Origin: Methanococcus maripaludis C5
Lineage (GTDB): Archaea; AGJL01; Methanococci; Methanococcales; Methanococcaceae
Length of the DNA: 64,000 bases
Direction of reading: 5' to 3'
NCBI RefSeq assembly: GCF_000016125.1
Contig: NC_009135.1
Location: forward strand, 992,001 to 1,056,000
Shown one piece after another: positions 1-64,000 of the stretch. The notes under the pieces are model-generated. The model was not told where the DNA came from. It saw only the letters and a program-made list of their open reading frames with translations, and did no database searches. The stretch's first letter is position 1; each line of letters opens with the position of its first letter. A program made the translations under genes and the position numbers.

Positions 1-58
1 TAGGGATTGCATCTTTTATTCCTTCAAAATACAGTTTATTAAATGGCAACTGTTTCAT
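1..58 (-). CDS. N-terminal fragment of a CDS cut by the window edge
   Basis: Only the first 19 codons are present, reading from an ATG at 58 towards the left edge (MKQLPFNKLYFEGIKDAIP). The short N-terminus followed by a GI-x-AIP stretch resembles the start of AzlC-type branched-chain amino-acid exporter subunits, but this is too little sequence for a family assignment. The upstream gap to the next minus-strand gene contains AT-rich promoter-like sequence. Confidence 0.45.
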   Translation of the reverse strand, partial: MKQLPFNKLYFEGIKDAIP

Positions 59-198
59 GATTTCTCCAAATTTATATTTAGTTTTTTAAATTATTTAAAA
101 TTCGGTTTAAAAATTAAGATTCTCCGATTAATATGTAAATTTCACATATAACACTTTTTGTAAAGTATATAATACATAATATAAAAAAAATAGAAAAA

Positions 199-981
199 TT
201 AAATTTCGAAAACACTTCCAACGTGTCCAAATTTAAATCCTTTAACGTAACTTAATTCTTTTGTAGCATTAAAGCCAGTGCAGTGCATTGGTGAAACTAA
301 TCTAAAATCTTGGTCATTTAAATAATCTTTAACCTGATTTATGTAATTTTCAGATACGCTGCCCATGTGAAAACCGCCAATAATCCCATTTACATCTTTT
401 AACGTTTTTGCATGTTCGACACAGTTAATTAATCCGCTGTGAGTGCATCCTGAAAGAATTATGTCTTTTACAATAACAAACATATCATCAAGTATGATAT
501 CTTCTGTTTTTTGACCATTTTCTATTTTTTCAAAATCTTCTCTTTCGTAATAGTTATTTCTTGGAATTGTTCCAGAAATTATTAAATTTTCTGAAATTTT
601 AACGGGTTTTTCTACAATTTTTAAATTTTTATAATTTTTTAAGAAATCTTTTATATTTTCATCGATTCCAATGTATCTTTTTCCATGGTATCTATCAACG
701 AAAGAAGCCTCGTGAATATAGATTGGAACGTCTAAATTTTCCCCGTATTTTTCAATAAAATAATTAAATCCATCTGTGTGATCATAGTGACCGTGGCTAA
801 AGATTACCGCATCAAAATTATCATCTTCATCCATCAATTTTAAATTATTCTCAAAAACCAGAGCGTTTTGACCGCAATCAAATAAAATTTTAGAATCGTT
901 GTCTTTTATAATTGCTGAAAATCCAGACTGTGCTAAAAACTTTCCTTTTGCAGTATTGTCCACAAGTATTTTTATTTCCAT
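199..981 (-). CDS. Metallo-beta-lactamase-fold hydrolase, dihydropterin/RFA-P synthase-like family
   Basis: A 260-residue cytoplasmic MBL-fold protein. The metal-binding motif SHGHYDHTDG lies at residues 62-71, further metal ligands are in GCTHSG (about 178) and GGFHMG (about 200), and the C-terminal MHCTG (about 232) is typical of the subfamily annotated as 7,8-dihydropterin-6-yl-methyl-4-(beta-D-ribofuranosyl)aminobenzene-5-phosphate synthase (M. jannaschii MJ0301 type). That would put it in tetrahydromethanopterin metabolism, but the enzymatic role is family inference. The start is an ATG preceded by AGGTGG. It is divergent from the radical SAM gene at 1058, with the mptE pterin gene after that, so a pterin context is plausible. 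Confidence 0.75.
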   Translation of the reverse strand: MEIKILVDNTAKGKFLAQSGFSAIIKDNDSKILFDCGQNALVFENNLKLMDEDDNFDAVIFSHGHYDHTDGFNYFIEKYGENLDVPIYIHEASFVDRYHGKRYIGIDENIKDFLKNYKNLKIVEKPVKISENLIISGTIPRNNYYEREDFEKIENGQKTEDIILDDMFVIVKDIILSGCTHSGLINCVEHAKTLKDVNGIIGGFHMGSVSENYINQVKDYLNDQDFRLVSPMHCTGFNATKELSYVKGFKFGHVGSVFEI

Positions 982-1057
982 GAAAAACCACCTTAAGAAA
1001 TATTTAAATCATCTATTTTTATATATTATAGAAGTAACTGTTTTATATAAAACACAT

Positions 1058-1786
1058 ATGGGCACTGGTGAAATTTTGAAAATATCTGGAATCGTAGACC
1101 TCTCAACAATTGATTATCCAAAACATGCATCTGCTATTGTTTTTTTATCAGGATGCAATATGAAATGTGGTTACTGCCAAAATTATGAAACCATTACGAC
1201 AAACATATCAGAAATGACCGCTGAAGAAGTTTTTAACGGCATGGATTTGATGTTTGCTGAATCACTTGTAATAAGTGGTGGAGAGCCAACCCTTCAGCCA
1301 GAAGCAGTTTTAGAACTTGCAAAACTTGCAAAAGAAAAAGGTTTTCCAGTTAAACTTGATACCAACGGAACAAACCCTGATTTGGTGGAAAAACTTGTTT
1401 TAAATAATTTAATAAATTACATTGCAATAGATGTGAAAGCAGGATTTGATAACTACGAAAAAATTACTGGATACAAAAAAGAAATTAAAGAAGATATTTT
1501 AAAAATAATAGATATCTGTAAAAAAGCAGGAGTATTTGTAGAATGCAGAACCACATTTATTCCAGAATTAATGGATGAATCAGATATTGGAGAAATTGCA
1601 AAAACCGTTAAAAACTGTGATTTATACACCATCCAGCAGTTTGACATAGAACATGCATATGATAAAGAAATGGAAAAATTAAAACCAATTAGCGAAGATG
1701 AATTACTTAGTTTAGGAAAACTTGCTAAAAATTATATTGAAAATGTGAAAATCAAAACATTATCAAGTGAAATACCAATCATTTAG
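1058..1786 (+). CDS. Radical SAM glycyl-radical activating protein (NrdG-like)
   Basis: A 242-residue radical SAM protein with C33-x3-C37-x2-C40 (CNMKCGYC) for the 4Fe-4S cluster and SGGEPT for SAM binding at about residue 78. It resembles anaerobic ribonucleotide reductase or pyruvate formate-lyase activating enzymes; the annotation used in methanococci is anaerobic RNR activating protein. The open frame extends 53 codons further upstream into the divergent MBL gene, but homology starts at MGTGEILK. No ribosome binding site precedes this ATG, while a TATA-like TTATATATTA lies about 30 bases upstream, so the mRNA is probably leaderless. It is followed 9 bases later by mptE. The exact substrate enzyme cannot be told from sequence. 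Confidence 0.8.
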   Translation: MGTGEILKISGIVDLSTIDYPKHASAIVFLSGCNMKCGYCQNYETITTNISEMTAEEVFNGMDLMFAESLVISGGEPTLQPEAVLELAKLAKEKGFPVKLDTNGTNPDLVEKLVLNNLINYIAIDVKAGFDNYEKITGYKKEIKEDILKIIDICKKAGVFVECRTTFIPELMDESDIGEIAKTVKNCDLYTIQQFDIEHAYDKEMEKLKPISEDELLSLGKLAKNYIENVKIKTLSSEIPII

Positions 1787-1795
1787 AGCGATAAT

Positions 1796-2512
1796 ATGGA
1801 TTTAAAGACATGGGGATCTTTTTACGAAAAAATCCTCGATGATTTCGGATACGGAAGTGCTGAAGACTTAAAAAGTGCAGAACTTCTTGAAGAAATTATT
1901 GAAAAATTTAAAAATAATGTGAATTTAAGTGAAATTTCTAAAAAGATCTTCGGAAAAGAGGTTTACGTCTTTGGTGCAGGCCCATCTCTTAAAAAACATG
2001 TTTTAAACTTAAAAGAAAATATGAATCAAGATATTACAATTATTGCAGCCGATGGAGCCACTAAAGCCCTGCTGGAAGAAAATATAGTTCCAGATATTAT
2101 CGTTTCGGACTTAGATGGGGATATTAATTCAATTTTAAAAAGTAATGATCTTGGTTCAATCGTTGTAGCTCATGCCCATGGAGATAATATCGATAAACTT
2201 GAAAAATACATTGAATTACTGAAAAACATTGTTGGAAGCACCCAATTTCCGAAAAAATTTGATTTTCTCATAAATTACGGTGGATTTACTGACGGGGATA
2301 GGTGTTGTTTTTTAGCAGAAGAATTTGGCGCTAAAAAAATAATACTTTGCGGAATGGACTTTGGAATATATGTAACGAAATATTCGCGTCCAAACATTGA
2401 AAATGACGTTGAACTTGCCGATGAAGTTAAAGTGAAAAAATTAAAATATGCGGAAATGTTTGTAAATTGGCTTATTGAGAATGGAAATAGCCCCGTTGAG
2501 TTCATGGCCTAA
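1796..2512 (+). CDS. mptE: 6-hydroxymethyl-7,8-dihydropterin pyrophosphokinase
   Basis: A 238-residue protein of the archaeal MptE type (MJ1634 family, DUF115). It transfers pyrophosphate from ATP to 6-hydroxymethyl-7,8-dihydropterin, an early step of tetrahydromethanopterin synthesis. Family signatures are a GAGPSLKK loop at about residue 56 and AADGAT followed by PDIIVSDLDGD in the centre; these acidic residues are thought to bind Mg-ATP. The length matches the family. The spacing of 9 bases after the radical SAM gene suggests co-transcription. The start ATG follows GAGCGATA. Confidence 0.9.
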   Translation: MDLKTWGSFYEKILDDFGYGSAEDLKSAELLEEIIEKFKNNVNLSEISKKIFGKEVYVFGAGPSLKKHVLNLKENMNQDITIIAADGATKALLEENIVPDIIVSDLDGDINSILKSNDLGSIVVAHAHGDNIDKLEKYIELLKNIVGSTQFPKKFDFLINYGGFTDGDRCCFLAEEFGAKKIILCGMDFGIYVTKYSRPNIENDVELADEVKVKKLKYAEMFVNWLIENGNSPVEFMA

Positions 2513-2611
2513 GTCTATTTCTTGGATGTTTTAAAAAACCATAGGTAAGTTTAAATAATATATATTTCAATACTTTTTCTGATAATTCTATTTATTGCTC
2601 GTGGAGATATT

Positions 2612-2896
2612 ATGTCAAATTCTTCGGAAAACAGACTCGAAGAAATTAGAAAGCGAATCAACGAAATTGACCAACAGTTAATCGAATTGATTGCTGAAAG
2701 AACCAGTTTCGCACCTGAAATTGCTACGCTGAAAAAGTCACTAGGAACTTGCGTCTTCGACCCTAAACGAGAAGAAGCAATATGCGAAAAAACACGTTTG
2801 ATGTGTCAAAAGCACCACATAGAACCCGAAGTGGCCCTAAAAGTTATGAAGATTCTTATGGATTACAATAAAGAAGTCCAAAAAGACAGCATTTAA
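2612..2896 (+). CDS. Chorismate mutase, AroQ type
   Basis: A 94-residue all-helical monofunctional chorismate mutase converting chorismate to prephenate for phenylalanine and tyrosine synthesis. The N-terminal RLEEIRKRINEIDQQ with a conserved arginine, the LIAERTSFA helix with K/R residues and the FDPKREE turn are the AroQ hallmarks. It matches the stand-alone archaeal type (M. jannaschii MJ0246). An ATG with GGAGATATT upstream sets the start. It sits just before the S17e gene, an order also known in M. jannaschii. Confidence 0.88.
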   Translation: MSNSSENRLEEIRKRINEIDQQLIELIAERTSFAPEIATLKKSLGTCVFDPKREEAICEKTRLMCQKHHIEPEVALKVMKILMDYNKEVQKDSI

Positions 2897-2980
2897 GGGT
2901 AAACTTAGCTAAATATATAATTATAATTACAAATGTAATAAGAAATGAAACAAGATTAACCATTCTCAAAAGGTGATAAC

Positions 2981-3172
2981 TTGGGAAGAATAAGACAAAC
3001 ATTCATCAAAAGAACCGGCGAAGAACTCATCGAGAAATTTGCAGATAAGTTCACAAGCGATTTTGAAGAAAACAAAAAAGCTGTTGAAGAAGTTGCAATG
3101 ATCTCGACAAAAACATTGAGAAACAGAGTTGCAGGCTACGTTACTGCTAAAGTAAAAAAAATGAACGCATAA
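2981..3172 (+). CDS. rps17e: Small ribosomal subunit protein eS17
   Basis: A 63-residue archaeal S17e. It begins at a TTG start codon (MGRIRQTFIKRT), supported by a clear AAAGGTGATAAC ribosome binding site seven bases upstream. The length and the lysine-rich sequence are typical; archaeal S17e is shorter than the eukaryotic protein. It is followed 10 bases later by dapA, so the two are probably co-transcribed. Confidence 0.95.
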   Translation: MGRIRQTFIKRTGEELIEKFADKFTSDFEENKKAVEEVAMISTKTLRNRVAGYVTAKVKKMNA

Positions 3173-3182
3173 GGGTGTAATT

Positions 3183-4052
3183 ATGCAAGGTGTATATCCT
3201 GCGATTGTTACTCCATTTAAAGACGGCAAAGTGGACTACGATGGTTTGCGAACAAACATTGACTTTTTAATTGAAAATGGAATTAGTGGAGTTATTCCTG
3301 TTGGAACAACTGGTGAATCACCAACATTAACGCCATTGGAACATGAAAAAGTCATTGAAAATGTTGTTGAATTCGTAGACGGCCGTGTTGAAGTAATTGC
3401 AGGTACCGGTTCTAATTCAACTTCAGAAGCGCTAGAATTCTCGCAATATGCGGAAGATATCGGCGTTGATGGAGTGTTATTAATAACCCCATATTATAAC
3501 AAACCAACTCAGGAAGGTTTGAAAAGGCATTTTGGAGAAATCGCAAATTCAATAAACGTGCCCATCGCTCTATACAACGTTCCTTCACGAACTGCGCTAA
3601 ACATAGAACCAGAAACTATTAAATACTTATTTGAAGAATACAGTAATATAACAGCCATAAAAGAAGCTAATCCAAATTTATCTCAAGTTTCTGAGGTACT
3701 GGATTCGTGCAACATTGACGTATTGTCTGGAAATGATGAGTTAACTTTGCCAATCATATCCCTCGGAGGAAAGGGTGTTGTCAGCGTTATTGCAAATATT
3801 GCGCCAAAAGAATTCGTTCAGATGGTTGATTTTGCAAATGCAGGCAAATTTGACAAAGCAAAAGAAATTCACTACAAATTGTTTCCAATAATGAAATTAA
3901 TGTTTGTCGAGACAAATCCCATACCGATTAAAACTGCGATGAACATGCTTGGAATGCCTTCAGGCGAGTTAAGGTTACCACTCTGCGAAATGGCGGAAGG
4001 CAATAAATTAAAATTGCAAAATGCACTTAACACCGTGGGCCTCTTAAAATAA
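3183..4052 (+). CDS. dapA: 4-hydroxy-tetrahydrodipicolinate synthase
   Basis: A 289-residue class I aldolase of the DapA family, condensing pyruvate with aspartate semialdehyde in lysine synthesis. The GTTGESPTL pyruvate-binding motif is at about residue 42, YNVPSRT in the middle includes the catalytic tyrosine region, and the Schiff-base lysine is in ITAIKEA (about 161). Length and start (ATG with GGGTGTAATT upstream) are standard. It sits between S17e and a GatC-like gene in what looks like one operon. Confidence 0.93.
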   Translation: MQGVYPAIVTPFKDGKVDYDGLRTNIDFLIENGISGVIPVGTTGESPTLTPLEHEKVIENVVEFVDGRVEVIAGTGSNSTSEALEFSQYAEDIGVDGVLLITPYYNKPTQEGLKRHFGEIANSINVPIALYNVPSRTALNIEPETIKYLFEEYSNITAIKEANPNLSQVSEVLDSCNIDVLSGNDELTLPIISLGGKGVVSVIANIAPKEFVQMVDFANAGKFDKAKEIHYKLFPIMKLMFVETNPIPIKTAMNMLGMPSGELRLPLCEMAEGNKLKLQNALNTVGLLK

Positions 4053-4069
4053 TCACAGTTCGTGATATT

Positions 4070-4309
4070 ATGATTAATGTTGAAAAAATTCAAAAACAAG
4101 CGGATGAAATCGTTGCTCAGCTTTCGGAAGTTTTAGAAAACTTCGATCTCGAAACTGAAGAAGAGTACCATATTCTCGAAACGAAAAACGTACTCAGAGA
4201 CGATGATGAAGCTTTTCTTGATGAATCATTCAAAAATGATGCATTGAATGTGGCGCCTAAAGTAAAAGACGGCTCAATTGTCGTTGAAAAAAGTAAATGG
4301 AGCCAATAA
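4070..4309 (+). CDS. gatC: GatC-like subunit of Asp/Glu-tRNA amidotransferase
   Basis: A 79-residue acidic protein. The N-terminal helix (QADEIVAQLSEVLENFD) followed by YHILETKNVLRDD, then a segment with NAPxVKDG and a C-terminal basic end, follows the GatC pattern (helical clamp, then the extended P-x-x-x-x-LR-D-D segment). GatC stabilises GatA/GatB in the enzyme that amidates mischarged Asp-tRNA(Asn). No gatA or gatB is near, so the subunit would be encoded apart from its partners. The family call is by pattern only and the N-terminal half is divergent. The start ATG follows CGTGATATT and lies 17 bases after dapA. Confidence 0.6.
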   Translation: MINVEKIQKQADEIVAQLSEVLENFDLETEEEYHILETKNVLRDDDEAFLDESFKNDALNVAPKVKDGSIVVEKSKWSQ

Positions 4310-4326
4310 TTCTTAAAAAATAACAA

Positions 4327-4446
4327 ATGGAGCGTGAGACTATAAAAAGAAGCTCAAGAAGATGGAAAAAGAAAGGACAAATGAGATGGAAACACTACAA
4401 AAAAAGAATTAGAAGAATGAAGAAAGATAAGAGAGAAAACAAATAA
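4327..4446 (+). CDS. 39-residue highly basic protein, possibly ribosomal
   Basis: An ATG-to-TAA frame of 40 codons encoding MERETIKRSSRRWKKKGQMR and then a second half (WKHYKKRIRRMKKDKRENK). More than half of the residues are Lys or Arg, with evenly spaced aromatic residues. The composition resembles tiny rRNA-binding proteins such as eL41, but I see no definite alignment. It starts 17 bases after the GatC-like gene, in the same operon direction as S17e-dapA, which favours a translation role. Expression needs proof. Confidence 0.5.
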   Translation: MERETIKRSSRRWKKKGQMRWKHYKKRIRRMKKDKRENK

Positions 4447-4839
4447 TTAAGTAACTAACTACTCTATTTTTATGTTTTAAATTTTAATTTTTGTTAATTT
4501 AAAAATAGCTTTCGAGTTTTTTAAAAATAATTTATAAAAAAGTTGGGGAGAATTTCTGATTTTTAGTTGGTATTGTAGTATGGGGATTTTAGTGTAGTAC
4601 TATGGACTTTAAATGATATTTTGGTAACTACTGTATATCATTGGTTTAAGCTACACTCTCCATCGATCAGGGACACCACCCCTTTCGACATATTACTATT
4701 CTTTTTGGTTTGTATTTATTCTTTGCCGTAAATAAACGTTAATAATGGATATCTATATTTTCAGTAGGTATTTACTTTAAATATCAGAAAAAATCGCTTT
4801 AATAAATTATCAAATTAAATTTAAAAAAATATATAGTAT
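4447..4839. other. 393-base intergenic region between converging genes
   Basis: No protein gene is seen here. The first part is AT-rich. A TATA-like TTTATAAAAAA at 4531-4541 precedes the structured segment listed separately. The stretch from about 4690 to 4840 is T-rich and probably carries the 3-prime end of that transcript and the convergent end of mobA. Confidence 0.5.
4545..4720 (+). ncRNA. Candidate structured non-coding RNA
   Basis: This block has far more G and C than the flanks and folds on paper. AGTGTAG (4591-4597) pairs with CTACACT (4651-4657), and inside it AATGATAT (4612-4619) pairs with ATATCATT (4635-4642) around a 15-base loop. GGAGA (4547-4551) can pair with TCTCC (4657-4661). 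A TATA-like box at 4531-4541 would start transcription near 4560, and T-rich sequence follows from 4690. It does not show the conserved cores of RNase P RNA, SRP RNA or tRNA. The direction is inferred from the TATA box. Confidence 0.4.
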
Positions 4840-5484
4840 TTATCGATCAAAACATGCGTTTTCAAGTTCTGCAAGAGTATTTAGGTTTATAAATACATTG
4901 CAAGATTCATCAATTTTTTCAACGTCAACATATAATGGATTTAATTCATCTATCAAACGCCTTATCGGAAATGATCTATCTTTCTCGAGCATTTCTTCGA
5001 CAATTGTTCCAAGTACATTTACTGATGAAATGTGATATAATGAAAAAAGTGGTTCGATAAAGCCGTTTTTGTGTTTTGGAACGATACAATCATTGCCATT
5101 TAATTCTGCTTCTTTTATGCATTCGATTAAGTTTATGATAGATTCTTCAGTGATAAATGGCATGTCACATGGAACCAAAAAGACCCACTGTGAAGTTGTG
5201 TTCAACATTCCTGAAAGCATTCCAATTAAAGGGCCCATTCCGGGAACAAAATCCCAAGTAATCGTTTGATGATACTTTTTATAGTAATATAGCTGTTTTT
5301 CAATTTCGCCTTCAGGTTTTTCCAAAAATCTGGGGTTTTTAAATACTGTAACAAATGGAATTTCCATATCTAGAAGCATATCTGCAATATTTTCTATTAG
5401 ATATTTATTGCCAGACTTTCTAAAGGATTTTTCTCCGCCCATACGTTCTGCTTTTCCGCCAGATAATATAATCGCTGATATCAT
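4840..5484 (-). CDS. mobA: Molybdenum cofactor guanylyltransferase / MobA-like nucleotidyltransferase
   Basis: A 214-residue MobA-type nucleotidyltransferase. The N-terminus MISAIILSGGKAERMGGEKS is the NTP-binding loop (LSGGxxxRMGxxK), and PCDMPF in the middle supplies the Mg-binding aspartate. It would attach GMP to molybdopterin, giving the bis-MGD cofactor for formate and formylmethanofuran dehydrogenases. The open frame extends 74 codons upstream, but the extension is the shadow of the divergent FKBP gene. The start at 5484 fits the family. The moaA gene lies just beyond the FKBP gene. Confidence 0.85.
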   Translation of the reverse strand: MISAIILSGGKAERMGGEKSFRKSGNKYLIENIADMLLDMEIPFVTVFKNPRFLEKPEGEIEKQLYYYKKYHQTITWDFVPGMGPLIGMLSGMLNTTSQWVFLVPCDMPFITEESIINLIECIKEAELNGNDCIVPKHKNGFIEPLFSLYHISSVNVLGTIVEEMLEKDRSFPIRRLIDELNPLYVDVEKIDESCNVFINLNTLAELENACFDR

Positions 5485-5593
5485 AAGTTTCCCGATTTTT
5501 AAAACATGATTTTGACAAGATTTATATACTCTTTTATTTATACTTGTTGTGATAATCGTTGCGATTGGATTTATTGAAACAAATGGTGAAATA

Positions 5594-6280
5594 ATGGAAA
5601 AAGGAAAACTCGTAAAAATTTCATACGACGGATATGTTGAAGAAAACTTGTTTGATACAACAAACGAAGAATTGGCTAAAGAACAAGGAATTTTCAATCC
5701 AAACATGGTTTACGGTTCAGTTACTGTTTCCGCTGGCGAAAAAATGTTAATTCCGGGACTCGACAGTGCCATTATGGAAATGAACGTTGGAGAAGAAAGA
5801 GAACTTGATTTAGCTGCTGAAGATGCTTTCGGTAAAAGAGACGCTTCACAGGTAAAAATCGTTCCAATGAAAGAATTCAAAAAACACAACGTAAACCCAA
5901 TTCCAGGAATGCCTGTAAACATTGACAACAAAATCGGAAAAGTTGTTAGCGCAAACGGTGGAAGAATCTTAGTTGACTTCAACCACGAACTTGCAGGAAA
6001 AGATTTGAAATACAAATTAAAAATTGAAGAAGTTGTAGAAGCTCCTGAAGCTGTTGCTTTAGAAGTTGCAAAATTATTCATCCCAAGAATTTCAGAAGAA
6101 AACTTAAAAATAACCATTGACGGCGAAAACGTAACATTGGATCTCCCTGAAAACACAGCATTCATGCAAAACCTCCAAATGGTTAAAATGGGAATTTCTA
6201 ACGAATTAATCAAAAGATTAGAAGCTAAAAAAGTTTCATTCATTGACAACTTCGTTAAAAAAGAAGAAAAAACCGAATAA
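5594..6280 (+). CDS. FKBP-type peptidyl-prolyl isomerase (SlyD-like, long archaeal form)
   Basis: A 228-residue cytoplasmic prolyl isomerase and chaperone. The FKBP domain has the archaeal layout: KISYDGYVEENLFDTT at the start, an IPGLDSAIMEMNVGEE active-site strand near residue 55, and an inserted flap (insert-in-flap) before DFNHELAGKDL. A C-terminal extension of about 80 residues is characteristic of the 26-kDa methanogen FKBPs. The start ATG at 5594 follows GGTGAAATA. Lysine codon use is strongly biased to AAA/AAG with low AT at third positions, as in highly expressed genes. Confidence 0.88.
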   Translation: MEKGKLVKISYDGYVEENLFDTTNEELAKEQGIFNPNMVYGSVTVSAGEKMLIPGLDSAIMEMNVGEERELDLAAEDAFGKRDASQVKIVPMKEFKKHNVNPIPGMPVNIDNKIGKVVSANGGRILVDFNHELAGKDLKYKLKIEEVVEAPEAVALEVAKLFIPRISEENLKITIDGENVTLDLPENTAFMQNLQMVKMGISNELIKRLEAKKVSFIDNFVKKEEKTE

Positions 6281-6410
6281 TTAAAATTAAATAATCTTCT
6301 CTTTTTCACTTTTTATTGGCGTCATTTTAAATAGTAACTTTTTTAAATTACACGGTACATAGTTAGTGTAAACATTACCCCTTAACCACAAATTACATCC
6401 TGTGATAATC

Positions 6411-7307
6411 ATGGAAGACCGATACGGAAGAGAAATTCGTTCTTTTAGACTTTCAATAACCCCAAAATGCAACTTAAAATGTTTTTACTGCCATAAAGAA
6501 GGTAGGAATGAAGAACATGGTAAATTAATGAGTGCTGATGAAATTGGAAAAATTGTAAAATCTTCATTAGAGTTTGGAGTTAGAAAAATTAAGATTTCTG
6601 GTGGAGAACCGCTTTTAAGAACGGATTTACCAGAAATTATTGAAAATATCAAAGATGAACAAATAAAAGACATTTCTTTAACTACAAACGGAATATTACT
6701 TGAGAAATATGCACAAAAATTAAAAGATGCCGGACTCGATAGAGTAAATGTAAGTTTAGATACATTGAACCCCGAACAGTACAAAAAAATTACTGTTGGC
6801 GGAAATATCGAAAGCGTAAAAAAAGGAATAGAAAAAGCCATTGAAGTAGGTTTAACTCCATTAAAGGTTAATTTTTTGGCAATGGATTGTACAGTAAATC
6901 AACTTCCAGCAATTATGGATTACTGTAGAAAAATTGGTGCAATTCTTCAAATAATTGAATTTATTCCAATGGAACCTGAATTAAAACATCACCACATAGA
7001 TGTTGTTCCAATTGAAGAAGAAATTGCAAAAAGTGCTGACCAAGTATTTACAAGAAAATTCATGCAAAACAGGAAAAAATACCTTATTGATGGATTGGAA
7101 GTTGAATTTGTTAGACCAATGGATAATACCGAATTTTGCGAACACTGTACAAGAATAAGGCTTACATATGACGGTTATTTAAAACCCTGCCTTTTAAGAG
7201 ACGATAATTTAGTAGATGTCGTAAATCCAGTTCGAAATGGGGAAGATACTAGGAAATATTTCATAAAATGTATTGAAGAAAGAGAACCGTTCTGTAAAGC
7301 TCAGTGA
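6411..7307 (+). CDS. moaA: GTP 3',8-cyclase
   Basis: A 298-residue radical SAM enzyme for the first step of molybdopterin synthesis. It has CNLKCFYC near residue 21 (N-terminal 4Fe-4S cluster), SGGEPLLR for SAM binding, and the C-terminal cluster motif EFCEHCTRIRLTYDGYLKPC. The length is slightly shorter than bacterial MoaA, as usual for archaea; the classical C-terminal GG tail is absent, the protein ending at CKAQ. The ATG at 6411 is preferred over the GTG at 6402 because the GTGAT at 6402-6406 acts as its binding site. Confidence 0.9.
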   Translation: MEDRYGREIRSFRLSITPKCNLKCFYCHKEGRNEEHGKLMSADEIGKIVKSSLEFGVRKIKISGGEPLLRTDLPEIIENIKDEQIKDISLTTNGILLEKYAQKLKDAGLDRVNVSLDTLNPEQYKKITVGGNIESVKKGIEKAIEVGLTPLKVNFLAMDCTVNQLPAIMDYCRKIGAILQIIEFIPMEPELKHHHIDVVPIEEEIAKSADQVFTRKFMQNRKKYLIDGLEVEFVRPMDNTEFCEHCTRIRLTYDGYLKPCLLRDDNLVDVVNPVRNGEDTRKYFIKCIEEREPFCKAQ

Positions 7308-7311
7308 AATA

Positions 7312-7811
7312 ATGAAAACTGCTGAATATTTCATTGAAAAGCTTGATTTAGAAAAACATCCTGAAGGGGATTCTATAAAAGAATTTACCAATCTGAAGAA
7401 GTAATTTCAAAAGATAAATTACCAAAAAGATACAATTCAGACCGATTCTATTCTACTTCGATATACTATCTTTTAAGTGGAAACGATGTTTCGAAATTTC
7501 ACCGTTTAAAATCTGATGAGATATGGCATTACCATTTTGGAAGTTCAGCCATCGTTCACATTATTGATGAATATGGAAAATATACCTTAAAAAAGTTGGG
7601 ATCCAATCTTGAAGAAAATGAAAATTTTCAAGTAATTATCTCTAAAAATTCCTATTTTGCAGCAGAACTTATTGAAAAAAGTTCTTTTATAATTGTTGGG
7701 TGCACTGTATCCCAGGGTTTTGATTTTGAAGATTTCCACCTTGCTTCGAAAGAAGAACTATTAACAAAATATCCTAAACATTCTAATATAATTAAAAAAT
7801 TTTCTGATTAA
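7312..7811 (+). pseudogene. Cupin-5 (DUF985) protein gene with one frameshift
   Basis: Translation starts at ATG 7312 (MKTAEYFIEKLDLEKHPEG) and then runs into a stop. If one G is added to the GGGG run near 7367, the frame continues as FYKRIYQSEEV and on to the end at 7811, giving a complete protein of about 166 residues. Motifs of the DUF985/cupin_5 family are visible: YYLLSGNDVSKFHRL, WHYHFGSS and GCTVSQGFDFEDFHL. The family has a cupin fold with unknown function. The rest of the frame is intact, so this is either a very recent mutation or a consensus error. It begins 4 bases after moaA. Confidence 0.75.
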
Positions 7812-7886
7812 TATTAAACCCAATTACGTAGGTTATTTATCATTCTAAATGAAAATATATTATTAATGAGGAGAATGGGTGAAATT

Positions 7887-9473
7887 TTGAAATCGATTCT
7901 AAAAAAAATAGGATGCATTCTATTTGGAAGCACACTATTGTCTGCGTCTGTCACAGCAGTTTACGCTCTCGAAAAATACGGGAATGTCAATGACTTTTTA
8001 GATGATGATTTAGTAAAGAACGGGAATCCTGATGTTTATATCGTAGTTGGAGAAAACTCCGCTACACCAGATGTAACATCTGCAAACAAAATATCTGCAA
8101 AAATCGGAACTCTTACATACACTGAAAAGGTTGTTGAAGACACATCTACAACAGGATATCAAATTATTGGAGAATCTGAAAGTATTAATTTACTGGATGG
8201 AACAGATAAATTAGATAGTGCAGGTACTAAAAAATCGTGGATTTTAGTTATTGGAGCAGATGACAGTTATTCTGACTATTTCGACGATGATGAAGGAAAT
8301 TCATTTTCATATTCTGAATTTTCGGAAGCAGATAAAACGAGATCTCTTGGAGAATTAGGATATTTACTTAAGTTATATGATATAGATCCAAAAAACCATT
8401 TTGAATCGGATGATGATGCCTCAGAACTGGTATTTGTAAGAATTACTGATTCAGACAAAAATGCAAATTCTCAAACATACAATATCGAAAAAGATATGGT
8501 TTATGTATCAATTGTCTATCCTAATCAAATATCTGCCTTTAAACTAGCAAAAGAATTAGAAGAAGGTTATGAAATTCCGTTTTTGGGCGATAAATACCGT
8601 ATTGTAAAAATTGATGAAGATGATGACATAATATATCTTGGAACAGCTTCTTATGAAGGAACCATTGCACATAACGAATACATAAGTTCAGGCGAATATC
8701 AGGTAGTTTTGGGAGAAATTTTAGAAAATGAGGATGAATACCGTGTTGAAATATCAGTATTAAGAAATGGAAACATGATTGAAGAACATACTGAAACATT
8801 AAGTTCTGATAAGTCATTCTCATTCATTGCAGGAAAGATTGGAGTTACAGTTCATGATGTATGGCTAAATACGGCTGCAGATACTGGCTATGCAGATATT
8901 ACAATATGTAAATCAATTACTGAATTAGAGTTGGGGGAAGAATACATTGAAAACTGGGAAATAAGGGCAGTCGTCAATAACGATGGAAATATCGACTTTT
9001 TAAAAACTTATGAAGATAAAACTGTAGGAATTGCACTTGTATATAATGGAAATGATATTGAAAGAATAAAAGATGGTGACAGAATCGAGATTGCAGATTA
9101 TGTAAATTTAGTATTTGATGATGAAGATGATCTTGATAAAATGATTGCTGAATTTACGGCTGAAAAAACAGTAACTACTGGTTCAACCGGAGGTACATTG
9201 GTTACAACGTCAGGAAAAGTTCCAGAAGTTGTCCTTGATAGTGAAATCGAACTTGATGAAACGGACAAAAATTTAATCCTTATAGGTGGCCCTGTTGCAA
9301 ACCATTTAACAAAAGAGTTGCAGAATAAAGGAAAAATTGATATCGACAATGAAAGTCCTGCGACAGCAGTTTTAGTTGAAGGTGCAGCAAATGGAAATAA
9401 CGTCCTTGTAATTGCAGGAGGGGATAGATACAGTACGGAAAGTGCAGTATTGTCCATCATGAATCTCATTTAA
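7887..9473 (+). CDS. S-layer protein, small paralogue
   Basis: A 528-residue secreted surface protein. The signal peptide MKSILKKIGCILFGSTLLSA plus about 14 residues is followed by the mature start LEKYGNVNDFL. The N-terminal block (PDVYIVVGENSATPDV, then SANKISAKIGTLTY) and C-terminal block (NLILIGGPVANHL, VIAGGDRYSTESAV) match the Methanococcales S-layer N and C domains. The protein is very acidic. The TTG at 7887 is favoured as start because GGGTGA lies five bases upstream, although ATGs occur at 7866 and 7875. Methanococci carry one major S-layer gene of similar length, and from the window alone I cannot say whether this is the major form. Confidence 0.85.
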   Translation: MKSILKKIGCILFGSTLLSASVTAVYALEKYGNVNDFLDDDLVKNGNPDVYIVVGENSATPDVTSANKISAKIGTLTYTEKVVEDTSTTGYQIIGESESINLLDGTDKLDSAGTKKSWILVIGADDSYSDYFDDDEGNSFSYSEFSEADKTRSLGELGYLLKLYDIDPKNHFESDDDASELVFVRITDSDKNANSQTYNIEKDMVYVSIVYPNQISAFKLAKELEEGYEIPFLGDKYRIVKIDEDDDIIYLGTASYEGTIAHNEYISSGEYQVVLGEILENEDEYRVEISVLRNGNMIEEHTETLSSDKSFSFIAGKIGVTVHDVWLNTAADTGYADITICKSITELELGEEYIENWEIRAVVNNDGNIDFLKTYEDKTVGIALVYNGNDIERIKDGDRIEIADYVNLVFDDEDDLDKMIAEFTAEKTVTTGSTGGTLVTTSGKVPEVVLDSEIELDETDKNLILIGGPVANHLTKELQNKGKIDIDNESPATAVLVEGAANGNNVLVIAGGDRYSTESAVLSIMNLI

Positions 9474-9620
9474 TACACTTTTAAATTATTTCTTTTTTCA
9501 AATTTGTTCAAAATATAATCGTGTTCAACAGATAATTTTTTAAAAGCTAAATCCATATTCATAGTGAAAAGTATGGCCGCGATATCATGCTTCTTAAAAA
9601 ATAGTAACTAGAGGATAAAA

Positions 9621-10199
9621 ATGGCTGAAAAAAACCACGTCGGCATTAAAATCAAACAAACACGAGAAAGACAAAATATGTCAATCGAAGAACTTGCAAA
9701 AGCAAGTAACAGCAGTGTAAATCTTATCGAAAGCTTGGAAAATGGAGATTTAGTTCCGTCATTAACCCCTATTTTCAAAATTGCAAGAGCTCTTGGCGTT
9801 AGACTCGGTACATTTTTAGACGATGCTCCTCAGAGCGGTCCTGTGTTAACCAAATCTGGAAGCTCAGAAAGTATCGTCAGATTTTCTGGAAAAATCGATG
9901 GAACCAAAGATAGCAAATTAGATTTTTATGCACTCGCAGCTGAAAAACAGGACAGACATATGGAACCATTCCTAATAGATGTTCATCCACTTGAATCTGA
10001 TGAATACAAACTCTCTTCACATGAAGGAGAAGAATTTATCTATGTAATGGATGGAGAAATCGAAGTATTATATGGGCAGGAAAAATACCTCCTTAAAAAA
10101 GGAGACAGCATATACTACGATTCGATAGTTCCACATGATTTGCATGCATTTGGAAAAGATGTTGCAAAAATTCTTGCAGTAATATACTCACCATTCTAA
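9621..10199 (+). CDS. XRE-family regulator with C-terminal cupin domain
   Basis: A 192-residue transcription regulator. Residues 7-62 form a helix-turn-helix of the XRE type ([19 protein letters not shown]), and residues 115-190 form a cupin barrel with [19 protein letters not shown]. The cupin probably senses a small ligand. Genes of this type sit in front of an acyl-CoA ligase gene in many methanogens, as here, with the thioesterase gene between, so it probably controls this operon. The start ATG follows GAGGATAAAA. Confidence 0.88.
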
Positions 10200-10220
10200 T
10201 CTTTAAAAATTGTGATAATA

Positions 10221-10628
10221 ATGTTTAAAACAACCGTAACCCCTCGATTTGGCGATGTTGATGGATTAAAACATGTAAACAACATCGTACCTGCAATTTG
10301 GTTTGAACAGGCCAGAAATCCATTATTCGAAATATTTGTACCAGACTTTGATTTAAGCTACGAAAAATGGAATTTAATTATGGTAAGAACAGAATTTGAC
10401 TTCGTAGGGCAGATGTATCTTGGAATGGACGTTGAAATTAGATCATATATTTCAAAAATTGGAAATTCATCATTTACAATGTACCAGGAAGCCTGGCAAA
10501 ACGGCAAATTGGCCGTAAAAGGAAAAGCAGTTGCTGTTCATTATGATTTTATAAATCAAAAGTCAGTTCCGATACCAGATTCCATTAAAGAAAAGTTAAA
10601 AGAACACTTTATCGAAGGAATCGATTAA
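10221..10628 (+). CDS. Acyl-CoA thioesterase, 4HBT hot-dog family
   Basis: A 135-residue single hot-dog domain. The signature RFGDVDGLKHVNNI contains the catalytic aspartate and the HVNN turn of 4-hydroxybenzoyl-CoA thioesterase relatives, followed by WFEQARN. It would hydrolyse acyl-CoA thioesters in the cytoplasm; the acyl group is unknown. The ATG at 10221 is chosen over a GTG at 10212 because that GTGAT serves as its ribosome binding site. It lies between the XRE regulator and the acyl-CoA ligase. Confidence 0.85.
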   Translation: MFKTTVTPRFGDVDGLKHVNNIVPAIWFEQARNPLFEIFVPDFDLSYEKWNLIMVRTEFDFVGQMYLGMDVEIRSYISKIGNSSFTMYQEAWQNGKLAVKGKAVAVHYDFINQKSVPIPDSIKEKLKEHFIEGID

Positions 10629-10649
10629 TAGCACATTTAGAGGTACATC

Positions 10650-12299
10650 ATGCTTTTTACAAACGATACCCTTGGAGAACTCTTTGAAAAGCAGGTTCGA
10701 AAAGATCCTGAAAGAGAATTCATGGTATATCCCGATAGAAATCTTAGATTAACATATAAAGAATTTGACGATAGAGTAAATATGCTCGCAAAAGGGCTTC
10801 TTGAAATTGGCATAACTAAAGGAGACCACGTTGGAATATGGGCTAAAAACGTTCCAGACTGGCTTACATTCATGTTTGCAACTGCAAAAATTGGGGCAGT
10901 TTTGGTTACAGTAAACACCGCATATAAAAGCCATGAACTTGCGTATGTTCTCAAACAGTCTGACATGAAAGCCCTTGCAATTATTGATGGATTTAGGGAT
11001 ACAAGTTATATCGATATTTTGTATGAACTCGTTCCAGAATTAAAAACATGCCAGCGAGGCGGTTTAAACAGTTCAGAATTCCCATTCTTAAAAAGCGTAA
11101 TTTACGTTGGACAGGAAAAACACCGTGGAATGTACAACACCAACGAATTAATGCTTCTTGGAAAACACCAACCTGATGACGAACTCTTAAGGATTAAAAA
11201 AGAGTTAGATTCTGATGATGTAATAAACATGCAGTATACGTCTGGAACTACGGGTTTTCCAAAGGGAGTAATGCTCACACACAAAAACATCTTGAATAAC
11301 GGGTTTTATATCGGCGATAGACAGAAATTTACTAAAGAGGACAGGTTGTGTATAACAGTACCGCTTTTCCATTGTTTTGGTATTGTTCTTGCAGTTATGG
11401 CAATTTTAACTCATGGAGGTACTATGGTAATGGTTGAGCTTTTCGACCCGCTGTTAGTTCTAGCTGCAGTTCAGAAAGAAAAGTGTACTGCCCTTTATGG
11501 GGTACCAACCATGTTTATTGCAGAGTACAGCCACCCGATGTTTGACATGTTTGATCTTTCCAGTCTTCGTACAGGCATTATGGCAGGATCCACACCACCA
11601 ATAGAAGTCATGAAAAAAGTGGTTAAGGACATGTACATGACTGGAATAACGAGTGTATATGGTTTAACAGAAGGATCTCCAGGATTTACCCAAACTAGTA
11701 TTGATGACTCGTTAGAAAAAAGAGTACAAACTGTTGGAAGAAAATTACCAGAATGTGAGGTAAAACTTGTAGATCCCGAAACTGGAGAAACTGTAGGTCC
11801 GGGAGAAATTGGAGAAATATGCTGTAAAGGCTACAATGTCATGAAAGGATACTATAAAATGCCTGAAAAGACTAAAGAAGTAATCGATGAAGATGGTTGG
11901 CTCCACAGTGGTGATTTAGCTACAGTAGATGAAGAAGGATACTACTCAATTGTGGGCCGTATCAAAGAAATGATCATTCGTGGTGGGGAAAACATCTACC
12001 CACGAGAAATTGAGGAATTTTTATACACCATGCCGGGAATTAACGATGCGCAAGTCATTGGAATTCCCGATGAAAAATACGGGGAAATTGTTGGTGCATT
12101 TGTAATCCCTAAAGAAGATTATGACATTAGAGAAGAAGACGTTAGAGACTATGCAATTGATAAAATTGCAAGATATAAGGTTCCTAAACACGTATTTGTA
12201 GTTAAAGAATTTCCTATGACTGCCAGTGGAAAAATACAGAAGTTTAAATTAGTAGAACTTGCAGTTGAACTCTTGAAAAAAGAAACGGAAGAATTATAA
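10650..12299 (+). CDS. AMP-forming acyl-CoA synthetase
   Basis: A 549-residue ANL-superfamily ligase that activates a carboxylic acid to acyl-AMP and then acyl-CoA. The signature motifs are [16 protein letters not shown] (P-loop), YGLTEGSPG (A4/A5), [14 protein letters not shown] with [16 protein letters not shown] (hinge), and the catalytic lysine in [10 protein letters not shown] near the C-terminus. It resembles medium-chain fatty-acid ligases more than acetyl-CoA synthetase. As archaeal lipids are isoprenoid, a plausible role is re-activating branched or aryl acids for amino-acid synthesis, but this is inference. Confidence 0.9.
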
Positions 12300-12336
12300 T
12301 ACCTTTTTTTATAATTTTTAGATTTATGGTAAAATT

Positions 12337-13260
12337 ATGCAGTATATCGATAAATCAAACGAAGAATTTTTATCCGAAATTTACAAAATAGTTGGAAAAA
12401 TAAGATTAGAAATCGGCCTCAGTGAATCAGAAATTACAATTTCAGATTTTGAATTTAAAATTGATGCTGGAAATAAAAATAATTTAATTTTAATGTTTTA
12501 TACGCCCACAAGAACCGATAAATCGCTACTTATCGGCCCAGGTGGCTGGGTAATTGGTAGACTAAGGGAAGAATTAAAAAATAAATTCAAAGAAAATTTA
12601 GTTATTCGAGTAGAAAGTTATATCGATAGAAAAAAGGAACTTGAAACTATTGAAAAGTCAATTTCCCAGTTGAAAACGAATGGATTGGATATATCGCCTA
12701 AAAAAGATGCTTTAGTGATAATACAGTGTGAAAATGATCTTTCATCGATCGATTTTATAAAAGAATATTTCAATCCGTTTTGTATAACGTTTGACCTTGG
12801 AACCGCAATGCTACCCCATAAAAATAGAAACAGAATCGAACAGGTTTTGAAAGACAAAAATATAAACTACGAAATCTTAAGCCCGTATCTATTAAATAAT
12901 GAACAGATTGTTGATTCGATATCAAAAAACCCGTGTGAAACTGTCTGCAATAACTTAATTTCAGAAATGTTAAATTATGCAAAAAATAAAAACTTTGAGA
13001 TAATGGTTTTCAACCATTTTAACAAAACTTATGAATTAATGAACGAAATTCACATGATAAATTTCTTAAAAATGTTTCCAGTTAAGTTGAACTCATTGAT
13101 ACATAAGGGCAGAAGTTTAGATTGCCCACTGTTCATACAATCCTGCAAAAGAAACAAAATAACGAAAACATTCAAAGTAAAACAGATCGTTTCAGATGTC
13201 TACAGCGGTCTTGTAGAACCTACTGAAGGTGCAGAAGAAATTATGAAATATTTAAAATAA
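12337..13260 (+). CDS. KH-domain protein with degenerate PP-loop ATPase-like domain
   Basis: A 307-residue conserved methanogen protein. Residues about 35-95 look like a KH RNA-binding fold with an LLIGPGGWVIGRLREEL GxxG loop. Residues 124-180 follow the secondary-structure pattern of PP-loop ATPases (DALVIIQCENDLSSIDF, then ITFDLGTAMLP where active relatives have VDPGT), but the SGGxDS nucleotide loop is not preserved. I infer an RNA-related protein, perhaps a tRNA thiolation-family derivative without catalysis. The downstream neighbour is mfnD, 18 bases away. Confidence 0.6.
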   Translation: MQYIDKSNEEFLSEIYKIVGKIRLEIGLSESEITISDFEFKIDAGNKNNLILMFYTPTRTDKSLLIGPGGWVIGRLREELKNKFKENLVIRVESYIDRKKELETIEKSISQLKTNGLDISPKKDALVIIQCENDLSSIDFIKEYFNPFCITFDLGTAMLPHKNRNRIEQVLKDKNINYEILSPYLLNNEQIVDSISKNPCETVCNNLISEMLNYAKNKNFEIMVFNHFNKTYELMNEIHMINFLKMFPVKLNSLIHKGRSLDCPLFIQSCKRNKITKTFKVKQIVSDVYSGLVEPTEGAEEIMKYLK

Positions 13261-13278
13261 ATTTTAAAGAGTGAAAAC

Positions 13279-14187
13279 TTGGATGACAAAAAAATATTTC
13301 TTTTTGAATTTACAGTTGGAACTGGACTCGTCCCCGATGAACTCCTCGCTGAAGGAAAATTAATGTTTGATATATTGTTAAATCAATTTTTAAATGAAAA
13401 TTATACTGTTAAAACAATACTTTGCGAAAAAATAGCTAAAAAATATCCTGAATATCATGAAATGGATAATTTAGAGATAACTGTTTCGAACGATTACATA
13501 AATTCAGTTAAAGAGTGTTTAGAGGTTTCAGATTTTGCACTTGCAATTGCGCCAGAAGAAGATATGATATTGTATAACTTAACAGAGCTTATCGAAGAAA
13601 GCGGCTGTTTAAATTTAGGCTGTGAAAAATTAGGGGTAAAAATTGCAGGAGACAAATTTTTAACCTACGAAGCGATTAAAAATTTCGTAAATACGCCAAA
13701 AACATTCCCAATTAAAAAATACGTTGTTAAAAACAGGCTTGGATGCGACAGTACCCACGATACGTTTGATGAAAATTACATTGTTCAGGAATTTATTGAA
13801 GGAGAACCATATTCCATCATTTTTATTGCAAAAAATAAAAAATTCTATCCATTATGTATGAATAAACAGTATATTGAAGAGAGATACTGCGGAGGGGAAA
13901 TAAATATTGATCACCCCCTAAAAGAAAAGGCGATTATTGAATGTAAGAAAACTCTCGAACAAATCGATGGAATTAACGGTTACGTTGGAGTAGATTTCAT
14001 GATCAATGGAAAAGAAATCTCAATTTTAGAAGTAAATCCAAGAATTACAACTTCAATTTGTGGAATTAGATCAAAACCGTCAGTTGGAAAACTTTTGATA
14101 GATAATGCGCTTGGAAAGGAGATAAACTTCGAAGTTGAACCTGGTTTAAAATTTAAAAGAAACGATTTTGGATTTGAATTTTTATAA
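13279..14187 (+). CDS. mfnD: Tyramine-L-glutamate ligase (ATP-grasp)
   Basis: A 302-residue ATP-grasp enzyme of the MfnD type, which joins tyramine to the gamma-carboxyl of glutamate in methanofuran synthesis. Visible features are FEFTVGTGLV at the N-terminus, the VVKNRLGCDST loop, QEFIEGEPYS, the segment GYVGVDFMI, and the metal-binding EVNPRITTSICG. The start is a TTG at 13279 with GAGTGAAAA upstream. A neighbouring ATP-grasp carboxylate-amine ligase of other specificity cannot be excluded by sequence alone, but the combination of motifs fits MfnD best. Confidence 0.78.
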   Translation: MDDKKIFLFEFTVGTGLVPDELLAEGKLMFDILLNQFLNENYTVKTILCEKIAKKYPEYHEMDNLEITVSNDYINSVKECLEVSDFALAIAPEEDMILYNLTELIEESGCLNLGCEKLGVKIAGDKFLTYEAIKNFVNTPKTFPIKKYVVKNRLGCDSTHDTFDENYIVQEFIEGEPYSIIFIAKNKKFYPLCMNKQYIEERYCGGEINIDHPLKEKAIIECKKTLEQIDGINGYVGVDFMINGKEISILEVNPRITTSICGIRSKPSVGKLLIDNALGKEINFEVEPGLKFKRNDFGFEFL

Positions 14188-14251
14188 AATTTATTTTTAA
14201 ATTCTAAAAATTTAACTATTTTAAAATACAGATATTATTACGAGGGATATT

Positions 14252-14734
14252 ATGGACTTCGTAAAATCTGGAAAATGCCTTTCATTTTTTGTTGAGGAAT
14301 TTAAATCGGAAATAGAATCTAAAAACGCTAAAAAAATAGTGTATATCGGTTCAAAAGGGGTTTGCTTTTCGATGGCCCAGCTTTTTGGATATTCAATTAG
14401 AAATACTGTTAAAAATCAATACTTTATTCCTGATGCAGAAATTGAAAATTCTGTAGAATATGAACTCACAGATATAGGTTACAGGTTTTTCGGGCTTGAA
14501 AATAAAAAAAATCTGATAAATCCCGATATTTTAGTAATTATGGGCGGAATTGCAACTGCACATTCAAAAGCTACGCCTGATGAAGTAAATGCCATAATCA
14601 AGAATCTGAGTCCCAAAAAAATTATTGGAATAAGCATTTGTAATGTATTTAAACATAATAAATGGCTTGATAAAATTGATTTTGACGTATTAGTTGATGG
14701 AACATTGGATCCAGTAAATTTATGGAAAAAATAG
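14252..14734 (+). CDS. DUF2124 family protein
   Basis: A 160-residue methanogen-specific protein of the DUF2124 family. It has an alpha/beta pattern with KKIVYIGSKGVCFSMAQLFG and PDILVIMGGIATAHSK segments and a C-terminal DVLVDGTLDP. No membrane segment or known catalytic motif is seen. It may bind a nucleotide or corrinoid in a Rossmann-like fold, but the function is unknown. The start is ATG after GAGGGATATT, 64 bases from mfnD. Confidence 0.75.
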   Translation: MDFVKSGKCLSFFVEEFKSEIESKNAKKIVYIGSKGVCFSMAQLFGYSIRNTVKNQYFIPDAEIENSVEYELTDIGYRFFGLENKKNLINPDILVIMGGIATAHSKATPDEVNAIIKNLSPKKIIGISICNVFKHNKWLDKIDFDVLVDGTLDPVNLWKK

Positions 14735-14879
14735 ATTTAATATATTTATCGTCGATATAACTTTTTTTAAGAAATTGCCCCGACAAAAATGTTCTTTTTT
14801 TAAATATTTCAGTAATATGTATATATTATTTAAAAAAAATAATTATACGTAGAAATTAAAATTATATTTTGGGGTAATC

Positions 14880-15170
14880 ATGGGGGCACTTACAGAATAT
14901 TTGGAATTAAAAGATGAAACTTGCCATTTAAAAGAAGAAGTTTCAAGAGTAATGACAGATAGAAAACGAACTACTTCCGAAAAACGAGAAATTGTAGAAA
15001 GCTTACAGAAGCGATTGAGATTAAAAAAACAGAGAATTAGAATACTGCACGACAAAGTAGTAGCCTACTATCTATTTCCAGGACTGCTTATTATTGTAGC
15101 TGCCCTAGCATTTCGATTTTCAGAATCGTTTAGAGAAATATTGATTGAAATTTTGATGAAATTTATTTAA
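14880..15170 (+). CDS. Small coiled-coil protein with one C-terminal membrane helix
   Basis: A 96-residue protein with a charged coiled-coil region at residues 8-58 (rich in E, K, R) and a hydrophobic helix at about 62-80 (YYLFPGLLIIVAALAF), followed by a short amphipathic tail. This suggests a tail-anchored membrane protein with a cytoplasmic coiled coil. No family is recognised. The start ATG has GGGGTAATC upstream. T-rich sequence downstream (15174-15215) may terminate the transcript. Confidence 0.7.
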   Translation: MGALTEYLELKDETCHLKEEVSRVMTDRKRTTSEKREIVESLQKRLRLKKQRIRILHDKVVAYYLFPGLLIIVAALAFRFSESFREILIEILMKFI

Positions 15171-15173
15171 ATG

Positions 15174-15215
15174 CTTTTTTTGTTTTTGATTTATTTTTCG
15201 ATTTTTATTTAATGG
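15174..15215 (+). terminator. Oligo-T transcription terminator candidate
   Basis: Directly after the coiled-coil gene there are several runs of five to seven T separated by single bases. Archaeal RNA polymerase terminates on such runs without a hairpin. Confidence 0.4.
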
Positions 15216-15266
15216 AAAACTCACATTATACAAATCACTGATGTCTAAAAGAATTATCGTGATAGT

Positions 15267-15701
15267 ATGAATGAAAACAGTTCAATTTCTGATGAAAAAT
15301 TATTCAAATTAATGGAAATCGTTAAAAAAAGGTACGGAAAAGTTCCGTACATTATTGAAAAAATGAAAACTAATCCAAAACTTTTAGAATCAAAAATCAA
15401 CTACGATGAAGCTGTTGTTGATGATTACAAGCATATTGACCCAAAAACTGCGGAATTGATTTCTATTGCAGTTGTTTCAGCTCTCGGTTGTGAACACTGC
15501 ATCGAATTTCACATCGAAGCTGCTAAAAAAATGGGAATAAGTGAAGAACAGATTATGACTGCTGTTTTAATTGCAGGATCATTATCAAATGCAGCAGTTC
15601 TTTCGAAATCAACACGTGCACTTCAAAAAGTAAACAATACACTAAAATACGATGAAAATAGCCTAAGCTGTCCTGAATGTAATATTTTAGGAACAAAATA
15701 A
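15267..15701 (+). CDS. AhpD-like carboxymuconolactone decarboxylase family protein
   Basis: A 144-residue all-helical protein with CEHCIEFHIEAAKKMG at about residue 76, the CxxCxxxH motif of AhpD-type thiol reductants. Two more cysteines in the tail (SCPECN) form a possible metal or redox site that is uncommon in the family. It may take part in peroxide defence, but no peroxiredoxin gene is near. The start ATG follows CGTGATAGT. Confidence 0.8.
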   Translation: MNENSSISDEKLFKLMEIVKKRYGKVPYIIEKMKTNPKLLESKINYDEAVVDDYKHIDPKTAELISIAVVSALGCEHCIEFHIEAAKKMGISEEQIMTAVLIAGSLSNAAVLSKSTRALQKVNNTLKYDENSLSCPECNILGTK

Positions 15702-15713
15702 TTTTTTTACGTT

Positions 15714-16475
15714 TTAAATTTTTAAAAATTCTGCATCGACTACAACGTGCCAGATTCCAGGAGCATATTTCTTTATTTTATTAATTTTATATTTATCCAA
15801 TTTATAGCCGTTTTTCTCTGCATGATATTTTAAACGCTCTATCGGGCGAGATTCGAGTATTTTTTCATGAACTGTTTCATGGTAGTGAATTACTCCGCCA
15901 TTCTCGTGAAGTATTTCAAAAGCTTTGTCCAAAAATTTATGGGTTTTTAAAACATAACCCATTGAAATCCTGTTTGCAATATTTTTTAAGGAAAAATCCC
16001 TATTGTCTCCCAAAATGGGAGTTACATTTTCGATTTTATTTAATTTTATATTTTCAGAAAGGTGGTGATAAGAATCAGGATTTAATTCAAGAGCGTAAAT
16101 CATTTTAGGATTTGAATATTTTGCAATAGGAATTGTAAAGTATCCAATCCCTGCAAACATGTCTACAACAATTTCATTGCTGTTTGAAAGAGTACTTATT
16201 CGCTTTCGTTCTTCTAAATTTCCCATGCTCCACATTACTTTTGATACATCAATTTTAAAAAGGCACCCGTGTTCTTTATGTATTGTTTCTGTTTTGGTTC
16301 CGTAGAGTAATTTTATTTTTGGAGTTCTTAAATCTCCAGTAATATGTGTATTATATTTTACAATAGTTTTGCATTTGGTCTTTTCTACCAAATAATTAAT
16401 TTCATTGTCGTTTAAATTCTTTTTAACGATTAAAATATCGCCTATTTTTTGATATTTTGGTGTTTTAAATTCCAT
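15714..16475 (-). CDS. taw2: tRNA(Phe) wyosine biosynthesis enzyme Taw2
   Basis: A 253-residue class I SAM-binding protein. The length and the MWSMGNLEERKR segment, followed by the VVDMFAGIGYFTIPIAKY SAM loop and ALELNPDSY, match Taw2, which transfers the aminocarboxypropyl group of SAM to 4-demethylwyosine at position 37 of tRNA(Phe). The related methyltransferase Trm5 is about 90 residues longer because of an extra N-terminal domain, which is absent here. It converges with the AhpD-like gene (13 bases between stops). Confidence 0.8.
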   Translation of the reverse strand: MEFKTPKYQKIGDILIVKKNLNDNEINYLVEKTKCKTIVKYNTHITGDLRTPKIKLLYGTKTETIHKEHGCLFKIDVSKVMWSMGNLEERKRISTLSNSNEIVVDMFAGIGYFTIPIAKYSNPKMIYALELNPDSYHHLSENIKLNKIENVTPILGDNRDFSLKNIANRISMGYVLKTHKFLDKAFEILHENGGVIHYHETVHEKILESRPIERLKYHAEKNGYKLDKYKINKIKKYAPGIWHVVVDAEFLKI

Positions 16476-16536
16476 ATTTTCACGTAAATTATAATTTAAG
16501 ATTAAAATTAATTTAAAAATTTAAAAAAAGAATTGT

Positions 16537-17052
16537 TTATTTTCCAAGCGCTTCTGCAATTTTTAATCCAAATTCTTTTGCAGCGTCAGGATTTCTTCCA
16601 GTAATTACTTTTCCATCCACAATTACAGCTTCGTCCAGGTAAATTGCTCCGTTTTGCTGTAAAACTGCAATAGATTCATCATCTGGAAATACTGTTACTT
16701 TTTTACCATTTAAAAGTCCCGCTTGTGCTAGAACTGCTGGCGAAATGCATATTGCGGCGGTAACTTTTCCCTGTTTATTAAATTCTTTTAAAAGTTCAAG
16801 TAATTTTTCGTTATTCCAGAGGAAATCTCGTGAACCCCCTCCCCCAACAATAACTATCGCATCAAAATCGTTTGAATTTACTTCTTCAATCGTTTTTGTT
16901 GTTGTCATTACTTTGCCCATAACTCCCTTATGCTGTCCGATTGTAGTTGAAACTACCTGTGTAGCAATATTTTTGCTCTGAAATACCTGTAAAGGTTCAA
17001 AAAGTTCTTCATCCCTAAATCTTTCTGGTGCAATAACCATTACTATGGTCAC
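16537..17052 (-). CDS. DJ-1/PfpI family protein
   Basis: A 171-residue protein of the DJ-1/PfpI superfamily. The nucleophile-elbow region AAICISPAVLAQAG carries the cysteine, and VIVGGGGSRDFLW and the C-terminal VIVDGKVITGRNPDAAKEF are typical. Members act as glyoxalases, deglycases, chaperones or peptidases, and the sequence does not decide which. The GTG at 17052 is used as start because GGAGGGAT lies seven bases upstream; an ATG four codons later is too far from it. Confidence 0.85.
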   Translation of the reverse strand: MTIVMVIAPERFRDEELFEPLQVFQSKNIATQVVSTTIGQHKGVMGKVMTTTKTIEEVNSNDFDAIVIVGGGGSRDFLWNNEKLLELLKEFNKQGKVTAAICISPAVLAQAGLLNGKKVTVFPDDESIAVLQQNGAIYLDEAVIVDGKVITGRNPDAAKEFGLKIAEALGK

Positions 17053-17171
17053 GAAAATCCCTCCTTCTTCGCTTCAATATTTAAACATATATATCTTAAT
17101 TTATAAAAACGTAAATAATGTAAATGCAAATTACTATTAAAAAGTACAATATTTGAACCATTTGTGAAAAA

Positions 17172-17468
17172 ATGAACTTTAATTCGATAAAAGCAGATTA
17201 CAAAAAATTAATAATTTCTATTGCCCTAGATATTGTTGGTATGGCCACATATTTAATCCCAGGACTTGGAGAATCTGGAGATTTAGTATGGGCCCCAATA
17301 TATGCGTTAATTATTAGAAATTTATACCATTCATCAATTTTGGGAATTTTGGGGGGATTTGAAGAAATTTTAATTGGAACGGATGCAATTCCTTCAGCCA
17401 CGATATTTTGGATACTTGAAACGCTCGGAATCATCAAAAATAAAGAATTTCAGGAAATTTACAAATAA
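17172..17468 (+). CDS. Small membrane protein of unknown function
   Basis: A 98-residue hydrophobic protein with two or three likely membrane segments (IISIALDIVGMATYLIPG, LVWAPIYALIIRN, ILGILGGFEEIL). Glycines and the GLGESGD loop are notable. No recognised domain. The start ATG follows GTGAAAAA. The gene ends 11 bases before the UPF0146 gene and is probably co-transcribed. Confidence 0.65.
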   Translation: MNFNSIKADYKKLIISIALDIVGMATYLIPGLGESGDLVWAPIYALIIRNLYHSSILGILGGFEEILIGTDAIPSATIFWILETLGIIKNKEFQEIYK

Positions 17469-17479
17469 AGGGATATTCT

Positions 17480-17893
17480 ATGGATACAATTTTTAAATAC
17501 ATCAATGAAAATTATGGCCATATAAAAAATAAAGGTTTAAAAGTCGCAGAACTTGGAATTGGATTTTATTTCGATAACGCTAAAAAGTTAAAAGATTCCG
17601 GCTTTGAGGTAATTGTTATCGATATAAACAAAAATGCAGTTTTGGATGCTAAAGAAACCGGATTAAATGCATTTTATGATGATTTATTTAATCCAGATCT
17701 TAAAATTTATAAAAATGTTGGATTAATTTACTCGTTTAGGCCTCCAAGAGATCTTCAACCATTTATTTTAGAAATTGCAAAAAAAATAAACTGTAATTTA
17801 ATTGTAAAAGCACTCAGCGGCGAAGAACCAATTGAAGAATTAAAACTCGTAAATTACAAAGGAAAACCAATTTACGTGTGGAAAAGGGATTAA
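17480..17893 (+). CDS. UPF0146 family protein
   Basis: A 137-residue protein of UPF0146, a methanogen family with a truncated Rossmann, methyltransferase-like fold: VAELGIGFYFDNAKKL is the glycine-rich loop and VIVIDINKNAV the acidic strand end. The SFRPPRDLQPFI motif is conserved in the family. It lacks the C-terminal part of a full methyltransferase. The function is unknown. It overlaps the promoter-free 1-base gap to the TatD-like gene. Confidence 0.78.
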   Translation: MDTIFKYINENYGHIKNKGLKVAELGIGFYFDNAKKLKDSGFEVIVIDINKNAVLDAKETGLNAFYDDLFNPDLKIYKNVGLIYSFRPPRDLQPFILEIAKKINCNLIVKALSGEEPIEELKLVNYKGKPIYVWKRD

Positions 17894-17894
17894 A

Positions 17895-18737
17895 ATGGAT
17901 ATTTTAAAAGAACTTCCGATAACTGACAACCATATCCATATCGATCCAGTAAATGGACTCGGGCCAGAAAAAGTTGCAAAGACATTTAAAAATGCAGGTG
18001 GAAAAGTGATGATTATACCAAATAAACCTGCATTTAGTACCAATTTGACCAAAACAATGGATGAAATGATCTCGATAATCGAAAAAGTAAGGGAAAATGG
18101 GGTACTTGCATTTGGAATTTTGGGCGTTCACCCTGCAGAATTAACAGTAATGATTAAAAATGGAATCGAACTTGAAACTGCCAAACATTACATGATAGAT
18201 GCACTTGATTATGCAAAAAATATGGTTTTGGAAAATGATTTTTTAATTGGAATTGGTGAAGTTGGAAGGCCGCATTATGAAGTTGAAGAAAAAATATGGG
18301 ATGCATCAAATGAAATTCTAACTTATTCGATGGAAATTGCAAAAGATATCGATTGCGCAGTGCAAATACATGCTGAGAGTGCATCAAAAGAACAGTTTTT
18401 TGAATTTGCAGAAATGGCAAAATCGGTGAAACTTTCTCCAGAAAAAGTTACAAAACATCACTCTTCAGATATGGTTTTAGAAGGCGAAGAATTTGGAATT
18501 TTTCCATCAATTGTTGCTTCAAAACCAATTGATACTGCAATTGAAAAATCTACCCGATTTTTAATGGAAACCGACTATATCGATGATTTAAAAAGACCAG
18601 GGGTTGTTCTTGGAATAAGAACGGTGCCAAGAAAAACCAGACAGTTACTTGAAAATGAAATAATTGATGAAGAAAAATGCTTTAAAATCCATAAAGAAAA
18701 CGTAGAAAAAGTTTATGAAATTGAAATCGAATTTTAG
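17895..18737 (+). CDS. TatD-related metal-dependent hydrolase
   Basis: A 280-residue TIM-barrel amidohydrolase-like protein of the archaeal TatD-related group. The metal-binding start [13 protein letters not shown] is at residues 9-21, GVHPAE at about 76, IGEVGRPHY at about 118, and VQIHAESAS at about 155. It could be a DNase or another phosphoesterase; archaeal members are untested as far as I know. Its stop overlaps the stop of the convergent flaK gene by four bases. Confidence 0.8.
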
Positions 18738-19426
18738 AACGGAATTAAAAAGTCGAGTATCCTATCTCCAATTATTGGAGTTACTAAATACGATAGGGTT
18801 ATTGGAATTATGAGTGGAATCTGTGGTGTAACCCAGATTTCTTCTTCGTCAGCATATTTTGAAAAGTCTTCGTCATCTGCTGCAGGGAAGAAATTTATCT
18901 TGTCATTTTGGCCCATTATAAGTCTTTTTTGCTCTTTTGCATTTTTTACTTTCATTTTTTCTCCAAAAAACATTAAAATAACGTCTTTACCGGTTTTTGG
19001 TCTTGCACCATTCAATATATTTCTAAATAATATAACAAACGGCAAAAACACCATGAAAAATATTCCGTTTATGAAAACCATTATTGGAAAAGTGGGCAAA
19101 TAATTTAAGTTTAAAAGTGTTCCAAGGGACGTATAAATTGGCATCTGAAATTTTGGAACTAATGCACCAAGCCCAATTAGCATCTTTCCGTCTCCACCAC
19201 CAATTCCGGATAAAAACATCATGTATCCAAGAATAAAGCATATTACAAATCCTGAAATTGAATTTATCAAAATTGAATAATCTGAAAGCGTAATTGATGA
19301 ATAAATTGCAAATAAAATCCCAAATACTGCTAAAAAAATCCATATGTAGTCTTCAATTTCTCGACTTCTAAAATCCATAACTGAAGCTATGATTAATCCT
19401 AGCGCTCCAATAACATATTCTATCAA
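18734..19426 (-). CDS. flaK: Prearchaellin peptidase FlaK (type IV prepilin peptidase-like)
   Basis: A 230-residue membrane aspartyl protease of the A24 family that removes the class III signal peptide from archaellins before assembly. The catalytic aspartates are D18 ([13 protein letters not shown]) and D79 in the GGGD motif ([11 protein letters not shown]). It has six predicted membrane segments and a cytoplasmic loop after the fourth (residues 150-190). The sequence closely follows the FlaK of M. maripaludis as I know it. It is encoded away from the archaellin operon. The pilin at 42901 would rather be a substrate of the related peptidase EppA. Confidence 0.93.
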
Positions 19427-19466
19427 ATTATCGCCCTCTACGTTAATTAATTGAAATTATGTAAAA

Positions 19467-20069
19467 TTATTCGTTATTCGTATTTACGGATTTTAAAACC
19501 CTGTATCCGCCAGATATCGTGACTGTTTCAACGTTTCCATAAATTTCTTCCATGTATTTAGTAAGTGACTTTGCACCATGCTTTGTTTGGATAACTACCC
19601 AGATCGATCCATTTTCATTTAAAAGTTCGTGACCTTTTGAAATAATTTTGTGTATTAACTCTTTCCCTGCTTTTATCGGAGGATTTGAAATAATTACACT
19701 GTATTTTTTATTTTTTACTTTCTCGTATAAGTCCCCTTGGAAAACCTCGATATTTTTCTCAGATTTTCCATTTAATTTTACATTTTTTCTTGTGAGGCTA
19801 ACAGAACGGTTATTTACATCAGTCATTGTAACTGAATTAACCTCATCTGCAATTGAAATCCCGATAACCCCGTATCCACATCCAACATCTAAAACATTGT
19901 CGGATTTTAAGAGTTCCAATTCTTCGACAAGTATTATGGTCCCCTTGTCGATTTTTTTTGGAGAAAAAACTCCACTATCAGTCTTGAATGAAAATTTTTT
20001 TCCTCGAAGTATACCTGAAACTGTGGATTCATCATGTTTTGAATCCGGATTTTCTGAAAAATAGTGCAT
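19467..20069 (-). CDS. Class I methyltransferase of the MJ0882/RsmC-like family
   Basis: A 200-residue SAM-dependent methyltransferase with the small-methyltransferase domain. Key motifs are LDVGCGYGVIGI (SAM loop, about residue 59), MTDVNNRSV, and IISNPPIKAG, the NPP[F/I/Y] motif of enzymes methylating exocyclic amino groups of bases. MJ0882 is the archaeal model and the RNA substrate is probably rRNA. The N-terminal HYFSENPDSKHDE is conserved in the family. Confidence 0.85.
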   Translation of the reverse strand: MHYFSENPDSKHDESTVSGILRGKKFSFKTDSGVFSPKKIDKGTIILVEELELLKSDNVLDVGCGYGVIGISIADEVNSVTMTDVNNRSVSLTRKNVKLNGKSEKNIEVFQGDLYEKVKNKKYSVIISNPPIKAGKELIHKIISKGHELLNENGSIWVVIQTKHGAKSLTKYMEEIYGNVETVTISGGYRVLKSVNTNNE

Positions 20070-20189
20070 GAAATTTCAACTCTTGATTACAATTAACTAT
20101 TATTTAGGAATATTTTAAATATAAGATGTATATTAAATTTTATCTTCAATTGTATTTTTGATTGTTTCAATGTTTTTAGTGGTGGTACT

Positions 20190-21104
20190 ATGGATTTATT
20201 AACACTTTGGAATTTAGAGCGAGAAGAAGTTTTAAAAATTATTGAAGATGCTGAATACTTTAAGAAAAATAGATGCGGCCATGATATCTTGAAAAACAAG
20301 AGTATTGCCTTGATTTTTGAGAGCCCATCTACCAGAACCAGAATGAGTTTTGATCTTGCAGTACACGAACTTGGGGGGCACTCCTTGATGATGAATGAAG
20401 GAGAAATCCACCTTGGAAAAAAAGAAAGCATTGCTGACACTGCACGAGTTATGAGCAGATTTGTTGATGCGATCGTTGCTAGAGTTAAAAGTCACAAAAC
20501 ACTGGAAGATCTTGCAGAATATGGAAGTGTTCCAGTAATTAATGCACTTTGCGACCTTGCACACCCTTGCCAGATTTTAGCAGACTTACTCACAATGAAA
20601 GAAAATGGCAAAGACTTCAAAGGACTAAAATTAGCATACTTTGGAGACGGAAACAATGTATCAAACTCTTTGATGATTGCAGGTGCAATTTTAGGAATGG
20701 ATGTTGTTATTGCAACCCCTAGAAGCTATGAACCAAGCGGACTTTTCGTTAAAAAAGCCCTTGAAATAATTGCAAAATATGGGGAAGGAAGTTTAACCTT
20801 AACTGACGATCCAGAAATCGCTGCAAAAGATGCAGATGTGTTATATACTGATGTATGGATCAGCATGAACGACAAAAATAAAAATTTAGAAGAAATCTTA
20901 AAAATATTCCCTAAATTCCAGATAAATGCTGAACTTTTATCAAAAGCAAAAGAAGATGCAATAGTACTTCACTGCCTTCCTGCAAACAGGGGTTTTGAAA
21001 TTACTGATGAAGTAATCGATGGAAAACAGTCCAAAGTATTCGATCAAGCTGAAAATAGGCTACATGCTCAAAAATCAGTTTTGAAATACATTTTTGAACA
21101 CTAA
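20190..21104 (+). CDS. argF: Ornithine carbamoyltransferase
   Basis: A 304-residue enzyme that makes citrulline from ornithine and carbamoyl phosphate in arginine synthesis. The motifs are [13 protein letters not shown] (carbamoyl phosphate, about residue 45), [21 protein letters not shown], and [11 protein letters not shown] with the catalytic cysteine. Length and motif order match archaeal ArgF. The start ATG follows GGTGGTACT. Confidence 0.95.
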
Positions 21105-21123
21105 ATTATTTTACTTTTATTTT

Positions 21124-22014
21124 TTAATTTTCAATAATTTCAGGAACTTTACTTTTTTCGATTGTAACAATTATTACAGAAACTAAAATTAAAATGCTAC
21201 CAAAACCAATTTTAAAGCTAATTACTTCATTTAATAAGATTATCCCTAGAATTATACTCACTATTGGTTCGAGTGTGCTTAATATCGCAGTATTAGATGG
21301 ACCTATCAATTTTATTCCTTCTAAAAATGCAATCAATGCCACAACCGTACAGAATACCGATATAATCCCAATTGAAACATAACTTGAAAATGCCATATTT
21401 AATGTTAAACTATTTGTAAATAGGCCATAAATAAAAAGTAAGACTGAAGATAAAATTGATAGATAAAATATGGTTATATACGAGTCTATTTTTGAATACC
21501 TGCATTTTCCAGCAGAAACAATGTATCCTGCATAAACTAAACCTGAACCTGCTGCAAGTAATACTCCATAGATATCAAAACCTGCACAGTTGCCGCCAAC
21601 TAAACAGTACATTCCTAAAAATGAAAAAATAAGTGCGAAAGCTTTATTTATTCCCAGCTTTTCCTTAAAAATGATTAACATTAATAATGTAACGGTTACA
21701 GGATAGATGAAGTGTAATGTGGTTGCAACACCTGTTGGTATGGAATTATAAGCTTCGTAAAGAAATACTGTGTTTAAAGCGTACAAAAATGCGCCGTAAA
21801 ATAAAATTTCTACAAAATTATGTTTTGAAATTTTTAAGCTTATTTTTTTAAATTTTAAAAATACATATAAAATTAATCCTGCAATCAAAAAACGAAACAT
21901 TAATGTAGTAACTGCATTTGCTCCGCCATCGTATGCAAATTTAGTTAAAAAAGGCATTATGCCGAATGCAACGGATGAATAAATTGTATATGCAGTTCCT
22001 TTTACTTTGTTCAT
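21124..22014 (-). CDS. EamA/DMT-superfamily transporter
   Basis: A ten-helix membrane transporter of 296 residues made of two EamA repeats (about 5-140 and 150-285). It probably exports a metabolite such as an amino acid; the substrate is unknown. The ATG at 22014 gives the usual short N-terminus. An ATG at 22035 is also possible, but a TATA box (minus strand TTTATATACC, around 22067) would then leave a leader of only about six bases. Confidence 0.8.
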   Translation of the reverse strand: MNKVKGTAYTIYSSVAFGIMPFLTKFAYDGGANAVTTLMFRFLIAGLILYVFLKFKKISLKISKHNFVEILFYGAFLYALNTVFLYEAYNSIPTGVATTLHFIYPVTVTLLMLIIFKEKLGINKAFALIFSFLGMYCLVGGNCAGFDIYGVLLAAGSGLVYAGYIVSAGKCRYSKIDSYITIFYLSILSSVLLFIYGLFTNSLTLNMAFSSYVSIGIISVFCTVVALIAFLEGIKLIGPSNTAILSTLEPIVSIILGIILLNEVISFKIGFGSILILVSVIIVTIEKSKVPEIIEN

Positions 22015-22091
22015 CGTATAACTCGCGAATATCATTTGAAACTAGTGATAAATCGCTTTAGGTATATAAATATTGCTGGCATGCATAAAAA

Positions 22092-22750
22092 TTATCGTTC
22101 AAATGCGCCATTTAACTTTTTTTCAATTTTCCACGAGCTTATCGAGATTATCGACACCAATACCAGATATATGGGCCCGATTGTTAAATATATTTCAAAA
22201 GGTCGTGATGTTCTCGTGTAAATGAGCTGCCCTATCCTCGTAAGTTCAGTAATTGCAAGAACAGATATTAAAGAACTTTCTTTTAAGAGCGATGAAAATG
22301 AATTTACTAGTGGGGGAATAGTTATCCGGAACGCTTGTGGAAGCACAATGTAAACCATACTTTCAATTTTACTCATTCCAAGTGATTCTGCAGCCTAAAA
22401 CTGTCTCACTGGAACGGATTGTATCACGACTCGTATTATCTCTGAAATATATGCCCCACCATTTAGTGAAAGTCCGAGAACTGCTCAAAAGTACTCGACA
22501 TTACGATTCCAACTGATTGCAGTCCATAGTATATGAAAAAAAGCTGGATTAAAAGAGGAGTTCCCCTAAAAACTTCAACGTATGCCATTAAAATCAGATT
22601 TAAAGTTTTTGAAAAATTCATTGCACGTATGGAACCCACTAAAACCGCAATAACAACTGCCAATAAAAAAGACATTATCGTTATGTTAAGGGTAACAAAA
22701 ACAGCATCGATAATGAAAGGAATATTGTTATAAACAAGGTAAAATTTCAT
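22092..22750 (-). pseudogene. Broken polar amino-acid ABC transporter permease
   Basis: The N-terminal part (MKFYLVYNNIPFIIDAVFVT to VEVFRGTPLLIQLFFIYYGL) is a normal HisM/GlnP-type permease. After about 85 codons a one-base loss near 22482 shifts the frame. In the restored frame the sequence continues (VLGLSLNGGAYISEIIR, QSVP), but the glutamate codon of the EAA ATPase-contact loop has become TAG near 22396, and the last part (SLGMSKIESMVYIVLPQAFR) is intact. Two independent lesions point to true loss. The gene lies 34 bases after the binding-protein gene, and no ATPase gene follows. Confidence 0.85.
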
Positions 22751-22784
22751 AAAAACACCAAAATTAGTTTAAAAGTTTAGAAAA

Positions 22785-23570
22785 TTATTCTAAAATTAAC
22801 CATTTGTCTTGGATTTCGTCGTACATTCCATTTTCTTTTATTTTTGAAAGTGCTTCGTTTAATTTAGCGGTCAATTCTTTAGCACCTTCTTTTTGAACCA
22901 TTGCGATTTCTGCAGAAGCTACGGGAGTATCGAGAACTTTTAAATCAGGACATTTTGAAATTTCAGATAATGCGTATGTGTATCCTACAAAAACTGCGTC
23001 AGATCTGTTATTTTGAAGATCAATCATTGCTTCAGGATTGTAATTATATCTTTTTATTTCTTGTATTCCCGAAAGTGCGTCAACTGCTTGTTCACTACCA
23101 AAACCGAGCTGTACACCAACTATTTTTCCAGATAAATCTGAAACACTGGTAATTTCATTGTTATCAATTCTTACAACAATTACATCGTTTAATTCGTAGT
23201 AAACGTCACTCATTTCTACATTTTCGACAGATGCTTCTTTTTTAGACATACAGGTGATTAATGTATCGTAATCCCCTTTTGAAAGTCCGCCTAAAAGTGC
23301 TTGCCATTCAGCATCGATAATTTCAACTTCAACACCCAATTCTTCACCGAGTGCTTTTGCAAGATCTACATCAAAACCTTCGATTTCGCCAGTTGTTTCA
23401 TTTCTTGATTCAAATGGGGGCCACGTAGCACAAAAACCTACTTTTAATACGCCATTTTCTTCGACATTTTTCCAAGAAAGATCTTCATCAATTTGAGCTT
23501 CAGAACTGGAAACACAGCCTGAAAACATTAAAACTGTTCCAATAATAAGAATTAAAAGTTTGTTATTCAT
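22785..23570 (-). CDS. Polar amino-acid ABC transporter substrate-binding lipoprotein
   Basis: A 261-residue extracellular solute-binding protein of family 3. The signal peptide ends in a lipobox-like MFSGCVSSS, so it is probably lipid-anchored. KVGFCATWPPFESRN and EGFDVDLAKALGEELG mark the amino-acid binding lobe. The partner permease downstream is broken and the ATPase is absent from this window, so the protein may be left over or may serve another transporter. A four-copy tandem repeat lies just upstream of its start. Confidence 0.88.
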   Translation of the reverse strand: MNNKLLILIIGTVLMFSGCVSSSEAQIDEDLSWKNVEENGVLKVGFCATWPPFESRNETTGEIEGFDVDLAKALGEELGVEVEIIDAEWQALLGGLSKGDYDTLITCMSKKEASVENVEMSDVYYELNDVIVVRIDNNEITSVSDLSGKIVGVQLGFGSEQAVDALSGIQEIKRYNYNPEAMIDLQNNRSDAVFVGYTYALSEISKCPDLKVLDTPVASAEIAMVQKEGAKELTAKLNEALSKIKENGMYDEIQDKWLILE

Positions 23571-23582
23571 GTAATCATTGCC

Positions 23583-23642
23583 AGATATTTAGTTTAGAGA
23601 TATTTAGTTTAGAGATATTTAGTTTAGAGATATTTAGTTTAG
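23583..23642. repeat. Four perfect 15-bp tandem repeats
   Basis: The unit AGATATTTAGTTTAG is repeated four times without any change, followed by a partial ATATT. It lies 12 bases upstream of the binding-protein start (minus strand), within or next to its leader and promoter, so copy-number changes could alter expression. Confidence 0.95.
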
Positions 23643-23764
23643 ATATTAAAATATATATTAGTAATTGAAAAATTATCTAATAATTAAACTATATTGTAAA
23701 TTTATTAATAGCCATTGAAATAAAAAAATAAGAATTTATAAACTTTAAAAAAGTAAAAATTGGA

Positions 23765-24309
23765 TTATATAAATTTTTTTAAGTGGTTGAGAGAATCTTC
23801 AATATTTTCTTCATATATTGCGGTGCATTTTATTGCTATTTCATTTTCTTTAAGTATTTTTAGGATTTCATCATAAATATTCCTTTTTCGGAGACCATTT
23901 CTAATTTTTCAAGTTTTTCGGCCATATTCCCATTGCTCGAATATCCGCCCCATTCTTTTGAAGAGCATGTTTCGTATATCCCACAACTTGGGCTTTTATC
24001 AATCCCCACTAAAAGAGATACTTCGTAACCGTTTTTTATATAATCAAGAACTTGTTCTAAAATCGGCTGAAATAATTTTCTAGTTATTTTTCTAAAATGG
24101 GGGTATGAAAATGCTCTTTAACATGTCCCCATCTTTTTATACCATATATTGCCATTTCAGGACAGGTAACTGGATAATTCCAAAACCTTCGTCCATCAGG
24201 TAATTTACAACATTCCGTAAAGCACCACCGTACTCAGAAAGGCATTCGACTTTTGAATTACAGTTTAAAATACAGTGCGCTACGAGTGCTATTTTCTTGT
24301 TTCTGTTCA
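23765..24309 (-). pseudogene. TudS-related (DUF523-like) desulfidase gene with multiple frameshifts
   Basis: The start MNRNKKIALVAHCILNCNSK has the AHCILNxN cysteine motif of TudS-related proteins. Frame losses of one base each occur near 24164 (before CPEMAIYGIKRWGH), near 24095 (before RKITRKLFQPILEQ) and near 23907. Between them the protein reads well, including VGIDKSPSCGIYETCSSKEW, with the expected SPSCG cysteine. The last frame ends at 23765 (ENIEDSLNHLKKFI). TudS-like enzymes bind a 4Fe-4S cluster and remove sulfur from thio-compounds such as thiouracil. Three lesions make it non-functional unless the consensus is wrong. Confidence 0.8.
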
Positions 24310-24318
24310 TTATATCCC

Positions 24319-24891
24319 TTAAATTACGCCTTTTGTACTAACAATCCCTTTTCTTTCGTCTACATGTGTTGCCATATCCATTGCAACCCCAAATGCCTTA
24401 AAGAGGGCTTCAACTTTGTGGTGTTCGTTTTCACCAGTCACTTCAAAATGTAAGTTTATTTTTGCATTGTTTGAGAACGATTCAAAAAAGTGTACAACAT
24501 TTTCCGTTGAAAAATTACCTATTTTTTCAGTGTTTGGCGTATAATTTCCAACAACGTAAGGCCTACCGCCAATATCAATAGATACTGTTGCCTTTGCTTC
24601 ATCCATTGGAATTATTGCCCACCCAAATCTTTTGATGTTCTTTTTTTCCATATTTTCAAAAGCTTTTCCAAGAACAATGCCCACATCTTCCACCGTGTGG
24701 TGATCATCAATTTCTAAATCCCCTAAAACATCTAATTTTAAATCAAATGCGCCGTGTTTTGCAAACGAAGAAAGAACGTGGTCAAAAAATGCAATTCCTG
24801 TTTTTATTGCATATTTTCCGGTTCCGTCGATATTGAGTTCAAGGTGTATTTTCGTTTCGTTTGTATCCCGTGTTACTTTGAAAGCTCTCAT
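24319..24891 (-). CDS. hisB: Imidazoleglycerol-phosphate dehydratase
   Basis: A 190-residue enzyme of histidine synthesis. It has the two metal-binding motifs [10 protein letters not shown] (about 64) and EHHKVEA (about 163), plus [13 protein letters not shown] near the N-terminus. Length and motif spacing are standard for monofunctional HisB. The start ATG follows GGGGATACT. The broken TudS-like gene begins 9 bases downstream. Confidence 0.95.
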
Positions 24892-24981
24892 AGTATCCCC
24901 TAATTTTTTGGCTAATAATATATTACGTCGCGTTATTTATATTTTAATCATTAGTCCCATGCTTTTTATTTTCAAGTACCT

Positions 24982-26277
24982 TTACTTTTTCAACTGTTTA
25001 CCAACAATTTCATTGACCTTTTCCAAAAATTCATTTAAATAATTCTTTTGGAGGGCTGCACCAGATGCGATATTGTGTCCACCACCATCTCCACCAAATT
25101 CTTTTGATGCAGCCATTGCTTCTGAAAGATTTAGTCCCCATTCAACGAGTTCCTTGTTTCCTCTTGAAGAAACCTTATAAATTTCGCTTTGCTCGTTAAA
25201 TCCTAGTACTGGCTTATCTTTTACCATTAATGCGGCAATTATTCCGGTTTTTCCTTTTTCACCGATAAAATATTCGATATTATCCATAGAATTTAATTTT
25301 ACGTTTTTTAATTCTTCAATTAATTCTTCCTTGTATTCAATGTATAATTTCTCGCCGTGTTTGATGCATTCATCATCTCCAAGCAAAATTCCAATTCCGA
25401 CTGCAGTCATCTCTTTTCTGCCACATGCATTCAAAACTTCTGATAGGTAAAACGCATCGTTTATTTTATGATTTATTTCGTATCTATCAACCATTAACTC
25501 GTCATTTTTGTTAAATTTTTCAAAATATTCGAGCAAATTTTCTGCTTCTTTTGCAGTTATTCCTTTTTTTTCAGGATTTATTTTTAATTCATCAAAAATC
25601 TCTTTTATTTTATCGATACTACTTAATTCTCTGATATACGGTTGAGTTGAATAACATATCGACTTTGAAATTGGTAAATTGTAGCAATTGTAAACAATAT
25701 CTTTTATAACGCTCAAATAACGGTTCTTCCTTGCTTCATTTAAGATATATTTATTCAATCCAATAAATGGCAAGTGTTGCATGTCCCCAATTGCCCCAAC
25801 AATTGCAATAGGTGCTAAATCATAATATCCAAATAATCTTGCAATTAAATAACATACTCCACTTGCAGAAATCTCTTTTGCACCATTTGCCCCAAAAATG
25901 TGTGGATTTAACTGTAAAATATTTCCAATTTCAGTTTCGGCCACTTTTGGAGGGTGGTGATCAAGAATTATTGCATTAAATCCAAGATTATTTATCAATT
26001 CAATCTGACCGCTTCCCATATCGCAAAATATAAACATTTTATCGTTTTCTTTTGCGAGATCTTCAATAGATTCTTTTGATAAATGCTCCAAAATAGTCAT
26101 TTGTGCATTTTTATTTAACCTGATAAGTGTTTTAAGCACAATTGAACCAGATGTAAGTCCATCAGGATCGTGGTGTGTTACAATTCTTATTAATCCATTA
26201 TAAGTTTCTAGTTTTTCTTTTATTTTTCCAGTAATTTGATTAAATTTAAAAATATCTTCAATAGGCATTATATCCAT
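24982..26277 (-). CDS. DHH-family phosphoesterase / archaeal RecJ-like nuclease
   Basis: A 431-residue protein with a DHH domain (HHDPDGLTSGSI at about 36, FCDMGSGQ, LDHHPPK) and a C-terminal DHHA1 domain ending in GGDGGGHNIASGA. Archaeal proteins of this layout are RecJ-like nucleases, among them the GINS-associated nuclease GAN, which acts with the replication helicase. The sequence does not show whether it is GAN or a related oligoribonuclease. The ATG at 26277 is chosen because TGTGAT lies just upstream; the longer frame starts at a GTG nine bases earlier. Confidence 0.8.
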   Translation of the reverse strand: MDIMPIEDIFKFNQITGKIKEKLETYNGLIRIVTHHDPDGLTSGSIVLKTLIRLNKNAQMTILEHLSKESIEDLAKENDKMFIFCDMGSGQIELINNLGFNAIILDHHPPKVAETEIGNILQLNPHIFGANGAKEISASGVCYLIARLFGYYDLAPIAIVGAIGDMQHLPFIGLNKYILNEARKNRYLSVIKDIVYNCYNLPISKSICYSTQPYIRELSSIDKIKEIFDELKINPEKKGITAKEAENLLEYFEKFNKNDELMVDRYEINHKINDAFYLSEVLNACGRKEMTAVGIGILLGDDECIKHGEKLYIEYKEELIEELKNVKLNSMDNIEYFIGEKGKTGIIAALMVKDKPVLGFNEQSEIYKVSSRGNKELVEWGLNLSEAMAASKEFGGDGGGHNIASGAALQKNYLNEFLEKVNEIVGKQLKK

Positions 26278-26337
26278 GAAAATCACATTAAAACAGTTTT
26301 ATATGTTATATATTTTCCAAAATTAAAAAAGTATGGG

Positions 26338-26949
26338 TTAACATCCAGTATACGTTGATTTTTCAACTACTGGGCCACCAGGTACAAGCTCTTCGAACAC
26401 CTGTGCCTGAAAAGACTTTATTTTAACGTCATAATCAGTCCATGCGGTTACAGGAAGTCCTGCTTTTAAACATAAGTTCGATAAAAACTGCTTTGTATCC
26501 CAGTTATACTCTGTAGCCACCTGTGGAAGTAATAATCCCCTATAAGGCCCAAATTCAATAATAAGTCCATCTCTTCCGACTTTGAGTTTTTCCAAATATT
26601 CCCTTGGATCTTTAACATCTACATCTTCAGGAGTTGTTAATACACTAACTTCTATAATCGTGTCTTTAAGCTCAGGATGTGTTAAAGGCTGAAATCTAGG
26701 GTCGTGGACTGCAGCACTTATTGAAGTTTCTTTTATCGCATCAACAAGCGACATTATGGGTTCAGGAATTCCAATGCACCCCCTTAAATCATGTTCTGGA
26801 TACGTATGTAGTGACACAAAAATTCCTCGAACATTTTTAAATTTATCAGGATAACTTTGAATATTCGGCTCTTCGCCTTTTAAATACTGTTCAAGCACAT
26901 TTCGAGAATGTTTGATTATTAAAGTCCCCTCTTCAAGATTTAATTTCAA
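26338..26949 (-). CDS. AMMECR1 domain protein
   Basis: A 203-residue protein of the AMMECR1 family, with LRGCIG (about 78) and a conserved HDPRFQPLT motif. It is one of the three components of the AmmeMemoRadiSam group, whose function is not settled. The TTG at 26949 is the start because a GGGGGGA ribosome binding site lies six bases upstream; a TTG nine codons earlier has none. The radical SAM partner AmrS is encoded upstream, with the MoeA gene between. Confidence 0.88.
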   Translation of the reverse strand: MKLNLEEGTLIIKHSRNVLEQYLKGEEPNIQSYPDKFKNVRGIFVSLHTYPEHDLRGCIGIPEPIMSLVDAIKETSISAAVHDPRFQPLTHPELKDTIIEVSVLTTPEDVDVKDPREYLEKLKVGRDGLIIEFGPYRGLLLPQVATEYNWDTKQFLSNLCLKAGLPVTAWTDYDVKIKSFQAQVFEELVPGGPVVEKSTYTGC

Positions 26950-27049
26950 TTTAAATCCCCCCAAATGATATTCCAAAAAATGATAATTCTATTAATTAAT
27001 TATCTAATTGGTAATTTTTAAATATATCTAAAATTTAAAAAAAATAAAA

Positions 27050-28900
27050 TTAGCACCCATAAATAATTTTTCCCGTGTCTTTTGACTTTTTAAATGGAAG
27101 TTCTTCGTTTTTGAGCGTTTCTATGAATTTAATTATATCTTCATCATATAATTTTTCTTTAGGAATTAAAAGATCGTAATTTTCGTCTGCAATTGGAATA
27201 AATTCCAAATCATAGTGATCAGAAATTGTACTTATACCAAGTCCAATCTGTGCTTTACCCATTGAAACAGCAGCCCCCACCGCAGAATGCGTTTTTGCTT
27301 CAATGTCATATCCATTTATCGAATTTTTATCAATATCATTTTCTTTTAAGAATTTATCAAAGAGTATTCTTGTTCCTGAACCTTTATTCCGGTTAATTAT
27401 TTTATAATATCGAATTTTTTCAATTAAATCTTCCATTGATTCTATTCCAAGCTCTTTTTTAAACATGAAACCTTGTTCACGAACATATCCTCGAACTAAA
27501 ACAGAATCAGTTACATTGTATTTTTTTAGATATGAAATATTATATTCGCCATTGTTGTCTAAAAGGTGAATTCCGGCAATGTCTGCTTCATTTCTTTTTA
27601 CCGCCATTATTCCACCAAGAGAACCAGTATTTACAGTTCTTGCAAGAATTTGACCTTTTCGTAAAATCCTGTCGATTCCAACACAGTGGCTTCCGATAAT
27701 ATTGAGCCCAATCCTAATATCGCCAAACATGTGTACATCAAACATCTCATCTTCAACAATTTCTCTGTTTTCGGGAATTATAATATATCCATCAGCATAT
27801 GTGAGTGAAGTTATCGCTTCGCTCCCCTTTAAAACAGGATAGGCCCCGTAACCATCTTTTCCCCGGATTATTGAAACTGGAAGGTATTCTTCTCGTCCCT
27901 TAGCTGACATGTATCGATTATAAACTTGTGCCCGCATTGTTTTTCCTTTTTCATTGAATAACACATCAAAAATGGTTAAACATGACGTTGGATATCCTGG
28001 AAGTCCTACAACCAATTTTTTCCCAATTCTTCCGATAATAGTTGGTTTTCCAGGTTTTATTTTTATCCCATGTACTAGGATTTCCCCGCCAAGCTCTTCG
28101 ATTGCAGTACTTGTTAAATCACCAACTCCTGCAGATGTTCCGCCACTAAGCAGTATTACGTCTTCATTCATTGCTTTCTTTAGTTTATCCATTAAATCTT
28201 CTTTATTATCCTTTACAATCCCATAAAAATTAAAATTCCATCCCTTTTCTAAAATAGATGATGCTATCGTGTATGTATTCACATCGTAAATTTTATATGG
28301 CCCCAATTCCTCTTCCGGACTGATTAGTTCATTTCCAGTAGATAAAAGCCCGATACTTGGATTTTTAAATACATTTAACTTATTTTTACCAACTGCAGAT
28401 ATTGCACCGATATCTCTTGGAGATACAACAGTATTCTTTCTCATTATGAGTTCCCCAACCATAATATCGTTTCCACATGGCTGGATATTTTCATGTGGGG
28501 AGACTGCCTTGTAGAGTTTTACAGAATTTTCTTCAATTTCCGCAAATTCAACCATAACTACCGCATCAGCACCTTTTGGAAGGGGTGCTCCCGTTGCAAT
28601 CTCCATGCATTGGCCGGACAGTATTTCTAAATCAGAATTTCCGCCTGCACGTATTTTATCAATTATTTCGAGAGTAACAGGTTTATCTTCTTCAGCTTCA
28701 TAAGTATCTTTTGCCCTTACGGCATAACCATCCATTCTTGAACGATCAAATGGGGGCACATCCACATTTGAAACGATGTCTTCTGCAAGTATTCTTCCAG
28801 GAAGTTCAAAAAGACTTACTTCTTCGGTGCTTAATTCATTTAAAAGAGTTTTTACAACTTCTTTGGCATGCTCAATTGTGCAAAGTTCTAGGTATCTCAA
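27050..28900 (-). CDS. moeA: MoeA-type molybdopterin molybdotransferase fused to a PBP-like domain
   Basis: A 616-residue fusion. Residues 1-165 are MoeA domains I/II with [15 protein letters not shown], about 175-310 the MoCF-binding domain with [12 protein letters not shown], about 325-395 domain IV, and about 400-616 a type-2 periplasmic-binding-protein-like domain ([43 protein letters not shown]), probably an oxyanion sensor. MoeA inserts molybdate or tungstate into molybdopterin; the PBP-like part may sense or deliver the metal. The start is TTG with AGGTGATATC upstream. Confidence 0.9.
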
Positions 28901-28927
28901 GATATCACCTAAATATTTAAAAATAAT

Positions 28928-29938
28928 TTAAAGTATCAAGTCTAATTCTTTACCGCATTTTGGACATTTGGGAGTTTTTGATGATTTATCAAGATGTAAT
29001 TCAGGTTTTTGGTATCCAAAACGATCCACTACGATGGATTTGCATTCGGGGCAGTAAGTATTATATCCCGCACCAAATGGAACGTTTCCGGCATAAACAT
29101 AATGCAATCCTGCATTTAACGCCATATCTCTTGCTTTTTTAATTGTTTCCATACGGGTAGATGGTACAGAGGTTAGTTTGTAGTGCGGATAAAATGCAGT
29201 GAAATGAAGTGGAGTATCAACTCCAAGTTCATCTTTTACAAAATTAATTATTGATTCTATATATTTTGGATTATCGTTGTATGTTGGAACGACTAAATTT
29301 GTAATTTCTATATGTATTCCAAGTTTTTTTGCCAATCTGCAGGTTTCAAGAACAGGTTCCAATTCTGCAAGGCATATTTTTTTATAAAACTCACTATTTC
29401 CTTTTATATCAATATTCATTGCATCGATTTCAAGTTTTTTCAGGGGTTCCTTTTCAATATACCCATTTGTAACCATTACGTTGAATAAATCGTGTTTTTT
29501 TGCTAATTTTGCTGTTTCTTGCATAAATTCATAAAATATAGTTGGTTCGGTGTAGGTATATGCAATTCCTTCGCATAGGTAATTTTTAGCAAGTTCAACA
29601 ACGTCTTCAGGCGTTAATTCACTGAAAGGAACTTCTTCAGGTAATGACTGGCTTATTTCCCAGTTTTGGCAGTGTTTACACTTAAAATTACATCCTGCAG
29701 TAGCTATTGAAAAAACGCTCGTACCGGGTTTGTAATTAAATAAAGGTTTTTTTTCAATAGGATCAACTGCTGTCGCACATATTTTTCCATAATTTACTGC
29801 ATAAAGTGAGCAATCAATATTTTCTCGGCCACCACAAACTCCTCGTTTTCCAGAAGAAATTATACAGTGTCTTGGACAGATATTACACTTTATCTTACAA
29901 TTTTCAAGGTTTTCATAAAAAAGCGCTTCTTTTAACAT
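28928..29938 (-). CDS. amrS: AmmeMemoRadiSam-system radical SAM enzyme AmrS
   Basis: A 336-residue radical SAM enzyme. Residues 15-36 carry a cysteine-rich N-terminal segment (CKIKCNICPRHC, then KRGVCGGREN), the radical SAM cysteines are in TAGCNFKCKHCQNWEISQ (about 80), and the C-terminus has two more CxxC pairs (CPECKS, CPKCGKE). This matches the AmrS family. It lies 27 bases before the MoeA-PBP gene in the same direction, and AMMECR1 follows further downstream. The substrate of AmrS is unknown to me. Confidence 0.9.
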   Translation of the reverse strand: MLKEALFYENLENCKIKCNICPRHCIISSGKRGVCGGRENIDCSLYAVNYGKICATAVDPIEKKPLFNYKPGTSVFSIATAGCNFKCKHCQNWEISQSLPEEVPFSELTPEDVVELAKNYLCEGIAYTYTEPTIFYEFMQETAKLAKKHDLFNVMVTNGYIEKEPLKKLEIDAMNIDIKGNSEFYKKICLAELEPVLETCRLAKKLGIHIEITNLVVPTYNDNPKYIESIINFVKDELGVDTPLHFTAFYPHYKLTSVPSTRMETIKKARDMALNAGLHYVYAGNVPFGAGYNTYCPECKSIVVDRFGYQKPELHLDKSSKTPKCPKCGKELDLIL

Positions 29939-29952
29939 CGAATCACTTCTGA

Positions 29953-30468
29953 TTAAATGTGATCTTCAAGATTAAACATTTCAGTTATCGTCATAATTAC
30001 CTTGTTTTTGTGGATTATATTATAGGTTCTTTGGGGAATTTTACTTCTTTTCGGATTCAATTTAGTTATAACCGAATCTGGAACTTCTTTTACTTCTATT
30101 TCGACGATTTCTCGCCTTGTTTCCAAATTGTGGATCTTTAAAATTTTTCCAATCGGGATGTCTGCTGAAAGAAGGTCTTTTCTTATTTTTTCGCGTATTT
30201 GTATCTCATCTATGCTTTCAAGCGGTGTTTCTGAAGTTGCATAGATTAGGGGAATTCCATTTACTCCGAGCAATACTGCCCTATAATTTACATTATCCAT
30301 TATTTCTTGATGGAGTGTTTCCACAACAACTTCATTGCCGAAAAGAATTTCCAAAAGGTTTGTAATACTTCCGTCGGTCCCTAAAAGGATTTTTTCTTCG
30401 TTTATTAACCCATGTATTTTCGAAAGGTCCCCTATGACGATATGGGGCTTTATATAACTATCATTCAT
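29953..30468 (-). CDS. Chorismate pyruvate-lyase-like protein (DUF98)
   Basis: A 171-residue protein of the DUF98/chorismate-lyase group (M. jannaschii MJ0807 type). It has the lipocalin-like layout LLGTDGSITNLLEILFGNEV, NYRAVLLG, PLIYATSETPLESI and QRTYNIIHKNK. The expected reaction is chorismate to 4-hydroxybenzoate plus pyruvate, and 4-hydroxybenzoate feeds methanopterin synthesis. The ATG at 30468 is preferred, with GTGAAAATT immediately upstream. It ends 14 bases before amrS. Confidence 0.78.
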   Translation of the reverse strand: MNDSYIKPHIVIGDLSKIHGLINEEKILLGTDGSITNLLEILFGNEVVVETLHQEIMDNVNYRAVLLGVNGIPLIYATSETPLESIDEIQIREKIRKDLLSADIPIGKILKIHNLETRREIVEIEVKEVPDSVITKLNPKRSKIPQRTYNIIHKNKVIMTITEMFNLEDHI

Positions 30469-30506
30469 AATTTTCACATAATAAGTATCAATAAATTAAA
30501 ATAAAA

Positions 30507-31109
30507 TTAGATTTCTTCTTCTACTATTTCTTTTATCTTCATTTCTTTCAATTTGTCGTATAACTCAGTAGCTTTTGCTTTTAAGTCATTTATTTCGGCG
30601 TAAGTCTTCAAAAGTTCCTGATGTTTTTCAGCACTTACTCTTGCATTTTCAAGCACTTTTTTATGTTCTTCTGAAGATTGGTTTACAAGAACGGAAATTC
30701 CATCAGACATTGTCTTTATGGTTTCATTCAAGTTTTCTAATTCTACCGCTTTGTCATATAACTTTCTGTGAGATTCAATTTCTCGGACCATTTCTTTTTC
30801 TTGGTCCATTGACATTGGTTTTGTCTGAAGGGTAGTTTCCAGTTGTTCTATCTTTTGTGCAAGATACGACTTACTTATCTTCATTGACTTAAACTCAGCA
30901 AGCATGTCTGCTCTTTTTTGTTTTAAGAGCCTGATTTCTTCAATCTGATCTTTGACCTTTACATTGATGTCTTCCCTTAAATCTTTGTATTTTTTGACAT
31001 CGTCGTTTGCTGTGTCCCTAATTTCTTTTAATTCTTTGGCATTTTCATACAATTCTTTTATCTGTGTATTTATTTCGTCAAGTTTAGTTTTTATTGTAGT
31101 GTAATCCAT
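30507..31109 (-). CDS. Conserved archaeal coiled-coil protein
   Basis: A 200-residue protein almost entirely of charged heptad-rich helix, rich in K, E, and L, with no membrane segment. It belongs with the COG1340-type archaeal coiled-coil proteins, whose function is not known; an association with translation or RNA has been suggested for relatives. The ATG at 31109 is selected over an upstream in-frame ATG because GGTGTTAAAA lies before it. It is 125 bases from serB. Confidence 0.75.
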   Translation of the reverse strand: MDYTTIKTKLDEINTQIKELYENAKELKEIRDTANDDVKKYKDLREDINVKVKDQIEEIRLLKQKRADMLAEFKSMKISKSYLAQKIEQLETTLQTKPMSMDQEKEMVREIESHRKLYDKAVELENLNETIKTMSDGISVLVNQSSEEHKKVLENARVSAEKHQELLKTYAEINDLKAKATELYDKLKEMKIKEIVEEEI

Positions 31110-31234
31110 TTTTAACACCGAACCCCCATTTAACATATTATAAATTTTTGTTGTAAGCTATATAAATATTTTTATTTGATACAAAGCAAAAAAGTTCTAA
31201 AAAAGCCGTTTTAGGTCAAAAAAAGCGAAAAAAG

Positions 31235-31876
31235 TTAGTTAAGGTAGTTCAATATTTCTTTTAAGTCCTTTTTGTCGATGCATATATCTGCCTTCGATCT
31301 CAAAATTTCTTTTGCACAAAAAGCTATTTTAAAGCCTGCTCTCTCAAACATACTTACGTCGTTTGCCCCGTCCCCAACTACGACCGTGTTTTCAAGAGAA
31401 ATGTTTTCATTTGCTGCAATTTCTTTTAAAATATCCCCTTTTGCAGTCTCGCCCATTACTGGGCCAATAACTTCGCCAGTAAGAATTCCATTTTCAGATA
31501 AAAGAGTATTTGAATAAGAGTAATCAAGTCCCAGCACTTTTTTGACATGTTCGGCCCCAAAATCAAATCCTCCACTGACAACGGCTGTAACATATCCTTG
31601 TTTTTTAAGTTCTCCTATTAATTCATGTGCACCATTCATTATGGGAATTTTTTTTGCAAATTCATCAAGTTTTTCAACAGGAATTCCTTTTAAAAATTTT
31701 ACCCGTCGTTTTAGCGATTCTTCAAACTTTATTTTACCTTTCATCGCTTCTTCAGTTATTTTTTTAATTTCCGATTCAACACCTGCAAACTTTGCAATTT
31801 CGTCAATGACTTCGCAATCTGCAAGTGTGCTATCTAAATCAAATAAAATAAGTTTTTTTACTGAATTATTTGTCAT
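31235..31876 (-). CDS. serB: Phosphoserine phosphatase
   Basis: A 213-residue HAD-superfamily phosphatase for serine synthesis. Motif I is FDLDSTLAD with the nucleophilic aspartate (about residue 13), motif II VVSGGFDFG (about 98), motif III the lysine in ETAKGDIL, and motif IV VGDGANDVSMF. It is the size of M. jannaschii MJ1594. A clear GGTGGAATA precedes the ATG. It sits 36 bases after purC. Confidence 0.93.
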   Translation of the reverse strand: MTNNSVKKLILFDLDSTLADCEVIDEIAKFAGVESEIKKITEEAMKGKIKFEESLKRRVKFLKGIPVEKLDEFAKKIPIMNGAHELIGELKKQGYVTAVVSGGFDFGAEHVKKVLGLDYSYSNTLLSENGILTGEVIGPVMGETAKGDILKEIAANENISLENTVVVGDGANDVSMFERAGFKIAFCAKEILRSKADICIDKKDLKEILNYLN

Positions 31877-31912
31877 TATTCCACCAATTTGGTAAAAGAA
31901 AAATTAAAATAA

Positions 31913-32650
31913 TTATTTTAAACATCCGATTCTTTTAGCAACGGTTTTGTATTTTTCCAAAACATCGCCTAAATCTTTTCTAAATACATCCTTATCAAGA
32001 ACGTCTTTTGTTTCTTTGTCCCAAAGTCTCATTGTATCGGGGCTAATTTCGTCAGCAACAACAATGTCACCATCAACGGTTTTTCCAACTTCGATTTTAA
32101 AATCAACTAAAATTATTCCTTTTTCATCGAAAAATCCTTTTAAAACGTCGTTCACTTTTAAAGCGAGTTTTTTAATTTCAACTAATTCTTCTTCGGTTGC
32201 AAGACCAAGTTCAATTGTAATTTCATTGTTCAACATTGGGTCTCCGTAGTCGTCATTTTTGTAATCAAACTGTGTAACTGCTGTTTTTAATACCTGTCCC
32301 TGTTCGAATGGATATTTTTTACAGAGGCTTCCTGCAGCAATGTTTCTTACAATTACTTCCAAAGGAATTATCTTAACGTTCTTTGCAATCATGTGGTTTG
32401 GCTCGATGTACTCGATAAGGTGTGTTGGAACGTTATTTTGTTCGAGTATTTTGAAAAGTTCGTTTGAAATTAAGGTGTTTAAATATCCTTTTCCAGATTT
32501 TACGTCGTGTTTTGCACCGTTTCCAGCAGTTATATCGTCTCTGAATTCAACCAAAACTTCTTTTTCGTTTTCTTCGATTTTGTAGATTGATTTTGCTTTT
32601 CCAGCGTAAATAGGCTCTTTTGCAGTTATTTTTGAAATATCATATGACAT
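31913..32650 (-). CDS. purC: Phosphoribosylaminoimidazole-succinocarboxamide synthase
   Basis: A 245-residue SAICAR synthetase of purine synthesis. Diagnostic features are YAGKAKSIYK at the N-terminus, EFRDDITAGNGAK, EVIVRNIAAGSL and DEISPDTMRLWD. The length is standard. The ATG follows GGTGAGATT. It is followed by serB on the same strand, as in M. jannaschii. Confidence 0.95.
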   Translation of the reverse strand: MSYDISKITAKEPIYAGKAKSIYKIEENEKEVLVEFRDDITAGNGAKHDVKSGKGYLNTLISNELFKILEQNNVPTHLIEYIEPNHMIAKNVKIIPLEVIVRNIAAGSLCKKYPFEQGQVLKTAVTQFDYKNDDYGDPMLNNEITIELGLATEEELVEIKKLALKVNDVLKGFFDEKGIILVDFKIEVGKTVDGDIVVADEISPDTMRLWDKETKDVLDKDVFRKDLGDVLEKYKTVAKRIGCLK

Positions 32651-32720
32651 AATCTCACCAGATGCGAATTAATTATAATAAAAAAATAAAATAAGATTTT
32701 ACCACATATAATGGTTACAG

Positions 32721-33713
32721 TTATACTCTTTTTGCGACTTCTTGGCCCATTTCACTTGTTGAAAGGGTACCGCCAAGATCAGGTGTTGTCAATCCAAGAC
32801 TTAAAACTTCTTCGAGAGCTTTTTCAACTTTGTCAGCAGCCCCATTTTCTTTTAAGTATCTTAACATCATTACCGCAGTCAGTATTGTTGCAGTTGGGTT
32901 TGCGAGGCCTTTTCCTGCAATGTCTGGAGCTGATCCGTGAATAGGTTCAAAAAGGCCGTAATCGTCACCAACATTTCCTGACGGAGCCATTCCGAGTCCT
33001 CCGACCATCCCTACTGCGCCGTCTGACAATATGTCACCAAATAAGTTAGATGTAACTACAATATCAAAAGTTTCGGGTCTTGAAATTATGTACATATTCA
33101 TTGCGTCCACATAAAAGTCTTCAGTTTTGATATCTTCGTAATCTTTTGAAACTTCGTAGAATGTTTTCTTAAATAATCCATCAGTAATTTTTAAAACGTT
33201 TGCTTTGTGTGCACAGGTAACTTTTACTTCTTTTCCAGTTGATTTCCTGTCTTTCGCCATTTCGAATGCATGTTTGAATATCCTTTCAGAAGCTTCTTTT
33301 GTAATAACCCTTGTTGCTACAGTAACCCCTTCAGTAATTTCAGATTCGATTCCTTTGTAAAGGCCTTCTGTATTTTCCCTTACAATTATGTAATCAATAC
33401 CCGTTTTAAGGCAGTTTATTCCATTGTAGGATTTTACGGGCCTAATATTTGCATAAGTATCCAATATTTTTCTTAATTTTACAATAACATCAGCAGCAGT
33501 TTCTCCAGCAGCACCAAATAACACTGCATCCGCAGTTTTTGCAGCGTTGATTGTTTCTTCTGGAAGTGCCACTCCAGTTTTTTCAAATACTTCGTCGCCT
33601 GCTAAAGCGTAGTTAAATTCAAATTCGATACCAGTAGCTTTTAAAACTTCTACAGCAGCCGGAACCACTTCTTTCCCGATCCCGTCGCCTTCAATTACGC
33701 AGATTTTATGCAT
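32721..33713 (-). CDS. Isopropylmalate / homoisocitrate dehydrogenase family (AksF or LeuB)
   Basis: A 330-residue beta-decarboxylating dehydrogenase. The signature is GDGIGKEVVPA at the N-terminus, VRENTEGLYKG and the metal-binding SDGAVGMVGGLGMAPS. In methanogens two paralogues exist: LeuB (leucine) and AksF (isohomocitrate series towards coenzyme B and biotin). Gene order serB-purC with this enzyme matches the M. jannaschii region of AksF (MJ1596), which favours AksF, but sequence alone does not separate them. The ATG at 33713 follows AAAGGTGATTTTGCA, and a longer frame starts 24 bases earlier. Confidence 0.88.
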   Translation of the reverse strand: MHKICVIEGDGIGKEVVPAAVEVLKATGIEFEFNYALAGDEVFEKTGVALPEETINAAKTADAVLFGAAGETAADVIVKLRKILDTYANIRPVKSYNGINCLKTGIDYIIVRENTEGLYKGIESEITEGVTVATRVITKEASERIFKHAFEMAKDRKSTGKEVKVTCAHKANVLKITDGLFKKTFYEVSKDYEDIKTEDFYVDAMNMYIISRPETFDIVVTSNLFGDILSDGAVGMVGGLGMAPSGNVGDDYGLFEPIHGSAPDIAGKGLANPTATILTAVMMLRYLKENGAADKVEKALEEVLSLGLTTPDLGGTLSTSEMGQEVAKRV

Positions 33714-33883
33714 TGCAAAATCACCTTTACGGGCCAAACCCTTGTTTCACGTTGACGTTTGCATCTATATAGATTATCGATATATTAAAATCTAACGCCG
33801 AATATCAATTTTAAAGTTATAAAAAAGCAGACATTAATTATAGTCAAAAATAAAAAAGTTATACGTTATAAAAAAAATAGTAT

Positions 33884-34207
33884 TTATTTACTGTTATTTC
33901 TTATGTAATCTTTTAAATCATCCTTATTTTTAATTTCAGGTGATTTTTTATGATAAAAAGTTCTAAATTTATCGATATCATCCATTAGGTCCAGATTATA
34001 ATTATTTTTCAGAATATCAAGTACTTTACCCGTACAGTTTTGATTTTTTAACTTGATACTGGCGTATACCATACCAAGAAGATTTTTAAATTCATCGTCT
34101 GAACTGTGACCAGTATTTATAATATGCTTGATATGTTTCTTAATTTTTGAATATTCCTCGTCAGAATACGGCAAAGATATCCCTTTTAAACATTTTTGAT
34201 CTTGCAT
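33884..34207 (-). CDS. Hypothetical protein, Lys-rich, 107 residues
   Basis: A soluble, basic, helical protein without a recognised domain. A cysteine near each half (QKCLKG, NCTGKV) is the only visible landmark. The start ATG lies close to a TATA-like box (CCAAATATATATAATA, around 34240 on the plus strand). It stands alone between the AksF/LeuB gene and a membrane protein gene. Confidence 0.55.
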   Translation of the reverse strand: MQDQKCLKGISLPYSDEEYSKIKKHIKHIINTGHSSDDEFKNLLGMVYASIKLKNQNCTGKVLDILKNNYNLDLMDDIDKFRTFYHKKSPEIKNKDDLKDYIRNNSK

Positions 34208-34401
34208 GGTTTATTATTAACATTCATTTTTGAATTTCCAAATATATATAATAAATACAAATGAATTGAACCAAAAAAATATAATAATCTTAAAATAGAA
34301 AATTAAGTCAATTACATGTTCATATTTGTTAATTAACACATTATAGGGTATTAATCAATATATATTACAAAATAAAAAAAAATAATCAAAAATAAATCTG
34401 G

Positions 34402-35013
34402 CTAATCCTCATCCGTTACAAAAATTAGCGGAAATACAATGTCACTCGTACAGCATGGAACCCATACTGCAATAAAGAGGAATATAAATATCTCAAAACA
34501 CATTAAAAAACTTAATCCTGATCCCAGCGCCATTATTATATGAAAAAGTGATGCAGAAGTACTTAGAAATACGTGTCCTGAATGCGGTATTTTTGTAAAT
34601 GGTTTTAAATATGCCAAAACTATTCCAAGTACTGCTAACGAGTTTACAAGCCAGAATTCTTCAATAAATCCAATATGGGCCCCCCTATTTGGTAAATCTA
34701 AAAGAATTTCTCCAACATATGGAATTAATGAATCACTTATCGTTGCGATGATTAAAGAGCCGGCATAACCTATTAAAAATAATGTTAAAAAACCAGTAAT
34801 TGACTTGGATCTGCCTTTTTTATATAATTTATACATCGAAGTTGTAGTAAATGCACTTAAAAATACATGTATTGGATGAAGCGTATAAAATATTGAATAG
34901 GATTTACTAAACGAAATTCCATTAAAAATAATCAATAATACTATGCCAAAAATAGCCCCCAATATAGTAAATGGCATGTGTTCCTTTAATTCTTTAACAA
35001 TTTGGTTAATCAT
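34402..35013 (-). CDS. Polytopic membrane protein of unknown function
   Basis: A 203-residue protein with five or six membrane segments. A conserved-looking HPIHVFLSAFTTTSMYKLY histidine-containing segment and a C-terminal WVPCCTSDIVFPLIF double cysteine could bind metal. I do not recognise the family with certainty. The ATG at 35013 is used because GGGGTTTTT stands before it; the longer frame begins at 35049. A conserved archaeal gene is likely because it lies in a compact region divergent to nth. Confidence 0.6.
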   Translation of the reverse strand: MINQIVKELKEHMPFTILGAIFGIVLLIIFNGISFSKSYSIFYTLHPIHVFLSAFTTTSMYKLYKKGRSKSITGFLTLFLIGYAGSLIIATISDSLIPYVGEILLDLPNRGAHIGFIEEFWLVNSLAVLGIVLAYLKPFTKIPHSGHVFLSTSASLFHIIMALGSGLSFLMCFEIFIFLFIAVWVPCCTSDIVFPLIFVTDED

Positions 35014-35102
35014 AAAAACCCCGATTGTTAGTAATTTAACTAAATTCATCCTAAAATGTTAATATAATAAAAATAATATATAAATTAACCGACGAGATAG
35101 CC

Positions 35103-36173
35103 ATGAACAATCTTGATACCCCATTTATTAAATTTTTAGATATTTTAGGCGAAAATTTAAAAAAAGATGCAGTAGTTGACAAAATATCTAAAAATTCAGA
35201 CGAAAATGAACGGGCTTTTAAAATATTAGTTTCTACAGTGATAAGCGCACGAACCAAAGATGAAACTACCGCAAAAGTATCAAAAGAGCTATTCAAAAAA
35301 GTAAAAACTCCAAAAGAGCTTTCAGAAATTTCTTTAGATAACCTTGAAAAGTTAGTTCACCCTGCAGGATTTTACAAAACTAAAGCTAAAAATCTAAAAA
35401 AATTAGGCAAAATTTTACTTGAAGAGTACGATTCAAAAATTCCAAATTCAATTGAAGAACTTATAACACTTCCAGGGGTTGGACGAAAAACTGCAAACTT
35501 AGTAATGACTCTTGCATTTGATGAATACGCAATCTGTGTTGACACACACGTTCACAGAATTACAAATCGTTGGAATTATGTTGATACTGAGTTTCCTGAA
35601 AACACAGAAATGGAACTTCGAAAAAAACTTCCGAAAGATTACTGGAAAAGAATTAACAATCTACTTGTTGTATTTGGCCAAGAAATATGCAGCCCGATTC
35701 CAAAATGCGATAAGTGTTTTTCTGAAATTCGAAAAATCTGCCCCCACTACAATTCATTAAAAGAACTCGAAAAAATTTATAAAGAGTTCAACTTTAAAAA
35801 GACCCCAAAAACTAAAATCCCCAAAGACAAAGGCACTTACGTCTTAAGAATAAAGATGAACGCTCCAAGAACCATTCTCGTTGGAAAAAGAGAGATTAAA
35901 TTTAAAAAAGGAGATTATTTTTACATCGGTTCTGCAATGGGTAACAGCATGAATTTATACAATAGAATAAGCAGGCATCTGTCTGAAAATAAGAAAAAAA
36001 GATGGCATATTGATTATTTACTGGAATTTTCAAATGTAAAAGAAGTAAACGTAACAATTGGACGATTTGAATGTGATGTTTCGCAGAAGTTTAATATAGT
36101 GTTCGATTCTGTGGAATCTTTCGGATGTTCGGACTGCAAGTGTAAAAGTCATCTCTATTACATTAAACCATGA
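35103..36173 (+). CDS. nth: Endonuclease III fused to a DUF123 (GIY-YIG-like) domain
   Basis: A 356-residue fusion. Residues 1-220 are a complete endonuclease III: HhH motif [11 protein letters not shown] with catalytic lysine K129, catalytic aspartate in [11 protein letters not shown] (D147), and a 4Fe-4S site with C196, C202, C205 and C213. Residues 240-356 are DUF123, a GIY-YIG-like nuclease fold with [18 protein letters not shown] and [15 protein letters not shown]. The enzyme should excise oxidised pyrimidines; the DUF123 part may cut or bind DNA. The same fusion exists in other methanogens. Confidence 0.88.
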
Positions 36174-36198
36174 ATAAAAGTAAAAATATGGGATATCC

Positions 36199-36611
36199 AT
36201 GAACACAAAATATGTAGTTATAATCCAATGTAATCTGGCTAAAAACCGGTGTAGCAGTATGAGATGCACCAACGCATTTTATGAGAAAACTGATGCGTTT
36301 AAAAATTATAATAAAGATACAAAATACATTTCTTTTACCTGTGGAGGCTGTTCTGGCAAAGTGGTAAGTTCAAAACTTACAAACTTTTCAAGATGGCTTA
36401 AAAAATTGACAATATTGAAAAAGATGAAGTTAAAATACATCTTTCATCCTGTATGTCGACAGATAACGCCCATTACGATAGCTGCCCAAATATCGACTAT
36501 ATACAGTATATTATAAAGAAAAAAGGCTACAATAATATTGTTGAAGGAAGTATTTTCAGTGAACGTTCTGAAAAATTGCGAAAAGAAGGCTTTTATAAAA
36601 AATACCAATAA
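36199..36611 (+). pseudogene. CGGC domain protein gene with one frameshift
   Basis: The start reads MNTKYVVIIQCNLAKNRCSS with FTCGGCSGK, the CGGC motif of this Cys-rich redox or metal-binding family. After KRWLKK-like sequence the frame shifts in a run of six A around 36405. In the shifted frame it continues as NIEKDEVKIHLSSCMSTDN, DSCPNIDYIQYI and ends at 36611. A single missing A restores a normal 136-residue protein. The gene may be an error artefact or a fresh mutation. Confidence 0.75.
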
Positions 36612-36789
36612 TTATATTTATTTTTAAAAAAATTTAAAATAAATAAAAAGCTCCATTTTCGAAAAATAATATCCCCGTAATCTCTTTTTTAATAATAACA
36701 TTCAATATTGTTTTTTAAAACGTATTTTTAGGTAAAGACCTTTTTTTGGTAAGAGAAAATATAAATCCTTTGAAAACATATATTATTTC

Positions 36790-37428
36790 ATGTTTGGATA
36801 TCGACCACTTATGCCTGAAAAATTTCTGGTAGGGGCCCACGAAATTGAAATTGAAGAACTGGATGGTTTATTAAAATATATTAGGGGAAATACTTCAAAA
36901 TTAATCAAAAAATCATCCTATTCCTTAAGAATTGTTCCGAGTCCTGCAATTGGATACGGGGTGCAGTATTTAACGATTAAATTCAAAGAACCCGTAGTTG
37001 TTCCCCCAAAGGATACTTTTAGGGGGTATGTTGAATCCCCGTGTGATATTGAATTAAAACTCGGTGAAATGGAGTTAGATTTGATTAATCTTGGAAAAGA
37101 AAAATACGCTATTTACGGAACTGTCGATATCGGAGATATTTCAAGATATCATTTAAGCGAAGTTTACACAAAAGAACCTGATTCTCTTTGTGTTACAAAA
37201 TTTGTCCTAAGTAATGGTTCAAATTACTGGAAAACCTTTGATAAATTGGTTTTTCCAATCTGGGAAACCATTATGTACTATTCAGAGGATAAAGCATATT
37301 ATCCAACAATTATTAATCTCACTAAAAATGGAAGCGTAGAAATAATAAATACTGCAAAAGCACCTAAAAATGGGTTAATCGGAACTAAAAATATAACCCC
37401 CGTATCACATTTCTTGAGGAGAATTTAA
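36790..37428 (+). CDS. DUF432 family protein, partner of MscS channel
   Basis: A 212-residue archaeal protein of the DUF432 family, with IVPSPAIGYGVQYLTIKF and VVPPKDTFRGYVESPCD segments. It is soluble by sequence. The stop codon directly touches the start of the mechanosensitive channel gene, so they are translationally coupled. No ribosome binding site precedes the ATG, and a TATA-like AAATATAAAT lies about 27 bases before, so the mRNA is probably leaderless. The function is unknown; a role with the channel is inferred. Confidence 0.75.
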   Translation: MFGYRPLMPEKFLVGAHEIEIEELDGLLKYIRGNTSKLIKKSSYSLRIVPSPAIGYGVQYLTIKFKEPVVVPPKDTFRGYVESPCDIELKLGEMELDLINLGKEKYAIYGTVDIGDISRYHLSEVYTKEPDSLCVTKFVLSNGSNYWKTFDKLVFPIWETIMYYSEDKAYYPTIINLTKNGSVEIINTAKAPKNGLIGTKNITPVSHFLRRI

Positions 37429-38511
37429 ATGATACTAGAACTGCTCGAATTTCTACAGAATAACTTTGTTTATGGATTATCGTATTATTCGGGATTAAAA
37501 TTAATTTTAATGGTTATTATAGGTTTAGTATTATCATTTTTTATTGAAAAACGGGTTAAAAAGTTATCCGAAACCACAAAACAGGCTTGGATAATAAATG
37601 ATGAAACTGCAGGCCTCCTCTCAACATTTGTACTTGCAATATTCGTAGTTCTTGCATTAAACGTCATTGAAAGTTTTGTAACATACCAAATATTTGGATT
37701 TGATTTAAAAATTTTGATTTACTCGCTACTTTTAGTATATTTCACATATCGGATTTCTAATCGTTCTAAAAGATATTTGCTACTTAAAGGCTCACAAGAA
37801 GGGAACTTTGCAGAATACCGTGTAAAAGCAACCATTTTTCATTATTCGGTAATGATAATCGCATTTGGAATAGTTTTCCATATGCTTGGTCTCACCAATA
37901 GACTTGGAAGTCTCCTAGTTGCAGGGGGAATTACAGGTATAATTTTGGGTTTTGCATCCCAGACAGTTGTTGCAAATTTTATATCTGGAATATTCCTTTA
38001 TTTTGATAAACCGTTAAAGATAGGAGATTCTGTAGAAATTGGAACAAGTTCTGGAATTGTAAATGATATTAAAATGATGTCAACAAGAATCAGAACTTGG
38101 GATGGCGTATTAGTTAGAATTCCTAATGAAAAGGTCTTCAATTCAGAGATTATAAACAATAAAAAATATCCTGCAAGACGTGTCGATATCGAAGTTGGAA
38201 TTGCGTACAAAGAAGACGCAGACCGTGCAATTGAACTTATATGGAATATGCTTGAAGATATGACCTATGTTTTGGTTGACCCGGAACCACAAATATTTGT
38301 AAATAATCTTGGAAACAGCAGCGTTGATATTTCCGTAAAAGCTTGGACTCCAAGTGAAAAATGGTACGATGTAAAACGAGAAATCATTAAAAACATTAAA
38401 AAAGAATTTGATGGGGAAAATATTGAAATTCCATTCCCACAAAGAACTGTATGGTTTCCACAGGATCTTAAAATTAAAATTGATAAAGAAGAGGATAAAA
38501 AAATTGAATAA
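37429..38511 (+). CDS. MscS-family small-conductance mechanosensitive channel
   Basis: A 360-residue membrane channel that opens on membrane tension to release solutes. Four N-terminal membrane segments precede the pore helix region VAGGITGIILGFASQTVVAN followed by FISGIFLYFDKPLKIGDSVEI, the beta domain with RIPNEKVFNSEIINN, and a C-terminal alpha/beta domain (DISVKAWT, EIPFPQRTVW). M. jannaschii has two such channels (MJ0170, MJ1143); I cannot say which orthologue this is. It follows the DUF432 gene without gap. Confidence 0.88.
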   Translation: MILELLEFLQNNFVYGLSYYSGLKLILMVIIGLVLSFFIEKRVKKLSETTKQAWIINDETAGLLSTFVLAIFVVLALNVIESFVTYQIFGFDLKILIYSLLLVYFTYRISNRSKRYLLLKGSQEGNFAEYRVKATIFHYSVMIIAFGIVFHMLGLTNRLGSLLVAGGITGIILGFASQTVVANFISGIFLYFDKPLKIGDSVEIGTSSGIVNDIKMMSTRIRTWDGVLVRIPNEKVFNSEIINNKKYPARRVDIEVGIAYKEDADRAIELIWNMLEDMTYVLVDPEPQIFVNNLGNSSVDISVKAWTPSEKWYDVKREIIKNIKKEFDGENIEIPFPQRTVWFPQDLKIKIDKEEDKKIE

Positions 38512-38515
38512 GTTA

Positions 38516-38746
38516 TTAAAAATCTTTTGAATATTCTTTTAATGACTTATTTATTGTATAAACTAAATTCCGAGCTGTAATTATTGATAGAATTACCATC
38601 AATATTACAAAAACGGCTGCAATATCATTAATATCGTAAGAAATATAGTTGGTCAGAAATGAAAGTATTTCTGGATTTAAACCGACAGAATATGCGAGTA
38701 CTATCCAAAAAATTAGTAAAAGAAGAATATTTATTTCTTTTTTCAT
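38516..38746 (-). CDS. Small membrane protein, 76 residues
   Basis: Two hydrophobic segments (INILLLLIFWIVLAYSVGL and IAAVFVILMVILSIITAR) with a short basic tail. No family recognised. It converges with the MscS gene (4 bases between stops) and lies 5 bases after the next membrane protein gene on the same strand, so the two are co-transcribed. Confidence 0.6.
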   Translation of the reverse strand: MKKEINILLLLIFWIVLAYSVGLNPEILSFLTNYISYDINDIAAVFVILMVILSIITARNLVYTINKSLKEYSKDF

Positions 38747-38751
38747 AATCC

Positions 38752-39321
38752 CTACTCTTCTTCAGATTCTTCGGTTTCAGTTTTTTCAAACTTTTTTGAA
38801 ATTTCTGCGGCTTTTCTTTCGATATCCTCTGAAAAAATATTTCCTACGCGAATTATTACAAATATTGCCCAGATTATAAGTAGTAATAAAACGATTCCTG
38901 CAAGTGCTGCAAATATTCCTGCAATAAGCGGCAGGAAAAACATGTATGCAATTATTGCAAGCAAAACGTATCCCAATCCCCTAAATCCAGATCGATAATG
39001 CTGCAGTTTTTCGTCAGTTAAATCATCTTTCATGAATTTAACTGCAACCATATCTGAAATACCATCTGTTAGCATCAGTATGTTTTTAAGAATCTTTAAA
39101 AGAAGTATTACAAGTGCAATTATAACTACACCGGAAATTATGGCTTTCATTCCAACTAATCCAAATATAAACGGATTTCCTAAGAAATCACCAAGTGGTT
39201 GGAATACCAAAACTGCAAGAAGCCATATTACAAAAGCAACTGCCAAATTTACAATTATTTTTGGAAAACTTTCGTGAATTTTTCTTTGAGAATCTGCGTA
39301 GATCTTATCTTTCGCCCACAT
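38752..39321 (-). CDS. Polytopic membrane protein, 189 residues
   Basis: Four or five membrane segments (about 18-40, 52-74, 110-150) with a charged C-terminal tail ending in ETEESEEE. No recognised domain. The ATG at 39321 is used because GGGGGTGAAAAGT immediately precedes it; the longer frame starts five codons earlier. Its position next to DUF432-MscS suggests a membrane-stress function, which is inference only. Confidence 0.6.
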   Translation of the reverse strand: MWAKDKIYADSQRKIHESFPKIIVNLAVAFVIWLLAVLVFQPLGDFLGNPFIFGLVGMKAIISGVVIIALVILLLKILKNILMLTDGISDMVAVKFMKDDLTDEKLQHYRSGFRGLGYVLLAIIAYMFFLPLIAGIFAALAGIVLLLLIIWAIFVIIRVGNIFSEDIERKAAEISKKFEKTETEESEEE

Positions 39322-39479
39322 ACTTTTCACCCCCATTGAAATTATATCATAATGAGTATAAAAACGTAAATTTAGCTAAATTATCCCGATTTAAAAGAAA
39401 AAAGAGAATTTAATCAGTAATAACACCTAATAAATATTTAAATAAAAAAGTGAGGCATTTGAAAATAATAATCTTTCGA

Positions 39480-39989
39480 TCAATTTTCGATAATATCTTC
39501 GACCTTGTTTATAAAATCAATGGATTTTTTCTGAAGTTCTAAAACTTTAGACTCGCTAAACATTATATCTGTCGAATAACTTGCTTTTTGTCGTTCTGAT
39601 TTTAAACTCGTATAGAATGTTGCATCTTTTTTAGTAATGGATAATTCGTCAATTAATCGCAACTCTTCTTTTCTAAATTCGTTCGTATAGTTTTTTATCA
39701 AAAAAATCATTGTTGCATTGTGACTTCTTGAAATAAATCCTTTTCTTGAAACTAACGCTAGTGCAGCATGATAAACCGCATAATAAAGTCCCACAATACT
39801 CCAATCCTGAAAATTACCATTTTTTATATTTTGATTTACAAATGCAAGATTGTGTTTTGCTTTATCCATATGTGCATGAACAAGGGACTTCGCATGGCGT
39901 TCTTTTTCAAGATTTTTCTTGTAAATATGAAAATCGTAAGCAATTTCGAGTTTTTCCGTATTTTTAAAATATTCTTCAACGTTTAACAT
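39480..39989 (-). CDS. HEPN domain protein (putative toxin partner of MNT)
   Basis: A 169-residue all-helical HEPN protein. The HEPN motif region is RKGFISRSHNATM (Rx4-6H-like), in the centre. HEPN proteins in such pairs act as RNase-type toxins or as subunits neutralised by the MNT nucleotidyltransferase. Its start lies 14 bases inside the end of the MNT gene upstream (overlap 39976-39989), so the two are translationally coupled. The target RNA is unknown. Confidence 0.75.
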   Translation of the reverse strand: MLNVEEYFKNTEKLEIAYDFHIYKKNLEKERHAKSLVHAHMDKAKHNLAFVNQNIKNGNFQDWSIVGLYYAVYHAALALVSRKGFISRSHNATMIFLIKNYTNEFRKEELRLIDELSITKKDATFYTSLKSERQKASYSTDIMFSESKVLELQKKSIDFINKVEDIIEN

Positions 39990-40593
39990 TTAAAATTACC
40001 TCGTGGTAATTCTGATGTCCAAAAACTGGAAATCCAGTTAATTTAGCCTGATCTACAATATGATCTTTTGAGTTTAAAAAATAGTCGATTTCGACTGCAA
40101 CTATACTTATCGGATATAACGACCTGCTTTCAGCTTTTGATTTTGCATATTCCAATTTCTGATTAATTTCTTCTCGATACCGTTTTTGTAAGTCGGGATC
40201 TTCAAAAGAATGCGTTACAACCATCAAATCAATGTCACTATTTTCAGTCTCTTTTTTTCTAGATGCAGAACCAAAAAGAATCATAAAATCGATTTCTTTT
40301 GGGAAAATTTCAATAAAATCCAGTATCGGTGCCCGAACATTTCTATTCAATTTCCAAAATCGTTCTTCATCGATTTCTGAAAATTTAAAAACTGTTTTTT
40401 TGGTATTTTTTAAAATATAAAATGCGTTTGATTTTTCCTTCAATTTTAAAATTTGTTTTTCAGATTCGAGTTTTTTCAAAGCATTTTGAAGAGAACTGTT
40501 TGAAAGTCCTGTGAGTTCTTTTAACTCGCTAAAATATAATTTACATTTATTTGCTGCATAATAAGCCCGGTATAATTTATCTAAAGCATTCAT
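39976..40593 (-). CDS. MNT-type nucleotidyltransferase with N-terminal winged helix (antitoxin)
   Basis: A 205-residue protein. Residues 1-70 form a winged helix (LYFSELKELTGLSNSSLQNA), and residues about 95-200 an MNT minimal nucleotidyltransferase with FGSASRKKETENSDIDLMV, containing the GSxxx and DxD motif. In the type VII HEPN-MNT pairs the MNT partner adds AMP to the HEPN toxin. The HTH domain suggests autoregulation; two 19-base direct repeats lie upstream of its start (40621-40660). Confidence 0.75.
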   Translation of the reverse strand: MNALDKLYRAYYAANKCKLYFSELKELTGLSNSSLQNALKKLESEKQILKLKEKSNAFYILKNTKKTVFKFSEIDEERFWKLNRNVRAPILDFIEIFPKEIDFMILFGSASRKKETENSDIDLMVVTHSFEDPDLQKRYREEINQKLEYAKSKAESRSLYPISIVAVEIDYFLNSKDHIVDQAKLTGFPVFGHQNYHEVILNVKR

Positions 40594-40620
40594 GAACAGA
40601 AGTTATATTTTTAGATATAA

Positions 40621-40660
40621 ATATCTTACCAATTTTTGGCAATATCTTACCAATTTTTGG
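40621..40660. promoter_or_regulatory. Two direct repeats upstream of the HEPN/MNT operon
   Basis: ATATCTTACCAATTTTTGG occurs at 40621-40639 and again at 40642-40660 with a period of 21 bases, two helical turns. Each copy holds CCAATTTTTGG, an imperfect palindrome. The pair starts 28 bases before the MNT start codon. It is a candidate operator for the winged helix of the MNT protein. Confidence 0.55.
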
Positions 40661-40829
40661 TATATTATACAATAATATATTTGAAAGATTGAGGATATGT
40701 AAATTGTCCTGAAACATAGGTATTTTCGATATCTTTATATACTGATATTACAATGCGTTATAATCTAAAAAATCAAAAACCTTCGTACTTAATGTAAAAA
40801 GATGCGTAAACTCTGGAGGGCACCAGCAT

Positions 40830-42488
40830 ATGAAAATTAATCAGAATTTAAATTATGAAAACCTTAAAAATGACCTATTTGCAGGATTTACTATTGCAAT
40901 AGTCGCATTACCTCTTGCAATGGCCTTCGCAATAGCCTCAGGAGTTTCACCTGAAAAAGGATTATTTACTGCAATAGTCGCAGGTTTTCTAATCTCACTA
41001 CTTGGGGGAAGTAAATATCAAATAGGGGGGCCAACTGGAGCTTTTGTTGTAATACTTTTTGGAATTATAGCTTCATACGGATACGAAGGACTTGTAATCG
41101 CAACATTAATGGCAGGTTTAATTTTAATTGGCATGGGATTGTTAAAATTAGGAAACATTATAAAATTCATTCCTTATCCTGTCACAATGGGATTTACATC
41201 AGGAATTGCATTAATTATTTTTTCTACACAGATTAAGGATTTTTTCGGACTTTCGATTGGAAGTATTCCTGCAACATTTTTAGATCAGTGGATCGTATAC
41301 TTAACACATATCCAGTTATTAAACCCCTATGCACTGTTTATTTCAATATTAACTTTAATCATCCTTACAAATTCAAAAAAAGTATTTTCAAAAATTCCTT
41401 CGCCAATAATTGCAATAATTGCTGGAATTTTTTTAGTTTATTTTTTTAATTTACCTGTTGAAACAATTGAATCCAAATTTGGGCAAATACCAAATACAAT
41501 TCCTTTTCCAAACCTTCCGGAATTAAATCTTCAAAAAATGGAACTTTTATTCCCGAGCGCACTATCTATTGCATTTTTAGGTGCAATAGAATCATTGATG
41601 TGTGCTGTTGTTGCAGATGGTATGACTGGATACAAACACAACTCAAATAAAGAGTTAGTGGGCCAAGGAATTGCAAATATCGGATCAGTTTTGTTTGGAG
41701 GAATTCCTGCAACAGGGGCCCTTGCACGTACTGCAACAAATATTAAAGCCGGGGCTACATCAAGATTATCTGGAATAATTCATGTAATAATGTTATTTTT
41801 ATTCATGCTATTACTATCCCCCTTAATTTTAAAAATACCTCTTGCAACACTTTCTGCAATACTTGTAGTTGTAGCATGGAACATGGCTGAAGTAAAACAT
41901 TTCAAATCAATACTATTTAAATCTCCAAAAAGGGATAGAATCGTATTACTTGTTACATTCCTCCTTACAGTGTTTGTAAATTTAAATACTGCAATACAGA
42001 TCGGAATGCTTCTTGCAGTGATTGTATTTATGCAGAGATTAATCGAAGTTAGCGAAATTTCTAACTTAAAAACAATTCCACAAGAAAAAGATCCATATTC
42101 AATTACTTTAAAGGATGTTCCACCATGTATTGAGGTTTATGAGGTAAATGGACCATTTTTCTTTGGAATCGCAGATAAATTCAAAAGTACGTTAAATGTA
42201 GTTGCTAAAAGAAAACCTTCTGCAATAATCCTTCGTATGCGTAATGTTCCAATAATTGATGCTACAGGAATAAAAAATCTCGAAGAGTTTATTGAATCGT
42301 CTAAAAAACAGGACATATCTTTGATTATTTCAGGTGCAGACTATAACTTAAGAAAAAAATTTGAAAAATATGGATTGACAAATATGATTGGTAAAGAAAA
42401 TATTTGTGAGGATATCGATTTAGCACTAGCTCGTGCAAGAGAATTAATAAAAATAAAACACCCTGAAACAGGTTTGTGTCCAGAATAA
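40830..42488 (+). CDS. SulP-family anion transporter with STAS domain
   Basis: A 552-residue inner membrane transporter with 10-12 membrane segments. It has AGFTIAIVALPLAMAFAIAS near the N-terminus and the GGIPATGALARTATNIKAGA segment typical of SulP, followed by a C-terminal STAS domain from about residue 430 (IEVYEVNGPFFFGIADK, VPIIDATGIKNLEEF). Substrates of the family include sulfate, bicarbonate and molybdate; the present one is unknown. The GGAGGG ribosome binding site is unusually strong for this genome. TATA-like CTTTATATACTG lies at 40731-40742. Confidence 0.88.
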   Translation: MKINQNLNYENLKNDLFAGFTIAIVALPLAMAFAIASGVSPEKGLFTAIVAGFLISLLGGSKYQIGGPTGAFVVILFGIIASYGYEGLVIATLMAGLILIGMGLLKLGNIIKFIPYPVTMGFTSGIALIIFSTQIKDFFGLSIGSIPATFLDQWIVYLTHIQLLNPYALFISILTLIILTNSKKVFSKIPSPIIAIIAGIFLVYFFNLPVETIESKFGQIPNTIPFPNLPELNLQKMELLFPSALSIAFLGAIESLMCAVVADGMTGYKHNSNKELVGQGIANIGSVLFGGIPATGALARTATNIKAGATSRLSGIIHVIMLFLFMLLLSPLILKIPLATLSAILVVVAWNMAEVKHFKSILFKSPKRDRIVLLVTFLLTVFVNLNTAIQIGMLLAVIVFMQRLIEVSEISNLKTIPQEKDPYSITLKDVPPCIEVYEVNGPFFFGIADKFKSTLNVVAKRKPSAIILRMRNVPIIDATGIKNLEEFIESSKKQDISLIISGADYNLRKKFEKYGLTNMIGKENICEDIDLALARARELIKIKHPETGLCPE

Positions 42489-42900
42489 CAAAAATTGAAT
42501 TAAATAATAAAAAATTAAATGCATGCTTCCTGTTTAAAACAGTATGGTGCATAGCATGCATTTCGTGTTTCAACCGAAAACTGGTTATGGATCTGTGACG
42601 TTTTAGGCCAATTTTATCTAAAGAACCAATATGTTCTTTTAAACTCCCCAATATACCCCAGAAAAATTAATTCTGGGATAATATATTTTCTCTATAACGC
42701 AATATTTATTATTTTGGGGATTAATGTTAATAAAAATGGATTAAAATGGAAATATTGTAAAAAACGTTATTTTAAAGTTAAATAACCTTTTACCATTTAG
42801 TTGAAATTAATTGAAAATAAAGGATTAAAGTTATATAATTCTTTAAAAAGAATATTAAATAACATAATTTGATTAATGTGTGACTTTTTGGTGGGGAATT
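42489..42900. other. 412-base intergenic region
   Basis: No coding frame is supported here. It contains the hairpin listed at 42517-42563, then a very AT-rich promoter region for the pilin gene. Confidence 0.5.
42517..42563. repeat. Inverted repeat / long hairpin after SulP gene
   Basis: AAATGCATGC (42517-42526) is perfectly complementary to GCATGCATTT (42554-42563). The intervening 27 bases contain a second palindrome, CTGTTTAAAACAG. It starts 28 bases after the SulP stop codon and could be a terminator-like or processing structure. Confidence 0.6.
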
Positions 42901-43122
42901 ATGTTAAAAAAATTATATTCAAAAAAAGGACAGGTTTCGATGGAAATTGGGATTTTAGTCGGGGCTTCTGTTGCAGTAGCTACGATTGCAAGCTATTTTT
43001 ATGTAGTACATGTTAAATATTCAGATACTCATGCGGGTGAAACTGCAAAAAACATGAGTGATGCCTTATTAAACGTTACAGGAACGGTTTGTGGCAACAT
43101 TTCTGAAATAACAATTACATAA
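42901..43122 (+). CDS. Type IV pilin-like protein with class III signal peptide
   Basis: A 73-residue protein. MLKKLYSKKGQVSMEIGILV is a class III signal sequence with the KKGQVSME cleavage site (before Q), followed by a hydrophobic stalk helix. In methanococci such pilins are processed by the peptidase EppA. The mature protein is very short, with sites for N-glycosylation (NMSD, NVTG, NISE) and a single cysteine. The ATG at 42901 has GGTGGGGAATT upstream; the GTG at 42880 does not. It stands alone, with the wHTH gene converging on it without a gap. Confidence 0.85.
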   Translation: MLKKLYSKKGQVSMEIGILVGASVAVATIASYFYVVHVKYSDTHAGETAKNMSDALLNVTGTVCGNISEITIT

Positions 43123-43746
43123 TTAAAATTTATTTAATTTTACTTTCTTGCTTATTCCGTGTTCATATCTTAAAATTATTCCCCTAAGTTCTAAATCACT
43201 TAAAGTTCTGGAAAGAGTCGATTTTGGAATTTTTGTTCTTTCAAAAAGTTCACTCTGAGTCATTTCCCCATGATCCATTAAAATTTTTACTATAGTTTTT
43301 TCGTTTCCTTTTAAAATTTTAATAAAATTCTCGTTTCTTAATTTTTCTTCGTTTTCAGAGGTTTTTACTTCAGATTCCATGTTTAAATTTTGAATTTCAT
43401 TCGTATTTCCATTTTTAATTTTATCATTGACCTTTGAAGATACAATTTTTCCAATATGGTCGTTTAAATCACTTAAATCTATCTTATTAACATTATTTTT
43501 CTCCGAAAGCTCTAAATCACGAACTGTAAAGTAAATTAGAGTAGTACTTAAGCAAAGCGAAAAGGATGCCAAAACCATTAACATACAATCATAAAGCGTG
43601 TACACATTAGGAACTTCCTGAACATACGTGGTATCCCCTTGAACGATTACCTGAACTGTCGGTGGATATAAAAATTTAGAAGTTAGCACAATTACTGAAA
43701 CGATAAATATCAGCATATATACGGCTATTTTAACTTTTGAACTCAT
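43123..43746 (-). CDS. Membrane-tethered winged-helix regulator
   Basis: A 207-residue protein. Two membrane segments lie at about residues 8-28 and 54-76, with a VPNVYTLYDC loop between. A linker rich in N and E (80-135) leads to a winged helix at about 140-205 (MTQSELFERTKIPKSTLSRT, LELRGIILRYEHG). The DNA-binding domain therefore sits in the cytoplasm and the loop outside, like other archaeal membrane-bound wHTH regulators that sense the envelope. The ATG at 43746 is used (GTGTGAAATTT upstream). It is co-directional with the gene at 43762 and directly abuts the stop of the pilin gene. Confidence 0.72.
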   Translation of the reverse strand: MSSKVKIAVYMLIFIVSVIVLTSKFLYPPTVQVIVQGDTTYVQEVPNVYTLYDCMLMVLASFSLCLSTTLIYFTVRDLELSEKNNVNKIDLSDLNDHIGKIVSSKVNDKIKNGNTNEIQNLNMESEVKTSENEEKLRNENFIKILKGNEKTIVKILMDHGEMTQSELFERTKIPKSTLSRTLSDLELRGIILRYEHGISKKVKLNKF

Positions 43747-43761
43747 AAATTTCACACAATA

Positions 43762-44475
43762 TTAATTTAAAGGCTTACCCATTTTGAAAACTTTCCTTTC
43801 AGTAATGTCCACCATTACCACATATCTCGAACCATCTTCGATATCCAATACAACCATCGCATAAGTGGCATTTTGGAAATTTTTATTGCTTAAATACACC
43901 ATGTCTTGAATAGTTATATTGTAATCCCTATCATTTATAATTTGAGCTGTTTTTTGGTCATTAGACAGTATTTCTTTAACCGTTTTTACATCTTCTTCAG
44001 TAAATCCAGTAGCTTTGATCTCAGAATATCCATCTTCGTGTTCAATAACAAGAGTTTTAGACTTGATTTCAAATGTAGTGTAGTTTTTGATAGATTGAAC
44101 TTTGTTTTCATTGACATTTACAAGTACATATATCAATGTGTCATTTTTCGATAATATAACACCTTTACAATTTTCACCATATTCTTCAAAATCTTCTTTT
44201 AGTAACATAGTACCTGGTGCAAGCCCGTAACCTTCAGCTAAATACCCTGAAACAGTTATATTAGACTTTGCAATTTCAATTGCATGATTTTGATCCTGCG
44301 TTAAATGAGGGCTTTCTTCAGGATATGGCTTAAATTCAGCCATTTTTGGATTAGTTTCAAAGTCATTTGCAATGAATAAATCATCTTCGATAAGTAATGA
44401 ATCAAAAGGTCTCATTATACCAATTGCAACCCCTATAATTGTCAGTACTAAAAATATAATCAAAATTCGTTTCAT
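43762..44475 (-). CDS. Membrane-anchored exported protein of unknown function
   Basis: A 237-residue protein with an N-terminal membrane anchor (RILIIFLVLTIIGVAIGI) and a long exported domain with a repeated beta pattern. Two similar halves, AIEIAKSNITVSGYLAEGYG and the later region EDVKTVKEILSNDQ, resemble PepSY-like folds, but this is weak. N-glycosylation sites (NITV, NYTT, NATY) fit surface exposure. It is 15 bases before the wHTH gene, so probably it senses an outside signal for that regulator (inference). The ATG at 44475 is used, with TTGGTATC upstream. Confidence 0.6.
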   Translation of the reverse strand: MKRILIIFLVLTIIGVAIGIMRPFDSLLIEDDLFIANDFETNPKMAEFKPYPEESPHLTQDQNHAIEIAKSNITVSGYLAEGYGLAPGTMLLKEDFEEYGENCKGVILSKNDTLIYVLVNVNENKVQSIKNYTTFEIKSKTLVIEHEDGYSEIKATGFTEEDVKTVKEILSNDQKTAQIINDRDYNITIQDMVYLSNKNFQNATYAMVVLDIEDGSRYVVMVDITERKVFKMGKPLN

Positions 44476-44535
44476 GATACCAACCATTTTATTTATTTAA
44501 CAATTACATTGTCCAAACAGTATAATTATTTGACG

Positions 44536-44551
44536 TGGAACACTTGTTCCA
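44536..44551. promoter_or_regulatory. Palindromic operator candidate (GGAA-N6-TTCC)
   Basis: TGGAACACTTGTTCCA is a palindrome with seven-base arms around CT. It satisfies GGAA-N6-TTCC, the operator form of the nitrogen repressor NrpR in methanococci. A second half-like GGAATCGTTC follows at 44558. On the minus strand a TATA-like TTTATATACT stands at about 44583, so transcription of the 43762 gene would start next to this site. Binding by NrpR is not shown. Confidence 0.5.
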
Positions 44552-44592
44552 TTTAATGGAATCGTTCATTTTTACAGTATAGTATATAAATG

Positions 44593-44823
44593 CTAATTTA
44601 TAACCCTTTCAAAATTTTGAAAAATCTTTTTGAAAAATATCAAAATTATATTCCATAATTCCATATCACGGGCTTTATGGTATTTAAAAAGTTTAAACAA
44701 TTTTTTTATTAATTCAATCGAAATATAAATATTATTTTTAGGATATAATCCCATAATAGCTTCAAAATACCATTTCATAATATGGAAATGCCGTTTCAAA
44801 ATACATTCATATTCTGTTCCCAC
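44593..44823 (-). CDS. Doubtful small ORF, 76 residues
   Basis: An uninterrupted frame from ATG 44823, Lys/Ile-rich, without a family match. It has no ribosome binding site of the usual type and overlaps the palindrome TTTCAAAATTTTGAAA (44607-44622) at its end. It may be a chance frame in regulatory DNA. Confidence 0.2.
   Translation of the reverse strand: MGTEYECILKRHFHIMKWYFEAIMGLYPKNNIYISIELIKKLFKLFKYHKARDMELWNIILIFFKKIFQNFERVIN
44607..44622. repeat. 16-base perfect palindrome
   Basis: TTTCAAAATTTTGAAA is its own reverse complement. It lies about 20 bases upstream of the TATA-like box of the 43762 gene, at the end of the doubtful ORF. It may be an operator. Confidence 0.5.
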
Positions 44824-44825
44824 AG

Positions 44826-44977
44826 TAGGTTAGTTGAAAGTAATTGTGAGAACACTTACTTTCAAAACCTAATTGTATGGGGATTCAATTAGGAATTAAG
44901 GAGTTATTAGATCCCAATAATTCCTAAATTAATAACCTGAAAAATATAATTTCCAAATTATTGCCTTTTGGAAATTA
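44826..44977 (+). ncRNA. Three consecutive hairpins in the leader of the export locus
   Basis: Hairpin 1: TAGGTT-AG-TTGAAAGTAA (44826-44843) pairs with TTACTTTCAAAACCTA (44856-44871) over 16 base pairs, bulging AG. Hairpin 2: TTAGGAATTA (44889-44898) with TAATTCCTAA (44918-44927). Hairpin 3: TAATTTCCAAA (44947-44957) with TTTGGAAATTA (44967-44977), only 15 bases before the start codon of the gene at 44993. They differ in sequence but are all perfect or nearly so. Probably they form a regulated 5-prime leader or a protein-binding array; the ligand is unknown. Confidence 0.6.
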
Positions 44978-44992
44978 ACCCTATGTGATAAC

Positions 44993-45439
44993 ATGAATAA
45001 AAAATTAAAAAATACTGCTGGAGCCATTCTTATGGTTATCACACTAGTGCCCTACTGTATGGCTATGGACGAACAGACTTCTGAAAAATCCAGTAGCATA
45101 TTTAATAATATATTGTCTTGGTTGAAGTCGGCATTTGGAACCGATATACAAGTTAAACTTGAAAATAATACCTCCAAAAATATGCCAATGATACCAGCAA
45201 ATAATTCTGAAAATATGAATATGCTTGAAATGAATAACAGTACACCTGAAAACGAAATAAATAAAACACGAATTACCCTGAATAATATGCCTGAAAATTT
45301 CAATGAATCATACGTGCCAGATCATGGAAATATGTTGGGTATGCCCGAAAACGTTAATAACACAAAATACCCGCCCCGAATTCCTGAAAACTTTGAAAAT
45401 AACAACCCGATCGAAATAAATTCAAATATTACCCGATAA
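44993..45439 (+). CDS. Secreted Asn-rich protein of unknown function
   Basis: A 148-residue protein. An N-terminal signal peptide (KNTAGAILMVITLVPYCMAM) is followed by an Asn-, Met- and Pro-rich chain with no fold I can recognise. At least eight N-x-S/T sequons (for example ENNTSK, NNSEN, NNSTPE, FNESY, NITR) point to heavy N-glycosylation outside the cell. The repeated P-E-N-x-N pattern near the C-terminus is notable. It is the first gene of the export locus; the start ATG follows GTGATAAC. Confidence 0.65.
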   Translation: MNKKLKNTAGAILMVITLVPYCMAMDEQTSEKSSSIFNNILSWLKSAFGTDIQVKLENNTSKNMPMIPANNSENMNMLEMNNSTPENEINKTRITLNNMPENFNESYVPDHGNMLGMPENVNNTKYPPRIPENFENNNPIEINSNITR

Positions 45440-45478
45440 AAACTTAAAAAAATATACAAATAAATATAGGGTGTGAAT

Positions 45479-46048
45479 GTGAAAAAAATTATACTTGGAA
45501 TATTGATGGTTCTTGGACTTGTTTCCATATCCTTTGCAGCATCAGAATTCAAAGATATGGGAAAGCAAGGACCCGGAAATATGTGCCCAATCGACTTCCA
45601 GAACATGACGACTGAAGAAATTCAGGAAGCTCTTGAAGAACAGCTTGCTGAGCTTCAGGATGAATATGCTTCTTGTGAAGACGAACAATTACGAACAAGA
45701 ATTCAAGAAAGAATTGAGATGACTCAAGGATTGATTGATGATCCTGAAAAAATTGAAGAAATGATAACTAACATGCCTGAAATGCCTGAAAGACGTGTAA
45801 AAGGAATGAATATCGACTTCCAGAACATGACGACTGAAGAAATTCAGGAAGCTCTTGAAGAACAGCTTGCTGAGCTTCAGGATGAATATGCTTCTTGTGA
45901 AGACGAACAATTACGAACAAGAATTCAAGAAAGAATTGAGATGACTCAAGGATTGATTGATGATCCTGAAAAAATTGAAGAAATGATAACTAACATGCCT
46001 GAAATGCCTGAAAGACATAGAGAAGGCCCAAAAGCTGACTCTGAATAA
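45479..46048 (+). CDS. Secreted helical protein with a perfect internal duplication
   Basis: A 189-residue protein with a signal peptide (KKIILGILMVLGLVSISFAA). Two identical 68-residue blocks (IDFQNMTTEEIQEALEEQLA to PEMPER) are separated by only a few residues; at DNA level the copies are identical over 205 bases, period 222. Each block is a charged amphipathic helix pair with one cysteine (YASCEDEQ) and one sequon (NMTT). The GTG at 45479 is preferred, with AGGGTGTGAAT before it. No homologue is known to me; the position inside an ABC-type locus suggests an exported or envelope role. Confidence 0.65.
   Translation: MKKIILGILMVLGLVSISFAASEFKDMGKQGPGNMCPIDFQNMTTEEIQEALEEQLAELQDEYASCEDEQLRTRIQERIEMTQGLIDDPEKIEEMITNMPEMPERRVKGMNIDFQNMTTEEIQEALEEQLAELQDEYASCEDEQLRTRIQERIEMTQGLIDDPEKIEEMITNMPEMPERHREGPKADSE
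45590..46016 (+). repeat. Two identical 205-base direct repeats
   Basis: Bases 45590-45794 and 45812-46016 match base for base, with 17 bases between (period 222, 74 codons). They lie inside the secreted helical protein and keep its frame. The lack of any silent difference shows that duplication or gene conversion is recent. Confidence 0.95.
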
Positions 46049-46113
46049 TATAACACCCCCAAATGAAAACATTTAAAATAACACCTAATTTTTAATTTTT
46101 TAAAGTGATAGAA

Positions 46114-46236
46114 ATGATTAGATTACTGCTCCCAATATTATTGATGTTATTAATTATATTTGGGATGGTTTCATTAGTTAATTTAAGGAAAGAATCCAAA
46201 AATATGATTAACAGACTACAAAAAGTTTCCAAGTGA
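46114..46236 (+). CDS. 40-residue single-pass membrane peptide
   Basis: ATG 46114 to TGA 46236 encodes a peptide with one membrane helix (LLPILLMLLIIFGMVSLV) and a positively charged tail (NLRKESKNMINRLQKVSK). It ends 4 bases before the ABC ATPase start, whose ribosome binding site overlaps its stop codon region (AAGTGAAAAT), so translation is coupled. GTGATAGAA lies before its own start. The function is unknown; it may be a transporter accessory subunit. Confidence 0.55.
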   Translation: MIRLLLPILLMLLIIFGMVSLVNLRKESKNMINRLQKVSK

Positions 46237-46240
46237 AAAT

Positions 46241-46945
46241 ATGTACAAAATTATAAGTCTTGAAGATGTTTGGAAAATCTACCAGATGGGTGAAGTTGAA
46301 GTTCAGGCCTTGAAGGGAGTTTCACTCGATATAAATAAAGGTGATTTTGTCGCAATTGTCGGGTCGTCAGGTTCTGGAAAATCGACCATGATGAATATGA
46401 TCGGATGCCTTGATGTACCAACAAAAGGTGATGTTTACCTTAAATCAAAAAATATCTCAGATATGACTGAATCAGAACTATCTGAACTTCGTGGAAAAAC
46501 AATTGGTTTTGTATTTCAGCAATACAATTTAATTCCAAACATGACTGCACTTGAAAACGTACTTTTACCACTGCAAATACAGGAAGTCAATGATTCTACT
46601 GCAGATCGAGCTGCAAAAAGAGCATTAAAACAGGTTGGCCTGGAAGACAGAATGAATAACAAACCATCCCAGCTTTCTGGAGGTCAACAACAGCGAGTAT
46701 CGATTGCAAGAGCGTTAGCATGTGAACCAGAAATAATTCTTGCAGATGAACCAACAGGGGCGCTCGACAGTGCGACAGGTGAAGAAATTATAAAATTATT
46801 TATGGCCCTCTGGGAAAGTGGGAAAACCATTATTATGATTACACACGACCCGAATCTTGCGAAATATGCGAAGACCATTGTTGAATTAAAAGACGGAAAA
46901 ATTATCAGTATAACAGATAACAAACAAAATACAGTTCATGAGTGA
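46241..46945 (+). CDS. ABC transporter ATPase, MacB/LolD type
   Basis: A 234-residue ATPase with Walker A GSSGSGKST (about residue 41), Q-loop FVFQQYNLIP, signature LSGGQQQR, Walker B IILADEPTGALD and switch ITHD. The YQMGEVEVQALKGV start is typical of the MacB/LolD/FtsE group that drives FtsX-like permeases. It should power the permease at 48284. Its end overlaps the frame of the next gene but not its start. Confidence 0.92.
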   Translation: MYKIISLEDVWKIYQMGEVEVQALKGVSLDINKGDFVAIVGSSGSGKSTMMNMIGCLDVPTKGDVYLKSKNISDMTESELSELRGKTIGFVFQQYNLIPNMTALENVLLPLQIQEVNDSTADRAAKRALKQVGLEDRMNNKPSQLSGGQQQRVSIARALACEPEIILADEPTGALDSATGEEIIKLFMALWESGKTIIMITHDPNLAKYAKTIVELKDGKIISITDNKQNTVHE

Positions 46946-46949
46946 TATT

Positions 46950-48271
46950 ATGGATAAAAAATCCTTAAAAATAGGATCGGTAATGTTGATAATGCTTTTC
47001 TCATTTGTGGGAAATTATGCATACACATTTGCTGGCGATGTAAGTGATTACGTCATATTAAATGTAAATAAAGTAAATCAAGACCCTGATCCTGCAATCG
47101 CAGGAGATGTATTCGACCTTAGAATTAGCATTGAAAATGACGGTGGAGAAGGTGAAGGAGATTTCATTTTAGAAATCGAACCGAACTATCCGTTTGAAGA
47201 AGTAGAAGGCGAAGATTTAACTCAAACTATAGGTATTATAAACGGTTATGAAAATTCAAATGATGCAATAGTTGCAAAATTCAAATTAAGAGTTAATGAA
47301 GATGCAACAGAAGGAGACTATCCGATAGAAGTCCATGTTTATAAAAAAGGTGAAGATTCATCTTCAGGATACACTACAGAATTAACCGTAACTGTTGGAA
47401 ATGAAGAAAGTGCTGAAATAGAATTAGATGCAGAGGAATTAGTGGCGGGGGACAAAACCAACGTTACATTCACAATAGAAAATACGGGTTCTGCACCAAT
47501 TAAAAACCTTGAATTTTCATGGGAAAGTGAAAATAATGCGATACTTCCATTAGGTTCAGGAAACGTAAAAACAATTTCATACATTGGTGTTGGAAAGAGT
47601 GTTGATGTAACATACACAGTACTTGCAAGTACTGATGTAGAGCCTGGAATATATGAACTAACTATGAATTTAAATTACGATAATTCGTTAACTGGAACTA
47701 CTGAAATCGTAGAACATATTGGCGGAATTTTAGTACTTGGAAAAACCGACTTTGAAGTTAGTTATTCCGGAGAGGATAGTGGCGAATATACACTTACAGT
47801 AATGAATGTTGGAAAAGGTGATGTTAATTCAGTAATCGTTTCAATTCCAGAACAGAATGCATGGAGCGTTTCTGGAGTCAGCACATCAATTATCGGAAAT
47901 TTAGATGGGGGGACTACACATTCTCAAACTTCGAACTATCGACCACCAATAGCGACTCACCACTTATTGTTGAAATAACATACACATCACCAGAAGGAGA
48001 TAGGGTAACAATTCAAAAAGAAGTGGAGATGCCAAGTACAACTTCACAAGTTATGAATATGAATAGTGGTGATGAATCAGGTGCCCCACAGAACTTTGCC
48101 GGAGGACCTGATGGAAATAGAAATCCACTATCAACAATTCAAAATTCAATAACTTCGGCAATACCCTACGTTATCGGCGGACTTGTAGCACTTGCTGCAA
48201 TTGCAGTATTTGTATACAAGATAATTAAAAGAAAAAAATTAGCTAAACAAAATAAAAATAAAACAGAATAA
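46950..48271 (+). pseudogene. COG1361-type envelope protein, frameshifted at a six-G tract
   Basis: The gene starts at ATG 46950 with GTGATATT upstream and encodes a signal peptide (IGSVMLIMLFSFVGNYAYTF) and several Ig-like COG1361/CARDB repeats (about 35-330). At a run of six G (47907-47912) the frame changes: one reading stops at 47978, the other continues as DYTFSNFELS to a C-terminal membrane anchor (IPYVIGGLVALAAIAVFVYK) and ends at 48271. One more G would join both parts to a 440-residue protein. It corresponds to the extracytoplasmic partner in this ABC system. Phase variation or a sequencing error are both possible. Confidence 0.75.
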
Positions 48272-48283
48272 GGGTTGATAATT

Positions 48284-49528
48284 ATGAAACCCTTAAAATT
48301 ATTTAATATGGCATCCAAAATGGTAAAATCCAGTAAATTACGTAGCTGGATCACCATTTTGGGCATTGTCATTGGAATTGCATCAGTTATCGCAATTATA
48401 TCTGCTGGAGATTATCTTTCAAATTCAGTTAGTGATCAACTCAACAGTATGGTGAGCGATGAAATAACGCTTACTGCATCATCTGCACCAGGTAATGATG
48501 ACGATGAACCCGAACTAACTGATATGGATGTAATGATTCTAAACGGGATATCTGATGTAGAATATGTAGATGTGCGGGTTTCGAGTAGAAATGAAATACG
48601 TTTCGCGGGAGGTCGTGAAACTGCGACAATTACTGGAGTCGATCCCGCTGTGTGGTCGCAGATGACTGATGAAGAATTATATGCAGGAAGACTATTACAG
48701 GTGAGCGATAAAAACGCCGTAATAATTTCATACTATACTGCAACAGAAGCTTTTGATAGGGAAATTGGAATAAATCAAATGATAACCATTGGAAATAAAC
48801 AGTTTAAAGTCGTTGGAATACTTGAAGAAGATGAAACTCAGGGATTCGGTAGAATGGGAGGTATGAGCTCAAATACTGTTTACATGCCATATGAAGCAGT
48901 ATATACTTTGGAATTGGATGACGATGCATCTTACTCAATTGAAGAGAAAGAAGAAGGAGTATACGATGAAATAATCTTTACATTATATGAAGATGTAAAT
49001 CAAACTACTGCACTTGAAAACATTCAAGAAAAATTGATGATGTCAAGACATGTTAATGAAAAAACGATTGACTTCTCAATAAGAACTCCAAATACGCCAG
49101 AAGGGCCTGAAGAAATAATTTCCATGCTTACAACATTCCTTTCATTCATTGCAGGAATTTCATTGGTTGTTGGCGTTACAGGTATTTCAAATACCATGTT
49201 TACAACAGTTCTTGAAAAAACCAGAGAAATTGGAATAATGAAAGCGATTGGTGCCAAAAACAAAGACATAATGCTACTGTTTGTCTTTAACTCTGCGATC
49301 ATTGGGCTTGTTGGGGGATTTTTAGGACTCGTACTTGGAACAATAATCTCTCAAATAATAGTCTGGTTTATTGCACAAAGCATGGATAGCAGTTACCAAT
49401 TTGTACTAAGCATTAAATCAGTAGTAATTGCAATTGGATGTTCACTTGCAGCAGGAATTATTGCAGGAATTATTCCTGCATATAATGCTTCAAAATTAAA
49501 GCCTGTAGAAGCTTTAAGAAGCGAATAA
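48284..49528 (+). CDS. MacB/FtsX-type ABC permease
   Basis: A 414-residue permease. One N-terminal membrane segment (WITILGIVIGIASVIAIISA) is followed by a large extracellular MacB-type domain (about 45-285), then three segments: TFLSFIAGISLVVGVTGISN with TREIGIMKAIGAKNKDI, VFNSAIIGLVGGFLGLVLGT and AIGCSLAAGIIAGIIPAYNA. The coupling motif EIGIMKAIGAK is a hallmark of the FtsX family. The start at ATG 48284 follows AGGGTTGATAATT. It pairs with the ATPase and COG1361 protein. Confidence 0.9.
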   Translation: MKPLKLFNMASKMVKSSKLRSWITILGIVIGIASVIAIISAGDYLSNSVSDQLNSMVSDEITLTASSAPGNDDDEPELTDMDVMILNGISDVEYVDVRVSSRNEIRFAGGRETATITGVDPAVWSQMTDEELYAGRLLQVSDKNAVIISYYTATEAFDREIGINQMITIGNKQFKVVGILEEDETQGFGRMGGMSSNTVYMPYEAVYTLELDDDASYSIEEKEEGVYDEIIFTLYEDVNQTTALENIQEKLMMSRHVNEKTIDFSIRTPNTPEGPEEIISMLTTFLSFIAGISLVVGVTGISNTMFTTVLEKTREIGIMKAIGAKNKDIMLLFVFNSAIIGLVGGFLGLVLGTIISQIIVWFIAQSMDSSYQFVLSIKSVVIAIGCSLAAGIIAGIIPAYNASKLKPVEALRSE

Positions 49529-49618
49529 TTTTCTTTTTTAATTATTTTTTAAAATTTGAGACATTAATTATATAGTTTCTAAACTCCAGATATTTTATCA
49601 TATGATTTATCTTGGAGT

Positions 49619-52132
49619 ATGGAAAAAATGACATTTTTTAAAGGTTTTAAAGAAGATTACTTTGGACTTACTGATTTGGAAGTAAAAAAATACCAAGAAA
49701 CTTATGGAAAAAATGAATTACTCCAAAAAAAGAAAAAAACATTCTTAAGTCGCGTTTTAAAGATATTTTCTGAACCGATGTTTGTACTTTTATTCATTAC
49801 TGCTTTTGTTTATTTTTTCCTTGGTGAACCCCGCGACGGATCAATAATGGTTATTTCTGTTGTTTTTATCTGCACAATTGAGTTTTTTCAAGAATGGAGA
49901 ACAGATAAAACCTTGCAGGCTTTAAAAGATTTATCATCCCCCCAATCAACTGTAATTAGAAACGGAAAAATAATGACAATTGACAGTGAAGAATTGACTG
50001 TTGATGACCTCTTTATGTTAAAAGAAGGGGAAAAAATAGCGGCTGATGGAATTATTATTGAAAATTACGGCTTAGGGGTAAATGAATCCACATTAACCGG
50101 AGAATCAGACGTTGTGTGGAAAAAAATTGATTTAGATAAAGATGAAAGTTCAGAACACTGGAAAAAAAACATATGTTATACGGGAACATCTGTAACACAA
50201 GGAAGAGCTGTTGTTAAGGTCATAAATATCGGTTCTGAAACCGAATATGGAAAAATTGGAAAAGATATTTTCTCCGTCGATTCTATACTTACCCCGCTTG
50301 AAAAACAAACTCGTGAACTTGTAACATACTCTGCAATAGCTGCTTTTTTCATGCTATTATTGATTGTATTTGTTAATTTTTACCATATGGGAAGTATTAC
50401 CGATAGTATTTTATCGGGCGTAACTGTTGCTATGGCGATTATACCTGAAGAATTTCCCGTAATTTTAACAGTGTTTCTTGCAATGGGGGCTTGGAGGCTT
50501 GCAAATAAAAATTCACTGATTAGAAGAATTCCTGCGGTAGAAACACTCGGTTCAATATCTGTTTTATGTGTTGATAAAACTGGAACCCTCACAAAAAACC
50601 AGATGGAAGTAAAAGAAACCCATTTCGATTCAAAATTTAATGAAACTGAACTTATGACTTTTGCATGCCTTTCATCAGAAACTGAAGCATATGATCCAAT
50701 GGAAAAAGCAATCCTAACTTATTCAAAATCTATTGGAATAAATATAGATGAATTATTTAATGGCTGTCTTTTGCACGAATATCCATTTAGTTCAGAAACT
50801 CAAATGATGGGAAACGTTTGGGATAAAGAAGATAAAAAATTTATCGTTTCAAAAGGTTCCTTTGAAAATATTATAAATTTATGCGAGCTGAATGAATCTG
50901 AAAAAGTAAATTTAGAAAAAAAATCGATTGTGATGGCAAAAAAAGGATACCGCGTAATTGCTGTTGCAAGAAAAATGGATGTAACAAATATTAATCAACA
51001 ATTGTACGAATATAAACTTGAATTTGTGGGTTTAATTGGTTTGATGGATCCTCCAAGAGAAGGAGTTTCAAAAGCTATGAAAATATGCAATGATGCAGGA
51101 ATCAGGGTTGTAATGCTTACTGGGGACAACGGAACTACTGCAAAATCGATTGCAAAAACCATCGGGATAAAAAACAGCGAAAATGTTCTAACGGGACATG
51201 AAATTGATTCGATGAGTGATAATGAACTCTTAAAAAAAATAAAAATAACAAATATATTTTCAAGAGTAATTCCAAAACACAAATTAAAAATTATTAAAGC
51301 TTTTAAAGAACTTGGTGAAATTGTTGCAATGACAGGAGATGGCGTAAATGATGCACCTGCACTAAAATATGCAGATATTGGAATTTCAATGGGAAAACGG
51401 GGTACCGAAGTTGCAAAAGAAGCGTCTGATATGATTTTGCTTGATGATAATTTTGAAACCATTGTTGAAACAATACATGATGGAAGACGAATTTATGATA
51501 ATATCAAAAAAGCCATAGGATATGTCTTTGTAATCCATATTCCTGTATTTTTAACTGCACTTTTTGCACCTCTCTTAAAATTGCCCCTATTACTTCTTCC
51601 CATAAACGTGGTTTTAATGGAATTTATCATTGATCCCACCTGCTCAATTGTATTTGAAAGGCAACCTGTAGAAAAAGGTATTATGCTTAGAAAGCCACGA
51701 ATGCCTAACGAACCGCTTTTGGATTATAATCTTATATTTAAAGCCGTAATTCAGGGAATTTCAATTTTTACTGCTACATTTGGCTCTTACGCGTACTTAC
51801 TCCATCAGGGATGTAAAACAGATCTTGCAAGGACTTTTGCATTTATAATTCTTATTGCAGCTAATTTCTTCCTCGTATATGTTAACCAGTCGGAAATTGA
51901 ATCCGTATTTTCAGCATTTAAAAAATTTAAAAACGATATGGTTCTCTGGCTTGTAAATATCGGAATATTTGGGGGAATTTTAATAATACTTTACATTCCG
52001 TCAGCAACAGTAATTGCAAAAACAGTTCCCCTTACTGAAAAACAATTACTTGCTGCACTACTACTTTCAGGGGCATCAACACTTTGGTGGGAAGTAATAA
52101 AACTTTTAAAAAGAATTAAAATGAAAAAATAG
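49619..52132 (+). CDS. P-type cation-transporting ATPase (P2-like)
   Basis: An 837-residue P-type ATPase. It has the phosphorylation motif CVDKTGTLTKNQ (about residue 318), TGES, MTGDGVNDAPALKYADIGISMG and ten membrane helices. The ion-site motif is IPEEFPVILT instead of the PEGLP of SERCA-type pumps; similar proteins are annotated as calcium- or cation-transporting. The ion is not certain. GGAG at 49614-49617 is only one base before ATG 49619 and ten before ATG 49628, so the latter start is equally possible. Confidence 0.85.
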   Translation: MEKMTFFKGFKEDYFGLTDLEVKKYQETYGKNELLQKKKKTFLSRVLKIFSEPMFVLLFITAFVYFFLGEPRDGSIMVISVVFICTIEFFQEWRTDKTLQALKDLSSPQSTVIRNGKIMTIDSEELTVDDLFMLKEGEKIAADGIIIENYGLGVNESTLTGESDVVWKKIDLDKDESSEHWKKNICYTGTSVTQGRAVVKVINIGSETEYGKIGKDIFSVDSILTPLEKQTRELVTYSAIAAFFMLLLIVFVNFYHMGSITDSILSGVTVAMAIIPEEFPVILTVFLAMGAWRLANKNSLIRRIPAVETLGSISVLCVDKTGTLTKNQMEVKETHFDSKFNETELMTFACLSSETEAYDPMEKAILTYSKSIGINIDELFNGCLLHEYPFSSETQMMGNVWDKEDKKFIVSKGSFENIINLCELNESEKVNLEKKSIVMAKKGYRVIAVARKMDVTNINQQLYEYKLEFVGLIGLMDPPREGVSKAMKICNDAGIRVVMLTGDNGTTAKSIAKTIGIKNSENVLTGHEIDSMSDNELLKKIKITNIFSRVIPKHKLKIIKAFKELGEIVAMTGDGVNDAPALKYADIGISMGKRGTEVAKEASDMILLDDNFETIVETIHDGRRIYDNIKKAIGYVFVIHIPVFLTALFAPLLKLPLLLLPINVVLMEFIIDPTCSIVFERQPVEKGIMLRKPRMPNEPLLDYNLIFKAVIQGISIFTATFGSYAYLLHQGCKTDLARTFAFIILIAANFFLVYVNQSEIESVFSAFKKFKNDMVLWLVNIGIFGGILIILYIPSATVIAKTVPLTEKQLLAALLLSGASTLWWEVIKLLKRIKMKK

Positions 52133-52147
52133 AATTTGGGTGGTTTT

Positions 52148-52525
52148 ATGAAGTTTTTGAAATGCGGATTTTTTGGATTACTGACCTGGTTAGTTCCCTT
52201 TTTACTATCATTCTTATTTTATTCAGAAAGCGAAGGATTATTAATAGATATATTTTTATTTAAATCGATTATGATTGTTATATCGGGATTAATCGGAGTT
52301 AATTTGCTTATAATGTATTTTAAAGATGTTAAAAAAGATTACTTAATTGAAGGAATATTTGTAGGGGTTTCCTGGCTTATAATAAACCTGATACTCGATA
52401 TTTTAATACTGATCCCGATGTCAGGAATGAGTTTTTTAGATTATTTTTCACAGATTAGACTTAGATACTTGATAATACCAACAATCAGCATATCCATGGG
52501 ATTTTTATTAAAACTAAAATTATAG
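52148..52525 (+). CDS. Four-helix membrane protein of unknown function
   Basis: A 125-residue hydrophobic protein with four membrane segments (about 7-28, 38-55, 70-90, 100-123). The ATG at 52148 follows GGGTGGTTTT. It begins 15 bases after the P-type ATPase, in the same direction, and may be its accessory subunit. No family is recognised. Confidence 0.6.
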   Translation: MKFLKCGFFGLLTWLVPFLLSFLFYSESEGLLIDIFLFKSIMIVISGLIGVNLLIMYFKDVKKDYLIEGIFVGVSWLIINLILDILILIPMSGMSFLDYFSQIRLRYLIIPTISISMGFLLKLKL

Positions 52526-52620
52526 CTTTTTTTCATTTTAATGCAGATATAAAAATCCATTTTGTAATATAGTATATTGAGAATACTTTTGAACCGAAAT
52601 ATCTTTTAGGGGGAGATATT

Positions 52621-52890
52621 ATGGAAAATAGAACTCTGCCGATTGGAAAAGCAGATGATTTTTTTGAAGTTTTTGTAGTGGATTTGATGGTTACGTGGGA
52701 GTGTGACTGCGCATTTAAAATCGATATTTTTGAAGACGGACACTTTATTGAAAAAGAAGGGGACAAATTAAGACGGGTCGAATCATCGATACATCGAGGT
52801 TCCTTGATTATTACTCCAAAAAATGCTAAAAAAATGTTAAACGCTCTTAAAAGGGCAATTGAAATCACCGCCGAAGAATACTGTAAGTAA
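52621..52890 (+). CDS. Conserved hypothetical protein, 89 residues
   Basis: A small soluble protein, alpha/beta in pattern (FFEVFVVDLMVTWECDCAF, then RGSLIITPKNAKKMLNALKR). Two cysteines (ECDC) may bind metal or form a disulfide. The start is an ATG with GGGGGAGATATT, an unusually strong site. No family assignment. Confidence 0.6.
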   Translation: MENRTLPIGKADDFFEVFVVDLMVTWECDCAFKIDIFEDGHFIEKEGDKLRRVESSIHRGSLIITPKNAKKMLNALKRAIEITAEEYCK

Positions 52891-52969
52891 ATTTTTATAA
52901 CTTAATTTCAAATAATAATTTGAAAAATTTAAACTAATTAATTTAATTTTAAAAGATTAACGTGAAAAG

Positions 52970-53500
52970 ATGTTAGATTTAGTATACAAAGGAATTTTAA
53001 AATTTAATGATAACAAAACAAGAATTTTAGAAGTGGCTTCATCAGTTACATTTATTGAAACTGAAAAAAATAAAATAATAGTTGATACCTCTACAAAATC
53101 AAAAACAGAAGAATTAAAACAGTATTTTAAAAATAAAAATATTGATATGGACGAAATAAACTACGTAATAAATACCCACGACCATTTTGACCATGTTTCA
53201 AATAATGATCTTTTTAAAAATGCGAAAATAATCAACCATTCTAATTTTAAAGAGTTAAATGATCCAGAAATTGAAATTATAGAAACTCCAGGACATACCA
53301 TGGACAGTATATCTGTAATTTATGGTGATTACTTGATTTCAGGAGATGCATCACCGTTAAAAAACAACATATTAAAAGAAAGAGCCCCTGGAGTTTTTGT
53401 AGATTTAAAACTTGCTTTGAATTCATTAAAAAGAATAAAAAGTCTTCAAAAAAATATCGTTACTGGGCATGACGGAATTCTGTACAAAAATGAATATTAA
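52970..53500 (+). CDS. MBL-fold hydrolase
   Basis: A 176-residue metallo-beta-lactamase-fold protein. INTHDHFDHVSN supplies the HxHxDH metal site, and TPGHTMDS and ISGDASP follow in the expected order. The barrel is short and there is no substrate domain, so it could be a thioesterase-like or glyoxalase II-like enzyme. The start ATG follows ACGTGAAAAG. Confidence 0.8.
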   Translation: MLDLVYKGILKFNDNKTRILEVASSVTFIETEKNKIIVDTSTKSKTEELKQYFKNKNIDMDEINYVINTHDHFDHVSNNDLFKNAKIINHSNFKELNDPEIEIIETPGHTMDSISVIYGDYLISGDASPLKNNILKERAPGVFVDLKLALNSLKRIKSLQKNIVTGHDGILYKNEY

Positions 53501-53527
53501 GTTATAATTTATTTTAATTCCTAAAAA

Positions 53528-54379
53528 TTAATCTATTTTTTCAATTATCGCTTTTATGTCCGCAGCTTTTCCAAAATAAAGCGATGACGTAACAATAACT
53601 TCTACACCAGTTTTAGCATACTCATCTATATTTTGAACGGTAATTCCACCTGCTGCAACCACCGTAACATTTGGATTTATTTCTTTTGCGAATTTTACGA
53701 ACTTTTCAACAGTTTTAGGATCACATTTATCGAGCTGAATATAATCAAAACCCATTTTAATGTATTTTATGCCCGTTTCAAAATTTTCAGCTTCTATTCC
53801 TATCTTTTTTTCTAGAGCATTTGCTTTCATTTCTTTTAAAACTTTTTCAAGTTCTTCATCGCCATCTACAAATTCCAAATGTTCATCAAAGATAAGTATG
53901 GTTTCAGAAAGTCCAATTCTGTGAGGGTATGCCCCACCTGCGACAATTGCTTTTATTGTCGGTTTTTTAGTTCCTGCAAGGTTTTTTCGGGTCGTTACAA
54001 CGTTTATGTTTTCGTTATGTTTTCTTGCTAATTCCACAAACTCGTAAGTTCTCGTAGCCATTCCACAGTATCCTTCCAGAAGTCTGAGAACACTTTTCCA
54101 TGCAAGGTGAACATTGTCAGCCCTACCCGTTGCTTCAAAAAATACATCGCCTTGTTTTACGTAAGTTCCAGTTCTTTTATATGAAAGTACCTCTAACCCG
54201 AGCATTTTGCACATTCTCTCAGCTTCTTCGGTACAGCACAAAACCATGTCGTGTCGTGCTTTGTATGCAAGCCTTGCATTAAATCGATCCAGTTTCATTA
54301 TTCGCGAGGTTAAATCAAGCGGATTTATATCCTCTTCAATTATTTTTTCAAGTTCATAATCAGGAATATAAAATGACAT
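53528..54379 (-). CDS. modD: ModD-type pyrophosphorylase homologue
   Basis: A 283-residue protein homologous to nicotinate-nucleotide pyrophosphorylase (quinolinate phosphoribosyltransferase), in the ModD branch found with molybdate transport genes. It has VLCCTEEAERM, EGYCGMATRTYEFV, VVTTRKNLAGTKKP (phosphoribosyl site) and VAAGGITVQNI. ModD has no established function. The start ATG has GAGGTTTAAT. It follows modB on the same strand with a 106-base gap. Confidence 0.8.
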   Translation of the reverse strand: MSFYIPDYELEKIIEEDINPLDLTSRIMKLDRFNARLAYKARHDMVLCCTEEAERMCKMLGLEVLSYKRTGTYVKQGDVFFEATGRADNVHLAWKSVLRLLEGYCGMATRTYEFVELARKHNENINVVTTRKNLAGTKKPTIKAIVAGGAYPHRIGLSETILIFDEHLEFVDGDEELEKVLKEMKANALEKKIGIEAENFETGIKYIKMGFDYIQLDKCDPKTVEKFVKFAKEINPNVTVVAAGGITVQNIDEYAKTGVEVIVTSSLYFGKAADIKAIIEKID

Positions 54380-54485
54380 ATTAAACCTCTTTTGGAATTA
54401 TTCTTAAATATAAACTAACCAAACCACCAATTCACTTAGTCTAACATTTTGTATGGGGATATATATCTTTTTCGAGGATTATTTT

Positions 54486-55151
54486 TTAAGAATTCAACTT
54501 ATCTGCCAGTTTTCCAGTCATATATATAGATAAAAATGACATTAAAACAAGAATAAGTACTAAACTATTTGCTAAATTATAATCTCCAGTCTGAAACGCC
54601 TGATAAATTGATAACGACATTGTATTTGTTTTTCCAGGCATGTTTCCTGTAACCATTAAGGTTGCACCAAATTCTCCAACGGACCTTGCAAAACTAAGAA
54701 TTGTGCCTGCAATTATTCCTTTTTTTGATAAGGGCAGGGTTATTTTAAGCGCCGTTTTGAGTTTATTCTGGCCCAAAGTGTATGAAACATGTTCAAGTTC
54801 CCTATCGACTGACAAAATTGCAGCTGTTGTTGTTTTTACCATTAAAGGAAGTGATACAATAAATGATGCAATTACTGCGGCTTCCCAGGTGAATAAAATA
54901 CCTGAACCAGTAAGCTCGTAAAAGATACCCCCAATAATCCCATTTTTTCCAAGTTGGAGTGCGAGTAAATATCCTAAAACAGTTGGTGGTAGAACCATTG
55001 GAAGCGTTACAAGAATTTCTAAAGTATTTCTACCACGAAATTCCATTCTTGCAAGGATGTATGATATGAAAATTCCTATAAAAAATACAAAAAAAGTAGA
55101 TAATAAAGAAATTTTTAATGTAAGCAATATTGGAAATAAAATTGAATCCAT
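54486..55151 (-). CDS. modB: Molybdate/tungstate ABC transporter permease
   Basis: A 221-residue membrane permease of the ModB/CysU family, with five or six membrane segments and the EAA-like loop SVGEFGATLMVTGNMPGKT. It forms the channel for molybdate or tungstate uptake with ModA. It lies 8 bases after modA. The ATPase partner modC is not present near it. Confidence 0.85.
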   Translation of the reverse strand: MDSILFPILLTLKISLLSTFFVFFIGIFISYILARMEFRGRNTLEILVTLPMVLPPTVLGYLLALQLGKNGIIGGIFYELTGSGILFTWEAAVIASFIVSLPLMVKTTTAAILSVDRELEHVSYTLGQNKLKTALKITLPLSKKGIIAGTILSFARSVGEFGATLMVTGNMPGKTNTMSLSIYQAFQTGDYNLANSLVLILVLMSFLSIYMTGKLADKLNS

Positions 55152-55159
55152 AATATCCC

Positions 55160-55936
55160 TTATTCAGCAGTAAATCCGTAATCAGTCAATATTTGCTTAC
55201 CTGTTTCTCCGGTTAAGTAGTCAACAAACATCTGGGCTGCATCTTTATTTTCCGACGCTTTTAAAACGCATACTGGATAGCCAATTTCTGTAACTGTTGG
55301 TATGGTGGTTATAACTTCAATAGTATTATTTTTTGCAATTTTTGCATCTGTCATGTAAACGAATCCTGCGTCAACGTCACCAGCTTCAAGATATGTTAAA
55401 ACTTGTCTTACATTTTCACCATATACGGTTTTTTCTTCTAAATTGCCCCACAAACCCATGGATTCAAGTGACTCTTTAGCATATTTTCCAACTGGTGCGG
55501 TTTCAGGATTTCCAATTGATATTTTTACAACATCTTCATTTGCTAAATCTTCTGCAGACGTAATTCCAAGAGGATTTCCAGTCTGAACAATTAATACAAG
55601 CGAATTTTTAGCGAAAGTAACTCTTGAAGAATTTTCAATAAGATCTTGATCCTGTAATAAATTAACGTGCTTTTGTGATGCTGAAGCAAACACATCTACT
55701 GGTGCTCCACCCTCAATCTGCTGCCTCAATGTACCTGACGCTGCAAAATTTAATTCAACATTAATATTGGGATTATCTTCTTCAAATGCTGCTGCAACAT
55801 CAGTCATCGCATCGGTTAAACTCGATGCTGCTGAAACTGTTATCATGGTTGTAGTTTCTTCAGGAGATTCAGAAACACAACCTGCAAACAACAGAATTAC
55901 TGCGAGCAGACTTGCAATAACTACATGATTTTTCAT
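55160..55936 (-). CDS. modA: Molybdate/tungstate-binding lipoprotein
   Basis: A 258-residue extracellular binding protein. The signal peptide ends with LFAGCVSES, a lipobox-like site. Domain features are VSAASSLTDAMTDVAAAFE, ELNFAASGTLRQQIEGGAPV and DAGFVYMTDAKI, as in bacterial ModA. It delivers the oxyanion to ModB; the choice between molybdate and tungstate is not visible. A palindrome lies in its promoter. Confidence 0.88.
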   Translation of the reverse strand: MKNHVVIASLLAVILLFAGCVSESPEETTTMITVSAASSLTDAMTDVAAAFEEDNPNINVELNFAASGTLRQQIEGGAPVDVFASASQKHVNLLQDQDLIENSSRVTFAKNSLVLIVQTGNPLGITSAEDLANEDVVKISIGNPETAPVGKYAKESLESMGLWGNLEEKTVYGENVRQVLTYLEAGDVDAGFVYMTDAKIAKNNTIEVITTIPTVTEIGYPVCVLKASENKDAAQMFVDYLTGETGKQILTDYGFTAE

Positions 55937-55990
55937 TATTCATTCACCTTTGCGATAAATATTAATCATAATTAGTTACTATTTTAATTA

Positions 55991-56009
55991 AACAGTAATT
56001 AATACTGTT
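55991..56009. promoter_or_regulatory. Palindromic operator candidate of the mod operon
   Basis: AACAGTA-ATTAA-TACTGTT has seven-base arms. On the minus strand a TATA-like ACTTATATAT lies at about 56015-56024, so the palindrome falls on the expected transcription start of modA. A repressor there would block initiation. Its regulator is unknown and may be an oxyanion-responsive protein. Confidence 0.6.
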
Positions 56010-56311
56010 TACCAATATATAAGTATTATGTTTTTATGCCAATTTTTGGAATTTCATAAAAAACAATTTAAAAGCTAGGTAGCTACATTATAATTTCAAA
56101 ATATCTTTTAAATTTTTTAACCATTATTTAATCTCAAAAAGAATTTTATTTAAATTTTTGAAGTATTTTTTATTAAAAGAACATTGAAATTCTTTAAAAA
56201 TTTAAAAAAATAGGTGAGGTCAAAAATGTTAAAGATTTTTTGCTAAAATCTTTATTATTACTATTTAATTATGTTTTCCAATGTTACGGCAATGGATTGG
56301 TATATTCCCAA

Positions 56312-56339
56312 ACATCTCAGACTTCTACTTCTGAGATGT
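56312..56339. terminator. 10-bp hairpin, terminator or small-RNA candidate
   Basis: ACATCTCAGA (56312-56321) is complementary to TCTGAGATGT (56330-56339) around the loop CTTCTACT. A GC-richer segment precedes it (56280-56311) in an otherwise AT-rich gap. It may end a short transcript or be an element of one. Confidence 0.4.
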
Positions 56340-56422
56340 CTTTAACTGTAGAGTTTATCTTATTTAAGTTTTCTGTATTTGAATTAAAGATTAATTTAAT
56401 ATATTAAGTTTAAGAAAATATT

Positions 56423-56767
56423 TTATTCAATAATTATTTTAAATCGAATGTCTTCTTTAGATTTTTCAAGCGTTATTCCAAAAAATTCAAATTCAGTTAT
56501 TAAAACAGCACCAGAAATCGATTTTCCAATTTTTTTGTAAATTTCTTCTAAATCCATATGATTCGCAATTCCAAAAGCAGCGATCCAAAAGCATTTTAAT
56601 GGGTATTTTTCGCCAGAATATTTGTCTACTATAAAATATTTCGAACTTTTTGTTCTATTGCCCCCACATATCTTTTCATTTTTACTTAATTCAACAACTG
56701 CTTTTTCAAAATCCATATATCCTGGTCTTTCAAATTTCTCAAAAAGTTCTTCAAATTTACTACTCAA
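56423..56767 (-). CDS. Hypothetical protein, possible DNA-modification-sensing head-like domain
   Basis: A 114-residue protein. The pattern SSKYFIVDKYSGEKYPLKCF followed by a helical stretch resembles the small head domain of ScoMcrA-type restriction enzymes (Y-x-L/I-V-D, G-x-x-Y-P-x-K). This is weak. No catalytic motif is present. It neighbours another unknown gene on the same strand. Confidence 0.5.
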   Translation of the reverse strand: MSSKFEELFEKFERPGYMDFEKAVVELSKNEKICGGNRTKSSKYFIVDKYSGEKYPLKCFWIAAFGIANHMDLEEIYKKIGKSISGAVLITEFEFFGITLEKSKEDIRFKIIIE

Positions 56768-56878
56768 AATAACACCTTAATTATTATATCTCTTTAAACA
56801 GCTTTTATTCTGATTAAATATATTGTTTACGGACATTACCCTCAAAACATTAGTGCCTTTCAAATTTTATTTTATCAA

Positions 56879-57400
56879 TTATCTTTCGATTTCATAAGAA
56901 ATCATGCTTTTTGGAAGCCATAGGTTTTTATTTAATTCTTTGGAATACAAACATATACCCTTTTCACTTTCACGAACATATTTAAAATTAATATAACAAA
57001 ATTTTCCAATTTTTTCCCCCAAATGTAGTTTATTTTCATTTGCAAGCCACAATGGTAATTTAACAAGCAAATTTTTTTGATTTAATGGATTTTCTTCACC
57101 ATTTGTAGAATGTTTGGATTTTTGAGTTTCAAAGGTTACATATCTTAGCACATCGTACCCATCAGTTACAAATCCGTCAGCTTTTTTGAGTATAAATTCG
57201 ATTTTTTCACTCAATTTATCCACATAGATTTTAAATTCCTGAAAATCGTCAGTTTTCACAAAAAAGTATGTTTTTCCCGATTGGGAAGTTCTGATATTTG
57301 AAACTCTGATTTTTCTTTTGAATGGCATTTCAAAAAGAATATTTTCATTAAAACTATCGAATTCATCTACTTTAAGTTTTGAAATAGCTATTTCAATCAT
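56879..57400 (-). CDS. Hypothetical protein, 173 residues
   Basis: A soluble Lys-rich protein with beta-rich N-terminus (KIRVSNIRTSQSGKTYFFV) and a second half with LVKLPLWLANENKLHLGEKI and NLWLPKSMISYEIER. No recognised domain. The ATG at 57400 follows TTGGTGCAAAA; the longer frame starts 12 codons upstream without a site. It precedes the RNase H gene in reverse order with 97 bases between, so a separate transcript is possible. Confidence 0.55.
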   Translation of the reverse strand: MIEIAISKLKVDEFDSFNENILFEMPFKRKIRVSNIRTSQSGKTYFFVKTDDFQEFKIYVDKLSEKIEFILKKADGFVTDGYDVLRYVTFETQKSKHSTNGEENPLNQKNLLVKLPLWLANENKLHLGEKIGKFCYINFKYVRESEKGICLYSKELNKNLWLPKSMISYEIER

Positions 57401-57496
57401 TTTTGCACCAATTTTAACATTACGTTTAATTATCATCTGTCGGCTAGATAGTATATTCTTTTAAATCATTTTCTTAATTAAAAATATATTTTATTT

Positions 57497-58102
57497 TTAT
57501 AAAAGTGCTTCTTTTGCCAATTTGTCAGCAATTTCGTTATTTTTATCCTCAGAATGCGCCTTAACTTTCAAAAATTCAATATTTAATCTTTTAAGATAAT
57601 TTTTACATTTTTCTTTATATTCAATCGTTCCTGCTTTGTTTGTTTTCCATTTTCCAGTACACCACTTTTCAATTCCAAGATAATCGTGGTATATTACTAA
57701 ATTTTTTACATTTTTAGAAACTGCATATTCCATTGCAAGTTCTGAAGCTAAAATTTCGCCTGCAACATTCCTCATTTTTGATAATTCTTCATCATTTCCC
57801 TTAGATTTAATTTCTTTTTCCATCCCATTGAATATTATTAAAGCGCCTGCTCCATATTCATTATTCCTTAAATTAAAACTTCCATCAACCCATGCATACA
57901 TTATATCTTTTTTAAATTCGTCTGATTTTATATTATTTTGTTTTTGCCCAGTTTTTTGAGTTAAATAATCATTCGCATCTTTTTTGGACGTAAAACTTTT
58001 AAATTCAGCTCCAGAAAATCCTTTAACCTGAGTTTCACATTCTGCCCATGTTTCAAATAATCCGGTTTTTCGCCCTTTTCGAACCGCATAAATTTTAGCC
58101 AT
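57497..58102 (-). CDS. rnhA: Ribonuclease H1 with N-terminal viroplasmin-like domain
   Basis: A 201-residue protein. Residues 1-45 (AKIYAVRKGRKTGLFETWAE, then GAEFKSFTSKKDANDYL) form the caulimovirus viroplasmin/RNase H1 hybrid-binding domain. Residues 65-200 form an RNase H fold with the catalytic carboxylates in AWVDGSF, ASELAMEYA, YHDYLGIEKW and KAHSEDKNNEIADKLA. It cleaves RNA in RNA-DNA hybrids. Archaea typically rely on RNase H2, so type 1 with this domain suggests gain by transfer. The ATG at 58102 follows GTGAAAAAA. Confidence 0.85.
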   Translation of the reverse strand: MAKIYAVRKGRKTGLFETWAECETQVKGFSGAEFKSFTSKKDANDYLTQKTGQKQNNIKSDEFKKDIMYAWVDGSFNLRNNEYGAGALIIFNGMEKEIKSKGNDEELSKMRNVAGEILASELAMEYAVSKNVKNLVIYHDYLGIEKWCTGKWKTNKAGTIEYKEKCKNYLKRLNIEFLKVKAHSEDKNNEIADKLAKEALL

Positions 58103-58236
58103 TTTTTTCACGCAAATTTATTTTTAAAACATATTATAGGTCTAAATTAAAAATGATTTCTATATTAAATTATAATTTCAAAAGATTTTTATAAACTTCC
58201 AATTGAAATATATTATTCGTAAAATGAGGCGATATT

Positions 58237-58428
58237 TTGAAAATCACTCCATTTAAATCATATTTAATGTCATTTGTATTCTTTTTATCTGCAATACTAT
58301 TTGGATTAATTTTAAAATCACAAATGGGCGAATTAAACATTATTTATACACTTTTAAAGGATTTGGGAATTGTATTTTTGGTAATTGGAATCATACTTCA
58401 AATAAAACTTAGAAAATCTAAAAAATAA
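58237..58428 (+). CDS. Small two-helix membrane protein
   Basis: A 63-residue protein starting at a TTG (GAGGCGATATT upstream). Two hydrophobic segments (LMSFVFFLSAILFGLIL and LLKDLGIVFLVIGIILQI) and a basic tail. No family known. It is divergent from rnhA and 25 bases before the peptidase gene. Confidence 0.55.
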   Translation: MKITPFKSYLMSFVFFLSAILFGLILKSQMGELNIIYTLLKDLGIVFLVIGIILQIKLRKSKK

Positions 58429-58453
58429 TTCATTTTAATTTAAATGGGATAAC

Positions 58454-59122
58454 ATGATGGAAAACGTCAAAATAATCCGTAAAAAGATCAAAAACATGTA
58501 TTTGGTTGTAAATCCCGACTGTTCGGTTGTTTTAAAGGTGCCGTCACACGTTTCTGATGAATACATCAATTTATTTATAAAGAAAAAGGAAAACTGGATA
58601 AAAAAGCATCTGGACAATTTTGAAACATTGAATACAAAATCAGTTGAAAAAAGTTACGTTGACGGTGAAATATTTGGGTATCTTGGAGAAAAATACGTTT
58701 TAAAAGTTAATTATTCAAAAAAAGGCCGGGTGGACCTATCTAAAACAGTACTAAATCTGTATGTTTCGGATGTAAATGATTTTGAAAAAAAGAAACGGAT
58801 AATTGAAAAGTTTTACAGAAAAAATGCAGAAATTGAACTTTTTGCAATTTTTAAAAATAGCTATACGGTATTTACAGGAAACATGCCCGATTTTGCAGTT
58901 AGAAAGATGAAAAAAAGATGGGGATCTTGCAGTTTTCACAAAAATAAAATTATATTAAACGAAAGATTAATCGAAAAGCCGAAAGAATGTATTGAATATG
59001 TCGTGTTTCATGAACTTGCCCATTTAAAATATCCAAACCACAGTAAGGATTTTTATAATTATTTAACAGAGTTAATGCCCGATTGGAAAAACAGGAAACT
59101 TAAATTAAATGAAATTCATTAA
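58454..59122 (+). CDS. YgjP-like metallopeptidase (DUF45)
   Basis: A 222-residue protein of the YgjP/DUF45 family with the zinc motif HELAHLKYPNHSKDF (HExxH plus a further histidine), at about residue 178. The N-terminal beta domain and the KRWGSCSFHK motif are family features. It is associated with restriction-modification and stress loci in bacteria; substrates are unknown. The first of two adjacent ATGs is used. Confidence 0.85.
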   Translation: MMENVKIIRKKIKNMYLVVNPDCSVVLKVPSHVSDEYINLFIKKKENWIKKHLDNFETLNTKSVEKSYVDGEIFGYLGEKYVLKVNYSKKGRVDLSKTVLNLYVSDVNDFEKKKRIIEKFYRKNAEIELFAIFKNSYTVFTGNMPDFAVRKMKKRWGSCSFHKNKIILNERLIEKPKECIEYVVFHELAHLKYPNHSKDFYNYLTELMPDWKNRKLKLNEIH

Positions 59123-59134
59123 ATCGTTTATTTA

Positions 59135-59602
59135 TTAAAATAGATTTTTATCCATTGCAATTTTTAAAAATATCTGTTTTAAATACGGAAGAACTTCTAT
59201 TGCGGGAACAAGATAACTATCTGCTTTTTCAAAACCGTTTTCTAATTCATAATTCTGTTTTTTAATATCTTCTAAAGTGTATTTTAAAAAACCCTCATCA
59301 TTTCTCCATATTGTAAACATTATGTAATTTTTATCGATTGGATCGACAAACTCCCTCTTTTTATATTTCCTAACGATTTTTAGTGCAAGTTTTTCAGGGC
59401 CACTAACATTCAGTTTTGAAAGTTCTTTTTCAAATACCTGCGCCATGAACATTGTTTCAAACCCGAGTTCCATTACATCTCTTGCACTAATATTTTCAAA
59501 ACCTTTCTTTTCAGCTTTTTCGTACTTTGAAAGAAATCTAAGTAATGAGATATTTGCATTGTCGGTAAATACTGAAAATCCAAATTCAAATATATGATCC
59601 AT
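59135..59602 (-). CDS. Conserved hypothetical protein, 155 residues
   Basis: A soluble helical protein. No recognised domain. The visible segments are DPIDKNYIMFTIWRNDEGFL and VPAIEVLPYLKQIFLKIAM. The stop lies 13 bases from the peptidase stop (convergent), and the start is 69 bases from the TetR gene stop. A role with the TetR regulator is possible. Confidence 0.55.
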   Translation of the reverse strand: MDHIFEFGFSVFTDNANISLLRFLSKYEKAEKKGFENISARDVMELGFETMFMAQVFEKELSKLNVSGPEKLALKIVRKYKKREFVDPIDKNYIMFTIWRNDEGFLKYTLEDIKKQNYELENGFEKADSYLVPAIEVLPYLKQIFLKIAMDKNLF

Positions 59603-59670
59603 AAATTTTCACCGCTGTATTAATTTCATAGCATCTACCGGACGTCTGGCCGGTTTTCATTTGTGAGGGA

Positions 59671-60261
59671 TTAATTTTTTATAAGTTCCCAGAATGAACC
59701 AATTACCATTCTGGCTTTATCGTCAAATTTTTTGTTAGTATAATATGAAACGAGAGGTAAGCCTTCAAATATTGAGCAAAAATGGATTGCGAGGGTATGG
59801 GGATCCAATTCTTTTTTGACTTCCCCCATTTCCTGTGCCAAAATTATTCTGTTAACCAATTTGTCTATAGCGTTTTCATATATATTATTATTGAATTCCC
59901 ATATCTTTGGAAATTTTTTTATTGCGTCAGAAAACGGTCCGAAGTATACGGTTTTCTCTTCACCTTTACCATATTTACTGAAATACCTATTTCTTATTAA
60001 AATCGCCTGTTCTATAAATTCAAAAATGGCATTTTCAAAACAGCTTTCTTTTTCAATACATGAAAGAACAGCTTTTCCATTTTCTTCGAGTATCGAGGTT
60101 ATTGTTTCGATGTAGAGGTCTTCTTTTCTTTCAAAATAGTAATAAAGACCCCCTTTTGAAATATTGCATTCTTTTGCAATTTCAGAAAGTGACGTTTCAA
60201 TATACCCTTTTTTAAAAAAAAGTTCTCTTGATTTTTCAAGGATCAAATTTCTTGTTGTCAT
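59671..60261 (-). CDS. TetR/AcrR family transcription regulator
   Basis: A 196-residue regulator. The N-terminal helix-turn-helix is well conserved (FFKKGYIETSLSEIAKECNI, followed by SKGGLYYYFERKEDLY). The C-terminal ligand domain is divergent. TetR proteins usually repress a nearby gene or themselves; the GATC-centred palindromes 150-260 bases upstream are candidate operators. The gene lies next to an RNA-like region. TATA-like TTAATATATTAA at 60279-60290 suggests a leaderless mRNA. Confidence 0.9.
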   Translation of the reverse strand: MTTRNLILEKSRELFFKKGYIETSLSEIAKECNISKGGLYYYFERKEDLYIETITSILEENGKAVLSCIEKESCFENAIFEFIEQAILIRNRYFSKYGKGEEKTVYFGPFSDAIKKFPKIWEFNNNIYENAIDKLVNRIILAQEMGEVKKELDPHTLAIHFCSIFEGLPLVSYYTNKKFDDKARMVIGSFWELIKN

Positions 60262-60401
60262 ATTTTTTACTCAATCAATTTTTAATATATTAAATAGTCA
60301 AAACTTAAAATTATATTTTAATCCATTATTACCCCTTCAAACTTATTTTCGGATTTTTCAATTTTGTCGTATTATGTTGCCTTTTTGGGATCATTATGGA
60401 A

Positions 60402-60516
60402 AACTATATATTTAAGTTCGATCTAATTAAGCTGGGAACGGGATAGGTAACCACACCGTGCACTTTTTTGATCAAATTGATCATAGTTTAGATCTAAATT
60501 GTTATTTTAGATCTAA
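60402..60516. promoter_or_regulatory. Promoter with repeated GATC palindromes
   Basis: A TATA-like AACTATATATTTA (60402-60413) is followed by TTCGATCTAA (60417-60426), then a GC-rich patch from 60431 (GCTGGGAACGGG, GGTAACCACACC), T6, the palindrome TTTGATCAAA (60467-60476), TTGATCAT (60477-60484), TTTAGATCTAAA (60487-60498) and TTTAGATCTAA (60506-60516). The motif TTNGATCTAA occurs three times. These look like operators for a dimeric regulator, perhaps the adjacent TetR. Confidence 0.5.
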
Positions 60517-60699
60517 TTCATAATTAACTATCCTTTTAACAGTGTTAGGGATTTATTTTTAAAACATTTTTTTAGTAGTTATTTTAATAAGGTTATTCGA
60601 AAAATGATAATTGTACAAAATGCGATTAATTGTTGCATGATCTATTTTTTAACCGGAAAATACCGTAAATTTAAATACTGGGATTTTTAGAATATTTAT

Positions 60700-60890
60700 T
60701 ACCCTGGAATTGCTGGTTCCGGGGGTTAAGGGGATATTAAAATGGAATAAACACGGAAAAATAGTTCCATTTCCAATATTGTACAAAGAGTGATATTGGG
60801 AAAAGATGGTTTTTGCATGAACGCTGTTTTATTCTTCATGCAAACTCCACATTTTTAAACCGTATCTATTTTTTTATTTTTTTAATTTCG
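60700..60890 (+). ncRNA. Candidate four-hairpin non-coding RNA
   Basis: Four stem-loops in a row: CCCTGGAA (60702-60709) with TTCCGGGG (60717-60724); AAATGGAA (60740-60747) with TTCCATTT (60765-60772); CCAATAT (60773-60779) with ATATTGG (60793-60799); TTTGCATGAA (60812-60821) with TTCATGCAAA (60835-60844). TATA-like AAATTTAAATAC (60667-60678) is about 25 bases before the first stem. Runs of T follow from 60865. No open frame is needed to explain the block. It resembles no RNA family I know. Confidence 0.55.
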
Positions 60891-60996
60891 ATCTGAAGAA
60901 TTTTCAATAAATATTTTTTTTAAAGAATAAAAAGACATAAATTTTAAATTCTTTTTTTAAGATAATTTAATTAATAATTTTTAAAAGTGGTTCAAA

Positions 60997-61395
60997 ATGG
61001 ATTACAAACAGGGCTTTACGAAAATTACAATTCATGAAAACATCTTTGGTATAAAAAACTTTTTTCAAGATATTTCTGCGAAAGTAGATGATGTATCTGC
61101 AATAGAAATCGATACTCGAGGAAACTACATCGTGTTTCTAATTGGATTTTTGTGGTATATCTCTTCAAACATTCTTTTAATAGTTTCAAAAGAGGTCAGT
61201 TATTCTTTGTATTATACAATTCTTGATTTAAGAGCGTACCATGCGATAATGACGGTTTTAATTTTTATCGCTGCAATTTTTTCAACACAGATTAAAATAT
61301 ATGTTACAGGTTACAAGCCACTTATAATTCTTGGAAACTATTTTACAATGCAGAAACTATTTGAAATATTAAAAAACGAGTTAAATTTGAAGTAA
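60997..61395 (+). CDS. Two-helix membrane protein of unknown function
   Basis: A 132-residue protein. An N-terminal soluble part (residues 1-50) precedes two membrane segments at about 50-70 (VFLIGFLWYISSNILLI) and 85-103 (HAIMTVLIFIAAIFS), and a C-terminal helix ends at KNELNLK. No family recognised. The start ATG has AGTGGTTCAAA before it. It lies just after the RNA-like region. Confidence 0.6.
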   Translation: MDYKQGFTKITIHENIFGIKNFFQDISAKVDDVSAIEIDTRGNYIVFLIGFLWYISSNILLIVSKEVSYSLYYTILDLRAYHAIMTVLIFIAAIFSTQIKIYVTGYKPLIILGNYFTMQKLFEILKNELNLK

Positions 61396-61511
61396 AAATA
61401 TAACTTTTAAAATAAAATCTACAGTTGTAAAGTTGGGATCAAAACGTTTAAAAAAGTTGAGGATACTATTTATTAAAATACATAAATATATTATCGATAG
61501 CGGTGGTTTTT

Positions 61512-61739
61512 TTGGAAGATATTCTTTTAAAGGAAGGAGTATTGGAAACACTTGAATACATCAACAATAATCAGTTTTCTGAAGTAATTTCAACTAAAGA
61601 AAATGTGAAAATAAGTTCAAAAGATCTGGCTACGTTGATGGATCTTGGAATACTCGAAATCAGGACAAATAACAACGTTGTAGTATTTAATTTATCTGAT
61701 GAAGGTAGGAAAGTTCTAAAAAGCCTTAAACGAAGTTAA
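61512..61739 (+). CDS. Small winged-helix-like protein
   Basis: A 75-residue protein starting at a TTG (MEDILLKEGV), with GCGGTGG as ribosome binding site seven bases before it; a GTG at 61503 lies inside that site. The sequence has a helix-turn-helix-like order (VLETLEYINNNQF, then SKDLATLMDLGILEI, then beta wing NNVVVFNLSDEGRKVLK). It is likely a DNA-binding regulator of MarR-like minimal form. Confidence 0.6.
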   Translation: MEDILLKEGVLETLEYINNNQFSEVISTKENVKISSKDLATLMDLGILEIRTNNNVVVFNLSDEGRKVLKSLKRS

Positions 61740-61854
61740 TTATTTTTTAACCAATATTTTTGTTACCTTGATAATAAAACTATTTTTTAAATTTTCAAAG
61801 AAAATATATATTTTAACATTTATATTAAAATTAAACAATATATGGGCGATAAAT

Positions 61855-62586
61855 ATGAGAACAAGCAACCCTGCTCTTTCAAACGATACATTTACTGGAT
61901 TTAATACTTACGGACAAAATCAGATGACAATAAATGGAACCGTAAACAATACAATAATTTCACTTGGAATAGTATCCATTTGTGCATATTTTTCATGGGA
62001 CGTACTGTTTTTTAGTTCGTATTCTGGTATTTTAATGTTAATAACACCCATTCTTGGATTTGTAATGGCACTTGCAACGATATTTAAAAAAGAATGGGCT
62101 CCAGCCACAGTTCCGATTTATTGTATATTTGAAGGTCTGTTTTTGGGGCTTATTTCAGGGTTTTTTGAACTTATGTATCCAGGAATTATTTTTCAAGCAG
62201 TTATTGCAACATTTGGAGTTTTATTCAGCCTTTTGTTTGCATACAAATCTAAATTAATCCGTGCAACTGAAAACTTTAAATTGGGAATCGTCGCTGCAAC
62301 AGGCGGAATTGCACTAGTGTATATTGTTTCATTGCTTTTGGGATTATTTGGCATACCTATTCCATTAATTTTTGGAAGCGGGCCTGTTGGGATAATATTC
62401 AGTCTTTTCGTAGTTATAATTGCTGCATTAAACCTTGTTTTGGATTTTGATTTTATCGAACAGGGTGAAAAATACGGTGCACCAAAATACATGGAATGGT
62501 ATGGCGCATTTGGATTGATGGTAACGTTAATCTGGCTATATTTGGAAATTTTAAAACTCCTTGCAAAATTAAGAAGCAGGAACTAA
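61855..62586 (+). CDS. Bax inhibitor-1/YccA family membrane protein
   Basis: A 243-residue protein with seven membrane segments after an N-terminal MRTSNPALSND stretch, which is typical of the archaeal/bacterial YccA-like branch. Bax inhibitor-1 proteins are calcium-leak channels or protease modulators; the function here is not known. The ATG at 61855 follows GGGCGATAAAT and the open frame extends 29 codons upstream without homology. Confidence 0.85.
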   Translation: MRTSNPALSNDTFTGFNTYGQNQMTINGTVNNTIISLGIVSICAYFSWDVLFFSSYSGILMLITPILGFVMALATIFKKEWAPATVPIYCIFEGLFLGLISGFFELMYPGIIFQAVIATFGVLFSLLFAYKSKLIRATENFKLGIVAATGGIALVYIVSLLLGLFGIPIPLIFGSGPVGIIFSLFVVIIAALNLVLDFDFIEQGEKYGAPKYMEWYGAFGLMVTLIWLYLEILKLLAKLRSRN

Positions 62587-62613
62587 TTTAACTTTAAATC
62601 TTTTTTCAATTAA

Positions 62614-62967
62614 TTATTCCGACAATCGATTCCATTTTTCAAGAAATCCACTTTTAACGTTTCCAAAAAGTATTGTTACAATTGGAACAATCGTATTTCC
62701 TAAAAACTTCCAATCGAGCAATATTGTTAAATCATTGAAATTATCCAAATTATTCGATATTCCAAAGTATGCAAAGAAAAATGTTATCAAAAACGAGCTT
62801 AAAAACCAAATAAGCCATAATATATTTTCTATTTTTTCGATTTTGCATTTATCTTTAATTATGATCGTGTAAATTTTGAAGATGACGTATGAAACGAGAA
62901 TAAATACTGCATTATTTGTGTAAATCAAAAATCTGGAAATATCTTGTAAATTCTGTTTGAAATTCAT
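62614..62967 (-). CDS. Small membrane protein, 117 residues
   Basis: Three membrane segments (FLIYTNNAVFILVSYVIFKI, NILWLIWFLSSFLITFFFAY and FLGNTIVPIVTILFGNV). No family recognised. The ATG at 62967 follows GGAAGGTGATTTT, a strong site. It converges with the Bax inhibitor gene. Confidence 0.6.
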   Translation of the reverse strand: MNFKQNLQDISRFLIYTNNAVFILVSYVIFKIYTIIIKDKCKIEKIENILWLIWFLSSFLITFFFAYFGISNNLDNFNDLTILLDWKFLGNTIVPIVTILFGNVKSGFLEKWNRLSE

Positions 62968-63141
62968 AAAATCACCTTCCAAATATCTTAAGAAGTATTT
63001 CAACAGCATGGAATATTAATTTTTGGATTTTAATTCGGTAAATAGCTACATGATTATTGTTGTTTATAGAAGGATATTATTGGTTAATATTTATTTAATT
63101 TTTCAAAAGAAGTTAGTTTTTAAAAAATCAAAATAATAATG

Positions 63142-63177
63142 AGTCAATTCAAACTTCCATTTCATTGACTATTTTTT
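63142..63177 (+). terminator. Stem-loop plus T-run, terminator-like
   Basis: AGTCAAT (63142-63148) is complementary to ATTGACT (63164-63170), followed at once by ATTTTTTT. This looks like an intrinsic terminator, on the plus strand, in the otherwise empty gap 62968-63278, where no gene is visible. The rest of the gap holds a TATA-like ATTATATATATTAT near 63224 for the next gene. Confidence 0.4.
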
Positions 63178-63278
63178 TGAACATTTCACATGATAAAGTT
63201 AAATTTTAGGCCTAAAAATGGGCAAATTATATATATTATTATAATTAAATATTAAAACATACAACCAGGGGTGGTTTT

Positions 63279-63548
63279 ATGGACTACGCGGGCCCCAAAA
63301 TCAGAGAGTATGTTGCGTTGATTGTAACTACTCCCATATTACTTGTTACAACGTTTTACTTTATTTTTAAGATACTTAACCCAGATATTTTTACTAATTA
63401 CGGCCTTTCACTTATGGGTACCTGTTCAACATATTTTGGAAACGATTTACTTCTTGAAATTTCCAAATTTGGAGCTATTGGGGCAGTTGCGTTGATCGGC
63501 TTTTTAAAAATTGCTGAAATAAAAACTTCAAAACTTAAAAATTTTTAA
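63279..63548 (+). CDS. Small two-helix membrane protein, 89 residues
   Basis: Two membrane segments (VALIVTTPILLVTTFYFIFK, and FGAIGAVALIGFLKI) flank a loop with TCSTYFGNDLL. No family recognised. The start ATG follows AGGGGTGGTTTT, and a TATA-like box is about 50 bases upstream. It stands next to the partial ClpP-like gene, which converges on it. Confidence 0.6.
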   Translation: MDYAGPKIREYVALIVTTPILLVTTFYFIFKILNPDIFTNYGLSLMGTCSTYFGNDLLLEISKFGAIGAVALIGFLKIAEIKTSKLKNF

Positions 63549-63575
63549 AATTAGTTCTTTTTTTAATTTTTTAAA

Positions 63576-64000
63576 TTAACTAGTAATCAATCCGTATTTT
63601 TTTAGTTCATACTCATTTAAGTAGTAAATTCCAAAAGACGGTGCAGAACTAATCATAAACCAGTAAAATTCATCAGAAATACCCATTTCTTTGAAATAAT
63701 TAATATATGGTTTGTGGACATGATTATCTCTCGGTATTTTTGAAGCATCCGTTACAACATTATTTTTCCATGAATGAACTCCGATTTTTGCATGTTCTCC
63801 AATTGTTCTATTTATTCCTGCGCAGAAAAAAACAGTTCCGCCTGATGCAATATATCCATTTTTTGGTACAATCGTACTGATGTTGTTTGTTCTAACGATT
63901 CTTCCAGCTTTCAAATTTTCATTACTGTTTACAGATCCGGGAACATCTAACATTATTATTGTTTTAACATTAGGGTGATTTTTTACCAGATTTTCAACTT
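63576..64000 (-). CDS. Partial ClpP/crotonase-fold (COG3904-like) protein, N-terminus outside window
   Basis: The reading frame is open to the right edge, so only the C-terminal 141 residues are seen. The order IIMLDVPGS, then AGRIVRTNNISTIVPKNGYIASGGTVFFCAGINRTIGEHAKIGVHSW matches the C-terminal part of ClpP-like serine-protease-fold proteins (COG3904): P-G at the strand end, a serine in the ASGG turn, then AKIGVH. Members are periplasmic or membrane proteins of uncertain activity. The ATG at 63953 is internal to a longer frame. Confidence 0.7.
   Translation of the reverse strand, partial: VENLVKNHPNVKTIIMLDVPGSVNSNENLKAGRIVRTNNISTIVPKNGYIASGGTVFFCAGINRTIGEHAKIGVHSWKNNVVTDASKIPRDNHVHKPYINYFKEMGISDEFYWFMISSAPSFGIYYLNEYELKKYGLITS

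Follow-up and report, generated by a model that had tools for sequence, protein, structure and literature searches.

A probable small RNA gene in Methanococcus maripaludis and a candidate family of dispersed intergenic RNAs

Bacterial sibling small RNA (sRNA) families such as Qrr and LhrC consist of dispersed and tandem copies that have their own promoters and a common core structure and differ elsewhere. Sponge RNAs of the CsrB/RsmZ type expose a G-rich motif in linker and loops; no CsrA is known in archaea. The Hgc RNAs of Methanocaldococcus jannaschii are non-coding RNAs (ncRNAs) conspicuous in an AT-rich methanococcal genome. Small RNAs of archaea are poorly understood, and Methanococcus is a genetically tractable genus. 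In Methanosarcina mazei, sRNA162 acts in trans by masking a ribosome-binding site (PMC3600222). The RNA described here represents a new family within this known kind, archaeal intergenic sRNAs: judged from its sequence, a four-hairpin stretch of the M. maripaludis chromosome is very probably a genuine small RNA gene, with no protein product.

The window (the whole 64,000-base stretch analysed, 992001–1056000 of the 1,780,761-base chromosome; the genome, G000, also has a second small contig) holds this gene in a gap of exactly 735 bases, the length given in an earlier note, between the start codon of a TetR gene (60261) and the next ORF (60997). The features, in window coordinates, are as follows.

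59671-60261, minus: TetR gene, divergent (Pfam TetR_N)
60385-60520, possibly to 60640, plus: upstream element with a TATA box, GCTGGGAACGGGAT..CCACACCGTGCAC, a T-run and GATC palindromes
60660..60677, plus: ncRNA promoter, BRE-like ACCGTAAA then TATA box TTTAAATA at 60670-60677 (direct reading)
60701..60884, plus: ncRNA, predicted start at about A60701, 3' end inside the second U-tract, about 175-184 nt
60702..60724, plus: hairpin 1 (H1), 5'-terminal, CCCUGGAAUU/GGUUCCGGGG, stem 60702-60711/60715-60724
60725..60739, plus: single-stranded linker GUUAAGGGGAUAUUA (from alignments)
60740..60772, plus: hairpin 2 (H2), conserved loop motif AAACACGGAAAAA, stem 60740-60747/60765-60772
60773..60799, plus: hairpin 3 (H3), predicted fold, a feature of G000
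60807..60849, plus: hairpin 4 (H4), loop CGCUGUUUUAUUC, main stem 60812-60821/60835-60844 plus a small lower stem
60869..60883, plus: terminator, two U7 tracts with one A between (direct reading)
60997-61395, plus: 132-aa ORF downstream of the ncRNA, without a Pfam match

Read as sequence, ACCGTAAA followed by the TATA-like TTTAAATA makes a good archaeal promoter, with a predicted +1 near A60701 that puts the TATA box at the distance the earlier note had claimed for it. The T-runs it had placed at the end are likewise there, as U7 tracts at 60869-60875 and 60877-60883 within a 3' end that reads CTATTTTTTTATTTTTTTAA. Two U4 tracts suffice as a strong terminator in M. maripaludis (PMC8716108), a rule of at least two such tracts that the pair of U7 tracts satisfies. 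Fold z-scores against shuffles are −4.1, −3.7 and −4.1, with 0 shuffles as good, and among 220 random windows of 175 nt from the same 64 kb the sole lower z belongs to one overlapping the ncRNA; the predicted structure thus exceeds chance.

A DNA search of 61 genomes found the ncRNA in four, all Methanococcus: G000 itself, G002 (83% identity over 263 nt, same gap as in G000), G003 (77% identity over 97 nt) and G004, where both ends match in the same gap and about 75 bases containing H3 and H4 are missing, which leaves a form of about 95 nt. The best-conserved parts across the four orthologues are the promoter, H1, the GGGGATATT linker, the H2 loop AAACRCG(G)AAAA and the U-tracts, the double U-tract being kept in 4/4. 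The four stem-loops originally described are all predicted (z about −4), but they do not fare equally: H3 is absent from G003 and G004 and weak or poor in G002, and the H2 stem is supported only loosely around a loop, AAACACGGAAAAA, kept in all four. H4 is paired at all ten main-stem positions in three orthologues (100%), with four of the ten pairs compensated on both sides and none broken; this test covers three sequences only, and 21/500 shuffles equal it, with slid controls far worse. The H4 sequence differs between G000/G002 and G003 around the kept loop CGCUGNUUU. Its loss from G004 together with H3 may mean either that H4 is dispensable or that the G004 copy is decaying. No open frame is common to the four orthologues, in keeping with the claim that the stretch holds no ORF. 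The orthologue pattern was not found in viral contigs, plasmid records gave no match, and the only match of the pattern in genome contigs, in an Odoribacter MAG, was taken as chance.

Gene context is less constant than the RNA. In G003 the ncRNA follows two membrane-protein ORFs and precedes a convergent ORF; the TetR block is found there in inverted orientation at a distance of 4.4 kb. In G004 another gene lies between the ncRNA and the 60997 homologue. Neither the TetR gene nor the 60997 gene is therefore a constant partner, and these changes argue for action in trans.

The earlier note proposed a covariance search of Methanococcus genomes as a check. A model of the promoter, H1 and GGGGAU (R1) picked up additional loci in G000 and G002, and a small number in G003 and G004, so that family loci occur in the same four genomes. 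They lie between genes, frequently as tandem copies spaced 178-215 bases apart, and split into classes. In the largest, class B, the RNAs finish with a covarying hairpin whose apical loop is G-rich, as in GAACAGTTCAATTTTTCGGGGGATTTTTGAATTGTTC. Across 21 loci aligned to R1, H1 changes on both sides at 8/8 pairs, with 95.2% of cells paired in an alignment fitted to structure, which favours pairing; none of 500 shuffles reaches the observed value and slid versions pair at 27-67%. Put to the covariation test that the note had also named, the stems thus divide: H1 (8/8 pairs, 21 loci) and H4 (4/10 pairs, three sequences) are compensated, and H3 is unconserved. A GGG or GGGG run follows H1 in 20/21 aligned loci.

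A refined model built from the aligned loci (R3) recovers 33 at E ≤ 0.01 (14 in G000, 13 in G002, 4 in G004 and 2 in G003) and none at E ≤ 0.05 in 32 other Methanococcales genomes (best E = 0.076). Twelve of the 33 lie outside the model, including two near-identical copies of model sequences and three leaders of WYL-domain ORFs; three (G002:C4:246428, G004:C1:202545 and G004:C1:447370) carry the class-B G-loop 3' hairpin, which was not modelled. The ncRNA at 60701 scores 91 bits with R1 and 75.9 bits with R3, by construction because it is one of the founding members, which is not so of the H1 covariation over 21 loci. It has the family's BRE/TATA about 25 bases upstream and 5' hairpin followed by GGGG(A). 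The G-rich apical loop found in the last hairpin of classes A, B and E is absent: the loop is CGCUGUUUUAUUC, which places the ncRNA in a separate class (F), which is single-copy and vertically inherited in four species. When a profile is built from the four orthologues alone, it finds other classes at E 0.001-4, mostly via the promoter; without the promoter they drop to about 8 bits, so that homology between classes rests on architecture and covariation and not on plain sequence. Common descent of all classes is therefore no more than likely. Conservation, structure and family are all read from sequence.

The window contains a second family member:

42510..42683, minus: family ncRNA, class D (R1 match 42638-42720, minus strand, 46 bits)

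This RNA has orthologues at G002:C4:200541 and G004:C1:432641 and is convergent to a SulP-type transporter gene. Outside the modelled part it shares the H2 loop motif, as AAACACGRAA, with the 60701 ncRNA, and within the 64-kb window the motif occurs only in these two ncRNAs. Separately, a weak R1 match at 56298-56378 (minus strand, E 0.023) with a TATA-like box and a hairpin, ACATCTCAGA/TCTGAGATGT, is a possible further RNA gene. Elsewhere in G000, an intergenic region (L049, 1431-1775, on to about 2700) holds RNAs of classes A and B in tandem as well as more hairpins followed by T-runs, and may hold additional small RNA genes. A 6.3-kb stretch that is 99.8% identical between G000 (L084, 155-6479) and G002:C2 (L090, 1-6328) contains a disrupted WYL homologue along with two family RNAs. 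Near the RNA locus the two genomes are otherwise about 82% alike, and the stretch looks recently exchanged.

We favour, as the probable explanation, an independent sRNA gene that acts in trans and belongs, as one class, to a dispersed family that occurs, among the genomes searched, in Methanococcus only. A regulatory sRNA fits best because of the changing gene context, the open conserved loops and the G-rich linker; transcription, trans action and the contact segments are what we infer. The BRE and TATA box, a strong archaeal promoter by prediction, would drive a transcript of some 180 nt that begins near 60701 and stops at the double U-tract, near 60884. Its 5' end would form a stable hairpin followed by the single-stranded GGGGA linker, and two further hairpins would display conserved loops, AAACACGGAAAAA in H2 and CGCUGUUUU in H4. 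Through linker and loops the RNA would contact mRNAs or a protein in trans, with GGGGAUAUU, AAACACGGAAAAA and CGCUGUUUU as candidate segments for pairing with mRNAs. One search with the loop complement TTYCGTGTTT, dominated by coding sequence, found no mRNA target: the motif is commoner than its reversed control, and of the 30 sites fetched, 27 fall within open frames of at least 80 codons, an excess that we read as probably reflecting codon usage.

The main rival is an RNA that binds or sequesters a protein, in which the repeated GGGG(A) would engage an RNA-binding protein in the manner of a CsrB sponge; we regard this as possible, if unlikely. The G run that follows H1 in nearly every aligned locus recurs in the last loop of classes A, B and E, and a small WYL-domain protein of 96 aa offers a candidate partner, for the WYL protein RspWYL1 binds single-stranded RNA (PMC6547453), although that binding also required domains beyond the WYL fold (PMC6547453). 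G000, G002 and G004 have six close WYL homologues between them, each no more than 3 kb from a family RNA; two of the six are copies in a shared island, so that the six are not independent. Three of them have leaders with the class-B promoter and its upstream box TTTAACCCgatATATTGGTTTTGAT. The class F ncRNA at 60701, however, has no WYL gene nearby, and in G003, with its two family RNAs, there is no WYL homologue at E ≤ 0.01. Small WYL-domain ORFs adjoin family RNAs at L086 (1692-2627), L087 (1569-2504), L097 and L124 (1154-1750), followed in the first three by an ORF of 97-101 aa; in the WYL leader, a G-rich hairpin spans the WYL start codon. A larger, previously undescribed archaeal small-RNA system may be imagined, speculatively and with less confidence than the sponge: several sRNA classes with a common 5' hairpin plus GGGGA domain and a strong promoter, at 13-14 loci in some Methanococcus species, working with a small WYL protein of Sm-like fold encoded beside family RNAs under the same promoter box. 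If true, this would amount to an archaeal circuit with a dedicated RNA chaperone or regulator.

Other readings of the locus are considerably weaker than the trans-acting sRNA. The ncRNA might be a 5' leader or attenuator of the 60997 gene, with transcription from 60701 stopping at the U-tracts or reading on: the two lie on the same strand, and 113 bases separate the ORF from the second U-tract. The changing context makes such a role unlikely, since the intervening gene in G004 and the convergent one in G003 both break the arrangement, and in all three genomes an AT-rich sequence of its own is retained upstream of the 60997 ORF; a cis-acting leader or riboswitch was rejected for its differing downstream genes in G003 and G004, and we consider this reading very improbable. 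Hardly more credible, and marginally behind it in our estimate, is a decaying, functionless repeat among dispersed copies of a small mobile sequence. About 30 such copies exist, some in tandem at 178-215 bases, and one pair sits inside the 6.3-kb stretch nearly identical in G000 and G002, but classes that otherwise have little sequence in common all retain promoter, H1, GGGGA and terminator, with compensatory changes, and class F is single-copy with vertical inheritance in four species.

Least probable of all is a regulatory DNA region, in which TetR or some other factor has its operators and the palindromes fold as RNA by accident: palindromic GATC sites and a TetR gene do share the 735-base gap, but the palindromes belong to the separate element at 60385-60520, which has copies elsewhere, the RNA of G003 persists apart from TetR, and conservation is ordered as TATA, +25, hairpin and U-tract. 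Regulation of the ncRNA by TetR and the GATC palindromes, as suggested in the earlier note, is unsupported on the same grounds: in G003 the ncRNA has other genes around it and the TetR homologue is inverted and 4.4 kb off, and the palindromes sit about 180 bases upstream in that conserved element. The element is kept in G002 and G004, with further copies at G002:C4:224787, G002:C2:68021 and G004:C1:462690; the G002:C2:68021 copy (L060) also holds an MCM-like ORF. Pairing of the H2 loop (CACGG) with this element (CCGTG) involves 5 bases only and was dismissed as chance.

Known RNA families were also sought. Rfam 15 gave no match in the whole window at the gathering threshold, only sub-threshold chance matches near the ncRNA at relaxed thresholds, and none at E ≤ 1 for six loci with relatives, in agreement with the earlier statement that no RNA family could be recognized. 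No tRNA or tmRNA was found. A box C/D guide was rejected because boxes C (RUGAUGA) and D (CUGA) are both absent from 60701-60884, and an H/ACA guide because the H4 internal loop is only 2 nt and the post-stem ACA is present in G000 only, being lost in G002 and G003. No description of the ncRNA, or of an intergenic sRNA family in Methanococcus, was found in the open-access literature. Conservation, covariation and the absent Rfam match together support the original proposal of a stand-alone structured ncRNA of no known family.

A family with covarying structure, whose copies can be deleted singly or jointly, would make sRNA function directly testable in Methanococcus, and the linkage to WYL-domain genes suggests a candidate protein partner. 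The family resembles sRNA154 and sRNA162 of M. mazei in consisting of stand-alone structured intergenic RNAs of a methanogen, and differs from them in having no Rfam match and in being found only in Methanococcus. The Hgc RNAs stand apart similarly: again the family has no Rfam match, and no family locus occurs at E ≤ 0.05 in 14 genomes of the order's other family. Unlike the CsrB/RsmZ sponges, each Methanococcus RNA has only one or two G-rich motifs. The likeness to Qrr and LhrC lies in dispersed and tandem copies, own promoters and a shared core; against these stand an archaeal promoter, a U-tract terminator and unrelated sequence.
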